A stretch of DNA of 64,000 bases from Platerodrilus igneus (taxonomy: Eukaryota; Arthropoda; Insecta; Coleoptera; Lycidae). This document shows positions 1 to 64,000 of this stretch, piece by piece. Both the position numbers and the translations under genes were made by a program. The DNA lies in assembly GCA_036346225.1 (NCBI GenBank), contig JARFIW010000453.1, forward strand, positions 8,556,001-8,620,000, given 5' to 3'. The notes under the pieces are model-generated. The model had not been told where the DNA came from and did no database searches. It saw only the letters and a program-made list of their open reading frames with translations. Within the stretch, counting starts at the first letter, position 1. Each line of letters begins with the position of its first letter.

Positions 1-735
1 TGTGAACAGGAGTTTGTAATTGTACCTGGACTGAAGTTCAGAGCATTTTAGGTGTTGACTGTATGATGCAGTTAGGGGTTGTGATAGATATGGAAAGGAA
101 GGTAGTAAGGATTAAGGATAGGGTAGTGCCATGGAAGGGCAGTTATAAAGTCACAGAGGATGACACTGGGTTGAGTATTAATGTAGTAGAGGTAGAGGAT
201 GATGGAGTTAAACAGATCAACACAATAAGATGTCCAGAGGATAGGATAGTAGAGATTCAAGCTTTATTACAAAAACATGCAGAATTAGTGGGGGTAGAAG
301 CAAGCACAGCGTTAGGCTATGAGCACGTGTTAGTAGTGGATAATTCAGAACCGTTCAACGCCAAGGTTTATCCTATTCCAGCAGCATATCGGGAGCAGGT
401 GAAGGCAGAATTAAATAAAATGTTGGAAGATGGCATAAGAGAGGTTTCAAACACTCAATTCATAAATCCGTTGGTGGTAGTTAAGAAAACGGATGACAGC
501 ATTTGTTTATGTTTAGATGCACGAAAAATTAATCAACGGACCAAACCGCAATTCCTTTGTCCACCATTCATGGACACACTTTGACGAGATCAAGTGGCAA
601 GTTTGTTTTTAGTAAATTAGATTTAAGGAATTCATTCTGGCTGATTCCATTACACAAGGATTCTAGAAGGTACACAGGATTTTCCGTAGAGGGAAAAATC
701 TATAATTTTAAGGTAGTATCGTTTGGTTTGTCCGC
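1..735 (+). pseudogene. Ty3/gypsy (Osvaldo/Ulysses-like) protease end and reverse transcriptase, broken
   Basis: Left-truncated by the window edge. Bases 46-75 encode ILGVDCM, the typical end of a retropepsin domain. The frame runs to 584 and contains the start of RT: a YPIPAAYREQVKAEL segment, then FINPLVVVKKTDDS and LCLDARKIN. After a frameshift the reading continues near 590-735 with KFVFSKLDLRNSFWLIPL (motif A, catalytic Asp in LDL) and ends at VVSFGLS. The YxDD motif, RNase H and integrase that should follow are missing; the sequence jumps straight to the purine-rich 3' region, so there is an internal deletion. The enzyme would have copied element RNA into cDNA but cannot be active here. 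The Osvaldo/Ulysses placement is an inference from the long LTR, tRNA-Lys primer site and integrase style of the related copy at 43-44 kb. Confidence 0.85.
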
Positions 736-1437
736 AGAAAAGGAAGTAATAATAAATGAGAAACAGACAAGTGTAGGGACTGAAGAAGAAGCAATATGTA
801 AGAGTCAGGATAATAGGGATGATAAGTTTATTTTATGTGAGATAACAGGAATGATATGTATAGATATAGAATGGAGAGAAATAGGGATGAAGAGTATTAG
901 GAGGGTGAGAAGAAAGACTTGGAGGATCAAGAAAAGAGTCAGATTTAAAGTAAATGAACAAAATATAGGAGTAGAAATAGGTGTATATAAAAGAGTAGCA
1001 GTAAGTGTTTATAGAAAATAAAGCTAGGTATAGGATAAATATGGGAGATAGTTAGAAATAGGTATATAGGATGAGAAGGAAAATTAAATGTAGGAAGAAA
1101 ATAAGATAGGTTAAGTGTAGATATTTCTTATAAGATTAGTGGGGAGTTAAGAACAGAATAAGAATAGGATAGGTATATAGGATTAGGTAGGGGGAAGTGA
1201 GTATAGTTAAAAGTTAAGAATAGGATAGGTAGAGGATGTATATAGGATGTTTATAAAATTAGGTGAGAGTTAGAAATAGGATAGGGATATAGGATAGATG
1301 TAAATATTTTTAGGATTGGATATAAGTTAGGTAAGTTAGATATATAAGGGTAGAGAGAGATTTTTTTTTCTGTAAATTTTTTTTGGCAGCCTAAATGTTT
1401 TATATTTGCATTCAAATAAGTGGGATTATTTGTATTC
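736..1437 (+). other. Purine-rich 3' region of the Ty3/gypsy element
   Basis: Almost all A, G and T on this strand, with many loose AGGATAGGTATATAGG-like repeats. An open frame to 1021 reads lysine/arginine/valine-rich residues and may contain a remnant of the integrase C-terminus, but I cannot align it with confidence. The related minus-strand copy has the same kind of tract (42850-43080) between its integrase stop and polypurine tract, which supports reading this as the element's 3' untranslated region. Confidence 0.55.
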
Positions 1438-1452
1438 AAATAGGGGGAAAAT
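1438..1452 (+). promoter_or_regulatory. Polypurine tract (plus-strand primer) of the Ty3/gypsy element
   Basis: AAATAGGGGGAAAAT. The same AAATAGGGGGAA core occurs at the matching place in the minus-strand copy (42834-42849). It lies directly before the inferred LTR start and would prime plus-strand DNA synthesis. Confidence 0.6.
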
Positions 1453-1513
1453 ACTCAAATTTAGACCAGGGTAGAAAATTAATTAATTACATCAAATAAT
1501 TTTAAACACAGTA

Positions 1514-2000
1514 TACAGGGTGCCCACAATCTATCTCCGTATATGGGTAACTTTTTTATTATAGAAGATACAATGTTGGTTAAATTAGTAAAGTTGAAGA
1601 GAAATTTACGAGTAGTATGATGCTTTTTTGGAAACTCACCTAGATGCTCAGCTTTTTTAGATATTTGAAAAAAACTGAAATTTGCCATTTTCTTCAAACG
1701 CTAATAACTTTTTAACGGTTTAACCTATAGAGAAAATAAAAACTGTTTGTAAGGTAACTTTTTACGTAGAATTCAATAGCGTATATGACAATTTTAATTG
1801 AAAATGGGTTTTTAAGCTACAAAAATAACCTCACTTTTTTTAAATAGAAATCATAGTTCAATATAACCCAAATGGAAAGGTTTTTCTTTTCTGATTACCC
1901 TGATGTAAGGGTTGATATACTTATTTTCAGTAGTTTCTTCATAATAAAGAAAAAACGATTTCTTTATTTGCGGACATCAAGGAGTCCATGGATACATATT
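1514..2000 (+). repeat. Left terminal inverted repeat of the DD41D-like element
   Basis: About 487 bp, matching the reverse complement of 3333-3813 with only scattered substitutions and small indels. Its outer end begins TACAGGGTGCCCACAATC. An open frame of about 60 codons on the minus strand ends at the outer tip and is also open in the other arm. Confidence 0.88.
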
Positions 2001-2116
2001 TTAAATAAACAAAAAACAACTGGCATTTGTCAGATATTATTAGTTAAAGTGTTTATTTGCTCTGGGTTGCAAATTTTGTGTAGAAGACTTTTAAATTTAT
2101 TTGATTATAATAGAGA

Positions 2117-3169
2117 ATGTATACAAACGACGAAAAAAATGGCATGCTCTTTTGTTACTATGCCTGTATCAGAAATTGTGATGCTGCTGGTGATATGTAT
2201 TATGAAAGATATTTGGAAAGAAGGCAGCCAGATAAACGATTGTTTTCTAAATTAGAAAACAATTTAAAAAGGTTTGGTGCTTTTACAAAACCCAGTACTG
2301 ATAAAAGAAAATTCAAAACTGATGATGAAGAACGTGTGTTAGCCTACATAAATTTTAAGCCAACGGCGTCCACCCGAGAAACTGCAATTGAGTGCGCTAG
2401 TTCTACAGAAAAAGCTCGCCTAATTTTAAAACAAAACCGCTACAAACCATACAAAACCCATGTTAGCAATACACTGTATCATGGGGATTGTGAGAGAAGA
2501 CAACAGTTTTGTAGGTGGTTTCTTAATGAAACAAATAATGATCCTGGTTTTAGTCACACTATTATATTTACCGACGAAGCAAAATTTACTAACAAAGGCA
2601 TGTTTAACAGAAAAAATACAGTCTACTGGAGTCAGGAAAATCCCCATTTAACAGAAGAAAGGCGGGATCAACATCAATTTTCGATAAATGTGTGGTGTGC
2701 CATTTTGGTAATAAAATACTTGGGCCTTTCTTCTATAATTATAATTTAAATGGTGTACGCTATTTAAATTTTCTACAAAACGAATTGCAAGAAATGCTCG
2801 ATAATTTGCCACTTCATTTACTGCAAAACTTATATTATTTTCAGCATGACGGTGCACCTGCTCACAATGCTCAAGCCGTTTCTGAATATCTTGATAATAG
2901 TTTTCCAAATTGGATTGGCAATGCAGGTCCTGTTCCATGGCCGGCAAGGTAACCAGAACTATCGCCACTGGATTTTTTCTTTGGGGTACTGTAAAGGATG
3001 TAGTGTATGCTAAAAATCCAATAACATTGAGCAACTCAAAGATAGTATTACAGCAGCTATTACAAGTATAAAACCACAAACGTTAAATAAGGTGCACCAA
3101 AACCTAATTAAAAGGTGCGAAATGTGTTTGCAAGCTAATGGAGGTCATTTTGAGCATATGTTAATGTAG
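2117..3169 (+). pseudogene. Mariner-type transposase (DD41D-like), inactivated
   Basis: ATG at 2117 starts MYTNDEKNGMLFCYYAC, an N-terminal DNA-binding helix-turn-helix of the DUF4817 kind (YERYLERRQPDKR, GAFTKPS). The first catalytic Asp is in FTDEAKF (about 2570), the second in HDGAPAH (about 2850) and the third in SPLDFF (about 2975). I count 40 residues between the second and third Asp, close to the DD41D group of insect mariner relatives. The C-terminus NGGHFEHMLM ends at 3167-3169. Breaks: a frameshift near 2700-2730 (WCAILV versus VCHFGN), an in-frame TAA where the motif should read RSPELSP (about 2950), and a one-base loss in the FFLWG stretch. It would have cut and pasted the element by binding the long terminal repeats; it is dead here. 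Confidence 0.88.
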
Positions 3170-3332
3170 GAGTGGGTATATTCGCATTAATTAATTTTGT
3201 TTCCTTTGATTAAGTTATTTGTATTGTATGGATAGTTTATTTTTAAGTATTTTATTTTTCTTAGTTTATAATAAATTTAGTTACAATAAACTTGTGTTTC
3301 CATTATTGATTTTACACATTTTGTTTGTTTGT

Positions 3333-3813
3333 AATATGTATCCATGGACTCCTTGATGTCCGCAAATAAATAAATCGTTTTTCTTTATTATGAAGAAACT
3401 ACTGAAAATAAGTACATCAACCCTTACATCAGGGTAATCTGAAAAGAAAAACCTTTCCATTTGGGTTATATTGAACTATGGTTTCTATTTAAAAAGTGAG
3501 GTTATGTTTGTAGCTTGAAAACCCATTTCAATTAAAATTGTCATATACGCTATTGAATTCTACGTAAAAGTTACCTTACAAGCAGTTTTATTTTCTCTAT
3601 AGGTTAAACCGTTAAAAAGTTATTAGCGTTTGAAGAAAATGGCAAATTTCAGTTTTTTTCAAATATCTAAAAAAGTTGAGCATCTAGGTGAGTTTTCAAA
3701 AAAGCATCATACTACTCGTAAATTTCTCTTCAACTTTGCTAATTTAACCAACATTGTATCTTCTATAATAAAAAAGTTACCCATATACGGAGATAGATTG
3801 TGGGCACCCTGTA
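3333..3813 (-). repeat. Right terminal inverted repeat of the DD41D-like element
   Basis: Inverted partner of 1514-2000, running from AATATGTATCCATGG to the outer end GGGCACCCTGTA. Small differences from the left arm (for example 3-base versus 4-base A/T runs) show that the two arms have drifted since insertion. Confidence 0.88.
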
Positions 3814-4834
3814 TAAGGATTTTTATTAGATAATACGCGTTATTAAAACCGTGAAGCATAAAAATTCATTCGTTTCATTAAAAAAAAGGGATTTAAATTA
3901 TTTACAAGACGCTTTCTATAAAAAGAAGCAGAATTAAAATGCTCAACGTGTATTTAATTTATTTTGTTCAAAGAATCAAATAAAAATTATGTGCGAAATT
4001 TATATTAATGAATTCAGTTTTCAAGTAATGGGTATTAAACAAAATGTACAAATAATAATTTAATATTTAATTAGGATTCACTAAAAATTAAAGGGTCGAA
4101 GTCAACGCCATTCGTTATTATTTTAATTGGAGTTAATTGAACCATTAGTAACATATAATATGTATAAAAGCTTGTAAAAACCCAATAATATTCAAATCGT
4201 AGAAGTGTTATTTAAAATGTTACGATTGAACACACCTGTGTATTTTTAAAAGTCAATTTCAGTTTAATTTGTTTAGATAAACATGTAGATTCTACGGATA
4301 TTGGAAACGGTCGGATGCTTTAGCACGAAATACAAAACAGCGTTTATTTAAAAGTTACGTTCTGCTTAAATTCTGCAGATAACAGATGGTTACAGAGAAT
4401 GTTGGAGAAACCGTCGCTTAATATTTACGGGAAATGCTAATAAAGTGGGTTATTTAACAGTCCACGTGGATTGTACACAGCCGATAGTAGGGAGTATCGA
4501 TTTGCATCACTAAGGCCGAGTTAGAAAGGGAAAGAGAATATGCGTCAAGCAGAGACACTAATAATTGAAGGCGTGGGTTGAGCAGCGTCACGAGACCTAC
4601 GATTGGTTGTAATCGGATGCAGATATGAGAGGTGTAAATATAACGATTTCGATACAAAATTAATTAGTTATTCTCGGACGTGGTTGCGTGCCGTGTGGAA
4701 AATTTCTGAGATTTAACTGGCGCGAGTGCAAATTTAATAAGAATCGCTGTGCCCGACTGTCGAAAGGGAACATAGTATGCGAAATTCTGGAAAGTGTCCG
4801 TTTGCGGGACAAAACCGACGAACAGGCTGAACAT

Positions 4835-4842
4835 TATATAAA
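4835..4842 (+). promoter_or_regulatory. TATA box of the long LTR
   Basis: TATATAAA followed by a CCCGG-containing stretch. Placed ~1.14 kb before the primer-binding site, as in two further LTR copies of the window, so it is the likely RNA start of the Ty3/gypsy element. Confidence 0.5.
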
Positions 4843-4846
4843 CCCG

Positions 4847-5000
4847 GACTTTAAACAGTTTAGCTCTCTTAGATTCTTGATTATTCGATGCTTTAAACAG
4901 TGCTCTTAGATTTTCGATTTTGATTCAATACTTTAAACAGTTTGCTCGTATATTTTGGTGATTATTGAATACTTTAAAACAGTTTGCTCTTTACGTGCTA
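4847..5000 (+). repeat. Four degenerate tandem copies of a CTTTAAACAGTTTGCTC motif
   Basis: Units at about 4850, 4888, 4930 and 4970 read (A/G)CTTTAAACAG followed by TTTAGCTC, TGCTC, TTTGCTC and TTTGCTC, spaced 37-48 bp. They lie just after the LTR TATA box, so they would sit in the R region or early leader of the transcript. Function is unknown. Confidence 0.6.
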
Positions 5001-5969
5001 CGATAAAAGTTATTTAGTGCATTTAGAAAAGAAAATACAAGGTAATAAAGTCTAGTTATATTTACTTGTATTACTGTACCAACTATCGAAATTGTAACGA
5101 TAAATGAATAAACAAAAGTAGGCAGTTTTGGGTATAGCGTGAAAGAAGTATGAATTTCTTTGCTATTTTTCCGGGGTGTTAATAATCAAATGTTATTCGT
5201 AATCGTGAGTGGATCCACAAAACAAGTTCAGATATACATAGATGAGTTCCTGAAAAGCCCTGAAACAATTTTAGATGAATGGTGGTGTAGAGAAAATTTT
5301 TAAAAGCGACCAGTAATCCGAGAACCTAGACATAACCCAGTTGGAATGGTGTGGTTAACAAAGGACGATGTACATTGGAGCCACGAGTGCATTAACCTTC
5401 AGGTAACTTATGCTTTGTTGTTCGATTTTTGATGTTTTGGTGTGTGTTGAATAACTTCATAACTGGTTTACTTAAAATGGACAGTAGTGAATTTGTACAA
5501 ACAACAAAATTTTAATTTTAAGGTGAAATTTTCTTGTTTAAGTAGAAAGGAGTATATAGTATTTATGTTCTTGATTATGATGAAAATTTGGGTCTGTCTT
5601 TGAGCTCAATTAGACTAACCTGTTTGATTAACGTAAAGGGGTGGGAGATGCTCCCTTTGTGCTCAGACTCAGGTCTGCAAATATTGTTAAATTAATTAGT
5701 AGGCATCCTACAAGGACTTTAATTCTGGATGCAAATTAAAATGATGACAAATTTGATCTTGAAATTTTATGATACTGAAATTTATGCTACAATTTAATTT
5801 TGAAATTTTAATGTATTATAAATATTGATGTAAATAGAGTTAACGTTGATGTTTGTGGTAGGAATGTGTCTGTTTTTTTTTATGAATGAGGATGAGAGTT
5901 TTAACTAGGTAAGCAGCCGTGGCGGAAAGAGTAAAGAGGCGATTATCAGAAGAGGATCACAGCAAATCG

Positions 5970-5993
5970 TAGCGCCCAAAAGTGAGGCTCGAG
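5970..5993 (+). promoter_or_regulatory. Primer-binding site complementary to tRNA-Lys 3' end
   Basis: TAGCGCCCAAAAGTGAGGCT followed by CGAG resembles TGGCGCCCAACGTGGGGCTC, which complements the 3' end of insect tRNA-Lys(CUU). It marks the end of the LTR and the start of an internal leader. Two other copies of this site are at 40331-40357 (minus) and 61291-61314. Confidence 0.6.
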
Positions 5994-6637
5994 TTCAAAA
6001 TAAAAATTTTGTGATTTTATTCCAGGAAACTGGCGAGGCTTTTTGTACGTGTCACAGCAGATAATGACGGCTCAACGCTGGGGCTCGATTCGAAAACCTT
6101 ATTTCCCGAATAATGGTGAGGAACACAGCAATATATATATAATTATATCCATAGAGACCAATACCTATATACGAAAATATATTTTATATTTGCTAATGCC
6201 GAGATCTGATTTAATATTCTCTGAAATAATAACAAGACTTATACCACAGCTTTGTGTTTTAGGCGCGTCCTATTTTTACGCGTTAAATTTTCGGCTGTAG
6301 AGAAACTTATTTTCGATTGCGCTGACGATGTCTGCATCACAAATAACCGACAACTTTCGTTAACATTGGGAAAATGTATCTTTGCTTCGTCGCCATTTTA
6401 ATGAGTTGAAGAACTGGCAGTTTTCTTCTGTAACGAGAAGGTCGCAATATAGGCTTTGAGTGCTATTGTATTCTAAAAATTCTATTTTAATTTCAATCGC
6501 TGTTTCAGTGGTTGTTTTCTATGCCCCTCCTAAAACTTGGTTTTAAAATTCGCTTAGGCGATGAACGGAATTTTATATATGGATCATCCTTCTGGTAAGG
6601 ATCTGAAAAGAACATGAATGATATGCTTCACCATTAT
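5994..6637 (+). other. Retroelement leader with a second primer-site-like copy; remainder unassigned
   Basis: A second tRNA-Lys-complement-like stretch occurs at 6065-6092 (GACGGCTCAACGCTGGGGCT then CGATTCG). The segment CAGGAAACTGGCGAGGC (6025-6041) matches the leader of the minus-strand copy (CAGGAAACTGACGA near 40290-40310). From about 6120 onwards I see only AT-rich sequence and no convincing gag coding region. Confidence 0.4.
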
Positions 6638-6965
6638 CATCATTAGGTTTTCAGTCCTGCATCTGATTGGACACCTACCTCCATTGTTTCCTAGTCTGAG
6701 CTAACCTTTACATTTTCCTAACATTCCAACTGCTTACATATTTCTCTCTTCTCCTAACATATCTGCCAATCTAAGTAACAAAAGAGCCGCTGCCCTCTTT
6801 CGGAGATCTGTCTTAGTCTGGTTCCTCACTAAAGACTCTACTAATTTGGTTGAACCTATAGTTTGGCTCTTTAGATCACTAGAACGCGAAAGCCATTCCA
6901 CCTGTTCTAGTAATCTAGATCTTCGTCAAGGTGCAGTTCCATTCAGAATGGACAATACACGTATT
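6638..6965 (-). repeat. SINE-like composite: dispersed 5' body joined to an RTE LINE 3' tail
   Basis: Read on the minus strand, 6965-6768 is a body also present at 22470-22690 (shared AAAAGAGC(C/T)GCTGCCCTCTTTC on the plus strand). It is followed by 6765-6638, which matches the 3' end of the RTE element (CTCAGACTAGGAAACAATGG, then AGGACTGAAAACCTAATGAT and a TGA-rich tail). A short body plus a LINE-type tail is the usual layout of a SINE mobilised by that LINE. The body has GGTTCAACC, which only weakly resembles a polymerase III B box. It could instead be a chance junction of two fragments. Confidence 0.45.
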
Positions 6966-8059
6966 GAATAGAAATATCTAAATAAACCATTAAGCATATT
7001 AGAGCGCCTAAATACCAAAAAGAATAAAATTATCAGGTGCACCTGCATGTGTATTATTTCGGCTAGCGCCATACTGAAACGTGCTCGTTAAAAATTTACT
7101 GCAAAATCTATTTATTAATACAAATAAATACTTATGCAAGTACAGCCGACACAATATTTAAAAATAACTCGAATATAAATTTCTCCTAGATCCGAAGATC
7201 TGGTCGTCTGCTTACTTCTAATTATCTTACTGCTTTGGGAAGATGAGTATGCACTACTAAAGTCCTGGTGGGTATGGACTAAATCACTTTCACTTTTAAG
7301 TCCAGGAGGAATGTGCAGTTTCACTCCAGTTTAGTTTCTTAGTTTAGTCGGTCTATTTAATTGGTTTAAGTTAATTAGGTTTCCTAATTTAGTTTTATGC
7401 ACCTATACACATCATATCATTCCATCTGTATAAAAATTGCACGCTCTACTTTGAATTTTGCGCTCGACTAAGGGCGCCTAGTATTATTCCAATTGACGGC
7501 AACGTATCACATTGCCCGTACAAATGTTAGATGTCCTATTTCACGCAGGACACACATACGTTGAGACCCCGTCTCTTTACTACACCCTTGTTTAGCTGCA
7601 GTTTAAAAATTAAAAGACTGTTGGCGACGATGCTACACTGCCAAAATGCTAAAAATGCATCTAGAAGTTTTTACGAATATGAACCATTTCAGGTCGCCAG
7701 CAAACTTTTGGTTCCTAATCTTAAAATTTTTGTTTAAATAGCACCACGTTAGGAAGCACGGCACTATACAGAAAATACCAAAAGATCTCTAATGTGTTGT
7801 CAAAATACTTTCTAAAACTGCAATGGAGCGTTAACCTGTTGAATTCTACTATGCAAAGTAGTAGAGCTAGACGTTAGTGAAGTGTCATTCTCAGATACCA
7901 GATACAAAACATTGAAAAATAATGTAGGATATTTTCTTTCTATCGCCCTTCAACGTTGTAGCTGTTGTTTATTCCATTCCTGCAAAACTGCAGAATACGA
8001 GTTTATAATTTTGTATAAATTATAAATGAAATATAATTTTAAAAAAACTCCTAGCTGTT
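6966..8059. other. No feature recognised
   Basis: AT-rich non-coding sequence. The only open frames are short and without family resemblance. A GC-richer patch at 7490-7580 shows nothing nameable. Confidence 0.5.
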
Positions 8060-8810
8060 CGTGAGTATTGGGTGTCAGGTGGGTATGACACTCACCACCA
8101 TAGTAAATTCCACTCCACAAAGTCTCTTCGTTCTCATTTTCGTAAGCTATTTAATAAAGAGTGTTCTAAAACCTTAGATGAAACGAAACTACATATATTG
8201 GCAAAGTATAGCAATACACCTAACCTTAGAACAACTTTATTGTAAGCTTAACTTCCTTTACAAGTTTTTATACGGTGTTACATAAGTGTCGTACATAAAC
8301 AGAACACTGAACGTAACGTGCACGTATTTCACAAAACTAAATTCTTTGAAATAGCGAAAAGAACACTAACATTCCTTCCACCTACAATTTCTGATCGTTG
8401 ACAGAACTAGGACATTGTGTGTCCGCTTCAAAGCTGTCAAACCACAAAGTCTGCTCCTTTTCACCTTGCTTTTGATCGATACTAAATTGTATATTTCAGT
8501 CCAATATGTAATAGCTATAATATAAGCAAATTCCTACTCTCTCAAAGAAAATTATATTTCATTTTAAAGGTTCAAATAAATAATGCAATGGACGTGTAGA
8601 CAATGCTTTTTCAGGATGTGTGAAAATAGAAAGGTATTTCATTGATTTTGCCAATGCGTTGGAATATAGTAAAAATAGATTTAGTAAGCTATAGGGAGTA
8701 TAAATCGTGCTAGTGTAAGATCCAAGACAGTAAAATAATTGAAAGCAAGCGAAGTGTGTTTTTTCACTGAAATATACTATATTGTGTTTTTCACATAATT
8801 TCCAGATGGT
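8060..8810 (+). repeat. Dispersed ~0.75-kb repeat, copy A
   Basis: Matches 23045-23813 in the same orientation with many substitutions and indels. Shared stretches include CAGGTGGGTAT near the start, GTACATAAACA(G)(A/G)ACAC, TGTCCGCTTCAAAG and AAAGGTATTTCATTGATTTT, and both end at ATTTCCAGA. No transposon coding region, terminal repeat or target duplication is visible, so it could be a non-autonomous element or an old duplication. Confidence 0.65.
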
Positions 8811-9049
8811 TTGTAACATTCTTTTGAAATGTTCATAATCATATTTTGTTTAACAGTCTCTGTATTGGTAAATCTCATCAATAGGGATAGGGTTATTTCC
8901 GTTATGAAATATAATGTTTAGTATACATGCATTCTTGATCTAGGGAATGATTATTCCTGTACTCCTACATACACAAAAGCGGTCAAATTCATTATGGTGG
9001 TTTTAAAGTTAGGAATGTTGTAATTCTTACTTTGTAATCTAGGTTAGTG
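8811..9049. other. No feature recognised
   Basis: Short AT-rich spacer between a dispersed repeat and an RTE tail. Confidence 0.4.
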
Positions 9050-9413
9050 CAGTTTCATCATCATCATTAGGTCTTCAGTGCTAGAACTGGTTAGACGCGT
9101 ACCATCATTGTTCCCTATTCTGAACTAACCTACAGATTTCCCTGAAATATGCACAGTTTGCATCTATAACTGTCTGATCTAGGTCTACATCTACCCCTTT
9201 TTTCCTATCTCTGCTTGTAATATATCACATACTATTCCCCAAAAATGCCTTAGAACGTATTCCGCCCTACTATTTCTCTTTTTCCCCAGATATCCTTGTT
9301 CCCATACTATTTCTGTAATTTATTTGTTATTATCTTTGTCTGTCCATGCTATCGTCCTCATACATCTGGAGCATTTCAAAAGACTGCTACCGTTTTTGTG
9401 TCTGCATTTCAGC
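9050..9413 (-). pseudogene. RTE-like LINE, 5'-truncated 3' end
   Basis: On the plus strand it begins TCATCATCATCATTAGGTCT, the complement of a TGA-repeat tail, and then follows the 3' end of the 10.5-13.5 kb LINE: GAACTAACC, GTCTACATCTACC, CCTATCTCTGCTTG. It continues into the codons for the RT C-terminus (complement of TTTGTCTGTCCATGCTATC, reading AWTDK-like residues). Homology stops near 9413. It is a typical 5'-truncated retrotransposition product with many substitutions. Confidence 0.75.
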
Positions 9414-9575
9414 CAACATTTTTTAACATGTTTCTATTTATACAATTGAGAGGATGGTTATTAAAGAAGTGTGCGATTCCATTATTGAAAGGCTTAAGTA
9501 GTCGTTTTTTTTTTATATTTATTTTGAGGGGGAAAATTCATTATGATTTAAGTTACCTCTTTGGTAGATTTTAAC

Positions 9576-10000
9576 ATGGTTCTGAGGCGAGTCTATGGCG
9601 GATTTACACTTGTCAGATACCACTGTTGTTCTATGAAGATTGTATATGAATCTGAGGCGACCCTATGGCGGGTTTACACTTGTCAGATACCAATGTTGTT
9701 CTATGTAGATTGTATATGGATCTGAGGCGACCCTATGGCGGGTTTACACTTGTCAGATACCAATGTTGTTCTATGAAGATTGTATATGGATCTGAGGCGA
9801 CCCTATGGCGGGTTTACACTTGTCAGATACCAATGTTGTTCTATGAAGATTGTATATGGATCTGAGGCGACCCTATGGCGGGTTTACCCTTGTCAGATAC
9901 CAATACTGTTCAACGGAGATTGTATATGGTTTTGAGGTAACCTTATTGTGGATTTATACTTGTCAGATACCAATGCTGTTTTACAAGGATTGTTAATATG
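9576..10000 (+). repeat. Minisatellite, six copies of a 70-bp unit
   Basis: Units start at 9581, 9651, 9721, 9791, 9861 and 9931, each beginning with (T)CTGAGGCGA or a variant and containing ACTTGTCAGATACCA. The middle units are almost identical; the first and last two are more diverged, as expected when unequal exchange homogenises the centre. Because 70 is not a multiple of three, the 66-codon open frame at 9665-9865 reads three different frames of the same unit and is not evidence for a protein. Confidence 0.95.
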
Positions 10001-10279
10001 CTTATTTTTATGTAATTAGTTATTTTATGTATAAATAGAAATCATGTATGTAGGCTGTATTTCATGTTAATATTGCAAGGAAAACCCAGGTAAAACTTGC
10101 AATGCTACCTAGATATTGTGGGCATTTGATTTTCATTTGTTATTTCTTTTAGTAATGGAATCCATTGTTTACTGAAAGTCACGATTTCGTTTGCAACGCA
10201 GTTATTTTTATGTAGGGTTATTTAGGCAGCTTCTTTGATTTTGCGTTTTTGGTGGTTTTCTTCTTTTTCTTCTTTTCAG
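10001..10279. other. No feature recognised
   Basis: AT-rich spacer after the minisatellite. A pyrimidine run at 10255-10280 is the only visible bias. Confidence 0.4.
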
Positions 10280-10526
10280 GGAGTATGTATATTCAGCTCG
10301 TTCCCTTTCTATTGTTTTCTAATTTTATACCCTATTTTACCGAGATTCAGTGAAGGAGGTTAAGCAACCTGTGGCTACCAAGATCCCCCAACACTTAGAC
10401 ATTTGCCGAAATAATGGTTTTCTAGTAAATCCTTTCACACACTTAACATTATTCGAGAATATTGCCCAACCAATTCTTGTAGTTACTTATAATAATCATC
10501 ATGTTTACGCACAGTTATCTTTTCGT
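10280..10526 (-). repeat. Unit A (RTE-associated repeat), copy 1
   Basis: A ~240-bp sequence found three times in the window (also 19620-19830 and 19922-20165), each time directly beyond the 3' end of an RTE copy. Shared plus-strand landmarks: CTATTTTACCGA(G/T)ATTCA, TTAAGCAACCTGTGGCTA, AACACTTAGACATTTG and AATAATCATCAT. It has no reading frame. It may be an extended 3' end of a subfamily of the LINE or a separate short element that inserts at its tail. Confidence 0.6.
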
Positions 10527-13500
10527 CATTAGTTTATCCATCTTGGGATTGGTTGGATGCGTACCTCCATTGATTTCTATTCTGGGCTAGCCTACACATC
10601 TCCTGAAACCTCTACAGCCTACATCTTTTACTATCTGTGTGCAGTAGTCTAATCTAGGTCTGCCTCTTCTTCTCTTTTTCCTATCTCTGCTTCTAAAATA
10701 TTTCGCACTATTCCCTCATGCCGTAGTATGTGGCCTATCATCCTATCTCTCCTATTTTTACCGTTTTCCACATATTTCTTTCTTCCCCTACCATTTTTAG
10801 TACCTCTTCGTTCTTAACTTTGTCTGTCCATGATATCTTCATCATACGCCTGTAACACCACATTTCAAAGGCTTCTACCTTTTCTTGTCCGCTTCTCCTA
10901 CTGTCCAGGCTTCACAGCCGTACAGTGCTGTGCTCCACACATATGTTTTAAGCAATCTTTTCCTTGTTTCTATGTTTGTGGTCTTTGAGCACAATAGTTG
11001 CTTTTCTTGTTAAATGTAGCACGACCTTGTGCTAATCTTTGTTTTATATCTTTTGTGCTTTTCCCATCTTGCGTTATTTGGCTTCCTAGGTAGCAGAAAT
11101 CCTTAACCTCTTGTAAGTTCGTGTTAAATACTTGTATTCTTGTTTTTGATTTATTTTCCCCACCTTTGCAAACTAGAACTTTAGTTTTAGTTTTGTTAAT
11201 TTTCATACCGTATGTCTCTGTTAGAACCGTTTCCATTTCATTAAGAGCCGCTTCTAACTCTTCCTTGCTAGATGCTAATACCGCTATGTCATCTGCAAAT
11301 CTAAGCATATCAATTTTTTGTCCCTGCATAGTAATTCCAAATGTCTTTCTGCATTTGACAGTATTCATTGCCTCTTCTATGTACAAGTTAAAATCAATGG
11401 GGATAGGGCACATCCCTGTCTCACCCCTTTCCTAATGTTTACTTCTCTACGTTCCTGCTCTAATTCTATTACTGCAGTTTGCTCTTTGTATAAGCTATGT
11501 ACTATTCGTCTATCCCTATAACTCATTCCAATCCTTTTGAGTATTTCAAACATTTTTTTCCAATTTACATTGTCGAATGCTTTTTCCAGATCTACAAACC
11601 CTATATACATGCTTTCCCCTTTGTCTATTGTTTTCTCCATTATCACTCTCAGAGCTAAAATAGCCTCCCGTGTTCCCCTGTTTCGCCTAAACCCAAATTG
11701 GTCTTCTCCTAGTATTTCTTCAGCTCGTTTTCCATTCGTCTTTGCACAATTCTAGTTAATATTTTTGACACGTGTGCTGTCAAACTTATTGTTCGAAAAT
11801 TTTCACATCTATCCGCGCCTTTCTTTTTTGGTATAGTTACTATGATGCTACGTTTGAAATCTTTGGGTATCTCGCCTGTCTCATACATATAGCTTACAAG
11901 TTGGAAGAGACGTTCTGTTACTGCTTGTCCAGCGGCTTTTAGAGTTTCTGCTTGCACCTTATCTGTACCCGGCGCCTTACCATTTTTCAGACTCTTTAAT
12001 GCAAATTCAAACTCGTCTCGAAGTATAGGATATCCCAAGTCATCATTTTCAATGTCTGATTCCTGTTCTAATGCAGTTAGTTCCTCTCCTGCATATAAAT
12101 TCCCTAGATATTCTTGCCATCTACTCACTTTCTCTACGTTTTCTATAATGACGTTTCCTTGTGCGTCCCTTATATTTTTGCTATACGGTTTTATATCCCT
12201 AAAATTCATTCTAATTAATTTGTATGCTTCGTCTGTCTTTCCTATTTCCATCTTAGTTTGTACTTCTTTGCACTTTTCATCAATCCATTGTTCTTTAGCT
12301 TTCCTGCATTTTCGAATAATTTCCCATTTTATGGCTTTGTATCTCTGTTTTCCTGTTTCGTCTGATTTATTTTTGCATTTTCGTCTTTCTTCTATTAAAT
12401 TCACGATATCCTTTGTTATCCATGGTTTCTTATTTTCTTTTTGTGTATACCCCAAAATATCTCTGGCCGCCATGTCTAGGCTGGATTTAATGTTATTCCA
12501 TTCTGTTTCTACTTCCTTAGTTTCAGATATTTTCGCGATATCATTCAGCAATTCATTTGACTTTTTTTCGAATCTTACTTGAATATCTTTGTCTTTTAGT
12601 TTCTCTAAGTCCAAGTGCCTTTTTCCGTTCCTCTTTTTCAGATTTTTAAATTTAAGTGCGGCCTTTATAATTACGATGTTGTGGTCAGTATCTATATCTG
12701 CATCTGGGTAACTTCTACAGTCTTTTACTTGATTCCTAAACCGTTGTCTAACAAGAATGTAATCTATTTGATATCGTCCTATATCTCCTGGCATCTTCCA
12801 CGTATATCGTCTTCTAGCATGATGTTGAAATAATGTGTTTGTGATGATTAAATTGTTCTTGTCGCAAAATTCTACCAGCCTATTTCCCCTGTTGTTTCTC
12901 GTGCCTAAACCAAATAAACCTACTACCGCTTCTTCCCTACCCTCACCTACCACAGCATTAAAATCCCCCGTAATTATTAAATTTTCATGTCCTTTTACGT
13001 ATCTTAATATGTCTTCGATATCTTTGTAGATGGCTTCTACCTCTTCGTCACTGTAGCTAGAGGTGGGCATGTATACTTGTATTATTACTGTGTTTACCGG
13101 TTTAGATTCTAATCTAACCATGAGTACTCTTTCATTCTTTTGTAAGTAATTTTCCACACAGTGTCCTATCTTTTCCGCATAACTATCCCCACACCCAAAT
13201 TTCCATCCTCTGCTCCTGTATGAATTACCCTGAAGTCTCCACTCCAAAATCCCCGCCTCTGGCCACCGAACTTCGCTGATCCCTACTATGTCTAGTGATA
13301 ACCTATTCATTTCGATTTTTAGGTTCTCTAGCTTACCTACTTGCTTCATACTTCTAACATTCCACGCTCCGACTCGCAGAATGTTCCCGACTCTTATTTT
13401 TAACTTTCCGATCGCATCCTCCGAAGTAGTCCCCTCCCGGAGATCCGAATGTGGGACTATTTTAACTCCGGAATCTTTTACCCCAGAGAATGCCATCATT

Positions 13501-13545
13501 TTATTATAATTTAGGTACGCTGTGTACTTGGGAGTGCAGTTTCAT
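10527..13545 (-). mobile_element. RTE-like non-LTR retrotransposon, nearly full length (~3.0 kb)
   Basis: Single reading frame (start 13499) for an apurinic-type endonuclease plus reverse transcriptase and a C-terminal region, with a short 5' leader of about 45 bp. The 3' end corresponds to the end of other copies that carry TGA-repeat tails. The compact ~3 kb size, endonuclease-RT order without a separate gag frame, and simple-repeat tail fit the RTE clade (BovB/CFDP2-type proteins). Further fragments of the same family lie at 6638, 9050, 19192, 20166-22385 and 54060. Confidence 0.85.
10560..13499 (-). pseudogene. Endonuclease-reverse transcriptase of the RTE-like LINE
   Basis: ATG at 13499 is followed by 596 sense codons. 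The endonuclease domain (about residues 40-285) keeps its key motifs: WNVRS (Asn), ISEVRWP (Glu), GDFNAVVG (Asp), QIDYILV (Asp) and DTDHNI (Asp-His). RT starts near LKNGKAPGTDKV and FRTISLTAHVSKILTRI. A one-base loss at about 11730 stops the frame; the other frame resumes (11377-11646) with GFVDLEKAFDNVNW (motif A) and VRQGCALSP. A second indel near 11400 leads to 10970-11413 with RFADDIAVLAS (FADD catalytic motif) and CYLGSQI. Further shifts precede the C-terminal MIGHILRHEGIV region (about 10740). It would nick target DNA and prime cDNA synthesis there. The frameshifts make it inactive, but the endonuclease part is intact. Confidence 0.88.
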
Positions 13546-16500
13546 GATTTATTTATTTTGATTAATAATGTATAACGTTAACACCTATGACATCATCATG
13601 GAACAAAAAAGGGCCATATGCTAAACTATGTTGTAATATTAAATTATTTTTAATAAAGTTTTATTTAACTGTTCGAGAATTCTTATATGATAATAACAAG
13701 CCCAGGGTAAAGTTACGATAGAAAACGGCTTTTAAAAGAAGAAACTCTTCAAAGGCTTTTAGCTAACTGGGTTTTGACACGCGGCAGCATGAGATTAGGT
13801 CAGTGGGTTTATTAAAGTTGGAAAATAAAATAATGGACGCCACCTACATTTTTATAACGCAGCTGACTGAATCAGATTGTATAAAAGAAAAACTTGGAAA
13901 CCTAAATTATCACCAGCCTGGTTAAATACGAAGTTTGATCACGACAAATACGTTACTTACTCCTGGACTGACGAAATCCTAGGACTGTTCTGAAACATAA
14001 ACACCGCCAACAAAGATTTCGTCTTTATTTTATAATACTGTATAAACACAAAATCTTTATTTTCAATTACAATTAATTTCTATTGTATTGCTATATGGAT
14101 CCTTCAACTACTTTGTCACCTTGGAGGAATTTAATAATTACTCAATAATAGACTGAAGTCAAAAATAATTCTATATTCTTTTAAACAGATTATGTACCAT
14201 CATTAATGCATTTCAGTACAAATAAAATTCTCATTAGCATGTGTTATATGTTTTACACACAGAACGTAAAACATTAAGTTCATAATTTAATTACTACTAA
14301 ATATTAATACAATTTCTGACTTTTTATGCAACAATACTTATAAAGATTAATAGTCTAGGGTAGTGCTACGAAAGACTTCACATTTTTCTGATTACGCAAC
14401 ATTCAGCAAAATTATTTGATATTTTAATTTCTACTTAACTTTCACCTTTCTAGTTTTAGGCTTTATTAATTGAACATCTTGACATATAATATAAACAAGA
14501 TACACAGTATTATTAAAATTGAAGATCGAACTTGATTTTATAATTAATATGTGGCACTTACATATCTGGACAAAATACTTTTTTTTGTAAAGCAGCTAAA
14601 GCTTAAGAATAATTTATGAACCTGAGGATATCACTAATAATATAAAAAAATTTTATAAATCATAAAGATCACAAAATTTATGAAGAGGGTAAACCTTTTA
14701 ACAAAGTACATCACCAAATAATTCATGAAATAAATAATTGATTCCATTCAACACTATAAGGTAGTTTATAACCTCTGAACAATAACTCTACATTTCTTCA
14801 TTTATAAATTAATGATTCATTGTAATCGCAGTATAATCATAAAAAATTAAACGGTCTTATCAATCGACGTCAAATGACCTGTAACCTTAAACCATACATC
14901 TGTTGACCAAACAATTTACTGCATTCCTAGATGCGGGCGAGAAATCCATTTTAGTCGAATGTAACAGCATCAAAATTTATATTATTAGGTTTCATGAATT
15001 TAACCTAAGTTGCACTGTAATAAAATTTATTATAAATTTAGATTGTTTTCATATTCAAACAAACCGTTCCGAAGGTGAAATTATAACCAACATGAGGCGC
15101 TATTATCAACTGATATTCAATGAGGTTTCAAACAACCTTTCACTTTAAATAGAATATCAGAACTGCGACTCTTTATCACACAACATATCTTTTTCTACGC
15201 CTTCGCCAAGAAAACCTAATTTCTGGCGCCATTTTCACTGTCTAATCCAGCAAGCGACCTTGTACTTTCCAAGAAGAAACGAAAAGTGATTGTGCTGTCA
15301 CGAATGGGCAACGGAACAGCGATATCTTCGATATTATCGTTGAGGAACTAAAAACACGTAAAGATGGTTTGTAAATATGGTATCAGCTGAAACCACAGAA
15401 TACATTGCAGATTGCAATTTCGAGTGAAATTGCAATGTACCTTGAAAAATTATTGAGTTATTTAATCTACAAAAATACTAAAATCAATAATAGAATAAAA
15501 CGTTGTAGAGTAAATACTGAAATAGCAAATTCGTAGCGGTATTCTTCAATGATATTGCAAGAATTTTTAAATGTTACAATGTCCGTTCAGGAAATAGTAA
15601 ATCCCCTTTTTCGGTTCAAGTTAATGTTTCGGAAGCGTAATTCTGCTTATGTTAGATGGAGAAAACAAACAAAAATAATTTTAATTTGCAGTCCTAATTC
15701 TTTTTTTCGAATTTGGCTAAAGATAATTTCATTGGATTATATAGGGAAGATTTTTTTTTGAGAACTTAGTTACAACCATTGAAAAAATAACATGCAAACT
15801 TAAATAGATACAGCTAACTCTCAGTAATTAGGTACTAGTCAAAAGAGTTTGGAATTCTATTCTACAAGATTGGTGAATTTTTACCTTTTGGAATTGGTTT
15901 TTTGAGCAAACCACTTCGTGTTGGAAAATTCATGTTAATTAAGAAACCTAACCTTTTAACGAAGTCACAGAAACTGCTGTAGGATCTGGTTAAAACAAAT
16001 TGAGTATAGGAGATTATTGATTTTAGTTGTTTCTTAAGATATCTATAGCCAAATTAGTCTTCAAGTATTTATAATCAAACTTTTAAAGCTATCAACTATA
16101 GTTACCGTAAACTAATGAACAGTTTTTAACTGTATAAACATACAAACGTACCCATAGTACGTTCTTGTTACTAGTTTTAAGAAATTATAAAGTAATTTTG
16201 TTCGTGGAAAACACTTTCGATTAAGATAAACAATTTTTGATATATTTGGCCTTAGTTTAACGATGTTTATATATACTTGTCCCTAAAACGTTGTTGTGCA
16301 ACAGAATAAAAAGTTTCACACACTGCGGTTTTTCTAACTAATTTAAAAGTAGTAGTTTTCAGCTTTGATCTACTAGATGATATTGCAATTACCTAGATCT
16401 GAGATTAATATGCAGGTATTTTATCATTTGATTTTAGGAACCTTCTCTTTTTAGCTAACAGTCTTATATAGTTACATTATTGTTTTTATCGATATGTTTA

Positions 16501-17113
16501 TTTTAGATTGCTTTAAATTTAACGTACTCAGTTCTTATGTTTAGGCCCGAATAATTTTCTTGATCTCGTGTTATTTCTTTTTTTAGTTTTCCCTAGAAAC
16601 TATCGTATTTCGATATTAAATGACGTCAAGATATCACACGATAGTACCCTTTTCGAACAGGTACACCAACCATCCCACTTAGTCGGAAACCATTCTTGTT
16701 GGTTCAGTCAAAGGTTTTGTTATTTTATTGAAAAACAGAATTTTGAGCGAAGTACTTCACAGAGTTTCTCTGTGGATTATCGGGTAAATTTTCGGGGCCA
16801 AAGCTATACGTAATAGGTTTTATGGTGTTTTCTTATGTTAGTTGTATAATAAGGAACGAATCAAAATACAATTATCTACAATATGATTTTTACGAATTAC
16901 CTTATTTCATTTACCACATCTTTTTGGTTTATGATTGCGTGTGTCGTACATAGGACAGTTGTCGTCAGATGATGCAAGTGAAACGGTGCTTTGTTTTGAT
17001 TTAAAGAGACGGAATGATTTTACTGGATTGTTGTTTTTTCTTATAGATGAACACTAATAATAATTTAAAATAACACTCAGATTGATATATTTGATAGTTC
17101 TGCTTATATACTC
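13546..17113. other. No feature recognised (3.6 kb, AT-rich)
   Basis: No open frame with family resemblance, no terminal repeats and no RNA gene visible. A slightly GC-richer patch at 15190-15400 could hold a regulatory region or exon, but nothing specific can be shown. Confidence 0.5.
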
Positions 17114-18486
17114 AGTGACTTGAAATTGCAACATCAAGAAGGGTTAAGGATTTTTTAACCAAACTTGGCAGATATGTTTAACTACTCACAGGTAATAATT
17201 CATTAAAATTTTGTTGCGATAAATCAAGAGGTATTGGTATATCGAACACTTCTGTCATTTCTTTTAACATTATTATCCGGTGTATATCTTGCAAGTTTTG
17301 GTTGAATTTCATGTTGTATCTATTAAACTTTAGTAGAGTTTTGTGTTTCGAGGACGTGATTATGCCTAGAGTGCGGCCGCCAGTTGAGCGAATTTGACAG
17401 AGGTCGAATTGTTGGGTTGCGAGAAGGCGGTTTTCGTTCAGGAAAATTGCAAATCACCTTAACCGTAACCAATCCACAATTATGCGTTGTTATCAATGAT
17501 GGACTAGGCAGGACCAGGAATGTCGTAAAAAGGGTGGCCGAAAACCAACTAATAAGGTGCAAGACCGCCATCTTCGCCTAATGGCTCTAAGAAAAGGATT
17601 TTCGAGTACCAGGTCAATTGCTGATCACTGGTTAGGTAATGAAGATCGTCCTGTAACCCTTCGAACGGTTTTCGCCAAATTAGGGCTTTCGGCTTGTAAT
17701 CTTATCGACCGCATCTTGTGTTACCGCTTATGGCTCAACACCGGCAGCAACGTTTAGACTGTTGCAGTTTGCGATTACAGTGGAATCTGGAATCTGGAAT
17801 CTCGATTTTGTTTGAGTATGCATGATGGCCGCATGAGAGTTAGACAAAGACGGAGATCATGTCAATGTTTAATTATATGTTGAAAAGCATGTGCGCCGAG
17901 CCGTGCGGGTTATGGTATGGGGTGCTATAACATACAGAAGTAGACCTCATTTGGTGTTGATCCAAAGAAATATGAACGCCGAGCTCTATGTTAATAAAGT
18001 TCTGGAACCCCATAATTATTCTTATCTCCAACAACTTGAAGATCTACTTTTCCATCAGGATAAAGTCCGTCGTCACGTATTGAGGACTACTTTTAATCGA
18101 TTTGAAGACGTCCATGTCAATATTTTACAATGCCAACCAGATCTTCCGATATTTCGTCGATTTAGCATATGTAGAACATTATGAGTAGAAGACAGAAACT
18201 TAGCAAATTCTCAGCATACACCAAAATCTCTCCGACATAAAGTGCAGGTTGCTAGGGACACGATATCCTAACAGGACATCGATCACCTACTAGATTCGAT
18301 GCCACGGAAAGTGAAATATGTGTAACAAATAAAGGGACCCACAACACATTAGTATTAAAAAAAGGTGTTAATCTTTTGGTATTTTCTTTTAAAATTTTAT
18401 TCAATTATTACCTTTGTGTAGATAAACATTTCTGTCAAGCTTCATCAAAAAATTTTCAACCCTTCCTGGTGTCGCAATTTCCATGT
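17114..18486 (+). mobile_element. Tc1-like DNA transposon, inactive
   Basis: Imperfect inverted ends: left GAAATTGCAACATCAAGAAG (from 17122) and the complement of the right end GAAATTGCGACACCAGGAAG (to about 18483), continuing GGTT(A/G)A(G/A)(G/A)(A)TTTTTT and TTGGCAGA / TTGACAGA. Between them lies a Tc1-type transposase. The length of about 1.37 kb is normal for Tc1 elements. Confidence 0.85.
17362..18325 (+). pseudogene. Tc1-type transposase, broken
   Basis: ATG at 17362 begins MPRVRPPVERI, then an early stop and frameshifts. The N-terminal paired-like DNA-binding domain is spread over two frames (GRIVGLREGG, KIANHLNRNQSTIMRCYQ), followed by GGRKPT and RHLRLMALRK. The catalytic half includes RVMVWGAITY, RPHLVLIQ, LFHQDKVRRHV (replacing the expected QDNARPH, so the second catalytic Asp is retained but its context is changed) and the end PRKVKYV with stop at 18323-18325. 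The first-Asp segment around 17760-17890 is poorly preserved. No function can remain. Confidence 0.85.
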
Positions 18487-18599
18487 AAGAATAATACAGG
18501 GCGCTTTTGGAGGAAATGAACATATTTTAAGGGCATGTTTACATACCCTTCACAACCTAAATCTCAAATACTTTGACTAGTATAGCTTTGTCAAGGTTT

Positions 18600-19180
18600 T
18601 CCTGCTAAATTTTTATTTGGTAGTCTATAATCTAAGACCTTACTAAATAGTTCCTTATGTCTTAACTGGTGCCCTATCGTTCTGTCTCTCCTGACCTTTA
18701 ATTGTTTCCACATAAGGGTTCCTCATCGATCCTTCTATAAACTTCCTCATTTGTTACTCTGTCTGTCCAACTAATCTTTAATATTCTCTTATAACACAAA
18801 GTTTCAAAAGCTTCTATCTTTTTCTTATCTACCTCTTTAATTGTCCAAGTCTCACTACCGTATAATAGAACGCTCCATACGTTCGACTTTAAGAAACTTT
18901 TTCTATTATTTAACTAATACTATGAGCTATTAGTAAGTCTTTCTTTTTTAAAAACATTTTTTTAGATTGAGCTATTCTAGCTACTACATCTCTTTTGCTA
19001 CGCCTGTCCTTTGTAATTATACTACCTAAATAGCAAAAATCATCTACCTCCTCTAACTCGGTATTACCTATTTTTAATTTTGATTTACAACTAGGCTGTA
19101 ACTCATTTGTTTTATTTTTGTTTTTCTTTAGTTAATTCTCATACTATATTTACTCTGTAGTATCTCATCTAAAATATTTA
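18600..19180 (-). pseudogene. C-terminal RT fragment of a second, diverged RTE-like LINE
   Basis: The minus strand reads EVDKKKIEAFETLCYKRILK, then ISWTDRVTNEEV, with IGHQLRHKE downstream and (C)YLGSIITKD-like residues upstream (about 19020). The same protein region occurs in the 10.5-13.5 kb LINE, but the DNA is clearly different, so this is another subfamily. It has several stops. It adjoins an RTE 3' tail at 19192, with no spacer. Confidence 0.7.
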
Positions 19181-19191
19181 AAAACTCTCCT

Positions 19192-19625
19192 ATTCTGAGC
19201 TAACCTACACATTTCCTTGAAATTCCCTATATTCTCACTATCTGCGTGCAATAGCGTGACCTTGGTCTACATTTACCTCTCTTTTTTCGTACATCTGCTT
19301 GTAATATAGCCCGCACTATTCTCCAAAAATGCCTTGTATCCCGTATTTTTTGTTTTCCACAGACACCTCTATTCCCCTACTATTTGTATAACCTCTCTGC
19401 TATTATCTATATCTGTCCATGCTATCATCATCATACATCTGAAGCATAGTGATTCAAAAAGCTTCTTCATTTTCCTGTTTGCTTCTCTTACTCTCCCTAT
19501 TCTATAGACGTAGAGTGCTGTGCTCCACACATATGCTTCCAACACTTTTGTCCTTGTTTGTATGTTTGTTGTTTTCCTAGTTAGATACAGTTTGGTTCTT
19601 CTTCTCTTGTTTATAAATATATACC
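19192..19625 (-). pseudogene. RTE-like LINE 3' end with C-terminal RT codons
   Basis: The plus strand begins TATTCTGAGCTAACCTACAC, the complement of the LINE's 3' region. The minus-strand frame (19369-19692) reads RTKLYLTRKTTN, then VWSTALYVYRIGR and IAWTDIDNSREV, matching the C-terminal domain. Its upstream end runs directly into unit A, so the open frame there (LSSHRLLNPLHIP) comes from unit A, not from the LINE. Confidence 0.7.
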
Positions 19626-19921
19626 CTATTTTTGCGATATTTAGTGGTATGTGAAGAGGGTTGAGCAGCCTGTGGCTACTAAGTTCCCCCAATACTTCAG
19701 AATTTGTCGAATTAATAGTTTTCCAATAAATCCTTTCCCACTATTAAAATTAGTTGAAAATATTGCAAAAGCAACACCTGTAGTTGTTACTAATAATCAT
19801 CAGGTTTAAGTGCAACTATTTTATCGTCATTAGGTTTCCGTCTTAGAACCGGTTGGACGCGTACATCCGCTTATTTCTATTCTCAGCTAACCTAAACAAC
19901 TTTCTGAGATTTTCACTGCTT
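19626..19921 (-). repeat. Unit A (copy 2) with a short RTE 3' tail upstream
   Basis: 19626-19830 is unit A (GAGCAGCCTGTGGCTA, AATAATCATCAGG). 19835-19921 is the last ~85 bp of the RTE 3' end (plus strand: GTCATTAGGTTTCCG, GAACCGGTTGGACGCGTAC, TCTCAGCTAACC). On the minus strand the order is RTE tail, then unit A. The RTE tail here is itself directly downstream of unit A copy 3, giving a tandem array. Confidence 0.6.
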
Positions 19922-20165
19922 AGATACAGTTCGGTGGCCCTTCCATTGTTTTCTAAATATATGCTTTATTTTACCGATATTCAACGGTATGTAAAGAAAG
20001 GGGTTTAAGCAACCTGCGGCTAACAAGATCCCAACACTTAGACATTTGTCGAGTTAATAGTTTTCCAGAAAATTCTTCCACAAAATTAATATTAGCTGAG
20101 AATACTGCAAAAACCAACACCTGTAGTTGCTTATAATAATCATCATAATTATGTACAATTATTTT
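19922..20165 (-). repeat. Unit A, copy 3
   Basis: Same landmarks as the other copies: TTTATTTTACCGATATTCA, TTTAAGCAACCTGCGGCTA, AACACTTAGACATTTGTCGA, AATAATCATCAT. It starts with AGATACAGTTCGGTGGC, also seen in weaker form at 19580-19600. Confidence 0.6.
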
Positions 20166-22385
20166 TTTCGTCGTAAGGTTTTCCGGCTTGGAACTGATTG
20201 TACACGTACCTCCATTGTTTTCTATTCTGAGCTAGCCTGCACATTTCCCTGAAATTCCTACAGCCACCATCTTTGACTATCTGCGTACAATAGTCGAACC
20301 TAGGTCTACCTCTACCTCTCTTTCTTTCCTATCTTTGCTTCTAATATATTCCGCACTATTTCGTCATGCCTTAGTATGTGGCCTATCATTCTATCGCTTT
20401 TATTTTTTACTGTTTTCCATATACTTCGTTCTTCTCCTGCCATTTCTAGTACCTCTTTGTTTTTAACTTTGTCTGCCCATGATATCTTCATCATACGTTT
20501 CAAAGACATTTCAAAGACTTCTATTTTTTTCCTGTCCGCTTCTCCGACTGTCGAAGTTTCACTGCCCTACAGGGCTGAGATCCACATATGTGCTTTCAGA
20601 AATCTTTTTCTTGTGTCTATGTTTGTTGTCTTTGAACACAGTAATTGCTTTTTCTTGTTAAATGTAGCGCAACCATGTGCTAATCTTTGTTTTATATCTT
20701 CTGCGCTTTTCCCATCTTGCGTTATTTGGCTTCCTAGGTATCAGAAATTCTTAACCTTTTGTAAGTTTTCGTTTTCTATTTGTATTATAGTTTTTTATTT
20801 ATTTTTCCTTCCTTCGCATACTAGTACTTTGGTTTTATTTTTGTTAATTTTCAAACCATATCTATCTGTTAGAACTGTTTACATTTCATTAAAAGCTGCT
20901 TCTTACCATTTCTCAGGCTTTTTAATGCTAATTCAAACTCATCTCTAAGTATAGCATATCCAAGTCCTCGTTTTCAATATCTGGTTCCTGTTCTAGTGCT
21001 GTCAGTTCCTTTCCTGCATATAAAGTCTGTATATAGTCTTGCCATCTAACCACTTTCTCTACATTTTCCATAATGATGTTTACTTCCGCGCCTCTTATAT
21101 TTTGGTGTACGGTTTTATGTCTCTAAAATTGATGCTAATTAGTTTGCATGGTACGACTGTCTTTCCTATTTCAATCTTGGTTTGTTCCTCTTTGCATTTT
21201 TCATCAATCCATTGCTCTTTAGCTTTCCTGCATTTGCGAATAATTACCCATATTATGGCTTTGTATCCCTGTTTTCCAGATCTGTCCGGTCTGTTTCTGT
21301 ATTTTTCGTTTTTCTTCTATTAAATTCAAGATCTCCTTTGTTATCCATATTTTCTTTTTTTCTTTTTTTTGTGTACCCCGGAATATCTAAGGCCGCCACA
21401 TCTAAGTTGAATTTAATGCCATTCCATTCTGTTTCTACTTCTTTAGTATCAGAAATGTTCACAATATCTTTTAGCAATTCATTTTACTTTTTTTCAAATC
21501 ATTCGTGGATATCTTTATCTTTTAGTTTCTCAAAGTCAAAGTGTCTTTTTCCGTTTCTTATACTGAAATTTTTTAATTAAAGAGCGGCTTTCATAGTTAC
21601 AATGTTGTGATCAATGTCTATCTCTGTTTCTGGGTAGCTTCTGCAGTCTTTTACTTGATTCCTAATCCGTTGTCTAACAAGAATGTAATATATTTGGCAT
21701 CTTTCTATATCTCCTGGCATTTTCCAAGTGCATCGTCTTCTAGCATGATGTTCAAATATTGTGTTTGTGATGGTTAAATTGTTTTTGTCGCAAGATTCTA
21801 CCAACCTATTTTCCCTGTCGTTTCTCGTACCTAAACTCAATTAACCAATTATCGCTCCTTTTCTACTCTCACCTACCACTGCGTTAAAACCCCAGATATT
21901 ATTATTATTATCATGTCCTTTTACGTGTCTTAGTATGTCTTCGATATCTTTGTAGGTCACTTCTACTTCTTCTCGCTGCAACTAGAGGTGGGTACACATA
22001 CTTGTAGTATTACTGTATTTATCAGTTTAGATTCTAATCTAATCATGAATACTTTTTCGTTTTTGAAGGTAGTTGTACAGTGTCCTATCTGTTTACTCAT
22101 AACTATCTCCACACCTGAATTTCCTTCCTCTATCCTGTATGATTTACCCTAAAGTCTACGCTTCAAAATCTTCCGCCTCTTCAATTTTCAAGTTCTTTAG
22201 CTTACCTACTTGCCTCATACTTCTGACATTCCACGCTCCGACTCGCATAATGTTCTCGACTCTTTTTCTAAACTTTCCGATCACATTCTCCAAAATAGTC
22301 CCCCCCCCCCCGGAGATCCTTATCGAGGACTATTTTAACTCCGGAATTTTGTACCTCAGAGAATGCCATCATACGCTGTTACTTG
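20166..22385 (-). pseudogene. RTE-like LINE, second long copy with internal deletion
   Basis: Follows the 10.5-13.5 kb LINE from its 3' end (20166) to the 5' leader (22385, GAATGCCATCAT for the start region), but a block of about 720 bp is missing at about 20907. There the sequence jumps from the codons just upstream of FADD to those for the region before RT motif A. The endonuclease part (21577-21840 and around) is present but carries stops and indels, for example ISDTKEVETEWN and NNLTITNTIFEHHARRR. It is more decayed than the first copy and cannot be active. Confidence 0.85.
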
Positions 22386-22469
22386 GGAAGTAATGTGGTG
22401 ATTTCGCTTTACGTTCCGCATTGCAGTAGTGTGTCTTAGAATGCCATACCGACCCCTATGGTCACTGTC

Positions 22470-22690
22470 ACTCTAAGTACCAAAAGAGCTGCTGCCCTCT
22501 TTCGGGGACTTGTCTTAGTCCGGTTCCTCACTAAAGACCCAACTAATTTGGTTAAACCTATACTTCGACTCTTTAGATCACTGGAACTCTGAATCCGTTC
22601 TACCTTTTCTAGTAATCTAGAACTTCTGCAAGGTGCAGGTCTATTCAGAACGGAAACTTTACGCGTAATAACTTAATTGAATTAAGGATG
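22470..22690 (-). repeat. Second copy of the dispersed SINE-like body
   Basis: Matches 6768-6965 in the same orientation: CTAAGTA(C/A)C, AAAAGAGC(T/C)GCTGCCCTCTTTC, GGTTCCTCACTAAAGAC and CTAGTAATCTAGA. It lies about 85 bp beyond the 5' end of the RTE copy and lacks the RTE-type tail seen at 6638-6765. Confidence 0.65.
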
Positions 22691-23044
22691 GGAAAAAAGA
22701 TAATTGGATTCAAAAATGGCCTAAACCTAATATTAATACGAAATCTTTGTGCGCCACAGGCGTAACAACTTACATTTTGCTACAGGTTTATGTATTATGT
22801 CTTTGTTAATTTATATTTCGAAGACTTGTTACAAAGTACAAATCCCTACAAGTAAGCGCCCATTCCTTTCCTCTTGTTAACTTCGGATTTTTACCAGTGC
22901 TTGTTGTTGAAAGTGCTCTCCAGTCAAATACTTATTTTTTATTTCAATTATGCTTAATAACAAAGTGTTTGCAACAAGTGCATGGTCCTTTGTATAAATT
23001 ACAAATAACTGCACTCTCTCAACGGCCAGCTATTCACACTCAAA
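22691..23044. other. No feature recognised
   Basis: AT-rich spacer between two dispersed repeats. Confidence 0.4.
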
Positions 23045-23813
23045 TGTAGGTCAGGACCAGGTGGGTATTATTTCACTAAGGTACATGTCCGCTTCAAATT
23101 ATTTTTACATTTTGCTGATGAAAAAAGGAGCAGTTTGTAAGTATTCTCTGAAGCTTTATACATAATAAAACTACACATGAAGACAAACTTCAGCAATTTA
23201 ACTAACAAATGTGTTATCTTAAAACCGTAGAACAATCGCATTGTACGCTTTAACTTCCTTTCTGTGCTTTTATAAGCTGTGGCACATGTGACGTACATAA
23301 ACAGGACACGGAACGTGACATGCACGTATTCCGCGAAACTAAATTTTCTGAATGTCAGCGTAGAGAGCACTAACAATCTTACACACGTTTCTACCTAAAA
23401 TTTCTGATCCTCGACAGAATTAGGACGTGATGTGTCCGCTTCAAAGTCTGCAAACCGCAAAGTCTGCCTTTTTTAACGTGACATTGATCAATATTGTATT
23501 GGTACACTTTATCATCAAAATTTTACTAGTTGTAATTATAGAAAAATTTCTTCCCTCCCTCAAAGGAGCTATTAGTTTTGGGATTCCGAATATCTGGAAA
23601 TGGCATATTCAGAGAAACTGCCTCCAGAACATGTGAAAAGAGAAAGGTATTTCATTGATTTTGGTAAAGGCGTCGGCGTTATAGGAAGAATAGATTTAAT
23701 AAGCTATAAGGAGTGTAAATTGTACTAGGGATACATCCAAGGCAGTAAAATAATTGGAAACAAGCGAGGCGTATCTACTTACTAGAAATATATTTTTCAC
23801 ATCATTTCCAGAC
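23045..23813 (+). repeat. Dispersed ~0.75-kb repeat, copy B
   Basis: Partner of 8060-8810. Shared blocks include TTAACTTCCTTT, GTACATAAACAG, CACGTATT(T/C)C, ATTTCTGATC and AAGGTATTTCATTGATTTT, and both copies end at ATTTCCAGA. A minus-strand frame (23068-23376, 102 codons) resembles what copy A would read across a few frames, but both have stops, so I do not call a gene. Confidence 0.65.
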
Positions 23814-26194
23814 CAATTTATTGTTTTATTATGTTACCTATATTGAGCACAAGTAGAATTAAAATCTAGATAATTACAATAGAACATTTAATTTTTACAT
23901 AATTGGTAACTTTTTAAATTAATAGTTATCTATAAAAATTTGCTAGTTCGTTACGTGCTGACTGGACTTTGCATTACCTACTTATTTTCACTCTACAGGG
24001 GCAGGGTGACGTAACAGTTAATTAGGGCACCGGCTAGCTTTCAATGAAATCAAATTTAATACTTTTAGGGTATTACAGAAAAAAGAGCAGTACGTTATAA
24101 ATTTTGACCTTCCTTGAAGGAGCGGGAACCTCGTAACAATTTTAAGGGTGCACCGGCTAACTATAATGGTGCGGTAGTGGGTTCCTTTGAAAAATAATAA
24201 AAAAAAATTCAAAATAGATAAAATGCAACAACTACTTCACTATAACTATTTGCCTTAAATGGATTTATATATTTGCAGAATTAAAGGACGTCAAATCGTC
24301 TCGTATTAGCAATTCCTTCTATATTTTCCATATACAAAAGACGGTTACTCCGGAGAGGTGTCCTTTACTCTTACTTTCTTAGATTTATCACCTTATGCTT
24401 TAGCTGGTTCTACAGCACTATAAAACCAATCATTAATTTTGTCATACCACAGAAGTTTTAAAAATAAAGTGTCTTTCCCAAATACGGCTTTATAACTTGG
24501 ATGGCTGTATATTCTTTCGCAATTATCTAACTTATTCTATTTAATAAATAAACGTGAATAAAATTCAGCCTGCACTTAAACTTTGTCGACATTAAATAAT
24601 TAAATACAAATATTTATTCCTTAGAAAGCAACCTAATGTATGGGTATATTACTAAAAGAATTCCTAAAGAAAACACATTAATTAAATCAATCCGTAGTAC
24701 TATCACACCATTGTTCCCTTTTCCAATATTGGTATATATGCATTCTGATCTCGTTTCTAGAAATGCCCCTAACATCAATACATAGAAAACGGTTAAATAC
24801 CTACTTTCCTTTTATTATTCTACAATCCTTTAAGAATACTAAATTTTTACTTTTTAACTAAGACTAAATTCCACTAATAAAACTTACATATTTCTTCATA
24901 TCTTGAAACATTCCAAACTTCTTTTCACGATAATATCATGCTTAAATTTAACCAAAACTGCAACCGTCGCTAACTCATAGTCTAACAAAATAAGTACTTT
25001 TACGTTCTATAAATTTTCTACTGCATAAATACAAACCGTTTGAATTTAAAATTTTTATGTGGGTTATTATAAATTATAAACATTAAAGCTCATATTTTAG
25101 TTACTATTTAATTTCCAATACATCTTTAAACCTAGGAATGTGCAGAAACACTAAAATTTCAGTCTTATTTCTTTTTGAGCTGATACAGCTCTCTTACCAC
25201 AACATAAAATCCAAAATAGTTATGTGGCGAATTCTCAAGTTCCTACTACCTTTACCGAATTGTCACGACATTAATGCCACAAAGACGTAATTGATCCACA
25301 CCATGTCCTTACAAGTGTAGATAAAAATAACTTGCACACCTCATTTTCCCTGCGGCAAAGTCTACATTTATATTTTGAAGCCGTGTTTTTTCAACTGTAG
25401 GTTTCATTCTACCTTACTACGTACCTGTATTACTACACTTCGGACTTACTAATTAATTTCTGTACTTCACTTCCAATTGTGGTGCTTGACTTTTATATAT
25501 CATTTCTCTCTTCTACAATTTTTTCCCAGTATATTTAATTTATGCTAAATAACAAAGTTACGTACATAAAAGTCACGTACTTTGAATTGTTGAGACAAGT
25601 TGGTTTTGAACGTTTAGCCTTGCTTCGGATATGGTCTTGCTGCTCAACAGTTTTTGCATTTATCACGCATATAACTTATTTCATCAATGTACTCTGTGGT
25701 TCTGTTGATTGCAGAAAGCCCCGCGTTTCATTTTAATCGTAGTGTAGAATATCGCATATTTAGCATACTAGTTTGTCGTATAATGACGTAATTATTAAGA
25801 AATAGTTCATTGTATGTTTTATAGAATCTTTTACTTCACAGGTTTTTATTGCGCGACTATTATCTTACTTAATGACTAATGCATTATCTTGGTATTATAT
25901 TAAAATGTAACAATTTATTTGAAGAAATTTCATTTTTATTGCTTTAAGTATAACATCTGCCTAATTGAAGTTATATTTTCTAAAAACAAGAGAATTAAAA
26001 TATCATACTTAGTTAACGTTCATTTTTTATAAAATCTTACTGTATCCACCGCGCAATAAAGACTCAATTTGTTGATAGTCGTGCATTACTTGTCCAAACT
26101 TTCTTACCAATTACATGTTGGTACAGAACATTCTGTCAATAAAATATTCATTTTGTTGATTGATCAACTGACTACCGTAAAAATCAGATGTTTA
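23814..26194. other. No feature recognised (2.4 kb, AT-rich)
   Basis: No coding or repeat structure that I can support. A weak match of TTAATTTATGCTAAATAAC (25535-25553) to 22944-22962 is too short to interpret. Confidence 0.45.
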
Positions 26195-26437
26195 ATACGA
26201 GGGGTGCTTAATATGTATCGGGAACTGACAACACTAGTGTGGCTAGGTGCGATCTGACACTTCTAACCTAAAGTTTCATATTTTTGACAGTATACATACT
26301 TATAACATTTTGTCTTGTGAACAGTATTTGTTTTGTTTTGATATGAACCAAATTAGGCTCATTTCAGGACTCTTTTGTTTTTAAGAGATATTGTCAAACC
26401 TCGACATTCAACGAGAAATTTAAGTAATAAAGTTAAA

Positions 26438-26650
26438 ATGAAACCTCAGGATACTAGTGAAGATATGGAAGACGTCCGAAAGAGGGTTAGTTTGATAGAC
26501 ACTTTTGAAGAACATAACGATCTGGAAAGAGGTGACAATTTGAATGAAGTCGACGATGGCTCTTCAGTTGCCGGTACAGATGAACTTGCCACTAGTGAAA
26601 AAACATCAAATTTTGTCGATAATTTCGTGTCGGTCAAAAACTGGATTTAA
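26438..26650 (+). CDS. Small acidic open frame inside the mariner 5' region, unknown
   Basis: ATG at 26438, 70 codons, starting MKPQDTSEDMEDVRKR and rich in Asp, Glu, Ser and Thr. No membrane segment, zinc finger or catalytic motif. It lies between the left mariner end and the transposase, where mariners normally have only untranslated sequence, so it may be inserted or captured sequence. I do not recognise it, and an open frame of this length can occur by chance. Confidence 0.2.
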   Translation: MKPQDTSEDMEDVRKRVSLIDTFEEHNDLERGDNLNEVDDGSSVAGTDELATSEKTSNFVDNFVSVKNWI

Positions 26651-26671
26651 CTAGTAAACATTTTCGTGCGA

Positions 26672-27325
26672 TGAGTTTTTACTATTTCCGATTTGGATTA
26701 TCCCCAAAACAGTGCCTGAATCAACTTATTTTGACTTTTGTGGAAGAAACTCTAACTAAATCACTGTATATCGTTGGTATAGTGAATTCAATCGTGGTCG
26801 TAGTTCGCTAGTGGATAAATTTAAAGGAAATCGTCCAAAATCGGATGTTGTGCCAAACAACATCGATGCTGTACATGAATTGATAATGCAAGATCGCCAT
26901 GTGACTTATCGTGAGATTAAGGCATTACTAGGCATTAGCATGACAAGTACACATTCGATATTACATGAAAATTTAGATGTGAAAAGCTATGTGCATGTTG
27001 CATCTCACATAATTTGACAATCGCTCAAAAAAAGACTCGTATGAACCCGAAAGTATACAGCAGTTGACTGTATGGGTCTTCTAAGGTGAACGAAATCCAA
27101 CAATAGTTGTCCGCGCTCGAAGCACTTCCAAGAAAACGGTTGCCTGGTTTTTTGGAATAAATGGACATATCACGACCGTTACTTTAAAGGATAGTAGAAC
27201 TGTTAACTCTGTTTAGTACACAACCATTTGTTTGTCACAAATTTTCGGAGAGATAAGAAAAATAAACCGACGACGCCGAATCATTCTCCAACTTCCACTA
27301 AACACCTGTTCGTTTATCCAGAAAG
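26672..27325 (+). pseudogene. Mariner transposase, N-terminal two-thirds, broken
   Basis: The first helix-turn-helix is readable near 26672-26760 (YYFRFGLSPKQCLNQL). The second frame from 26811 gives DKFKGNRPKS, NNIDAVHELIMQDRHVTYRE and IKALLGISMTSTHSIL, a standard mariner segment. After further shifts come IPHNLTIAQKKTRM-like residues, FFGINGHITTV, RTVNSV and GEIRKINRRRRIIL, the last just before the second catalytic Asp. The Asp-Asn box and the final Asp are absent because homology stops near 27325. Confidence 0.82.
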
Positions 27326-28574
27326 ATCTTTAAACTCTTCTCTACGTTTTTCCTTGGAGCGCCAACTCAGCTGAAGCATATTACGTTGGCTCGTAGCCGT
27401 GCATAACACAAAAATAGTCAAGGAATGACCCGGGCTCAATCGGAGATTAGGGGGTTGTAGAAAGCAGACTGACAAATAATGTAAACGGCGGTAAGGAGCT
27501 AGTGACAATACCTGCAAGAAAAATAGTTAAGCAAACCTGAAAAAAAGAGAATAAGCATAGCAGCAATGATAAGTCTAAATTATTCAGTACTTTGTAGAAT
27601 GTATAAAAGAAACTGTTTGGATAATCTATATAATATGCCAACGGTAAAAGCAATACAAACAATTTTTAGTACAAAGTGAGGTAATATTGGGGAGTAGCAA
27701 AAACGTTTCCTCACACACCAATTAAACATAAATCAGACAAAATGTTAACAAAAGATAAATAGGTAAGACACAATAGATATGAGTAATTCAGTAGTATTGA
27801 TTTTTTTTTCTTTCTTTTTTTTTAATAGCAGGCAAGTCTATTGTAAAAGGTATCAGAACGACAAAGATATGGCAAAACAACGGATAGTTATTTAAAGTAA
27901 TAACAAGTAGGAAATAGTTCAACTTACAAAAAGTCCTTCCGTAACGCTTCCTTGCAGTTGAAGTGTGGGATTCACGATGTCCTGCACTAACGAAGCACTT
28001 CACCCTTGACTGTGAGGGTATTGATGGAATTTCTGACACTTTACACTAATCACACCTACGTATTTCACTGGTGTTAGTAGCAGACATTATCATGCTGATG
28101 GAACTATGTAGCATTGATAAATTCTTGTTAATTCTATTTCCTGAGACAATAATTTCGAAATATTTTGTAACACAAATCGTAAAGAAATGGTAATAAAAAT
28201 TTAGAATCACGGGCTTTCAAGGCACGATGTAATGCATTAAACTAACAGTAACGTGAGGTGTTTTATTTGCTACCTATGGTAACAAAGAAAAATCTAATGC
28301 TTTTAAATAACGAAAATTTGCGCAAACAACGATCTATTTTAGATTCGTTGGGGTTAGAAAATTCATAAACTACAGTATCAACTGTCTTTACATGTGAATG
28401 AGATACCTGTTTATAAGAAGCAACCTTTTTTTCTACTAAACCTGCTACAACTGTATCCTCATTTTTTTTAGAAACACTCAAGCTTAAAACTGTATTTGGA
28501 TAATCCAAAGTATGCACTACTCTGATAAAAAGGACCACGAAAACTAGATCGCACACACAGTTCAAATATAAAGA
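27326..28574. other. No feature recognised
   Basis: AT-rich, no supported gene. The minus-strand frame at 28263-28565 begins at TTG, not ATG, and has no family resemblance. Confidence 0.45.
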
Positions 28575-28880
28575 GACAAATCAACTAAAAAAACACAATT
28601 AGTAAAGCAACGCGTATCACTAAGTCAATGTTCCGTAAAACGCACGACAAGTTCTATCACTTTTATTTCCAACAGAAAAGCAACAAAAAAACCAATTAGT
28701 AATGCAACGCGTATCACTAAAACCGTCCGTCAATGACCTTACAACCGCACGTGTGGTCAACCAAAACGTTCGCCTATAAAGCATACTTCGTTCAAATGGA
28801 ATTAGTACCACACTTTCTACAGGTAATATCCAACTTTTATTTCACAGGAAAAACAACTAAAATCGCGTCGTGCTTGTTCA
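28575..28880 (+). repeat. Imperfect direct repeats of about 90 bp
   Basis: AATTAGTAA(A/T)GCAACGCGTATCACTAA occurs at about 28597 and 28694. The preceding TTTATTT(C)(C)A(A)CAG(A/G)AAAA(G)CAAC stretch occurs at about 28662 and 28838. This suggests two full units and a partial third. No larger element is evident. Confidence 0.55.
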
Positions 28881-29572
28881 TGAACAATTCGAAAAATTGA
28901 TACCGCATTAATTCTCACTATTGTCAAAGCAAAAGGAAACAGTATTTTTCAACGTAATTAATTTATAGGAAGCAAGAACAAACTACAACTGCTCATCTGT
29001 TTATATCAACTCGTTTCTAATACAACCTCTTATCGACTATTATCTCCTTCGCTAATAACATAAGGAACATCCAAAACGTGAATGCAGCCATCATATCTAA
29101 TAACTAATTACAGTTGTTTGTCATTTTCGATAAGTTGGAAAGTAATTTACGAATAAACCAATTTACAATTCATTCCTTGCAATTTATTTATTAATTGAAA
29201 ATCAATCTTTAATTAAACTATTTTTAAAGTAATACACACGAGTTAAATTGCATACAAATCTGAAAACTATTCGAAAGTATTTACTTTATACAAACAGCGA
29301 TCCAAAAACGATGTATTTTAAGAATTGACTATAGCGTAAAATGTTAAACTATAAAAATGCCCGTTACAAGCATATACAAACTACGCCTAACCGCAGCTGA
29401 TCCGAATAACGGTTTAGCAAGTATCAATGTTTCTAGACATTTATGGTGCCTTGCTTACAAGCTTACTACCTCCTTCTACTAGCCTACTATAAAATAAAAT
29501 AAAACCCCACGTTGTGTATACCTAATCTGTGGTGTAAAACATCATTATGTAGTGCATAAAACAAAGAAAACT
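28881..29572. other. No feature recognised
   Basis: AT-rich, without supported coding or repeat structure. Confidence 0.4.
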
Positions 29573-29626
29573 ATTATCTACCCCTAAATAAAATTAAATA
29601 AAAACCCTTAACCACAAAAAATATTC

Positions 29627-29678
29627 AAATTACTAAATACGTATTTCGACCACTATGTGGCCATCATCAGTAGAAAAC
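29627..29678 (-). ncRNA. Hammerhead ribozyme motif, left arm
   Basis: On the minus strand: CTGATGA core (complement at 29664-29670), stem II GGCCAC / GTGGTC closed by a 3-nt ATA loop, then GAAA, then the self-complementary TACGTA and TTT. The core matches the right-arm copy base for base. Predicted cleavage lies between plus-strand positions 29636 and 29635. Stem III is four base pairs without a loop, as in hammerheads thought to work as dimers. One extra U sits between the CTGATGA box and stem II, which may reduce activity. Confidence 0.72.
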
Positions 29679-29749
29679 CTGTAATTGAAAAAAAAAAAAG
29701 CTGTTGTTCTGGAACACACAATTCACTTGTTTGTTGTTGAGAACACCAG

Positions 29750-29865
29750 CCTGCGGGTGAGGAGAATATCCTCGATAGTGTTTAAAGCAACAATATAGTA
29801 AATTATAGGTTGGGAAGGTTCACTTCAGCCTAAGTGGTGAGGAGAATATCCTCTGAAGTGTTCCG
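29750..29865 (+). repeat. Two copies of a GGTGAGGAGAATATCCTC motif in the foldback centre
   Basis: GGTGAGGAGAATATCCTC starts at about 29756 and again at about 29836, 80 bp apart, each followed by a GTGTT. GAGGA-GAATA-TCCTC is a small hairpin on its own. These look like a partial tandem duplication and could be protein- or RNA-folding sites. Confidence 0.75.
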
Positions 29866-29899
29866 GAACAACAGCTTTTTTTTTTTTTTCAATTACAGG

Positions 29900-29949
29900 T
29901 TTTCTACTGATGATGGCCACATAGTGGTCGAAATACGTATTTAGTAATT
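29900..29949 (+). ncRNA. Hammerhead ribozyme motif, right arm
   Basis: CTGATGA at 29907-29913, stem II GGCCAC (29915-29920) / GTGGTC (29924-29929), GAAA at 29930-29933, and palindromic TACGTA at 29934-29939 forming a loop-less stem III. Predicted cleavage is after T29941. Stem I pairs CTA (29904-29906) with TAG (29942-29944), then, after one mismatch, two more pairs. U29914 is an extra unpaired base. A transcript reading outward would self-cleave about 75 bases before the element's right end. Confidence 0.72.
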
Positions 29950-30031
29950 TAAATATTTTTTGTGGTCAAGGGTTTTTATTTAATTTTATTTAAATCGTGC
30001 CACAGTGTTCCTATAGATTATCTACCCCTAA

Positions 30032-33000
30032 TTGGCCAAATAGTATAATCAATGATAGATATTCAATCAATTTAATTTTTACGTGCTATTATGCCTCTAC
30101 AATAATAAATTTTTTTATACGAGAATTCTGTGTTCACAATACGCTTTAAGTAAGTGTGCGCTATAGTTAATAGTTTTTAATAAGAATAAGCTCTGTACTT
30201 TATTATGATTACCATCAAACGCAATTATTAAATGCAACCAGACCGCATGTGACGTTTATAAGATGGATAACATAAATTGAATCAATTTTAGTTTTTTGTT
30301 CACCTTAAATCTCCGCCGACATACAGTGCAGGACTCGTTTCAGGTAAAATCCAACTTATAGTAACACAACAGCACCCAACACAGACAATTTTCCCTATGG
30401 GACAAGTATATCGTATGCGCGTGTTCTTACTTGTGTTCGGACACCTGTTTCACTAGCGGTTCTGAGGTTTGGACATCGTTTTGTTGACTACCTGGTTTTT
30501 AACCCTATCCTGCGCCGCAATGGTGGTTCGTGTATCGATCGAATTCGAAGCTCTGCTGGCTGATGTCTAGTATCGAATGATAACTGATGAATGAATGAAT
30601 TTTGTCTTTTACTACCAGTCGGTTTTTAGAAGCTTTCATACCCCAATCATTGCATGCTATTTTTCTTTTCACGGATTGTGCGTCTAAACTAGCCTAATTT
30701 TGAGATAAACGTTGTTCTGTCTGTGTGAACATTTACGTTGTTCCCACGATTATACCTTCAATACCAAAAACCGTGTCATTCATCTGCTCTTAACGCAATA
30801 ATTTTATGGTTTTAGGAGGCTATGGTTTTTGCGGTATATTACCTATAATTGTGCTCGTATGAATTTGTACAAATAACTTTAATGTGACGGTTATTTCTCA
30901 GGTTTCCATCAGTGATCTTTGAATTTAATACAAAGGTTTGTAGAATGCAGATATTTATTACCCTTTGTATTTAATATAGTGGATGCTTTCCTATTTTAAT
31001 TTCTTATCCTAATTGAATAATATACTGAAATAGTAACGTAATTAAATCTAGACTATCAAACTTTCTAAATTTTACTGACGGCTTTCGTGCTGAAAGCTCA
31101 TTTAACTATCTAGAATTAATAAATTCTTTTCTACATCTTAATATTTCCTAAAGTAACGCGCAGCATTACCTGCTCTAATGAGGAACTAATACAGTACTAA
31201 AAATTCATGATTAATTTCCTATTGCATTTGTATATCACGCGTGTTTCTTAAACATTTTCTTTCCCCGACTGCTGTATCTCCCTGTGTCTAGCACTCTCTG
31301 GTTGCGTGTTTGGATTTGTAGAAAAGTAGAGCGCGTCTTATTGTTCATTCCATTGACTTTTTATAGTAATTTGTAACCTCATTCAATGTTGGCAAATAAA
31401 AAGCATGGAAATTGCAATCTTCCGTTTACTTTCAGACGAAGATTCCAAATTTTACACCTGAAAGCAAACAAAGTAGTATGTTCTTGCTTAATCAAGTCAA
31501 AGACACATCGACTGATCCCAAACCTCGGTAGTCAGCTCGTACAATTTTTTTTATGATGTCTTGAAATTCTAAACTCCAATGACCCATTTAAAATTACAAA
31601 GTTGAAATGACTACTGTAATGTAATGGAACACTCTTTTGTCTCTTCTGACTCAATTAGCTTCTTAGCTCCATTGGAAGACGATCGCAGTGAATCAGGGTT
31701 CAGTATAAATTTATAAGGAAGAGATTCTAAATTTATATAAGCGATGATGTAATTATGTAAATAAGAATGTGGAATATGAGATATATCAGAAAAGGTACCT
31801 ATAATATTTATGTAATAATTGCTTATGAAACCAATCATGCGTGTAATACTATTGATAGCCTAGTTACTAGTAATAATGTAATTTGTAAGGATCTGTACTA
31901 GAAAAACTAGTACAAAGTTTAAAATCCATGAAGAAAATACCGATAAAAATCCCACATATATAGAGAAGAATTGTTAAAACAATGAACGAAAAGTTATTAA
32001 AAGGATTAACAAATAGTAATATTTAACAAAGAGACCAGGAAAAGTGCAAAAGCATTTCGTAAAGAACCCTAGCAGAAAACGATAAAACAGTTCCAGGAAA
32101 ATAAAAGATGTTAATAAAAGTGTACGTACAAGCAAATTTAAGTCGAATAAAATAATTAAAAGCAAAACTAAATACAAACAGTGCCAAGAAAAAATTGAAT
32201 CAAAAAATTTGAATGGTAAGAGTAAGATGGCCAACACGCTATATACCATTTGAAGATATTGCTATTACGAATGACAAAAGTAATAAAGAAAAGACTATTG
32301 TGTCTATACTGGTTATACTAGGCCTACCTACACGTGGTACATGCAAAAAAACGTCTATGTATCACATTTAGATTAAGTATAAATTATAAGGTAGTTCCCG
32401 CGAATATTTTTTAATGAACTTGTCAATTTCCGTCATTCCGGACAGTTGCTTTTGTGCAAAAGAATGCGCAGGTGCGGAGTGTGTGAAAGGACGCCATTAA
32501 GCTACGAGACCTGAAGCCAAGAACATCTACCGGTGTTGTGTGTTTGTCTTTTCTCTTTTTAGGATGTAGGTTCCTTTATCTTCCTCCTTTTGTGGCACCT
32601 CTACCTGGTAATTTTTTATTCCTCTACTTAGTTAGTCCTCCACTTAGTTAGTGTGGTATATCTAATCGCGCGGACTATTTCTTGGAGCAGCTAATCATCA
32701 AACAGTTCTTGGAGAAGCAGAAACAGTTGAAGTTAGTCTCCCATCACATTGTACAATGTTTTGATTGCATATTGGAATATAAAACCGCAAAACACATGTT
32801 GTACACAAGCGAAACAAACCTCACAGCTAAGGGTTTTTTGAATCTTCGAAACACTGAGGAAAATCTTACTGAAGCTGATATTACCATCCAACAGAACAAC
32901 TGGTAAATCTACCATATAATTAAATTAGTTCGAACTAGTGGGGCAGAAGTCGGTCTTGCAAACCATAAAGGTCACTATGTACGAACCTTTGTTAACTGGA

Positions 33001-33078
33001 GATATAAATAGCACCCCATAAATAGAGAGCTCGTTTTGGTTACTAACGTACACTGTAGTTATCAGACCAACTATATAA
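30032..33078. other. No feature recognised (3.0 kb)
   Basis: AT-rich, with no coding region or repeat that I can support. A GC-richer patch at 30400-30560 holds no identifiable motif. The open frame at 32682-32906 begins with TTG and has no family resemblance. Confidence 0.45.
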
Positions 33079-33387
33079 ATGATGCAATACGAGGTGGTAC
33101 AAAGGTGTTGTTCGTACTGTTACATACAAGACTACACCTGTGAAAAAATTCTCACCCAAAAGGGTACTTTTATTACAATTAACATGAGCAATAGGTTATC
33201 TGACCTTCAAGCACTCGTAACCAGCATTACCAAAATTACAATCTTAGAACAAATCTTTCCTATGAAGGATGGCTTTAACCTATACATATATAACTATGCT
33301 ATAGTGGTCGATGGCAAATACGTGTCACTTACATATACAAATAACGATCGTGCAAGCTCAATAATAATATTGTCAAGTTGGCCGTAA
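33079..33387 (+). CDS. Hypothetical 102-codon open frame
   Basis: ATG at 33079 preceded by CTATATAAAT, ending in TAA at 33387. It contains three Cys near the N-terminus (CCSYC) and a run DGFNLYIYNYAIVVDGKYVSL. No signal peptide, domain or repeat is recognised. It ends about 60 bp before a SINE. It could be a fragment of an exon or element, or chance. Confidence 0.2.
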   Translation: MMQYEVVQRCCSYCYIQDYTCEKILTQKGTFITINMSNRLSDLQALVTSITKITILEQIFPMKDGFNLYIYNYAIVVDGKYVSLTYTNNDRASSIIILSSWP

Positions 33388-33444
33388 TATTTGATAATAA
33401 AGATTAACAAATATGAAAGAAGGTCCTACACTTAATTTCTTTTT

Positions 33445-33725
33445 CATTGCTTCATCCGATGGTGCTACATTGGCTAAGAATCAATCTTTTCTTATCTGGA
33501 AATTTTTTATTTTGCCGAACCTTTGCTATTCTAAGCGAGGTAGGATTCTTTACCGTAAGTGACAATACCCACACATGAAACCTACATTTTACCTTTCGTC
33601 CAAACAAGGGCGTATTTTTGTGAAAAATGCTTGCCTAACATTTTTCAAGGGGTCCGTGTCGGGAATCGAACCCAGGACCTTGGCTTAGTAGTCAAACGCG
33701 AACCAACTAAGCTACGGATTAGCCC
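33445..33725 (-). mobile_element. tRNA-derived SINE, copy 1
   Basis: The minus strand starts at 33725 with a ~75-base tRNA-like head containing an A box (TAGCTTAGTTGG) and B box (GGTTCGATTCC). The body shared by three copies in this window follows: TGTTAGGCAAGCATTTTTCA, a block around GGTAAAGAATCC (the others have CGTTAAAGATCCC), CGGCAAAAT, and an end near GTAGCACC. It has no coding capacity and would be copied by a LINE. It is the most diverged of the three copies. Confidence 0.85.
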
Positions 33726-34535
33726 TAATGAAATGAGGCCACTATCGGAACTGTATATGGTACATTGTACATTGAAAACAGCTGTTTCACTACAGAGTGG
33801 AATTATCAGACAAAGTTCTCACTCTACCTGTGCGTGATAAAATAGGTACCCAAAGATCATAGGTAAGTTTAGAGGACGAAAGAGCTTAGTCTTTATAGTA
33901 AAAAGATCATCATATTTAGAAGTTAGTCTGTAGGTTAAGTAATAGGTAGCAATACACTGAACCTAATTATGGTTCACCACTCATTTACCACGAAAAAGGG
34001 TTAAAGAATAGCTACGAAGATTCCACAATTTACTGTGCTTTTACAGGCGCCAAATAGGCGTTTATGAACCCTCTGACATGAGCTCCTATAGGCGAAAAGT
34101 GTAGGTGTAGAAAGATTAGGATCAGTTAGAAATGTACTGTTGCTTAGTAGAAGATCAAGGTGATCATCACAGGAAACCTCTTTATAATGGCAGGAAGCAA
34201 AATGTGAAGTATGCCCTGCAACGTCGTTTCAACAGTGAGCAAAGATTAGGCCATTTTAGCCAAAGCTACGTCTTAGATTTTACGACGGCCGGACACATAC
34301 AAAAATATTATTGTTATCAGAGCACGAATAAACTTTTCAGCAAGATTGTTTTGATATGTGCAGTATACGTTTCACAACTGACTATAATAGAAATAATAAT
34401 TCAAATTGAAGTTCTAAAGAAATTACTAACAATTCCACAATCATATTTTTCCCCTGTGAATTTTTAATTTTGATATTTTAATGTAACTCATGTGAGTTCA
34501 TGCAATTGATCATTAATTGAAAAATTTAATAATAT
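33726..34535. other. No feature recognised; possible leader of the following gypsy element
   Basis: A 111-codon frame (34132-34467) shows no domain. ACAGGCGCCAAATAGGCG at 34044-34061 is faintly like a primer-binding site, but I cannot tie it to an LTR end. Confidence 0.3.
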
Positions 34536-34559
34536 TACAACTGTCGATAGTGTGGCCAC

Positions 34560-35450
34560 AGTTCAGCATCAAAAGAGATAGCGAGCACTATGAGACCATT
34601 CTTAAGTCGTAGTGAACATCTACAATCGTTTGTAAACGTTGCAGATACATTTTTTAATAGATACAGTAGAACGAAAAACAATAGTTCCAATGAATATGTT
34701 TTCGTTTCAATATGTTCTAAAATCATAGATGAGGAGGGCGATTTTATATTAACTATGTGAACCAGACCTAACAACTTGGCCAGAAGCAAAAGAGGCTCTA
34801 AGAAATAAGTTCGATGATAGGTTAAGACAGGCATGTATTGCAACAGCAATTTGTATATCTAAATAAACGTGAAGGTGAAAACATTATTGATTTCTTAGAT
34901 AGAATAATGTAAACCAAAATAAAATTAAATTTAAAAATAAATTCCGATAATACTTTATCACAGAGCATACAAATGCGGCATTGATTTCCCAAAACAATGC
35001 AACAGCGATAACGATATTGATATCTGGTACAACTTCAGAATTAAGTACGCTTTAAATGCTTCAAAACCCACGAACAATCGACAAAGCTACTTCATTAATA
35101 ATAAATAACGTCTCAATGGAGCAACAAATTAACAGTGGACATCAATTCCAGAATAACCAGTATAACCAAAGGTACGAGAAAAAGCCGTTTTCAAAGCGAT
35201 AATAAAAACCCACCATTTTTAAACAATTTTAAAACGTAAACACCGCAAAGAACGAGTCATAATTTCCAAATCAATATGCAATTTCAACAATTTCCACAAA
35301 GAACATACAACCAAATTTATGGAAATAATAAACCTCAATTCCCCCGCCAATCCATAAACATACAAAGCAGATCCGTCCCTCAGGAAACCACAGAATTTGC
35401 ACAAACCTTAGAACAGACCGGAGTCAATGTCAATAACTTCTAGACTTGGC
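34560..35450 (+). pseudogene. Gypsy gag, heavily broken
   Basis: The plus strand reads LRPFLSRSEHLQSFVNVADT, then DEEGDFIL, PDLTTWPEAKEALRNKFDDR, and REGENIIDFLDRI across frames. This is the usual capsid-like pattern of insect gypsy Gag. Further downstream are Asn/Gln-rich residues without a Cys-His knuckle. Single-base indels and stops occur roughly every 50-100 bases. Confidence 0.65.
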
Positions 35451-35659
35451 AATAATTCAAATCGATTTTTTATGCAAAACAGAAATAAATTATCTAACGT
35501 AGAAACTTGTCCATATAACAAACCAGAAACCGTTGAGGACATTCAAAATAATAATAACACCGCCTTTTACGACTCACACTTCTACGAGGAACAAAATTAC
35601 CAAATTATTAATAAACTTGAACCCGATCATAAAACTACTAATGAAAATTACTAAAATGA

Positions 35660-36070
35660 AAATTTTCCATTAACAAGCCTTTTACCAGACAACATAATAG
35701 ATCTAAATAACCTCGTTCTAAACTCATTATTTTATATAAAAATAGAAAATCCATTAATGAAATTTATTAATAGATACAGGATGTCACCTATCCTTAATTA
35801 GACCCTATTTTGCAGAAACGTACTTTTTACAAAGAATTTTTAAACACAATACACCGATAATCACATGTGAGAATGAAAACCAAGCGAAGTATAAACACAT
35901 ATTTTTCTATTCACAGAATTCCATCCATTAAGAGGTAACCTAGAATTTGTACTCTTTAATATTTGTGATTATTTTGACGGAATAATAGGAATTCGAGACC
36001 TACATAAATTAAACCTTAATTTAATCTAAATGATACAATTTTATTTAACGAGGTTATTTAAATTCCAATA
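35660..36070 (+). pseudogene. Gypsy aspartic protease region, broken
   Basis: Around 35755-35800 the frames give NPLMKFLIDTGCHLSLIR, containing the DTG catalytic triad of retropepsins, then PYFAETYFLQRIFKHNTP. The end of the domain (GIIGIRDL-like) appears near 35980. Several stops are present. It would have cut the polyprotein. Confidence 0.6.
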
Positions 36071-36499
36071 CATTTTAGAGAGAATTTTATACTACAAAAA
36101 ATAGAAATGCCTCCGTGTACGCGAACGAAAAAGCAGGTAAAAAGTAAACCCTCCGGATGGACAACTAGTAATTCGTGAATTAATAAACGAATTAACGATA
36201 ATACCAATAGAGTTATTACAAAGCATAACAGTCTTACTACATTAGAACTAGTTAACCAAACAGAAACTACAGAAATGCTAGAATTAGATCTGAATTTTTT
36301 ATTTCGCACTGTACTAAATATACTGAAACAACTTTTGAATGCTATAATTGGGATTTACTAATCTTCACACAAGATTGAAATAAATCTGAATTCGATTTTT
36401 CCAAAATACGAACTAACCATTTGAGCCAATAACAGAAAGAAGCTCCTAAAAATCTCTTAATAAAATACAAAGATATAATGTATACCCTAGCAAAAAATA

Positions 36500-37332
36500 A
36501 GCCTTTACCCATAAAATAAAACACGAAATTAAAACTACAGATGGAATTCCAATTCACACTAATCGTACAGATATTCGCATATACAGAAAAGCCGAATTGC
36601 GAAAACAAATACCGAAAATGCTTAACGACGGCTTAATAAGACATGAACAATCTACGTGCAACGCACTTATAGGGATAGTCCAGAAAAATGAGATCATAGT
36701 GGGAAGCAAAAATTGAGGATTTTTACGGACTACAAAAAACTTAACGAAAAGGCCATGGACGATAGGTATCCTTACCAAACATACCTGTCAGTCTTGACCG
36801 TTTAGGAAGAGCTGAACATTACTCGACAATTGATTTAAGACAAGGATTCTTTTAAATAAATTTATATCCAAATTCAATTCCAAATACAGCATTTAACGTT
36901 GAAAATGGGCACTACGGTTATTTAAAAATCCCCTTCGGTTTAAAAGGAGTCCCAGCAACATTCCAGAAAGACATGGATAACGTGTTACGAGATCCAGTAA
37001 ATAAGATTTGCTTAGTCTCTACGGACGATATAATCATCTACTCAATATTCACTACAAGAACACATCAGCAACCTAAAACAAGTTGTCGATAAAATAAAAG
37101 AAGACGGACTGAAAATTCAACTTGATAAATCAGAGTTTCTTTGCAAGCAGGTAGGATTTTTTCGATATGTAATCACACCCCAAGGCATTCAACCCAACCC
37201 AAAAAAAGTAGGAGCTATAAACTTTTTACAATACCCCAGACAGCTAAAAAGGTTAAATATTTTCTAGGATTAATCGATTATTATAGAGAATTCATTAAAA
37301 ATGTTGCTAAACTAAATAAACCAACGACACAA
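36500..37332 (+). pseudogene. Gypsy reverse transcriptase, broken
   Basis: Readable segments: KPLPIK and DGIPIHTNRTDIR-like residues (36490-36590), GRAEHYSTIDLRQGF (motif A, Asp in STIDLRQG), GYLKIPFGLKGVPATFQ (motif B), VSTDDIIIYS (YxDD motif mutated to STDD), and KQVGFFRYVITPQGI. The connection-domain start FLGLIDYYREFIKNVAKLNK (37262-37320) is cut by the mariner at TA 37333. It is not functional. Confidence 0.82.
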
Positions 37333-37334
37333 TA

Positions 37335-38619
37335 CGAGGGTAAGGTGAAAAGTTCTCGGCCTACAATGAAAGACTGCAATTTTTTATAAAAAAAAAAGAT
37401 TTTATTTTTCGACATAATCCCCATTAACTTTAACACATGGTCCAGCGTTTCTCCAACGTCAGTATTCCTTCCCGGAAGTGAGAGTCTGGAAGGCTGTGAA
37501 AATATTCGTCTACGGCCCACTCAACTTCTTCATTGGACATGAAGTGCTTCCCAGAAATAGTTTTCTTAAAGTTTGGGAACAGATAGAAGTCTGAGGGCGC
37601 CAAATCAGGGGGGATGGCCGAGCAAGTCGTACCCCAAATCCGTCAATTTTCCCATCGCCAACGCACCCTTGTGTGCAGGTGCGTTGTCTTGGTGAAAGAT
37701 GATTTTCTTCTTCTTCAAGTCAGGCCTCTTCTCGCGAATTTTGGCATTCAGCTGGTCAAGAAGGGTGGATGAATATTGGCCTGTAATTGTTCTGCCTTTT
37801 TCAAGGTAATCTATTAACAGGATTTCTTTCGCATCCCAAAACACGTTGGTCATCACCTTTCCGGAAGATGCGATCGACTTCGGTTTCTTTGGTGCTGAAC
37901 AACCGGCTTTCACCCACTGCACCGACTGCTGTTTCGTTTCTGGCGTGTAATGGTGGACCCATGTCTTATCCATAGTGACAAATCGCCGCACAAAATCGCT
38001 CGTATCCTTATTGAACCGGGCCAAACATTGCTGCGAAACTCGTTTTCGCATTTGCTTTTGATCGGCATTCAGCAAATGCGGCACCCATCTTGCGCAGAAC
38101 TTTTACATCCCTAACTCTTTGTGTAAGATGTTTCGCACCTTTTCGTCTGATATCCCTACAGCCTCAGCTATCTCCTTCACTTTCACTCGCCTATCGTCCA
38201 ACACGATATCATGCGCTTTTTCGATCGTTTCCGGTGTGGTTGCGGTTTTTGGTCGTCCTTCACGTGGGTTATTTTCGAGAGACGTGCGATTACGTTTAAA
38301 TTCAGCTGCTCACTTTTTAACGGTTGACAGGAGGGGCAGGGTCTCCGTAAGCTTTTGTCAACTTCGGATGAATTTCCTGAGGGGTTAATCCGTCCAAAAC
38401 GAAGAATTTTATGACCGCACGATATTCAAGTTTATGCATATTAAGGAAACACGCATAAAACGTCTGCTTGAAAAAATTCGTGTAAACAAACTACTTGAGA
38501 TAGCAAGTTGAAACTTGTCGTACGAACTAATAACATGTGCACGCAGGCGGAAAGCACAAATTTTTGCCGATCGGAACGCCATTTCTGTGTCAGGCCAAAA
38601 ACTTTTCACCTTATCCTCG
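37335..38619 (-). mobile_element. Full-length mariner inserted in gypsy pol
   Basis: Flanking TA at 37333-37334 and 38620-38621. Ends CGAGGGTAAGGTGAAAAGTT and, inverted at the right, AACTTTTCACCTTATCCTCG (reverse: CGAGGATAAGGTGAAAAGTT). Length is about 1.29 kb. Joining the flanks restores the gypsy codons for Q-Y-L-K-K-K-Y-K without any loss except one TA, so the insertion and its age relative to the gypsy element are clear. Confidence 0.93.
37402..38439 (-). pseudogene. Mariner transposase (DD34D type), broken
   Basis: ATG at 38439 and stop at 37402 would give 346 codons, the normal mariner length. The N-terminus MHKLEYRAVIKFFVL leads into a helix-turn-helix broken by stops (38150-38350). 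The frame from 38084 gives PHLLNADQKQMRKRVS, FVTMDKTWVHHYTPET (first Asp kept, the usual DETW changed to DKTW) and IIFHQDNAPAHKG (second Asp). About seven bases are lost in HPPYSPDLAPSD at 37615, then SDFYLF (third Asp) continues in another frame, and YVEK is the C-terminus. It cut and pasted the element and is now inactive. Confidence 0.9.
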
Positions 38620-38621
38620 TA

Positions 38622-39120
38622 TTTGAAGAAAAAATATAAAAATACAACATAATCAAGAATTCTTGGATTGATTCAACACATGCGAGAAGATTTTATTCAA
38701 TGTGCCAATCCTCCAACACCCTGGTTTTCCTAAACTTTTTAACCTTAACAACAGACGCTTCGAATTTCACAATAGGAGCGGTACTATCTCAAAAATAATA
38801 GGAAGCGATCATCTTCTAGTATATGCATCGAGGACCCTTAATCCATCAGAATATAATTATAGTACGAAAGAGAAGGAACCATTATCAATCGTATTGGCAA
38901 CGAAATACTTCAGCCTTACCTATACGGAGTAAAATTTAAAATAGTAAGAGACCACAAACCTTTACAATGGTTATTTTCCCTAAAGAAACCCAATTCTAAA
39001 TTAGTTAGATAGAGACTGAAACTCAAGGAATGTGAGTACGACTTAGTATAAAAAAAAAGGTAAATTAAATACGAATGCAGACGCACTTTGTAGAATTGAA
39101 ATAAACCACTTAACTGTTGA
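38622..39120 (+). pseudogene. Gypsy RNase H region, broken
   Basis: Continues the gypsy pol after the mariner: QHPGFPKLFNL, TDASNF-like residues, HLLVYASRTLNPSEYNYSTK, SIVLATKYF, DHKPLQWLFSLKKPNSK-like residues in a second frame, and KKGKLNTNADALCRIE at the end. This is the canonical RNase H to integrase linker. Several frameshifts. Confidence 0.78.
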
Positions 39121-39121
39121 A

Positions 39122-40027
39122 ATGAGCGATAACAATTCCATTTATGTAAACCCTACAGGTTCTAATGATATTTCGGATGAAGACCTAGAAAACCTACTTG
39201 AAGAATTTCCAGCTAATCAATCGAATAAGCAAGAACCAAACCTTACCTCTTATGAGAACAAATTTTCAAAATTCATTCTTTCAGACTTGGATAATAATAC
39301 AATCCATAGTGACCATGATAATCCTATTATTGGAATACCTTACACGGAAAAAGTCTTAAATATATTCAAAAACCAAATAATAGTTACCCCAGCAAAGGAT
39401 AATGAATGTTTTATAGAAAGAACAAAAATATTTGACAAAAACAGAGTAAACGTTCATATACCTGGTAGCGAAGACTGTAAAATAATTTCTAATTTCATTA
39501 AACAAGACATATTTCTAAAACAAACATACTGCTTTATTTTAAGACAAAAGAAATTGAATTAAAATTCATTAGAATCATAAAAGAATATTTTAAAAATAAG
39601 TCATTTAACCTCTTTATAGGTAATACTATGCTCAAAACGAGAAAAACTAAATTATAAGAACCCATTCGAAATCCATAAAAAAACTAAGTTAAATCAATGC
39701 TTGCGAGATCATGTAGAAAATTTAAGGGTTAAAAATTGGTCAATCTCAAACCGGTTACACGAAAAGCAACTAATAAATCTAGATAAACGAAATAAAAATA
39801 GGCAATCGAAAATAGAAATCAACCCTACACAAGGTCAAACGAGGGAAAGAAATGCTTCACATAGGAAAATGTTAAATCGTTATCAAAAGGTAACCAATCC
39901 TATTCTAACTGACGATAACAACATCTCGACAGATAAAAAAATTTATCATAAAGATTATCTAAAACCCCAACGTCTTGTTTCAGAAAAAAACAAACGAAGA
40001 TCATCCCACTTATTCTCTGGAGCTTGA
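39122..40027 (+). pseudogene. Gypsy pol C-terminal part, integrase largely unreadable
   Basis: ATG at 39122 opens 146 codons (MSDNNSIYVNPTGSN, acidic, Asn-rich, ending LRQKKLN) directly after the RNase H end. Then 39701-40027 reads basic residues (NRLHEKQLINLDKRN). I could not locate the integrase zinc finger or DDE triad, so integrase is either deleted or too decayed. Assignment to this element rests on position. Confidence 0.45.
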
Positions 40028-40090
40028 GCGTAGTAACAACGCTGAAAATAGAAGAGATAAAAACCCACTCCTTACTGTTCAAATTGGACA

Positions 40091-40330
40091 ATGTAAGATT
40101 ATAGTTTCCTTACATACATTCTTACACAGTGTAAACCTAACTTATCTACTATCGCACTATCACTACTATCACCACTTCCAATCTCAACCCTTTGACTCCT
40201 CAACCACTCTTTTCTCAACATACGTTCACAATCCCAGACTCACATATACACAACAAACAAGAAAAAATGCAACGCAATCCACCCTTAATCTCCAAGTCGT
40301 CAGTTTCCTGAAATAATTTTAGTTATCAGA
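40091..40330 (-). other. Leader of a minus-strand Osvaldo-like element
   Basis: Directly inside the primer-binding site at 40331-40357. The minus strand reads TTTCAGGAAACTGACGA, also found after the primer-binding site at 5971 (CAGGAAACTGGCGA), then a purine-rich stretch. It abuts the 3' side of the plus-strand gypsy element, and no gag follows. Confidence 0.5.
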
Positions 40331-40357
40331 ATTTGAGCCCCTCACTTTGGGTCGGCA
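40331..40357 (-). promoter_or_regulatory. Primer-binding site complementary to tRNA-Lys, minus strand
   Basis: The minus strand reads TGCCGACCCAAAGTGAGGGG followed by CTCAAAT, compared with the tRNA-Lys(CUU) complement TGGCGCCCAACGTGGGGCTC. It marks the inner border of the LTR at 40358. Confidence 0.6.
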
Positions 40358-42833
40358 AAAATACTGCGAAATCAAGCCCCATTGTCCTATGACTCGTGCC
40401 TCATGCTTGAGCAGACAAAATTCTATGTACTCTACCTCTGGAAAGCCCTTATTATTGTGAAATCTTTTATTGCGGAAGTAGGCCACGGCTGCTCTTCTGC
40501 TGTCTGAAAAATAAAACTAACTACTCTCCAAAAAGAAAACGCTGCTACGGTAACTCACCTAGATTTATTTACAGATTCATATAAAATTATACACCAAACA
40601 TCCTCACACCAACTTCTTGTTACCACATCAGTTATATTAGATACATCCCTCTTTTCAAAATAATACATTTCTAGCACACATATTACCTAGATTAATTATT
40701 ACCCATTTAAAGTAACAGAGCTTTACCATAAACCTTACGTTACCCCTGGATTAATACGAGCTCATAGTAGCCATAACCACTCGTGCCAATTTCTGCACAT
40801 TAAATTATCAAAAAGTCCGTCTTACCTTGTACATAAACAAATAGAACAAATATCTTAAATCAGAATTTTATACACATAAATTCCCACATAAAAGTATAGT
40901 AAATTAATATATCAAAAAAGTCCATTCATTATCTCTTAAAAATTTAGTCCGTGCAGTTCATAGAAACATACCCATAAAGCACAAAGGTCATTGCACCAGT
41001 TATACTCAAAACAATTTATACAAACATCAGTTACCTGGATTTCATCATTGCACATGGATCTGCTATTTTTCATCAGCAACTGCTGCTTTTATTAATGACT
41101 GCGCTACCAGGAACGTCCCCAATCTGTATTGCATCAGCCGTAACTGCACGCCGCTATTGTATCCTCACATCTACCAGTTTGACAGTAGATCCAAACCTTC
41201 CCAATTCTGCCACGGAGCCCATTCATCAATGGTAAACAACCAAATCGCTCAACCACTGACTTCTACTCCGTCTTAAGTGCATGCTTCGCACCCTCCATAC
41301 AACAACATAATATCAAGCAGTTTGTACTTACTTATTCACTCTTACTGCACATTAAAATATTTATAATTACTTCGTTGACTGCTTGTCGTAATTCAATACC
41401 AACTAGTATCGGTTGTATATTACAAACTTGACTTGCAGCTGTACGCTGGTTCACCACGAAGAGCGTAAAAGATCAGAGAGCTCCACCACAAACTCCTGGT
41501 GTTTATATACACTTTTCTGCCCCCCTTAAAGCTTACCAATTTCTCAAATTTTGTACAATACACACAAACAACTTCCAACCGTTTTCAGTTTCTCCGTAAA
41601 TTTGTATCTAAACAGCAACCGCCATCGAAATTTTAGAAATTGTACAATACACGCAAATAAATTCCAGGCATATCTTTCAATCGACTTGATATTCTCTGAA
41701 AACACAAGTTTAGTTTCTCAACCGACACCCATTTCTTTGAATTCTAGTCCCTACTGCAAAAGTTATAGTTAAAACACGCCTTTACTGCTACATCTGTCTG
41801 CTTCTAACACAAGCACTCAATCTCCTATCCTTTACTTTGTACAACCACCAATTGGTTGTCACTCCACTATTTTGTCTGAACCCCAAGCTCAACGAACCCT
41901 GCAATCCGTATCTATTTCTTCCACTCATACTACCCAAAATAACCCCTTTTGTTTACCGTTAACAACGTGCATTTCCAACCGACAAAAATGACCCATTCAA
42001 CTGTGTCTATGTTAATACGTGGTATTTCTATTCTCAACGCTCTATCTACTATCTTTTGCTTCCTTTTCCCCCATGTTAAACGAACATATAATGTGCGATA
42101 TTCTTATCCTATTTCTATTCCTACCATAAACCCAATAACCCCTCTTTGTTCTGTGTTGGCATGTGTATTGTAACAGTCTAAGTATTACCAACCCCACAAA
42201 CAATTAATCCGTTTTAATTGGGCCCACCTGCTACCCTACCTAGAATTGCCTGTTATTTGTGTCGCCTACCCATGCTCGGAAACCGTAACGCTCTTTATAA
42301 AAATTGTTAGAAAACTTTCAACAGTTACGCTCGTTTATCTTCAAATATACTGGGAAACTATCTCCTCCCACAAAATGTTTAACAAATAATGTAACGGCCA
42401 TTTAGAATGAAGGTAAAACGCTTTTGACTATTTACACATAAACACTACACTTTAACAAATAATATACCGTTTCTGGGACACTATTCTTCCTTGCTATAAT
42501 TACATCCTAAAGGTAAATGTGAAATTGATAATTGTAAAGCTTTCTACTGATTATATCTCAAACTTAGGAAGTACGATTTAAATATGTTTCTTGTTTATGA
42601 TATGACCTTTGAACTGCTATATTACACATGCTATGCCTTAAGACTGTTTACATTAGAAAGAATTATGCTAAACTAATTTTTGACTTACTGAAATTTTTCA
42701 GTAAAATTATTAATTTTACCCTAAAAGAATCTGAAAAGCGTTTCCAATCGTATATGCTTGTATCTACATACTGAATCACTTCCTAGATTATCAAATGAGT
42801 TAATAAAGCTGTTTAACCTTCAAGTACCACAGC
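40358..42833 (-). mobile_element. Long LTR (~2.5 kb) of the minus-strand Osvaldo-like element
   Basis: Bounded by a polypurine tract at 42834-42849 and the primer-binding site at 40357. TATATAAA (complement at 41502-41509) lies 1.15 kb before the primer site, as in the other two LTR copies. AGCAGCCGTGG near 40480 is shared with 5912-5925. The rest of the sequence is too diverged from the 1453-5970 LTR for easy matching by eye, so these are old copies or different subfamilies. Confidence 0.6.
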
Positions 42834-42849
42834 ATATTCCCCCTATTTA
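42834..42849 (-). promoter_or_regulatory. Polypurine tract, minus strand
   Basis: The minus strand reads TAAATAGGGGGAATAT, the same core as 1438-1452. It lies 3' of the integrase and its purine-rich trailer (43080-42850). Confidence 0.6.
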
Positions 42850-43081
42850 GTTAAAATTGAAAAAAATCTTCTCTTTATTTTTATTTGGATTCAAATATAT
42901 CCCGAAATTAATATTTATGCTGGTATGTACAACTTATGATGTCCCCTTATTCTTACCTATACCTATCTATTATTTCTCACTATTACTATTTAGAACTATT
43001 ATTAATACCTATTATCATCAACTATTATTTACTTCTATATCCTACTAGAACCTAACTCTCTTTATTCCCTAATCTCTTGTT

Positions 43082-44050
43082 TATAAGGAAATCATAAGCT
43101 GATGTGTAGCTTTTCACACACTAACTGAGTCTCCACATCACGTAGCATATACGTGCATTCTCCTACTAGATCACAAATTTCAATAGGGCCCTCGTAGGGT
43201 AAATGCAATTTTTCACACGTCATCTGCTCCCTTTTTCTCACTCTCAAACTCTTGACCACTACTAGGTCCCTATCTTTGAACCTTACTCTTTTCCTAATTC
43301 TCGCATTTATTTTCATTACATACTTTTCAGCACGCACCCTCAACTTTTCTCTCACCTCAACCAATCGTTGCTGAAACTCATCATCTTTAGGTACAATTTG
43401 CCAAGGTCTTTCAGGGTAAGTTTGCTTTATAAGCATAATGGGGCTAGTTTCAGTTACGGTAGTGAGGGTTTCATTTATACAGGACTAGACCTTAGACAAA
43501 TTGTCCTCCCAAAACCGATGATTCCTATGCGTTGCCACCGCAAAAATTTTACTGACTCCTGTATCTACCTCTCCGCCGGATTTGCTTGCGGATGTCGTAT
43601 AGTGCAAAACACTACCTTAATCTCTTGTTGTTCTAAATGATTTATAATCCTTTGATTATTAAAATAAGTCGCGTTATCAGTCAACACACGCTTAAATCGG
43701 CCAACCTCTCTACAATATTGCTCCAATTTCTTAATAGTTTCAACATTGTTACATTCCCTCGTAGGGTAAGGCTTCGTGAACTTTGAGAAAATATCAATTA
43801 TAAGTAGCACATGCTTGTGCCCTTTCCTACTCGTAACCAAATTACTTAAATAATCAATTGCAATCAAATCAAGTGGGTCTTGCACCTGAATACATAGATG
43901 GCATGTATTAATTATCGATTTCACTATGCTAATATCTTTGGCAGCAAAGCACTTTAATCGAATGGGTTGGAAACGAACTTCTTTCTGCCAATTAGGGATT
44001 AGTTGACGTCGATGTACTTGCGTTTCAGTTGTATGGGGTTTCATTTCCAA
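43082..44050 (-). pseudogene. Integrase of the Osvaldo-like Ty3 element, broken
   Basis: The frame from 44050 shows the catalytic triad: Asp in LIAIDYLSNL, Asp in RVLTDNATYF and Glu in IRHPQANPAER. The HHCC zinc finger is lost upstream except for CHLC. A frameshift at about 43565 is followed by RFWEDNLSKV, a stop, SCINETLTTVTETSPIML, and the C-terminal chromodomain-like part (43092-43436: RKRVRFKDRDLVVV, LPYEGPIEICDLVGECTYML, HISL). The integrase would insert cDNA into the genome. A 230-bp purine-rich trailer and polypurine tract follow, so the 3' end of the element is complete. Confidence 0.85.
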
Positions 44051-44695
44051 CCATATTTTGATTTATCTTTCGCTGTTTCTACATTATGCACTCAATAGTG
44101 AATTAATCTCGTTATTCTTTGTTTTGCGGTTTTGAAACTATGGTTTGGCCATATGTCAACTAGCTGTGATAATTATTCAGCTAAATTGAGCACATATATA
44201 CTTCGTGTATTAAGTATACTTCTGTTGATATGGAGGTACAAAGTGGACGTGTTTACGTAATAATGTTGACGCAAATATTACATTCACTCTACTGGAGTGT
44301 TTGCTTTAGCAATATTTATGTACAACTATACAAAACCGTGGTATGTCATGAAAACAAAGTAAAAGTGTACTTCACAAAGACAAGAGATATACTGGCAAAC
44401 AGTAAAAGAATTTAACCTACGTATTGTGACTTGTAAATTGTTTCTATTCATAAGAGCTCTTCCGCAATTACAAACTGTGAAAGAGATACCGAGAAATAAA
44501 CCCTTCATATTCAGAAAACATGAATTTTTGTTTAAAGCGGAACTTACCTTCTTATAGTGCAAGGACTATTGCTAAAATTTCGGGATGTAGCAACACTGTA
44601 GTGATCAGATGCTTGACCTATAAAAATTCATTACTTTTGACATGTGCACTTTAAAACGAAAATGACACTGTGGAATAGTATTAAACAGCTTGATT
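44051..44695. other. No feature recognised
   Basis: AT-rich stretch between the integrase remnant and the BEL insertion. A 61-codon frame at 44230 begins with ATG but has no resemblance to a known family. Confidence 0.4.
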
Positions 44696-44700
44696 ATAGC

Positions 44701-45655
44701 TGAGCGGGAAACTCAGGGAAGGTGGAGCGAAGTAGGCACCCCTGAAGTTCCACCTCCCGGAGCAGTGAACTGTAATCGTCGAGGGGGACACTAGTGGAAG
44801 AAATGCGAAGATAACGAAGGACCGAGAAGTACGAAATGAACACTATTGCCATATAACAACTCACAACGATAATCTGGTGAACTTTATGGAGTAAGTAAAT
44901 TAAACAATTAATCGTACACCGTGTAGTAAGAGGATCATATATTATAACGTCAATAAGAATTAGAAATACAGCGAAAAGCACAATTTACAGTATATTAAAT
45001 TTCTGAATTATTCGAACTTGTATAAACATAATACTTTTATCACACTATTAGGAATTCATAATACATATGCCGCGTATCAAGTTCACTAACGTATTTTGTA
45101 TGATACGTCAATGGAAAGGGTCATTGCATTAATACCACGCAAGCACGAGATAACTTGTCGTGATACCAGATTAAGAAAAATGGTTATTATTTACTATTAT
45201 AACCGAAAGAATCAATAACTTGGACGATAGTAAGAAATTTACATGCATCCGGAAAGACACGCACCTGTGTTGAGAGAATAGAAATTATTACGCATAATAA
45301 TCGCCTCGTATTTCAGTTAATCAATAACTATTACGATAGGAACGATTCATTACAATTTTGCACACTAGAAATAATTTAGAACAGCGTTTTAGCATATAGA
45401 ATAACAACAGCCCGCGCGAATACGTCTGTAAACTAGGAAAGTTGAAGCAAAACTCTGTTGTTTGTCTATTAAAACCAAGGCAGGTGAGCGCTGCACGTGC
45501 TCAAGGTTATCTTCCTGCCTGTAGGGCAGGCTATTACATAGAATTGAACATTAATATGCTCTAAGAAATAATAATAGAGCATTTTTGAACGTAATTAATC
45601 TTATTGAAAATAAAGAAGATTTTACGAATACGAAATAATTTAGGAAACTCCAACA
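44701..45655 (-). repeat. 3' LTR of the BEL/Pao element
   Basis: 955 bp, almost identical to 51344-52302. Differences seen: CGTCGAGGGGGACAC versus CGTCGGGGGGTTAGACAC, ATGCCGCGTA versus ATGCCCGTA, and GGAAAGAC versus GGAAAAGAC. The purine tract GCGGGGGAGTA lies just outside it on the minus strand (45656-45666) and would serve as polypurine tract. Confidence 0.95.
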
Positions 45656-45763
45656 TACTCCCCCGCGTTGAAGCAACGCTTCAACAAAAAAAGAAACCAG
45701 AACAGAAAGGAGAGCAACGAAGGAGGAAGAAAGAAGAAAAATGTTTTGTTCATTCGAGCCGGA

Positions 45764-46921
45764 TCAGGGATCACGAGTCGAATCTTGACTTGAAGAATGA
45801 ATTTGATTTGCCAAAAGACACAATTTAGTTATTGGTCTTATGTAGTCGCCAGTTGTTGTATGAATTTTGACAGCACGAACTTTTCCGTCGCAGCCAGGAA
45901 TTGTCTCTAAGACACGGGCTAGAACCCATTGAAGAGGAGGAGTGTCATCTTCTTTGACTAACACTAGGTCATTTTCCTTTAAGTTTTCTTTTTCTTCAAA
46001 CCATTTTGGTTTATTTTGCAAACGATTGAGATACTCTACAGACCAACGTTTCCAAAAGATTTGCTGAATCTGTGATATCTTTTGATAGAGTGAGAGTCTA
46101 TTTTCAGAAATATTTGAGACATCTTTTCTGGATAAGAAGTTAATGCAGAACCAATTAAAAATGTCCAGGGGTTAAACAGCTCAAATCAGAAGCATCATTA
46201 GATAAGGGACTTAGAGGTCTAGAGTTCATTATAGCCTCTATTTGACATAATATTGTTAGAAATTCTTCATAGGTGAAACTTTGGTTACCTATGATTCTTT
46301 TCATGTGGTATTTCGCACCTTTTATGGCGGATTCCCATATACCACCCCAATGAGGGGATTTTGGAGGAATAAATTTCCATGAGGTTTCATTTTGAGAAAG
46401 AAAATTAGAAATAATCAGAGAATTATTTTTATTTTTGAAAAAATCATAAAGATCTTTGAGTTGGTTTTTTGCACCTGAGAAATTTGTAGCGTGATCGCTA
46501 TAGATTGTTGACGGATTTCCACGTCGCGAAATAAATCTTTTTAATGTAGATAAAAGGATTCAGTAGATAGACTTGTAACTACTTCGATATGTACAGCTTT
46601 TGTAGCCATACAAACGAATATTGCTATATAGGCTTTTATTTTGGGAGCTTTACGCAGCCCAGAAGATTTTAAGAGAAAGGGGCCACCGAAGTCGACACCT
46701 GATTTGTGAAAGGGCCTCGCAACATTGACTCTGTCTTGAGGGAGGTCTGCCATTATTTGTTTAGAAAACTGATTGCTAAATCTGAAACAAGTAATACAAT
46801 TTCGAATTAGCCCTTTGGTTTCTCGTAAACCATTAAGTGGCCAAAATCTCAGCCGAACGTTTGATAGGGTTGTTTGAGCACCTGCGTGTCCTAAACGCTT
46901 ATGCTCATACATAAGAATCAA
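45764..46921 (-). pseudogene. BEL/Pao integrase and C-terminal domain
   Basis: HHCC zinc finger: HKRLGHAG with CITC downstream. Core: first Asp in SGVDFGGPF and VCMATKAVHIEVV. After a frameshift near 46541, second Asp in YSDHATNFSGAKN and Glu in HWGGIWESAIKGAKYHMKR; after further shifts, FLTILCQIEAIMNSRPLSPL. The C-terminal part (45764-46021) reads LVLVKEDDTPPLQW, ARVLETIPGCDGKVRAV and YIRPITKLCLL, the DUF5641-type end typical of BEL/Pao. It inserts the cDNA copy. Confidence 0.9.
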
Positions 46922-47276
46922 TTTGGTTATTTGATTTTGGAAGGCATTAGTAATGGATGTTTTGTTGATAAGAAATGCTAGCGTTTCCTAGACGACCGCC
47001 AACTCGTAGAAGTCCAGTGGAATCTAAAATGGAGATAAAGAATGCAACTGTTTATTTGACAGTTGCTTATTTTTGAGAGTTCCGACAGTTCTTTTGAGAA
47101 ATATTTATTTTGTGTTTGTTTAATAATGAACTGTAATGATACCTCTAGTTCTTGAGGTGCTTAGGGCACCGGAGATTCGATTGCCTTTGGCAATATCAAT
47201 AAAACGAAATATGTACGCATAGGTGCGTAACAAACGAGAGAAATTAGAAAACGCAAGAAAGTTTCTTCAATGTAAG

Positions 47277-47880
47277 TTAGAGTTGTGAATCATCGTGAGT
47301 CACAAGATGCGATTTTCTTTCTTCAGGCAATTCTAAGGTAATTAGAGATTGATCTACTGTTAGATCTAGACAAGGATTTAACAAAAACTTAAGACCTTGC
47401 CACCACGAATCATTACTAAGAATCTCGCGGACAGACAAGCCTCGTGATAAAGGATCGGCTGCATTTTCGGACGATTTTACGTGTCGCCACTTAAAATCAG
47501 AATCTTGTATTTGAGAAACACGATGTGAAACAAAAATAGACCATCTGCTGGCGTGACTTTTACACCAGGCTAAGGCTATTAATGAGTCAGTCCACAAATT
47601 TACCGAGTCAAAATTTATTTTATTTTTGAAAATTTTAATAGTAATCTTACGAGTTTTGAAAGAAGGAGCATAGCACAAAGTTCAAGTCTAGGAAGTGTAA
47701 TTGTTTTAACAGGAGCTACCCTTGACTTGGAAGAAATTAACTTAGAGGAAATGGTGCCGTCTGCATATATAGCACGTACATACACACAGCCACCGTATGC
47801 GGCTAAGCTTGCATCAGCAAAGCCATGAAGTTCAGTTTTTGAAATGGTTTTATTTAAGAAATAGAACCTTGGAATGTTTT
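47277..47880 (-). pseudogene. BEL/Pao RNase H region
   Basis: Frames give ELHGFADASLAAYGG (about 47835-47790), PVKTITLPRLEL, VNLWTDSLIALAWCKSH and KSSENAADPLSRGLS, with the conserved acidic residues of the retroviral-type RNase H fold. One or two single-base indels separate it from RT and split the domain. It removes RNA from RNA-DNA hybrids during cDNA synthesis. Confidence 0.85.
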
Positions 47881-47886
47881 GTTCCT

Positions 47887-48666
47887 TCAGTAATGAAAGA
47901 TTTTGTAGAAATTGTTAAATTCGTCGAGCATTTTTGAATCTGAGATAATTGTGTCCCAGTCCAGTTTAAGAATCCACAACTTTTGTATTAATATTTTACC
48001 CTTTACTATAACAGGATTTATTAACCCAAGAGGGTCATAGCACTGGGCTATTGCTGACAGAATTTTTCTTTTGGTAAGTGGGAAGATTTGCTTATTTTCT
48101 GTTGTAGAAATGTAAAGAGAATCAGTATTAGGGTTCCATTTTAGCCCTAAAACTTTATTTGGAGCATCTTGCAAATTAATGTCGTAGTCCAAGGAATCGG
48201 ATTTTTTAGCGATATTTTTTAGAAAAGTTTTGGAATTAGAACAATATTTGTGAAGTTCAAACCCATGCTTGTTCAGAACGGCTTTTAACTCAGTGTGAAG
48301 TTTGAAAAGAATGTCTAAATTTTGCGCGCCACACAAACCGTCATCCATATAAAATTGAGAAGAAATTGCTTCCGAAGCAAGTGGAAATTCATTTTTACTC
48401 AAAGATGCTATTTCTTTAAGCACTCGAGATGCGAGAAAGGGGGCACTGTTAGTGCCGTAGGTAACAGTGTCTAACTGAATACATTTCAGATCATCCTCAG
48501 GGTTTTCACGCCAGAGGATATTTTGTAAGAACGTTTGTTCGGGATTGATTAAAATTTGTCTAAACATTTTCTGTATGTCAGTGGTGAAGACAAAGGAGAA
48601 CATTCTAAATCTACAAAGAATGTCGAATAAATCCGGATGAACTTGGTAACCCTTAAGAGATGTCAT
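47887..48666 (-). pseudogene. BEL/Pao reverse transcriptase
   Basis: The long frame contains FVFTTDIQKMFRQILI (motif A), TVTYGTNSAPFLASRVL (motif B), SQFYMDDGLCGA (catalytic YMDD), NKHGFELHKYCSN and LGLKWNPN, then ILSAIAQCYDPLGLINPV. All RT motifs are intact. Joining to the upstream frame needs a one-base shift at SLNDIS / LKGYQVHPDL (about 48660). Pao-type features (motifs DPLGL, YMDD) are clear. Confidence 0.95.
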
Positions 48667-50197
48667 TTAAGGAGTAACCAGAAGAAGTTTTACAACTTGC
48701 GTCATACACAACGCGTAGTTTAGTAGATGTGCTACATTCACGAATAACACACAAATGAGGAATGAAATATTTATTTTCTAATTTGCAGTTTTGCAATATT
48801 AAGGGAACATATTTAGCATGTCCAAGAGAGACATACTCTTGCAGGAAATTTTTATATTCATGAAATAAAGTACTATTTGTTTGGAACCTTTTTTCTAAAC
48901 TCAAAAAGCGTTTTTTAGCAATGGTAAAGGAATCGCCGAGCTTGCTAGGCTCTGACGAAGATTTTAGTGGAATATCTACCTGAAATCTGCCGTTTTCTAA
49001 TATTTTTGTTGTAGAAGTAAAAATGTGTTCGGATAATTGGTGTTCTTCAGAAGGAATAGATATTTCGGAAATGTCTTCCATTTCCCAGAATTTTTTTAGA
49101 AAAGAACCAACTTTTGAAGTCGCAAGAAAGGAAAATTTTGACTTATCTGAATTTTCGTTTTCAGACAGAGACATATTAGAATGAGTGTAGTTTTTTGGGA
49201 CTGTACCTGCTACAATCCATCCCAAGTGGGACTCTTGTAAAACAGGAAGATTTTTACCTAGTTTAATTATATTTTCAAGAATTATATCATAGTAGCAATC
49301 TAGACCTATCAAAATGTCAATTTCTGCCGGCAAGTAATATTCGTCGTCAGCTAAGAAAATATTTTTAGGTATTTCTATTTTGTCATTCATTATCTGAGTT
49401 TGAGGAAGCTTGCACGTTATATTAGGTAAAACAGCACAAGTTATTTTGAAGGATTTACTTAGATCTTTGTTAGAGAATATTTTAATATTCACCAATTTAT
49501 CGGCGATAGTAGAGCTTTCGTTGATGCCAGAAATATTCATAGTTGTATTGTGAGTTTTACAGGGTAGTTGATCAGCTAATTTTTGTGTGATAAATGAGTT
49601 TTGACTACCAGTATCAAACAACAGCTTGGCCGAAATAATTTCTCCGTATTTAGAGCAGAGAGTTACTTTGGCCGTAGCTAGGAGGACATGGCAATATTCT
49701 ACCGAATGGGCTGAATGGGTAATCAAATTAGACATATGCTTAGCATCGTCTTTAGAAATTGGTGCACAAGCATTTTCTTGTTGTGCGAAGGAATCATCAT
49801 TTTGCGAACTCGGAACTTTCTTGTTTGTTTGTGAATTTTTATTTTGGAAATTAGATTTAGGAGAGAAGTTACTTTTATAACTAGAACTTGTAATCGGAAG
49901 AGATTGATCGCCCAATCCTTTGTCTATGTGTAACAGAGAATTATGCGATTTAGAACAGAAAGAACATTTTTGGGTAGAAGAACAATTTGCAATATTGTGC
50001 TTGCCTAGGCAGTTAAAGCACAACTTATAAGATTTAATGTAGTCAACTTTTTCTTGATATCTTAGATTTTTGAAGGAAATACAGGTGTAGATTCTATGAC
50101 CTGCTTTTTTGCAAAAGGAACACTTAAGAACTTGTTGGAATTTTTCGTGATTGGCAACTGGAGCAGAGTGATAAACAGAAATTGATTTTCTTTGCAA
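48653..50197 (-). pseudogene. BEL/Pao zinc knuckles, protease and start of RT
   Basis: Open from upstream (the first codon of the stretch is TTG, so it is not an independent start). Knuckles: CSFCKKAGHRIYTC, CFNCLGKHNIANC and a CSFCSKSH-type third. The aspartic protease has KLLFDTGSQNSFITQKLA (Asp-Thr-Gly) and EIDILIGLDCYYDII. A linker with HLGWIVAG and KRFLSLEKRF leads to the RT N-terminus (KYFIPHLCVIRE, TKLRVVYDASC). The protease would process the polyprotein. Confidence 0.93.
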
Positions 50198-50223
50198 TTT
50201 AGGACTAGCAACATCAATATTTT

Positions 50224-51098
50224 CTAAGACAGAACTCCTTTTTCTAAGAATTTTATAAAATTTTCCAAATTGGGAATTATAGAATGATCTCTTTCCATTT
50301 CATAAGCACGTTTTGTATTGAAATCCAACTTTTTGAAAAGAAATATTAAAATAATATTCCATAAATCTTCGTAAGAAAAATTTAAATTTTGAGAGATTGA
50401 ATATTTTTCTGAATGGTAGCCGAATTCACGCAGTGAACTTAACTTACATTTTGTCATGATTGGAGATTCTAACATTGCTGATAAATGAGAATTGACTATA
50501 ACAAATTTGTTTTCAAATCTACTTTTCAAAATATTTAAAGCGATATGGAAATTTTCATTTGTAATTGGCAAGGAGTCAATTAAATGCAAAGGTTCATTTT
50601 TAAATAACTTTAAGATATACTAAACGCTGAATGTTTGATAATTGAGAATTTTTATTATAAGAGCATCGAAAAGTTGATAAAAGATTCAAATTCTTTTATA
50701 TCTCCCGAAAAAGTTTGAATTTTGATTTCCGGCAACTTGACTGCCGTTGATTGAGGATTACTTAAAGAGGATTGAAAACTATCATCTTGATTTTCAATGG
50801 CTTCCGTTTGCTTTCTTCTTAAATTGGCAATACATTGAGTAATATTGCTTGCAAGAGAGAAATATTTGTCTTCTATGACGGACCTGTCTTCTACATCAAG
50901 AACTTCTTCCGAACAGAGAATTTCTATTTCATCTTGAACTTTTTCGTATGAATTAAACAAAGAATGCACCCGTTGCAATCTGATTTCAAATTCGAGTGGT
51001 GTGTTACAAGTGTCCGCACTTTGAGCGAACCACGATTCTATTCGCGTAAAGGAACCTTTGACCGAAGCTCTAGACTTTTTTAAATTTTCTAAGCTCAT
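50224..51098 (-). pseudogene. BEL/Pao Gag
   Basis: ATG at 51098 (MSLENLKKSRASVKG) starts a coiled-coil-prone N-terminal part, followed by PEIKIQTFSGDIKEFESFI, the DUF1759 capsid-like domain. The frame ends at 50655. Three single-base shifts within about 100 bases (50690-50590) precede LIDSLPITNENFHIALNIL, REFGYHSEKYS and LENFIKFLEK. Gag and Pol would normally form one polyprotein here, as usual in BEL elements. A 5' leader of about 245 bp separates the ATG from the LTR. Confidence 0.92.
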
Positions 51099-51317
51099 AT
51101 TGAATTTTTTAGAAATTAATGTTTATAGAAAATATCATGCACTTTTACACAACAGTTTAACAGATAGAAAAGTAAAATGGAATAAGCTCACCCAATTAAT
51201 CGCTGCTTGTTGTTGAGTTTCCAGGAATCTTCCAGAAATCTAGGCGAACTTGACAATGTGTGTTCAGGAACTAGTGTCTTCTTTCCAATAGAAAGGCTGG
51301 CTTCCAGGAATATCCAG

Positions 51318-51340
51318 GAAATCCGTCTCTGAAGGACCAC
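51318..51340 (-). promoter_or_regulatory. Primer-binding site region of the BEL/Pao element
   Basis: Just inside the 5' LTR, after three or four bases, the minus strand reads TGGTCCTTCAGAGACGG. TGGTCCTTC is a common start of the primer-binding site in BEL/Pao elements; the rest does not let me name the tRNA. Confidence 0.55.
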
Positions 51341-51343
51341 TTT

Positions 51344-52302
51344 ATGAGCGGGAAACTCAGGGAAGGTGGAGCGAAGTAGGCACCCCTGAAGTTCCACCTC
51401 CCGGAGCAGTGAACTGTAATCGTCGGGGGGTTAGACACTAGTGGAAGAAATGCGAAGATAACGAAGGACCGAGAAGTACGAAATGAACACTATTGCCATA
51501 TAACAACTCACAACGATAATCTGGTGAACTTTATGGAGTAAGTAAATTAAACAATTAATCGTACACCGTGTAGTAAGAGGATCATATATTATAACGTCAA
51601 TAAGAATTAGAAATACAGCGAAAAGCACAATTTACAGTATATTAAATTTCTGAATTATTCGAACTTGTATAAACATAATACTTTTATCACACTATTAGGA
51701 ATTCATAATACATATGCCCGTATCAAGTTCACTAACGTATTTTGTATGATACGTCAATGGAAAGGGTCATTGCATTAATACCACGCAAGCACGAGATAAC
51801 TTGTCGTGATACCAGATTAAGAAAAATGGTTATTATTTACTATTATAACCGAAAGAATCAATAACTTGGACGATAGTAAGAAATTTACATGCATCCGGAA
51901 AAGACACGCACCTGTGTTGAGAGAATAGAAATTATTACGCATAATAATCGCCTCGTATTTCAGTTAATCAATAACTATTACGATAGGAACGATTCATTAC
52001 AATTTTGCACACTAGAAATAATTTAGAACAGCGTTTTAGCATATAGAATAACAACAGCCCGCGCGAATACGTCTGTAAACTAGGAAAGTTGAAGCAAAAC
52101 TCTGTTGTTTGTCTATTAAAACCAAGGCAGGTGAGCGCTGCACGTGCTCAAGGTTATCTTCCTGCCTGTAGGGCAGGCTATTACATAGAATTGAACATTA
52201 ATATGCTCTAAGAAATAATAATAGAGCATTTTTGAACGTAATTAATCTTATTGAAAATAAAGAAGATTTTACGAATACGAAATAATTTAGGAAACTCCAA
52301 CA
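51344..52302 (-). repeat. 5' LTR of the BEL/Pao element
   Basis: 959 bp, near-identical to 44701-45655. On the minus strand it would contain the promoter. AGGTTATCTTCCTGCCTGTA and GGGCAGG (about 52140-52180) form part of a GC-richer block shared by both LTRs. Confidence 0.95.
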
Positions 52303-52307
52303 ATAGC

Positions 52308-52722
52308 CTAAAATTAAATCTAGTAAATCTGAAGAAGCGTGGATTTCAAGCATGAGCAACTTAGAGCAATGTTTTTCCATTATTTTCGTCTGAAGTTGAG
52401 TGTAATGAGTGTATAAATAATTTAAAACTTGTTTTTAGTGATGAGGCACCATTTTGAATAGCTAGGTTCCGCGAGTGCAAGAATTTATATTTTGTCATAG
52501 TAGCCTTAGTGATGAACTTTGTGGAGGTTGGCAAACAGTTGTAAATAACCAAATATCTGGAAATAAAGCTAGATTGTTTCGCGTACATAGCATTTTGTGA
52601 AAAATACATTAGAGGCGATCCAGGAAAAACCGTCCAAACTAGTTAAAAACGATTTAAATTTATATTATTAAATAGCAAATGTTTAGAATTTTTGGTGATA
52701 CTAGGAGAAATAGATACAGAAA
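52308..52722. other. No feature recognised
   Basis: AT-rich spacer. The flanking sequence right of the BEL element shows no coding similarity. Confidence 0.4.
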
Positions 52723-53215
52723 TTGTTCCAAAATTACATAAAAGCTATTGTGAATTCGCGGATGAAATCTCAAATACAGGAGGATATAAAAACTAAATCT
52801 AGTTCGGTAGCTATAACATTAAGGCTCGAGGAGCCCAGAATGCCCTTAATACCAAAAGTAACTAATAATCAGCTAATTGAGTTGGAAACTCAAGTGGTTA
52901 AATTGGAACATACAATGCCAAAGTATATGCAAACACAAACGGCAATTTCAAAGCAAGTTTAGTAGAGATACTCAGTATATTGGGGTAAATGCGTTCCTAG
53001 AACGAATTGAGGAAGTGCGGGTAGGTAGAGGCTATACATACTAGCGACTCTTAACGTGAGTTGATCAACTATTTGTAGGACAATCGTTAAACTGGTATAG
53101 GGCCATTAAAAGCAAAATAGGAATATGGGCCAAGTTTGAAAACAAGCTAACGCAACATCTTTTTCAGAAGATTTATGACGAGGCAATGTTGAATGAAATT
53201 TGGTCAAGAAAGTAG
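52723..53215 (+). pseudogene. Ty3/gypsy gag fragment (possibly Osvaldo-like)
   Basis: A frame to 52962 gives charged, coiled residues (QNYIKAIVNSRMKSQIQED, LETQVVKLEHTM). Then across shifts NAFLERIEEVRVGRGYT, QLFVGQSLNWYRAIKSKIG, WAKFENKLTQHL and YDEAMLNEIWSRK follow. The WYRAIK and final LNEI segments are typical of the retrotransposon gag domain. Truncated at both sides, with stops. Its family could match the pol remnants at 1-735 or 43-44 kb, but no overlap proves this. Confidence 0.65.
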
Positions 53216-53546
53216 CAGTGGTTAATTTGATAAACCGTTTAATCGAGACATCAACTGGAACGGATCGAGTATATTATAAACGATAAAACTAGCAACCAAT
53301 GAAATGGAATAATAAAGCAGAAAGTACATGCCTTCTTACTTACCAAAATGCTTTCAAATCCACTTAGAAATATTGATAAAAGTCATATCCCAAACATCTG
53401 CCAACCAAACCGATTTTTAACAGATGTTTATTTTTGTCGATTTAATCAACTAAAAATTTACGCATCTTGCTACAACAAGGAATCTGCATTTTCTTTCCTT
53501 AAAACCATCCCAAACAAAAGAAATTCATCAATAAATAATACTACCG

Positions 53547-53854
53547 TTCATTTACTTTTCCAATGCTCCACCAGTAGGTACTACATTGGCCAGGAGGCAA
53601 GTTTTTTGTTGCCTGGAAATTTAGAATTTTGCCGAACCCTTGCTGTTCCAGGCAAGGTAGGGATCTTTAACGTGCGTGACAACACTCACACACGGGACCT
53701 CCATTTCACCTCTCATCCGAACGAGGGTGTAATTTTTGTGAAAAATGCTCACCTATCATTCTTCAAGCAGTCGACCGTGTCGGGATTTGAACCCGGGACC
53801 TTGGAATCCGTAGTCTTACGCTTACTACATTGATCCACGGCGACGCCTTAAAAA
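53547..53854 (-). mobile_element. tRNA-derived SINE, copy 2, with 14-bp target duplication
   Basis: Flanked by AAATAATACTACCG (53533-53546 and 53855-53868). The minus strand starts near 53847 with a tRNA-like head with B box GGTTCAAATCC and an eroded A box. The body contains ACGCACGTTAAAGATCCC, CTTGCCTGGAACAGCAAGGG and CGGCAAAATTC and ends near 53555. The target duplication proves that the unit was inserted as one piece by target-primed reverse transcription. Confidence 0.93.
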
Positions 53855-54059
53855 AAATAATACTACCGCAACATTGTTCCAGTTTCCGATGCTGATACGC
53901 ATGACATTCTAAATTCCATTTCTAGGAATGCCCTTAATAACATTGCTAATTGGAGAAGTCTACGTTACATTTTAAAGCTCTGTTCCGTTCACTCACTTTT
54001 TACTACGCTTTGTTCTGACCGACGCGTTTGTAAAAATTCACAAATCGTGAAGAGCTGTA

Positions 54060-54572
54060 TCGAACAAGAAAGAGCAGCTGCTATGTTCGAAGACAACAAA
54101 CACAGAAACAAGGAAAAATTGTTGAATGCATAAGTGTGGAGCACAACACTGTATGGCTATAAAATGAGGACAATAGGAGAAGCAGACGAGAAAAAGCAGA
54201 AGCTCTTTGGAGTGTGGTGCTTCAAATGTGCAGTGATAATAGTATGAACAGGAAAAGTTAATAACAAAGAAGTTCTAGAAATAGTTCCGGGAGAGAGCTA
54301 TTTGTGGGAAACAAAAGAAAATAGAATAAATAGATAGCTAGGACACGTTCTAAGGCATTTGGAAATAGTGCTGTTTATATTACAAGCGGAGATAAGAAAA
54401 AAGAGAGGTAGAGGTAGACCTTAGACTAGACTATTGCACTCAGGTGGTGAAAGATGTAGACTGTAAAAATTTCAGGCAAATGTGTAAGATAGCTCAGAAT
54501 AGGAAACAATGAAGGTATGTGTCTCACCAGTTCCAGGACTGAAGGACCTAATAATGAAGATGATGATGAAAG
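54060..54572 (+). pseudogene. RTE-like LINE, 5'-truncated 3' end, plus strand
   Basis: C-terminal RT codons are readable across frames: VWSTTLYGYKMRTIGEADEK, VWCFKCAVIIV, NNKEVLEIV, LGHVLRHLEIV and KKRGRGRP. The 3' end is GTAAGATAGCTCAGAATAGG, then CCAGGACTGAAGGACCTAAT and a tail of ATGAAGATGATGATGA. This shows the true 3' end and TGA-type tail of the family. Confidence 0.8.
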
Positions 54573-54699
54573 GTTAAACAACCATTAATACCACAACTAT
54601 AATTTTCTTTTCAATAAGTCAACGTTATGTTAAGTACATACTTATATCTATAAAATTTACTTTTTGCGTGAATAATTTTCTGAATAATATCAGCGGCGC

Positions 54700-57600
54700 T
54701 TGTGAATTCTCCCTCTTAGAGGCACAGAAACGTATCTTGATTTTTGCCATATTTTGAGTTTAGTTCATTCTTGGGATAAGAAAGTGGTGCTCTATTATGT
54801 GATACAAAGACGTATCTTTAAAATTAACAGTTTACAAGATAGAGTCGAACGTATCTTTAGAAATGAGTATTTTTCTTGTAACCATCAAACGTAACATGAC
54901 ATACGTTTGTGTATCCCGAATCTTGAAGTTCGTTGGTATGCTACATGAATCATACCACCCGTAATAAAAAATACTCTGAATGACAGTGGACCGTTCCGTA
55001 TAGAAGAAGCTGCACGTGTTTTTTAAGCACTTTAAATTTTAATTGACGGTGATCATTTTTATTCATTACAGTGTTTGATATATTGTAATGATGTTGTAAA
55101 ATGGCTGGGTATAGATCACGAACATATAAAATTTTGGAAGCTGCCGTTAAACAAAACCAAATCGTTTCTAACCGAAGCAGAAATCCTTGCAGTAAGTATT
55201 TATTACTTTACTACCTATACTTTGCTGTTAACGGCACTTTTTGTTGTATATTCCTACTTAGTGTACTGTAAATATCACCATCAATCATGCTAATGATTTT
55301 TATAAAACTGTTTAGGGTAAATGGACTGAATGGGTTTTTTTGCATGATTAAATAGTTAACAAATTTTACTGCAGTAAGCTATTCTCTAAATTAAGTTATT
55401 TATTCTTTTTCTTTTTCAGAGTTTCCATTGCAGTTACTGAAAACTAATAATGAAGAACATTCAGTAAGTTCAACGTCTTCAGGTGTGAACGATTGTCTGG
55501 TAGTTCCTACATATTTAATACCTTATAACGGCATTAACACAGAATCTTCAACATCCTTTGTAGCATTAGTTGCAGGTTACGATCATTCTTTACCATTGTC
55601 AGATGCACTGTGTCTAAGCGAAAGTGGTAGTTCTGGTTCGCTGTATGATTTTCGAATAAAAACCTAATCGGATGATTCTGATGAATCTAACAAATGTGAT
55701 CCTAAGAAAAAACAGCGAGTACGTAAGCGACCAAAGTAAAAAAGCGATTCAGTTGTTTCAGTAGAATCTGTTAATTGCACGCTGAGTCTAAATTCTAATG
55801 ACGTAGGTTCCTCAGTGATTGTTCAAGAAAGTTTATCTCCAAAAAATGCAGTTTCTATGTACATGAGTACTGACAATGTAAATACTGTTTGTCCGTCAAG
55901 TGTTGACTCTGATCAAACAAAAATTATAAATATTATTCCTATTACAGTAACTCTACCAAAAAAAAACTAGATCAAAAAGAGCGCAACCTGAAAAATGGAC
56001 TAGTGTTATGAGAAAAACTGCAAAGCAAAGTGGTAAGCAGTACATCTGTCAGAAATAAAAAATGCCAGAACGTGTTGTCAGACCTATGTATTGTTCTAAA
56101 TGTGCTTTAAAAAGAGTTCAAAAATAATATCCATTACAGTTTTTGAGGATAAGGCGCCACAAAAAAACAAAGGCAATACATCTCATCAATGATAGATGAA
56201 ATAAAAAACAACACTCAACAACAAATAATAAAAGTTCTAGGCGACACAAAACCAAAATGTACTTTTTTTGAACGATGGTGTCGGGCAACAAGTTTGTCAA
56301 CGGTTTTTTATAAACACATTGGATGTGTCGGAAACGTTTGTACGAAATACAGTGAAGACTTGGGGAGTCTCGTATAGTACCTCCTAGCAAAAGGGGATGC
56401 CATCCACCGTCTCTTAAAAGACCAGAAATTGTCAGAGATATTATTAAAGAGCATATTTTGTCATTTCACGTTCGCATTACACCAGACAGAAAACTAATTT
56501 TAAATACTTAGCGAAAAACCTCAATTTTAGTACAATGTTCAATATGTATGTAGAGTTTTGTCAAGAAAAAGGTTTCACTCCAGAAAAGAAATGGCTTTAT
56601 AAACAAATTTTTAATTCCTGTAATATTAAATTTTTCAAACCTAACAGAGACTTGTGTGATGATTGTGTTAAGTATAAAAATGCATCACCTGAGGAGAAAG
56701 CTAGCATATTTCTAGAGCACATGCAGCATATAAGACGTAAACTAGAAGCTAAACAATATCATAAAGATATGAAAATATTGGTATTAGAAGTGGAACCTAC
56801 AATAAATTTCATTCAAATGGATTTAGAAGCCGTCAGATATTATCCTAAAGTCAATGCAAAAGCAATATTTTATAGAAGGAGATTGGCAGTGTACAATTTA
56901 ACCATTTATAATGGTAGAACCAAACTTGCGTCAAATTACATGTGGTACAAAGATGTGGCTGGAAGGAGTTCAAATAAAATTGCTTGGTGTCTTTTTAAAT
57001 AATTGAAGGATAATGCCAATGGAAATCAATTTATCATAATGAGTGATACCTGTGGCGGCCAAAACAGAAATGCCAATTTGTCTGCTATGTTACTTCTTGC
57101 TGTTAGATGCTTGGATGTGCCTATAATAGAACATGCATATTTTAAACCAGGACACTCCATGATGGAGTGCGATTCTGTTCATGCGCACATTGAAACAGCA
57201 TCAAACAATCTAAACATTTTTCATCCATCTGGATAGTACACCGTAGTACGGTTAGCATCTAAAGATGGTTAGTATGAAGTATTTGAGATGAGCCAAGAGG
57301 ATATATTTGATTTTGTCAAATTAAGGAAAGAAACTTTAAAAATAAAAAAGTCGATACGGATGGATTGGATGTAAATTGGTCAAAATTTCCTACATGCAGT
57401 ATTTAAAAGATGATTCTGATCACCTGCTTGTAAAGAACAATAAAAGTAAAATGGATTTCCGAAAAATAAAAGTAATACAACGTGCTCCAAAAACACGTGG
57501 GTTGATTACTGCTTAAAATATATTAAAACCGGCATATACTAGTCCCTTAAGGTTATCAGAAGAAAAGCTTAAAGATTTGCTTGAATTATGTAATAAGGGA

Positions 57601-58258
57601 AATACCTACACAATACCATGAATTTTTTATTAAATTACCAACGCTAAGAGCTGTGGAAATAAACTGTACAGATTCTACTGATTAAGAAGAGCATTAATTA
57701 TGCTTTGCGACCAAAAGTATTTCCACAAGGTTAAGTTGTCATTTAAAGTCTAGTCCATGCTTGTAACTACTTGTATTAAAAAATTGTTTTTTTTGTGCTT
57801 AAATAAGAAGACAATTACGAAAATTTTGCATTACTTATATTTTATATAAAAATAAACGATTTTACTGTGTAACAAGTGTTTTAGTTATATAGTTTTGCAT
57901 TTGCATTTTCTCTGAGTAATACATATATTCTAGGTATAAAATATATATTCAAACTAAACAAAAACAAGCTTAACTAAAAATCTCAAGTTGAAAAACAAGA
58001 TAAAGTTACAGAAACGTATCTTGAATTTGTTTACAAAGATTAATTAAATGCCACGACAGCTTTAGTTTAATAAATACCTTTTTAGTCGCAAATTAAAACA
58101 GAGAGAACGTTTAATGATTTCCGTACGTTGATAAAAAGTTTCGGCATAAAAATAGTACAAAAAAAGCTATTTAGGTGTGCCAAAAGAAGGTTTTTGTGCG
58201 CTCCTGAAGAGTGTCAAATATCAAGATACGTTTCTGTGCCTCTAAGGAAGCGAATTAA
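54700..58258 (+). mobile_element. 3.5-kb DNA transposon with unusual DDE-type transposase (possibly Sola-like)
   Basis: Inverted ends: CTTAGAGGCACAGAAACGTA at about 54709-54730 and its reverse complement at about 58225-58246. The match continues inward (TCTTGAT) and, more weakly, outward (AATTC). A broken transposase of several hundred residues lies between. The motif ACGTATCTT recurs near both ends (about 54733, 54810, 54846, 58013, 58222). I could not define a target duplication. The acidic motifs of the protein resemble what I remember of Sola-group transposases, but this placement is uncertain. Confidence 0.75.
55040..57680 (+). pseudogene. Transposase of the 3.5-kb element, spliced, broken
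   Basis: A first coding piece (55075-55191, VKWLGIDHEHIKFWKLP) is followed by GTAAGT at 55192 and a CAG acceptor at 55419 or 55432; only the latter keeps the frame. Then come a Ser/Asp-rich stretch, basic KKKQRVRKRPK, RSKRAQPEKWTSVMRKTAKQ, and a Cys-containing MYCSKCALKR. After shifts, KHIGCVGNVCTKYSEDLG follows. The frame 56535-57002 has MFNMYVEFCQEKG, DLCDDCVKYKN and the acidic IQMDLEAVRYYPKV. The frame 57003-57236 has IIMSDTCGGQNRNANLSAML and FKPGHSMMECDSVHAHIETA. The Asp residues in QMDLEAV, MSDTCGGQ and the ECDSVH segment are candidates for the catalytic triad. At least eight stops or shifts make it inactive. Confidence 0.7.
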
Positions 58259-60120
58259 CACTGCAAATACATACAAATTTGTCATTGTTAAAGTAGGCAT
58301 CTTTCGTCTACGCATCCAGAAATATTTATATTAAAACACAGATTGAGTTTTTAAAATTGAACTCGTTCGAGGAGCGTGCATTAGAAATCGCTGCAAACTG
58401 AATATTTAAAAACTTATTAAATATTGTTTTTTTTTCATTAGACTAATCATACAGTTTAGTAGGAAAATTTTCTCTGCAAATCGATGATTTCGCAGTTCTG
58501 CGATTTTTTCCAAATTTGCAAGACCTTGTATTATTTTACATTACCAGAACTACATTCTGTATCTAAATCGTTACGTAGAATATTCTTTTACGTAGACCTC
58601 TAAGCAAAAATGTTCTACTTTTTCTGCCGGCTTTTGAAATATTCATTCAAACGTAATCCAGAGAAACATTTTTGCAAAAGAATTTCTTTAGATTTACTTT
58701 CCTTGGCCATAAACTACAGTTTGCCAAAAAGGCACTGAATGTTTCCCAATAAAGCTATCAAGAGTTACCTATGTAGGTTTTGCTTAACTGATAAATGAAG
58801 AACGCTAAAGCAAAAAAGCTGAAGTGGGTGCAACTGTGTTGGAAACTCAAATATTCCAATTCTTAAAGCAATGTAGGAATTTGTATTCAAGAAAAAATTT
58901 TTCTGTTTGTGATTTATCCATGTAAGAGAAATCTAACAAAAACATATTTAATAAAACCAAAAATGAAATTCCCAACGTTTAATTATATCATGTACTTTTG
59001 AACAAGCTCCGTTTATAATAATTCACTCAAATACAAAAGCGTAACAGTAGTATTTCTAGCACATAAATTTCGCCGTTTCATAAAAAAGTTTTAATTTAGA
59101 ACTTTTTATTAACCAAACCGATTGAACTCTTTGAAGTAGGAACGCAATTTTAAAATTAATTATAGACTTCATAAACTTTGTTTTCCTTTGGGGCATTTCT
59201 GCATTTTAAATGCTTCCACCATTAACCCTAAAATATTTCTGAGCTATTTAAAAATATAAATAACTCTGTTGAAAGCGCTGAGAAATACGGATACATTTTA
59301 CGTTGTCAAACTTTATAAGCTTCTCTCGCCCCATTTAACTCGAACACCCTTTTCTCAAACTCATTGTTCTGTCCACGCGTTGGAACTTTATGTGACCCGT
59401 ATCTTTGAGTAAAAATATTAACTTTGCTGTGCAGTTAAGGTTACTTGGAATTTAATTTTAAATAACTATAACATTGCTATAGCCATGTGCTCGGTATTCT
59501 ACAATAGGTTAACACGTCCGTAGTGTTTTTATTACCTTATCAAAATAATTTCATCTTCAATGACATGTCATTGTGAATGCAATTTTATGACGTCCTTTAC
59601 CTAAAATTCTGACGCTACAATTAAATAAATAGCATGCATTCGCTTCCTAGGTTTTTTAAAGATAGTATTCGCGTTATTGATTATATGTGGTATTGTACTT
59701 TTGTCCAGGTATTGTTTTGTTTGGCCCTTATACTTCTTTGGGCAATTGATAATAATAATAATAATAATTCAATTCAATTCAATCATTTATTTACACAGTG
59801 CATTACATACACCATAAGCTGGCCTGCATAGGCTACTTGACATGGTGACAACAATAAAAAAATTTCTTAAAAGGTAATGGTTTTTCAAAAAAACTGACCA
59901 CATCATGGCTTAATTCCCTACCGTTTTAAGTCATATTGTTTTATTTCTGCACTACATATTCATTTTAATTTTATAATAGAGACTCAAAAATATAAATACC
60001 TCACTGTAAAATTTAACTAATTTACCTTTTATAGTTTTAAACCTATCAACATAGAGTATATAAACCTTAACTAATAACTACTTTTAGAGTTTGTATAATT
60101 TTAGATTTTATAATATTTAA

Positions 60121-60165
<45 letters not shown>
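58259..60165. other. Mostly unassigned; probably includes the upstream part of a third long LTR
   Basis: If the LTR ending at 61290 has the 2.2-2.5 kb length of the other two copies, it would start near 58.8-59.1 kb, but I see no polypurine tract there. 59746-59766 is an (AAT)n run followed by ATTCA repeats, and 60125-60162 is (TA)n. Nothing else is recognised. Confidence 0.35.
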
Positions 60166-61290
60166 TATATAAACCACTTTCACAGGGGGTGTCTATCTCT
60201 TAATTTTTCTTTAGTCCTTCGCGTTTCATCGAGTTACTTTTAGTGAAAGTTAATGAATTTATGTCAAGTTGCTCATAAATTAATAAGATGACAAGTAAAG
60301 TCGATTAAAAGGCGAATAAAGCAGTTTATAGGAAGAGTACGTTTTGTATGTAAGTACAGACGATTAATTATTGTGATTTTGGAATACACGAAAGTTAGTA
60401 AAATTTGGAAGTATTTGATGGTGAAGGCGGCGATTTTTGGTTAATTTACTTAGGAATAGAAAGAGTAAATTTTGGAAATTGGATGCTCATGATTTTATTA
60501 TAAATGAAAAGATTTTGGGGTAGCAGCAGGTGTAGAATGATGGTGACTCAACCGGGGAGCTGTTTCGTGGACTAGTGCGATACTGGACGGCATCATCTTC
60601 AAGGACTGGTTGACGGATAAGGGTTGGAAGACAGTTACCAAGTATGCCATTGTATAAAAACATTGTGTGGTGAATATTATCTATGGTTTTCTTGATTTTT
60701 TTTGTGCTTTTGAGTGTTTCGTATTTGATATATTTAATGAGCTAAAAATTTATGGGACTTTAGTTGAAAATGAAATTTTTTTAGGTAGTCAAAGATAATT
60801 AATTTTCAGATAACCAGGCTATGTTGTAAAGCAGTATAGAGGGCTTATTTTATTTTTGTAGTGCGGTAAATTTGCACTCACATTTAACGAGTTTTACTAT
60901 GAACTCATGATAAGACAAAGGGGTTAACGCAAAATATGAGGAACGCCCTCTTACTTTAATAAAATATTTGTTTAAATAAGGTTATCGAATTAAAATAGTT
61001 TTGAAAATGAAATTGTTGGCATTACTAATATTACGAATGTACATAAGGCAAGGGATTTTGAAATTGTAACATTTGTTGCACGTAAATAGAGTGTAATGTA
61101 TTTTTTCGAATTGCGTTATTTTGAGTGTGTGAAAGTGGGGTGTAAATTTCTATTAGGTTTCAGCATGGAGGCAGTGAGCGAGAGTTTTTAGATTCGCGCT
61201 AACAGGTAAGCGTCTGTGTTTGTTTTATAAAGTTCTAGTGCATTTAGGAGTCTAGCGGAGGAGCAGCCGAGGTAAGTGTCATAGTAATTT
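60166..61290 (+). mobile_element. R-U5 part of a third long Osvaldo-like LTR
   Basis: TATATAAA at 60166-60173 lies 1.13 kb before a primer-binding site, the same spacing as in the LTRs at 1453-5970 and 40358-42833. GGAGCAGCCGAGG (61260-61272) matches AAGCAGCCGTGG of the first copy. The intervening GC-richer segment 60515-60640 has no coding frame. An AACAG-GTAAGC at about 61201-61210 would be a good splice donor. Confidence 0.5.
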
Positions 61291-61387
61291 TGACGACCCA
61301 ACGCTGGGGCTCGATGATTTTCAGAGGAGTTTTACATAATTATGACACCCAATAAGTGTGGCACGATTTTCAAAGGAAGTCTCATTG

Positions 61388-61389
<2 letters not shown>
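61291..61389 (+). promoter_or_regulatory. Primer-binding site (tRNA-Lys) and a tandem second copy
   Basis: TGACGACCCAACGCTGGGGC followed by TCGATG closely resembles the complement of the tRNA-Lys(CUU) 3' end. About 55 bp on, TATGACACCCAATAAGTGTG followed by GCACGATTTTCA repeats the same pattern in altered form, so the leader carries a duplicated primer-site-like unit, as at 5971/6065. The element is then cut by a (TA)n tract. Confidence 0.55.
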
Positions 61390-61463
<74 letters not shown>

Positions 61464-61485
61464 CAATATATGTGTGTGTGTGTGA
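61390..61485 (+). repeat. (TA)n and (TG)n microsatellite
   Basis: About 70 bp of uninterrupted TA (61391-61460), followed by TACAATATATG and a (TG)n run to 61482. The TA run is flanked by GTAA and TTAC, so the whole can form a long hairpin. Confidence 0.95.
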
Positions 61486-63251
61486 CCTCTTATCACGGCA
61501 ATAAATATAAACTCCACTAAGATATAAAAGAATCCAGAGAAAAAAGAAATTTCCGTAAATTCATGGGTACGCCATGTATAATACAAGCGTACTTTTATTC
61601 ATTGATGTACAAGCACAAAATGCAATTGCGCGTCTATAAATAATCGCCCTGTATGATATAAGCAAATTGTAAATATATAGCAAGTAAGGTAAGTTGTATA
61701 TGTAAAAATAATTAATTTTAAGTTACCTTAAAAACGCATTAAATGCGAATGCAAATCGATCATTTCAAGATAAATACAAAGTCATTTATTTTCACTTACT
61801 AATTATCAATACATTTTCGATGCATATAAAAATGCTCTTCCTTTGCTCTAAATAGCATACAATAGTGCTAGCTTTATGTATTTAGCAAAAAAACTACAAT
61901 CAATCTTGTATTTAAAACTCTAATTTTAACTTGAAACACGTTTTACCGTGAAAGCAAATATTTGCTATAAAAATGCAACTACTTTGCATTATAAATTCAT
62001 TAAAGTTTAAATTAACTTCCCTGTCTATTACCTAATTTCAATATAAATATCCAGAGGAAGTGAGAAAAGTACGTCAATTCGTATGAACTAATTAATAAAG
62101 AAACATTTATTCCAAGAATTGGCCGCAACACTAAAAAAACCCAGAAAGATGAGGCGGAACGCGTCACTAAAAAGCGCAACGAGATTGCGAGATAATAAAA
62201 CGCGACGATTTTGAACGCTAATTAGGATTTCCCAGAATTGCGTAAGATGAGCGTGTATTACTGGAAACGAAATCGCGCAAATACTACTACATTCTAGAAA
62301 TATATAACTTTGTATCTATAAGAAAGCGTTTATTAAATTGGTTCATTAATAAATCGGCGTCAACCAAGTAAGATGTAAAGAAATTAATTTATTCGTAAAT
62401 TCAATGGCGAAAATGTCACAGAGAAAAGAACTTAAAAGCTATTGTTTTAAGGTATGCAGTAAGCATATCGTAATTAGTATGTAACAGTGAATAAATAAGT
62501 GATGTCTTGAACATAACCTGTATAAAAAATGGAAATTATAAAATTTAATTATATACAATGAAGATGGGAAACGCTTCAATATAAAAAGCTATTTAAAATT
62601 TTATTGAATAATCAAAACGGAGGATGTACATTAGTTTCTAAATGGAAATGTAAATAAATAGGAGAAGATATTTAATTACGAACTGGATAAAAAAGAGCTT
62701 CCTGTATTTTTGCAAGTATTAAGTGTTTGTAACTGATAGTTCAGTATTTGTCATTTAAATCTAAACTAGAATAAATGTTAATCATATATTATTTTATTTT
62801 TGTAAGAATCTTTTCTAGGAAAGTTTGTGTTCAGAGTTCGAAACACTCTGATCTTTTAATAGACTATCTGTCAAAAAAATTTTTGGCCAAAACAAACCAT
62901 ACAAGCGTGAGAACAATAACCAGGCAAACTATCCATAGTAGACGAAATTTAGTTCTGTAAAGTGAAAATAAGGTAAGAAACTATATTTTATTAACAAATA
63001 CTTCTTAGAAATTATTTGATGTTTGAATGAATCGATGTTGTAAATATTTTATATGTTTTTGTATAAGAGAAAACATTTCATATCTATAAATCCTTTAATA
63101 TTGCTGTGTTTGATTTCATTTTTAAAGTTTCACCATTTCCGTTAAGCTAGCCAGGCAAGGCAAAGGCTGAAAGGAAGGTAAGTCAACAATTTCAAACTTT
63201 AGAACTTGCTGTATCTGTCAGCAGCGCCTCAACGTGCGGCCATTACTATCA

Positions 63252-63255
<4 letters not shown>
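61486..63255. other. No feature recognised
   Basis: AT-rich, with short open frames only. A slightly GC-richer stretch at 62140-62280 contains several CG dinucleotides (AACGCGTCACTAAAAAGCGC) but no identifiable gene or RNA. Confidence 0.4.
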
Positions 63256-63300
<45 letters not shown>

Positions 63301-63430
63301 ACACTCGCACACACGCATATACGTACATATACACACATTTTATGTCATACCTTTGTATATACATTATTTACCCCCTTACACACTCATACACACTCTACAC
63401 ACACACACTCCTACATCACCAACCTACACA
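63256..63430 (+). repeat. (TA)n followed by CA-rich microsatellite
   Basis: TA run at 63257-63296, then degenerate CA/CACT repeats with ATAC units to about 63430. Confidence 0.9.
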
Positions 63431-63540
63431 CTCACATTTACACGTGCTTATTCACATTCTATAATACTAATACTAGTATATAAACTACTAATTAATTAAA
63501 TGTAAAAGTATTCTTAATTAGTAATTAATTATTAGTGACT

Positions 63541-63572
63541 ATAACAATAATAATAATAATAATAATAATAAT

Positions 63573-63610
<38 letters not shown>

Positions 63611-63640
63611 TATTAGTAAAAATAATAATAATATTAACCT
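63541..63640 (+). repeat. (AAT)n microsatellite
   Basis: About 85 bp of AAT/TAA triplets with few interruptions, directly upstream of the third SINE, whose 3' end faces it on the minus strand. Confidence 0.93.
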
Positions 63641-63649
63641 TACATGTGA

Positions 63650-63935
63650 TTTTCCAATGATTCACCCGAAGGTACTACAGTGACCAGGAAGCGAGTTTTT
63701 TTACTTGGAAAATTTGGAATTTTGCCGAACCCTTGCTGTTCTAAGCAAGGTAGGGATCTTTAACGTGCGTGACAACACTCACACACAGAACCTCCATTTT
63801 ACCTCTCATCCGAACGAGGGTATATTTTTGTGAAAAATGCTCGCCTAACATTTTTCAAGCGGACCGTGTCGGGATTCGAACCCGAAATCTTGGGCGTAGT
63901 AGTCACACACATACCAACTACGACACGGAGCCGCC
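63650..63935 (-). mobile_element. tRNA-derived SINE, copy 3 (best preserved head)
   Basis: The minus strand begins near 63935 with a ~75-base tRNA-like head: GGCGGCTCCGTGTCGTAGTT, A box TAGTTGGTATG, B box GGTTCGAATCC. The body follows (TGTTAGGCGAGCATTTTTCA, GTCACGCACGTTAAAGATCC, AACAGCAAGGGTTCGGCAAA). The 3' end lies next to the (AAT)n microsatellite at 63541-63640, which may derive from its tail. It is transcribed, if at all, by RNA polymerase III from the internal A and B boxes. Confidence 0.9.
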
Positions 63936-64000
63936 TAACATATATAATAGTAACCCTTATTATTATATTATATTATATTATTACATCTGTTGATGGGTTG

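Follow-up and report, generated by a model that had tools for sequence, protein, structure and literature searches.

Inverted terminal repeats are already known in Penelope-like elements (PLEs). In the available part of PMC3846280, Pen2a_Av and other PLEs of Adineta vaga are described as encoding a reverse transcriptase (RT) with GIY-YIG and as carrying direct pLTRs together with an adjacent inverted pLTR. An optional short tail, 31 bp long, was found at one inverted pLTR, and a duplication of 8-10 bp surrounded the whole. Because of palindromic junctions, Arkhipova et al. suggested that such repeats arise by self-priming on antisense RNA (PMC3846280, same part), and inverted PLE repeats are also mentioned in the accessible text of PMC8969392.

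A second system is Poseidon of Anolis carolinensis (PAc). According to the accessible sections of PMC11167929, the PAc protein cleaves and extends both strands in vitro at AT-rich sites, and its RT starts at two adjacent internal sites bounding the tail, with start-site use equal between the strands. Unprocessed RNA was the main substrate, cleavage mutants left insertion unchanged, and the later steps of PLE insertion were still to be validated according to this 2024 study (PMC11167929). The two-strand extension is not linked to inverted copies in these sections. Hammerhead ribozymes of PLEs are described as minimal type I motifs in which stem III is almost absent (Cervera and de la Pena 2014; Lunse, Weinberg and Breaker 2017, via the available portions of PMC6155905 and PMC7761336), and plant retrozymes, which carry a hammerhead in each LTR, are thought to spread via circular RNA (PMC6155905 and PMC7761336, same portions).

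The window analyzed here is a stretch of 64,000 nucleotides from Platerodrilus igneus. It contains an inserted unit of 429 bp (29588-30016, plus strand), which is bracketed by two exact copies of the 15-nt direct repeat ATTATCTACCCCTAA (29573-29587 and 30017-30031). An earlier note, made from the letters of the window, had described this target duplication and the two inverted arms, and both were recovered: 29585-29717 and 29858-29992 (133/135 nt) are 96% identical, with an ungapped stretch of 115 nt at 98%. The left arm (29588-29717, minus strand) would be a cDNA of the element 3' end without tail, from reference position 2750 down to 2617, and the right arm (29717-30016, plus strand) a cDNA of about reference 2476 to 2774 with the tail. 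The two cDNAs overlap by 1 nt at their junction (29717), the position of which varies among copies. The 24-nt tail (29993-30016, plus strand) lies between two presumed RT start sites and is present at one outer end only, and a run of 14 T is found at 29876-29889 (plus strand). Since ATTAT, the first bases of ATTATCTACCCCTAA, also continues the element interior 3' of the tail (L074-L077), the real target duplication may be about 12 bp and not 15. The right arm also contains two copies (29756-29782 and 29836-29862, 89%) of a 27-nt sequence that includes a GAGGA-GAATA-TCCTC hairpin, in the presumed 5' leader of the element; both copies are present across 13 aligned copies of the family and are altered in some.

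Several other mobile elements seem to be present in the window, judged by eye from their reading frames. These are a putative non-LTR retrotransposon with endonuclease and RT (10970-13541, minus strand), a run of frames resembling a BEL/Pao-type LTR retrotransposon (45764-51122, minus strand), and two putative fragments of mariner-type transposases (2114-2952, plus strand; 37605-38102, minus strand).

To place the unit in a family, its own genome (2.71 Gb) was searched with it, which gave 2126 first-look candidates, and 40 of them were scored. Twenty-three of the 40 matched the right part of the unit alone, at 98-99%. Nine of these were compared, and they shared upstream sequence of up to about 2.8 kb that was cut at varying points. 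A shared 3' end with varied upstream cuts identifies a 3'-anchored, 5'-truncated retroelement. The long relatives encode an RT (Pfam RVT_1, E 2.7e-11, in the ORF of L010). The C-terminal piece of L010 had no direct Pfam match; it shares 46% identity across 90 aa with the GIY-YIG end of the protein P0002, which itself matches PF01541 (E 2e-05). A direct pLTR copy is located 2.8 kb upstream in L010, and tandem or partial-tandem copies giving pLTRs are found in L010, in L016 and in multimer arms. The RT, the GIY-YIG end and the direct pLTR copies together define the family as an endonuclease-bearing PLE, with the same parts, including the adjacent inverted pLTR, as the Adineta elements (PMC3846280, available part). 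A protein search (59 scored of 47544 candidates) recovered further copies, among them several with uninterrupted ORFs of 740-822 codons, and the best-scoring named homologs were insect proteins, many from beetles and most with RVT_1. Genome-wide, the 34-nt core of the arms has 645 exact copies (332 + 313; reversed control 0) and the 24-nt tail has 3214 copies with at most one mismatch.

The window unit is thus a shortened copy of a common element, 5'-truncated and 3'-anchored. The earlier note had asked for further genome copies and for a Penelope-like polymerase with the same ends, and the searches yielded both. Its view of the unit as a stand-alone, short non-coding foldback of unusual design found no support: the unit is an ordinary PLE insertion, truncated and bearing an inverted 3' end, of a kind already known (PMC3846280, available part). 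A separate non-coding foldback or retrozyme-like element is not supported, the unit being one of many insertions of the PLE, and 5' truncation, the common 3' end, the optional tail and the target duplication are all present across copies. An inverted-repeat DNA transposon (foldback or MITE) was likewise rejected, as the ends are unequal by the tail and the arm lengths are unequal.

Copies were mapped on one reference copy (L010:1300-4073, 2774 nt), and 38 head-to-head pairs were tabulated: 36 from 57 stretches (58 loci, two of them adjoining), the window, and the nested L072. The 21 stretches outside the table (L009, L011, L013, L016, L034, L037, L039, L043, L044, L050, L052, L053, L054, L056, L057, L058, L059, L062, L063, L064 and L065) are mostly single-armed or end before the outer end. 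The copies were chosen by similarity to the query, with 40 scored per search, and much of the sample came via a tail-containing query. In the two-armed, outward-pointing insertions, each arm measures between about 50 nt and several kb; some arms read through tandem RNA from the tail into the ORF start, and arms of any length occur, up to 2.7 kb and beyond. Compared with the Adineta PLEs (PMC3846280, available part), copies are far more numerous here, arms reach kilobases, and tandem RNA is read through. Among the first 100 of the 645 exact cores, neighbors within 7 kb were back-to-back in 23 cases and facing in 0, and the two same-direction arrangements accounted for 6 and 2; the back-to-back count is a lower bound, since exact cores alone were counted. 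The two-armed form is not obligatory, because L009 and L016 are single-armed, with duplications of 12 and 11 bp, respectively.

Some loci showed other arrangements. L013, outside the table, has two arms, the left one stopping at reference 1745. In L059 (248-296), two tail-less family ends face each other 12 bp apart, the reverse of the usual order, and they are perhaps two neighboring insertions. A short foldback is nested within a longer one of the same family in L044 and L072 (C639:1084490-1084940), and both of its arms are without reference 2567-2657, which would fit a template RNA that already carried this deletion. The right arm of L061 contains a partial leader repeat (2471-2582, then 2479-2774), as if the RT had run off the RNA 5' end and then jumped to a second RNA.

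The tail was distributed in a regular manner. Exactly one tailed outer end was observed in 34/34 of the pairs with ordinary outer ends (38 tabulated), one end lying at reference 2772-2774 and the other at 2742-2756. The tail was on the right in 23 of these pairs and on the left in 11. An odd outer end was found in 4/38 pairs: L029 (2688 and a tail), L048 (a tail and 2719), L055 (2680 and a tail) and L060 (2327, no tail). A tail-free query yielded four more ordinary pairs, each with one tail (L047, L049, L061 and L066). It also gave the far end of L017, which has no tail (L051), and three of the four odd-ended pairs. Places where both outer ends might carry a tail were also sought, and eight were found among the first 100 of the 3214 tail copies. 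The edges of six of these were read, and every one of the six has one internal tail that runs into the ORF; the other two are C2:9035525/9035975 and C20:2244724/2249151. For the back-to-back pair C89:3300724/3302568, there was no exact tail among the first 100 of the 3214 tail copies. We found no published account of this one-tail rule in mainly open literature, including the available parts of PMC10085705 and PMC12910113. Inverted PLE repeats and PLE hammerheads are already described, and the informative point is how regular the copies are.

Next to the tail, the duplications and the two arms were compared across the 38 pairs. A target duplication (score at least 10) was found around 31/38 pairs and in 0/92 mismatched flanks. 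The modal length was 12 bp (16/38), in contrast to 8-10 bp in Adineta PLEs (PMC3846280, available part). The duplication was absent in L021 and L060 and was just 6 bp in L041. A candidate target motif, a C that precedes the duplication on one side (15/26), was dropped, as it was partly biased by the choice of the longest match. The arms overlapped by 1-11 nt at the junction in 20/38 pairs, abutted in 1 and were separated by 1-45 unmatched bases in 17, and a palindromic junction stem of at least 8 bp was present in 9/38, off center in one of the nine (L042). Junctions differ among the 13 aligned copies, none of which share an exact junction.

Arm lengths differed by more than 30 nt in 35/38 pairs. 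The tail-less arm was longer by more than 30 nt in 10/34 pairs and so holds sequence absent from the other arm; this count excludes L046, whose arm is inflated by a foreign stretch of 3.9 kb (11 with it). The tail arm was not the longer one in every pair: it was longer in 23/34, or in 24/34 with the foreign stretch of L046 excluded by hand. Two places held many of the 76 inner ends: reference 2465-2495 (23 ends) and the U-run at 2610-2645 (17 ends), the latter corresponding to the 14-T run of the window. The former cluster would represent the RNA 5' end, and TTCACTT, found there, presumably resembles an initiator.

To compare the sources of the two arms, eight subfamily sites were used, each variant of which occurs in at least 4 insertions. 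The arms of one insertion were discordant in 7/107 comparisons, while the mean discordance of shuffled partners was 36% (26-46% in 95% of shuffles). Low discordance within insertions relative to shuffled partners suggests that the arms of an insertion come mostly from one source lineage, either one RNA or sister RNAs. Disagreements were found in L021 (2/2 sites) and L015 (2/4 sites). Two different source RNAs per insertion had first been suggested by variants in two loci, and this idea was dropped when the commoner variants showed agreement.

These observations probably reflect a PLE insertion in which both target strands were nicked, each primed RT on RNA of the same source, and the cDNAs were joined back to back. 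The endonuclease of the element would nick the two strands about 12 bp apart, and each freed 3' end would then prime reverse transcription on element RNA, one from the tail start site and the second from another site that lies about 24 nt more internally. Both cDNAs would stop independently, which in the window would be near the RNA 5' end for one and just past the U-run for the other, and would be joined, often with slight microhomology. The palindromic tips may be small snap-backs at the cDNA ends prior to joining. Two-strand priming, one event per published PLE start site, fits the copies better than self-priming because the ends are one-tailed and the arm lengths are unequal, yet the source variants are shared. 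Our data thus favor priming from both target ends, in contrast to the proposal for the Adineta PLEs (PMC3846280, available part). The PAc data were obtained in vitro, whereas the copies here are genomic products in a different host (PMC11167929, accessible sections). In the mainly open literature searched, we found no proposal of two-strand priming as the origin of inverted PLE copies. We also lean, with less confidence, towards a broader reading, in which PLE integration is a paired, asymmetric two-strand reaction on RNA of the same lineage, one strand always using the tail site and the other a site 24 nt inside, which would make inverted copies a regular outcome of integration and the tail a marker of one of the strands. 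The one-tail rule needs something extra, because equal start-site use on both strands is reported in the accessible sections of PMC11167929; a dimeric protein that seats one RNA asymmetrically could put the tail site on exactly one strand.

The 9/38 palindromic junctions, the disagreement between arms in L021 and L015 and the four odd-ended pairs stand against two-strand priming. The palindromic stems, 7 of which lie near the presumed RNA 5' end, would instead be expected from self-priming (snap-back) of one cDNA, perhaps on antisense RNA, the published hypothesis for Adineta Penelope elements (PMC3846280, available part). The arms of L047, whose inner ends fall on a single reference base and carry a stem of 25 bp, favor this hypothesis as well, and the source variants common to both arms also fit a single-molecule model. 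However, self-priming predicts one common inner end, which is difficult to reconcile with the length difference in 35/38 pairs and with the longer tail-less arm in 10/34, and copying of a cDNA poorly explains two different RT start sites at the target ends in 34/34 pairs. We consider self-priming unlikely.

Nested insertions are known here (L044 and L072), and two solo copies could have inserted back to back, or a solo copy could later have been inverted by recombination. This is very improbable, since a single duplication encloses the pair in 31/38 cases against 0/92 controls, exactly one tail is present in 34/34, the source variants of the arms match, and 23 back-to-back neighbors contrast with 0 facing ones among the first 100 of the 645 exact cores. 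The window unit also resembles retrozymes in being small, non-coding and hammerhead-bearing, and the numerous copies of similar size with a hammerhead-type core in each arm could suggest a foldback or retrozyme-like family that is non-autonomous and is amplified whole via self-cleaved circular RNA. A retrozyme was rejected, as the arms are inverted and not direct and the junctions differ among the 13 aligned copies; unlike retrozymes, the window unit was formed at insertion. Arm lengths of up to 2.7 kb and more, the predicted folding of the full transcript arm on arm and the passage of 74/76 arms beyond the predicted cleavage site also make such a family hardly credible. Two-strand priming on RNA of one source remains our preferred explanation.

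The hammerhead-type cores are located at 29904-29944 in the right arm (plus strand, predicted cleavage 3' of 29941) and at 29633-29673 in the left arm (minus strand, predicted cleavage 3' of 29636). Each core reads CTGATGA, an extra T, GGCCAC-ATA-GTGGTC, GAAA, TAC/GTA and T-T^TAG, and the type I hammerhead rules (CUGANGA, stem II, GAAA, A15.1-U16.1, H17, stem I) are satisfied in order. In the hammerhead numbering, the extra U lies between A9 and stem II. A motif scan requiring the core, stem II, stem III and a stem I of at least 3 bp gave these two sites and no third in the 64 kb, in agreement with the earlier note, and a mean of 0.01 sites in each of 100 simulated 64-kb sequences. From the order of the motifs alone, the cores are predicted to be hammerhead-type. 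They have the same minimal type I order, with no loop, in the terminal repeats of a PLE as the hammerheads described before, from which the extra U before stem II may set them apart (PMC6155905 and PMC7761336, available portions). The PAc hammerhead near the ORF start resembles the arrangement here (PMC11167929, accessible sections).

The covariance-model check, by contrast, gave no support, an outcome that the earlier note had listed as a ground for refuting its ribozyme claim. Rfam returned zero families at threshold over the whole window, and for 29400-30200 at E ≤10 the only family to match, weakly, was an unrelated Caenorhabditis sRNA; no hammerhead matched. Given that PLE hammerheads have been reported to be minimal and to lack helix III, we did not regard the missing Rfam match as disproof. 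Stem II appeared in every predicted monomer fold, and the full hammerhead fold was absent from all of them. The two common variants within the motif keep the hammerhead rules: a G.U to A-U change in stem II at reference 2674, the minor form in 15 insertions, and a U to C change at H17 (reference 2699) in 8 insertions. These variants were compared within one family. ORF starts were fetched in search of other PLE families; 4/5 carry the same pLTR and core, and the fifth has neither the pLTR nor the core of the window family. The full foldback transcript is predicted to fold arm on arm (-235.6 kcal/mol), and this pairing should conceal both cores.

Since 74/76 arms continue beyond the predicted cleavage site, trimming of the template by the predicted ribozyme looks dispensable, and the template was apparently usually uncut there. 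The two arms that stop within 10 nt of the site are those of L038 (at 2698) and L041 (at 2690). The uncut template parallels the PAc cleavage-mutant result (PMC11167929, accessible sections). Cleavage by the predicted ribozyme would not be required for making the back-to-back product, and the motif may be present in the foldback simply because it is located in the terminal repeat and is carried along with it. The earlier note had proposed recent copying of, or selection on, the ribozyme to explain why the two cores are identical. Selection on the ribozyme pair is not needed, given the source variants shared between arms: the identity is most simply explained if both arms copy one source RNA lineage in one insertion. 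That the predicted ribozyme seems mostly unused for template trimming bears on why PLEs retain it. With the one-tail rule, the duplication of about 12 bp and the unequal arms of the same source, genome copies become a readout of the PLE insertion reaction and offer a direct test of two-strand priming against self-priming.
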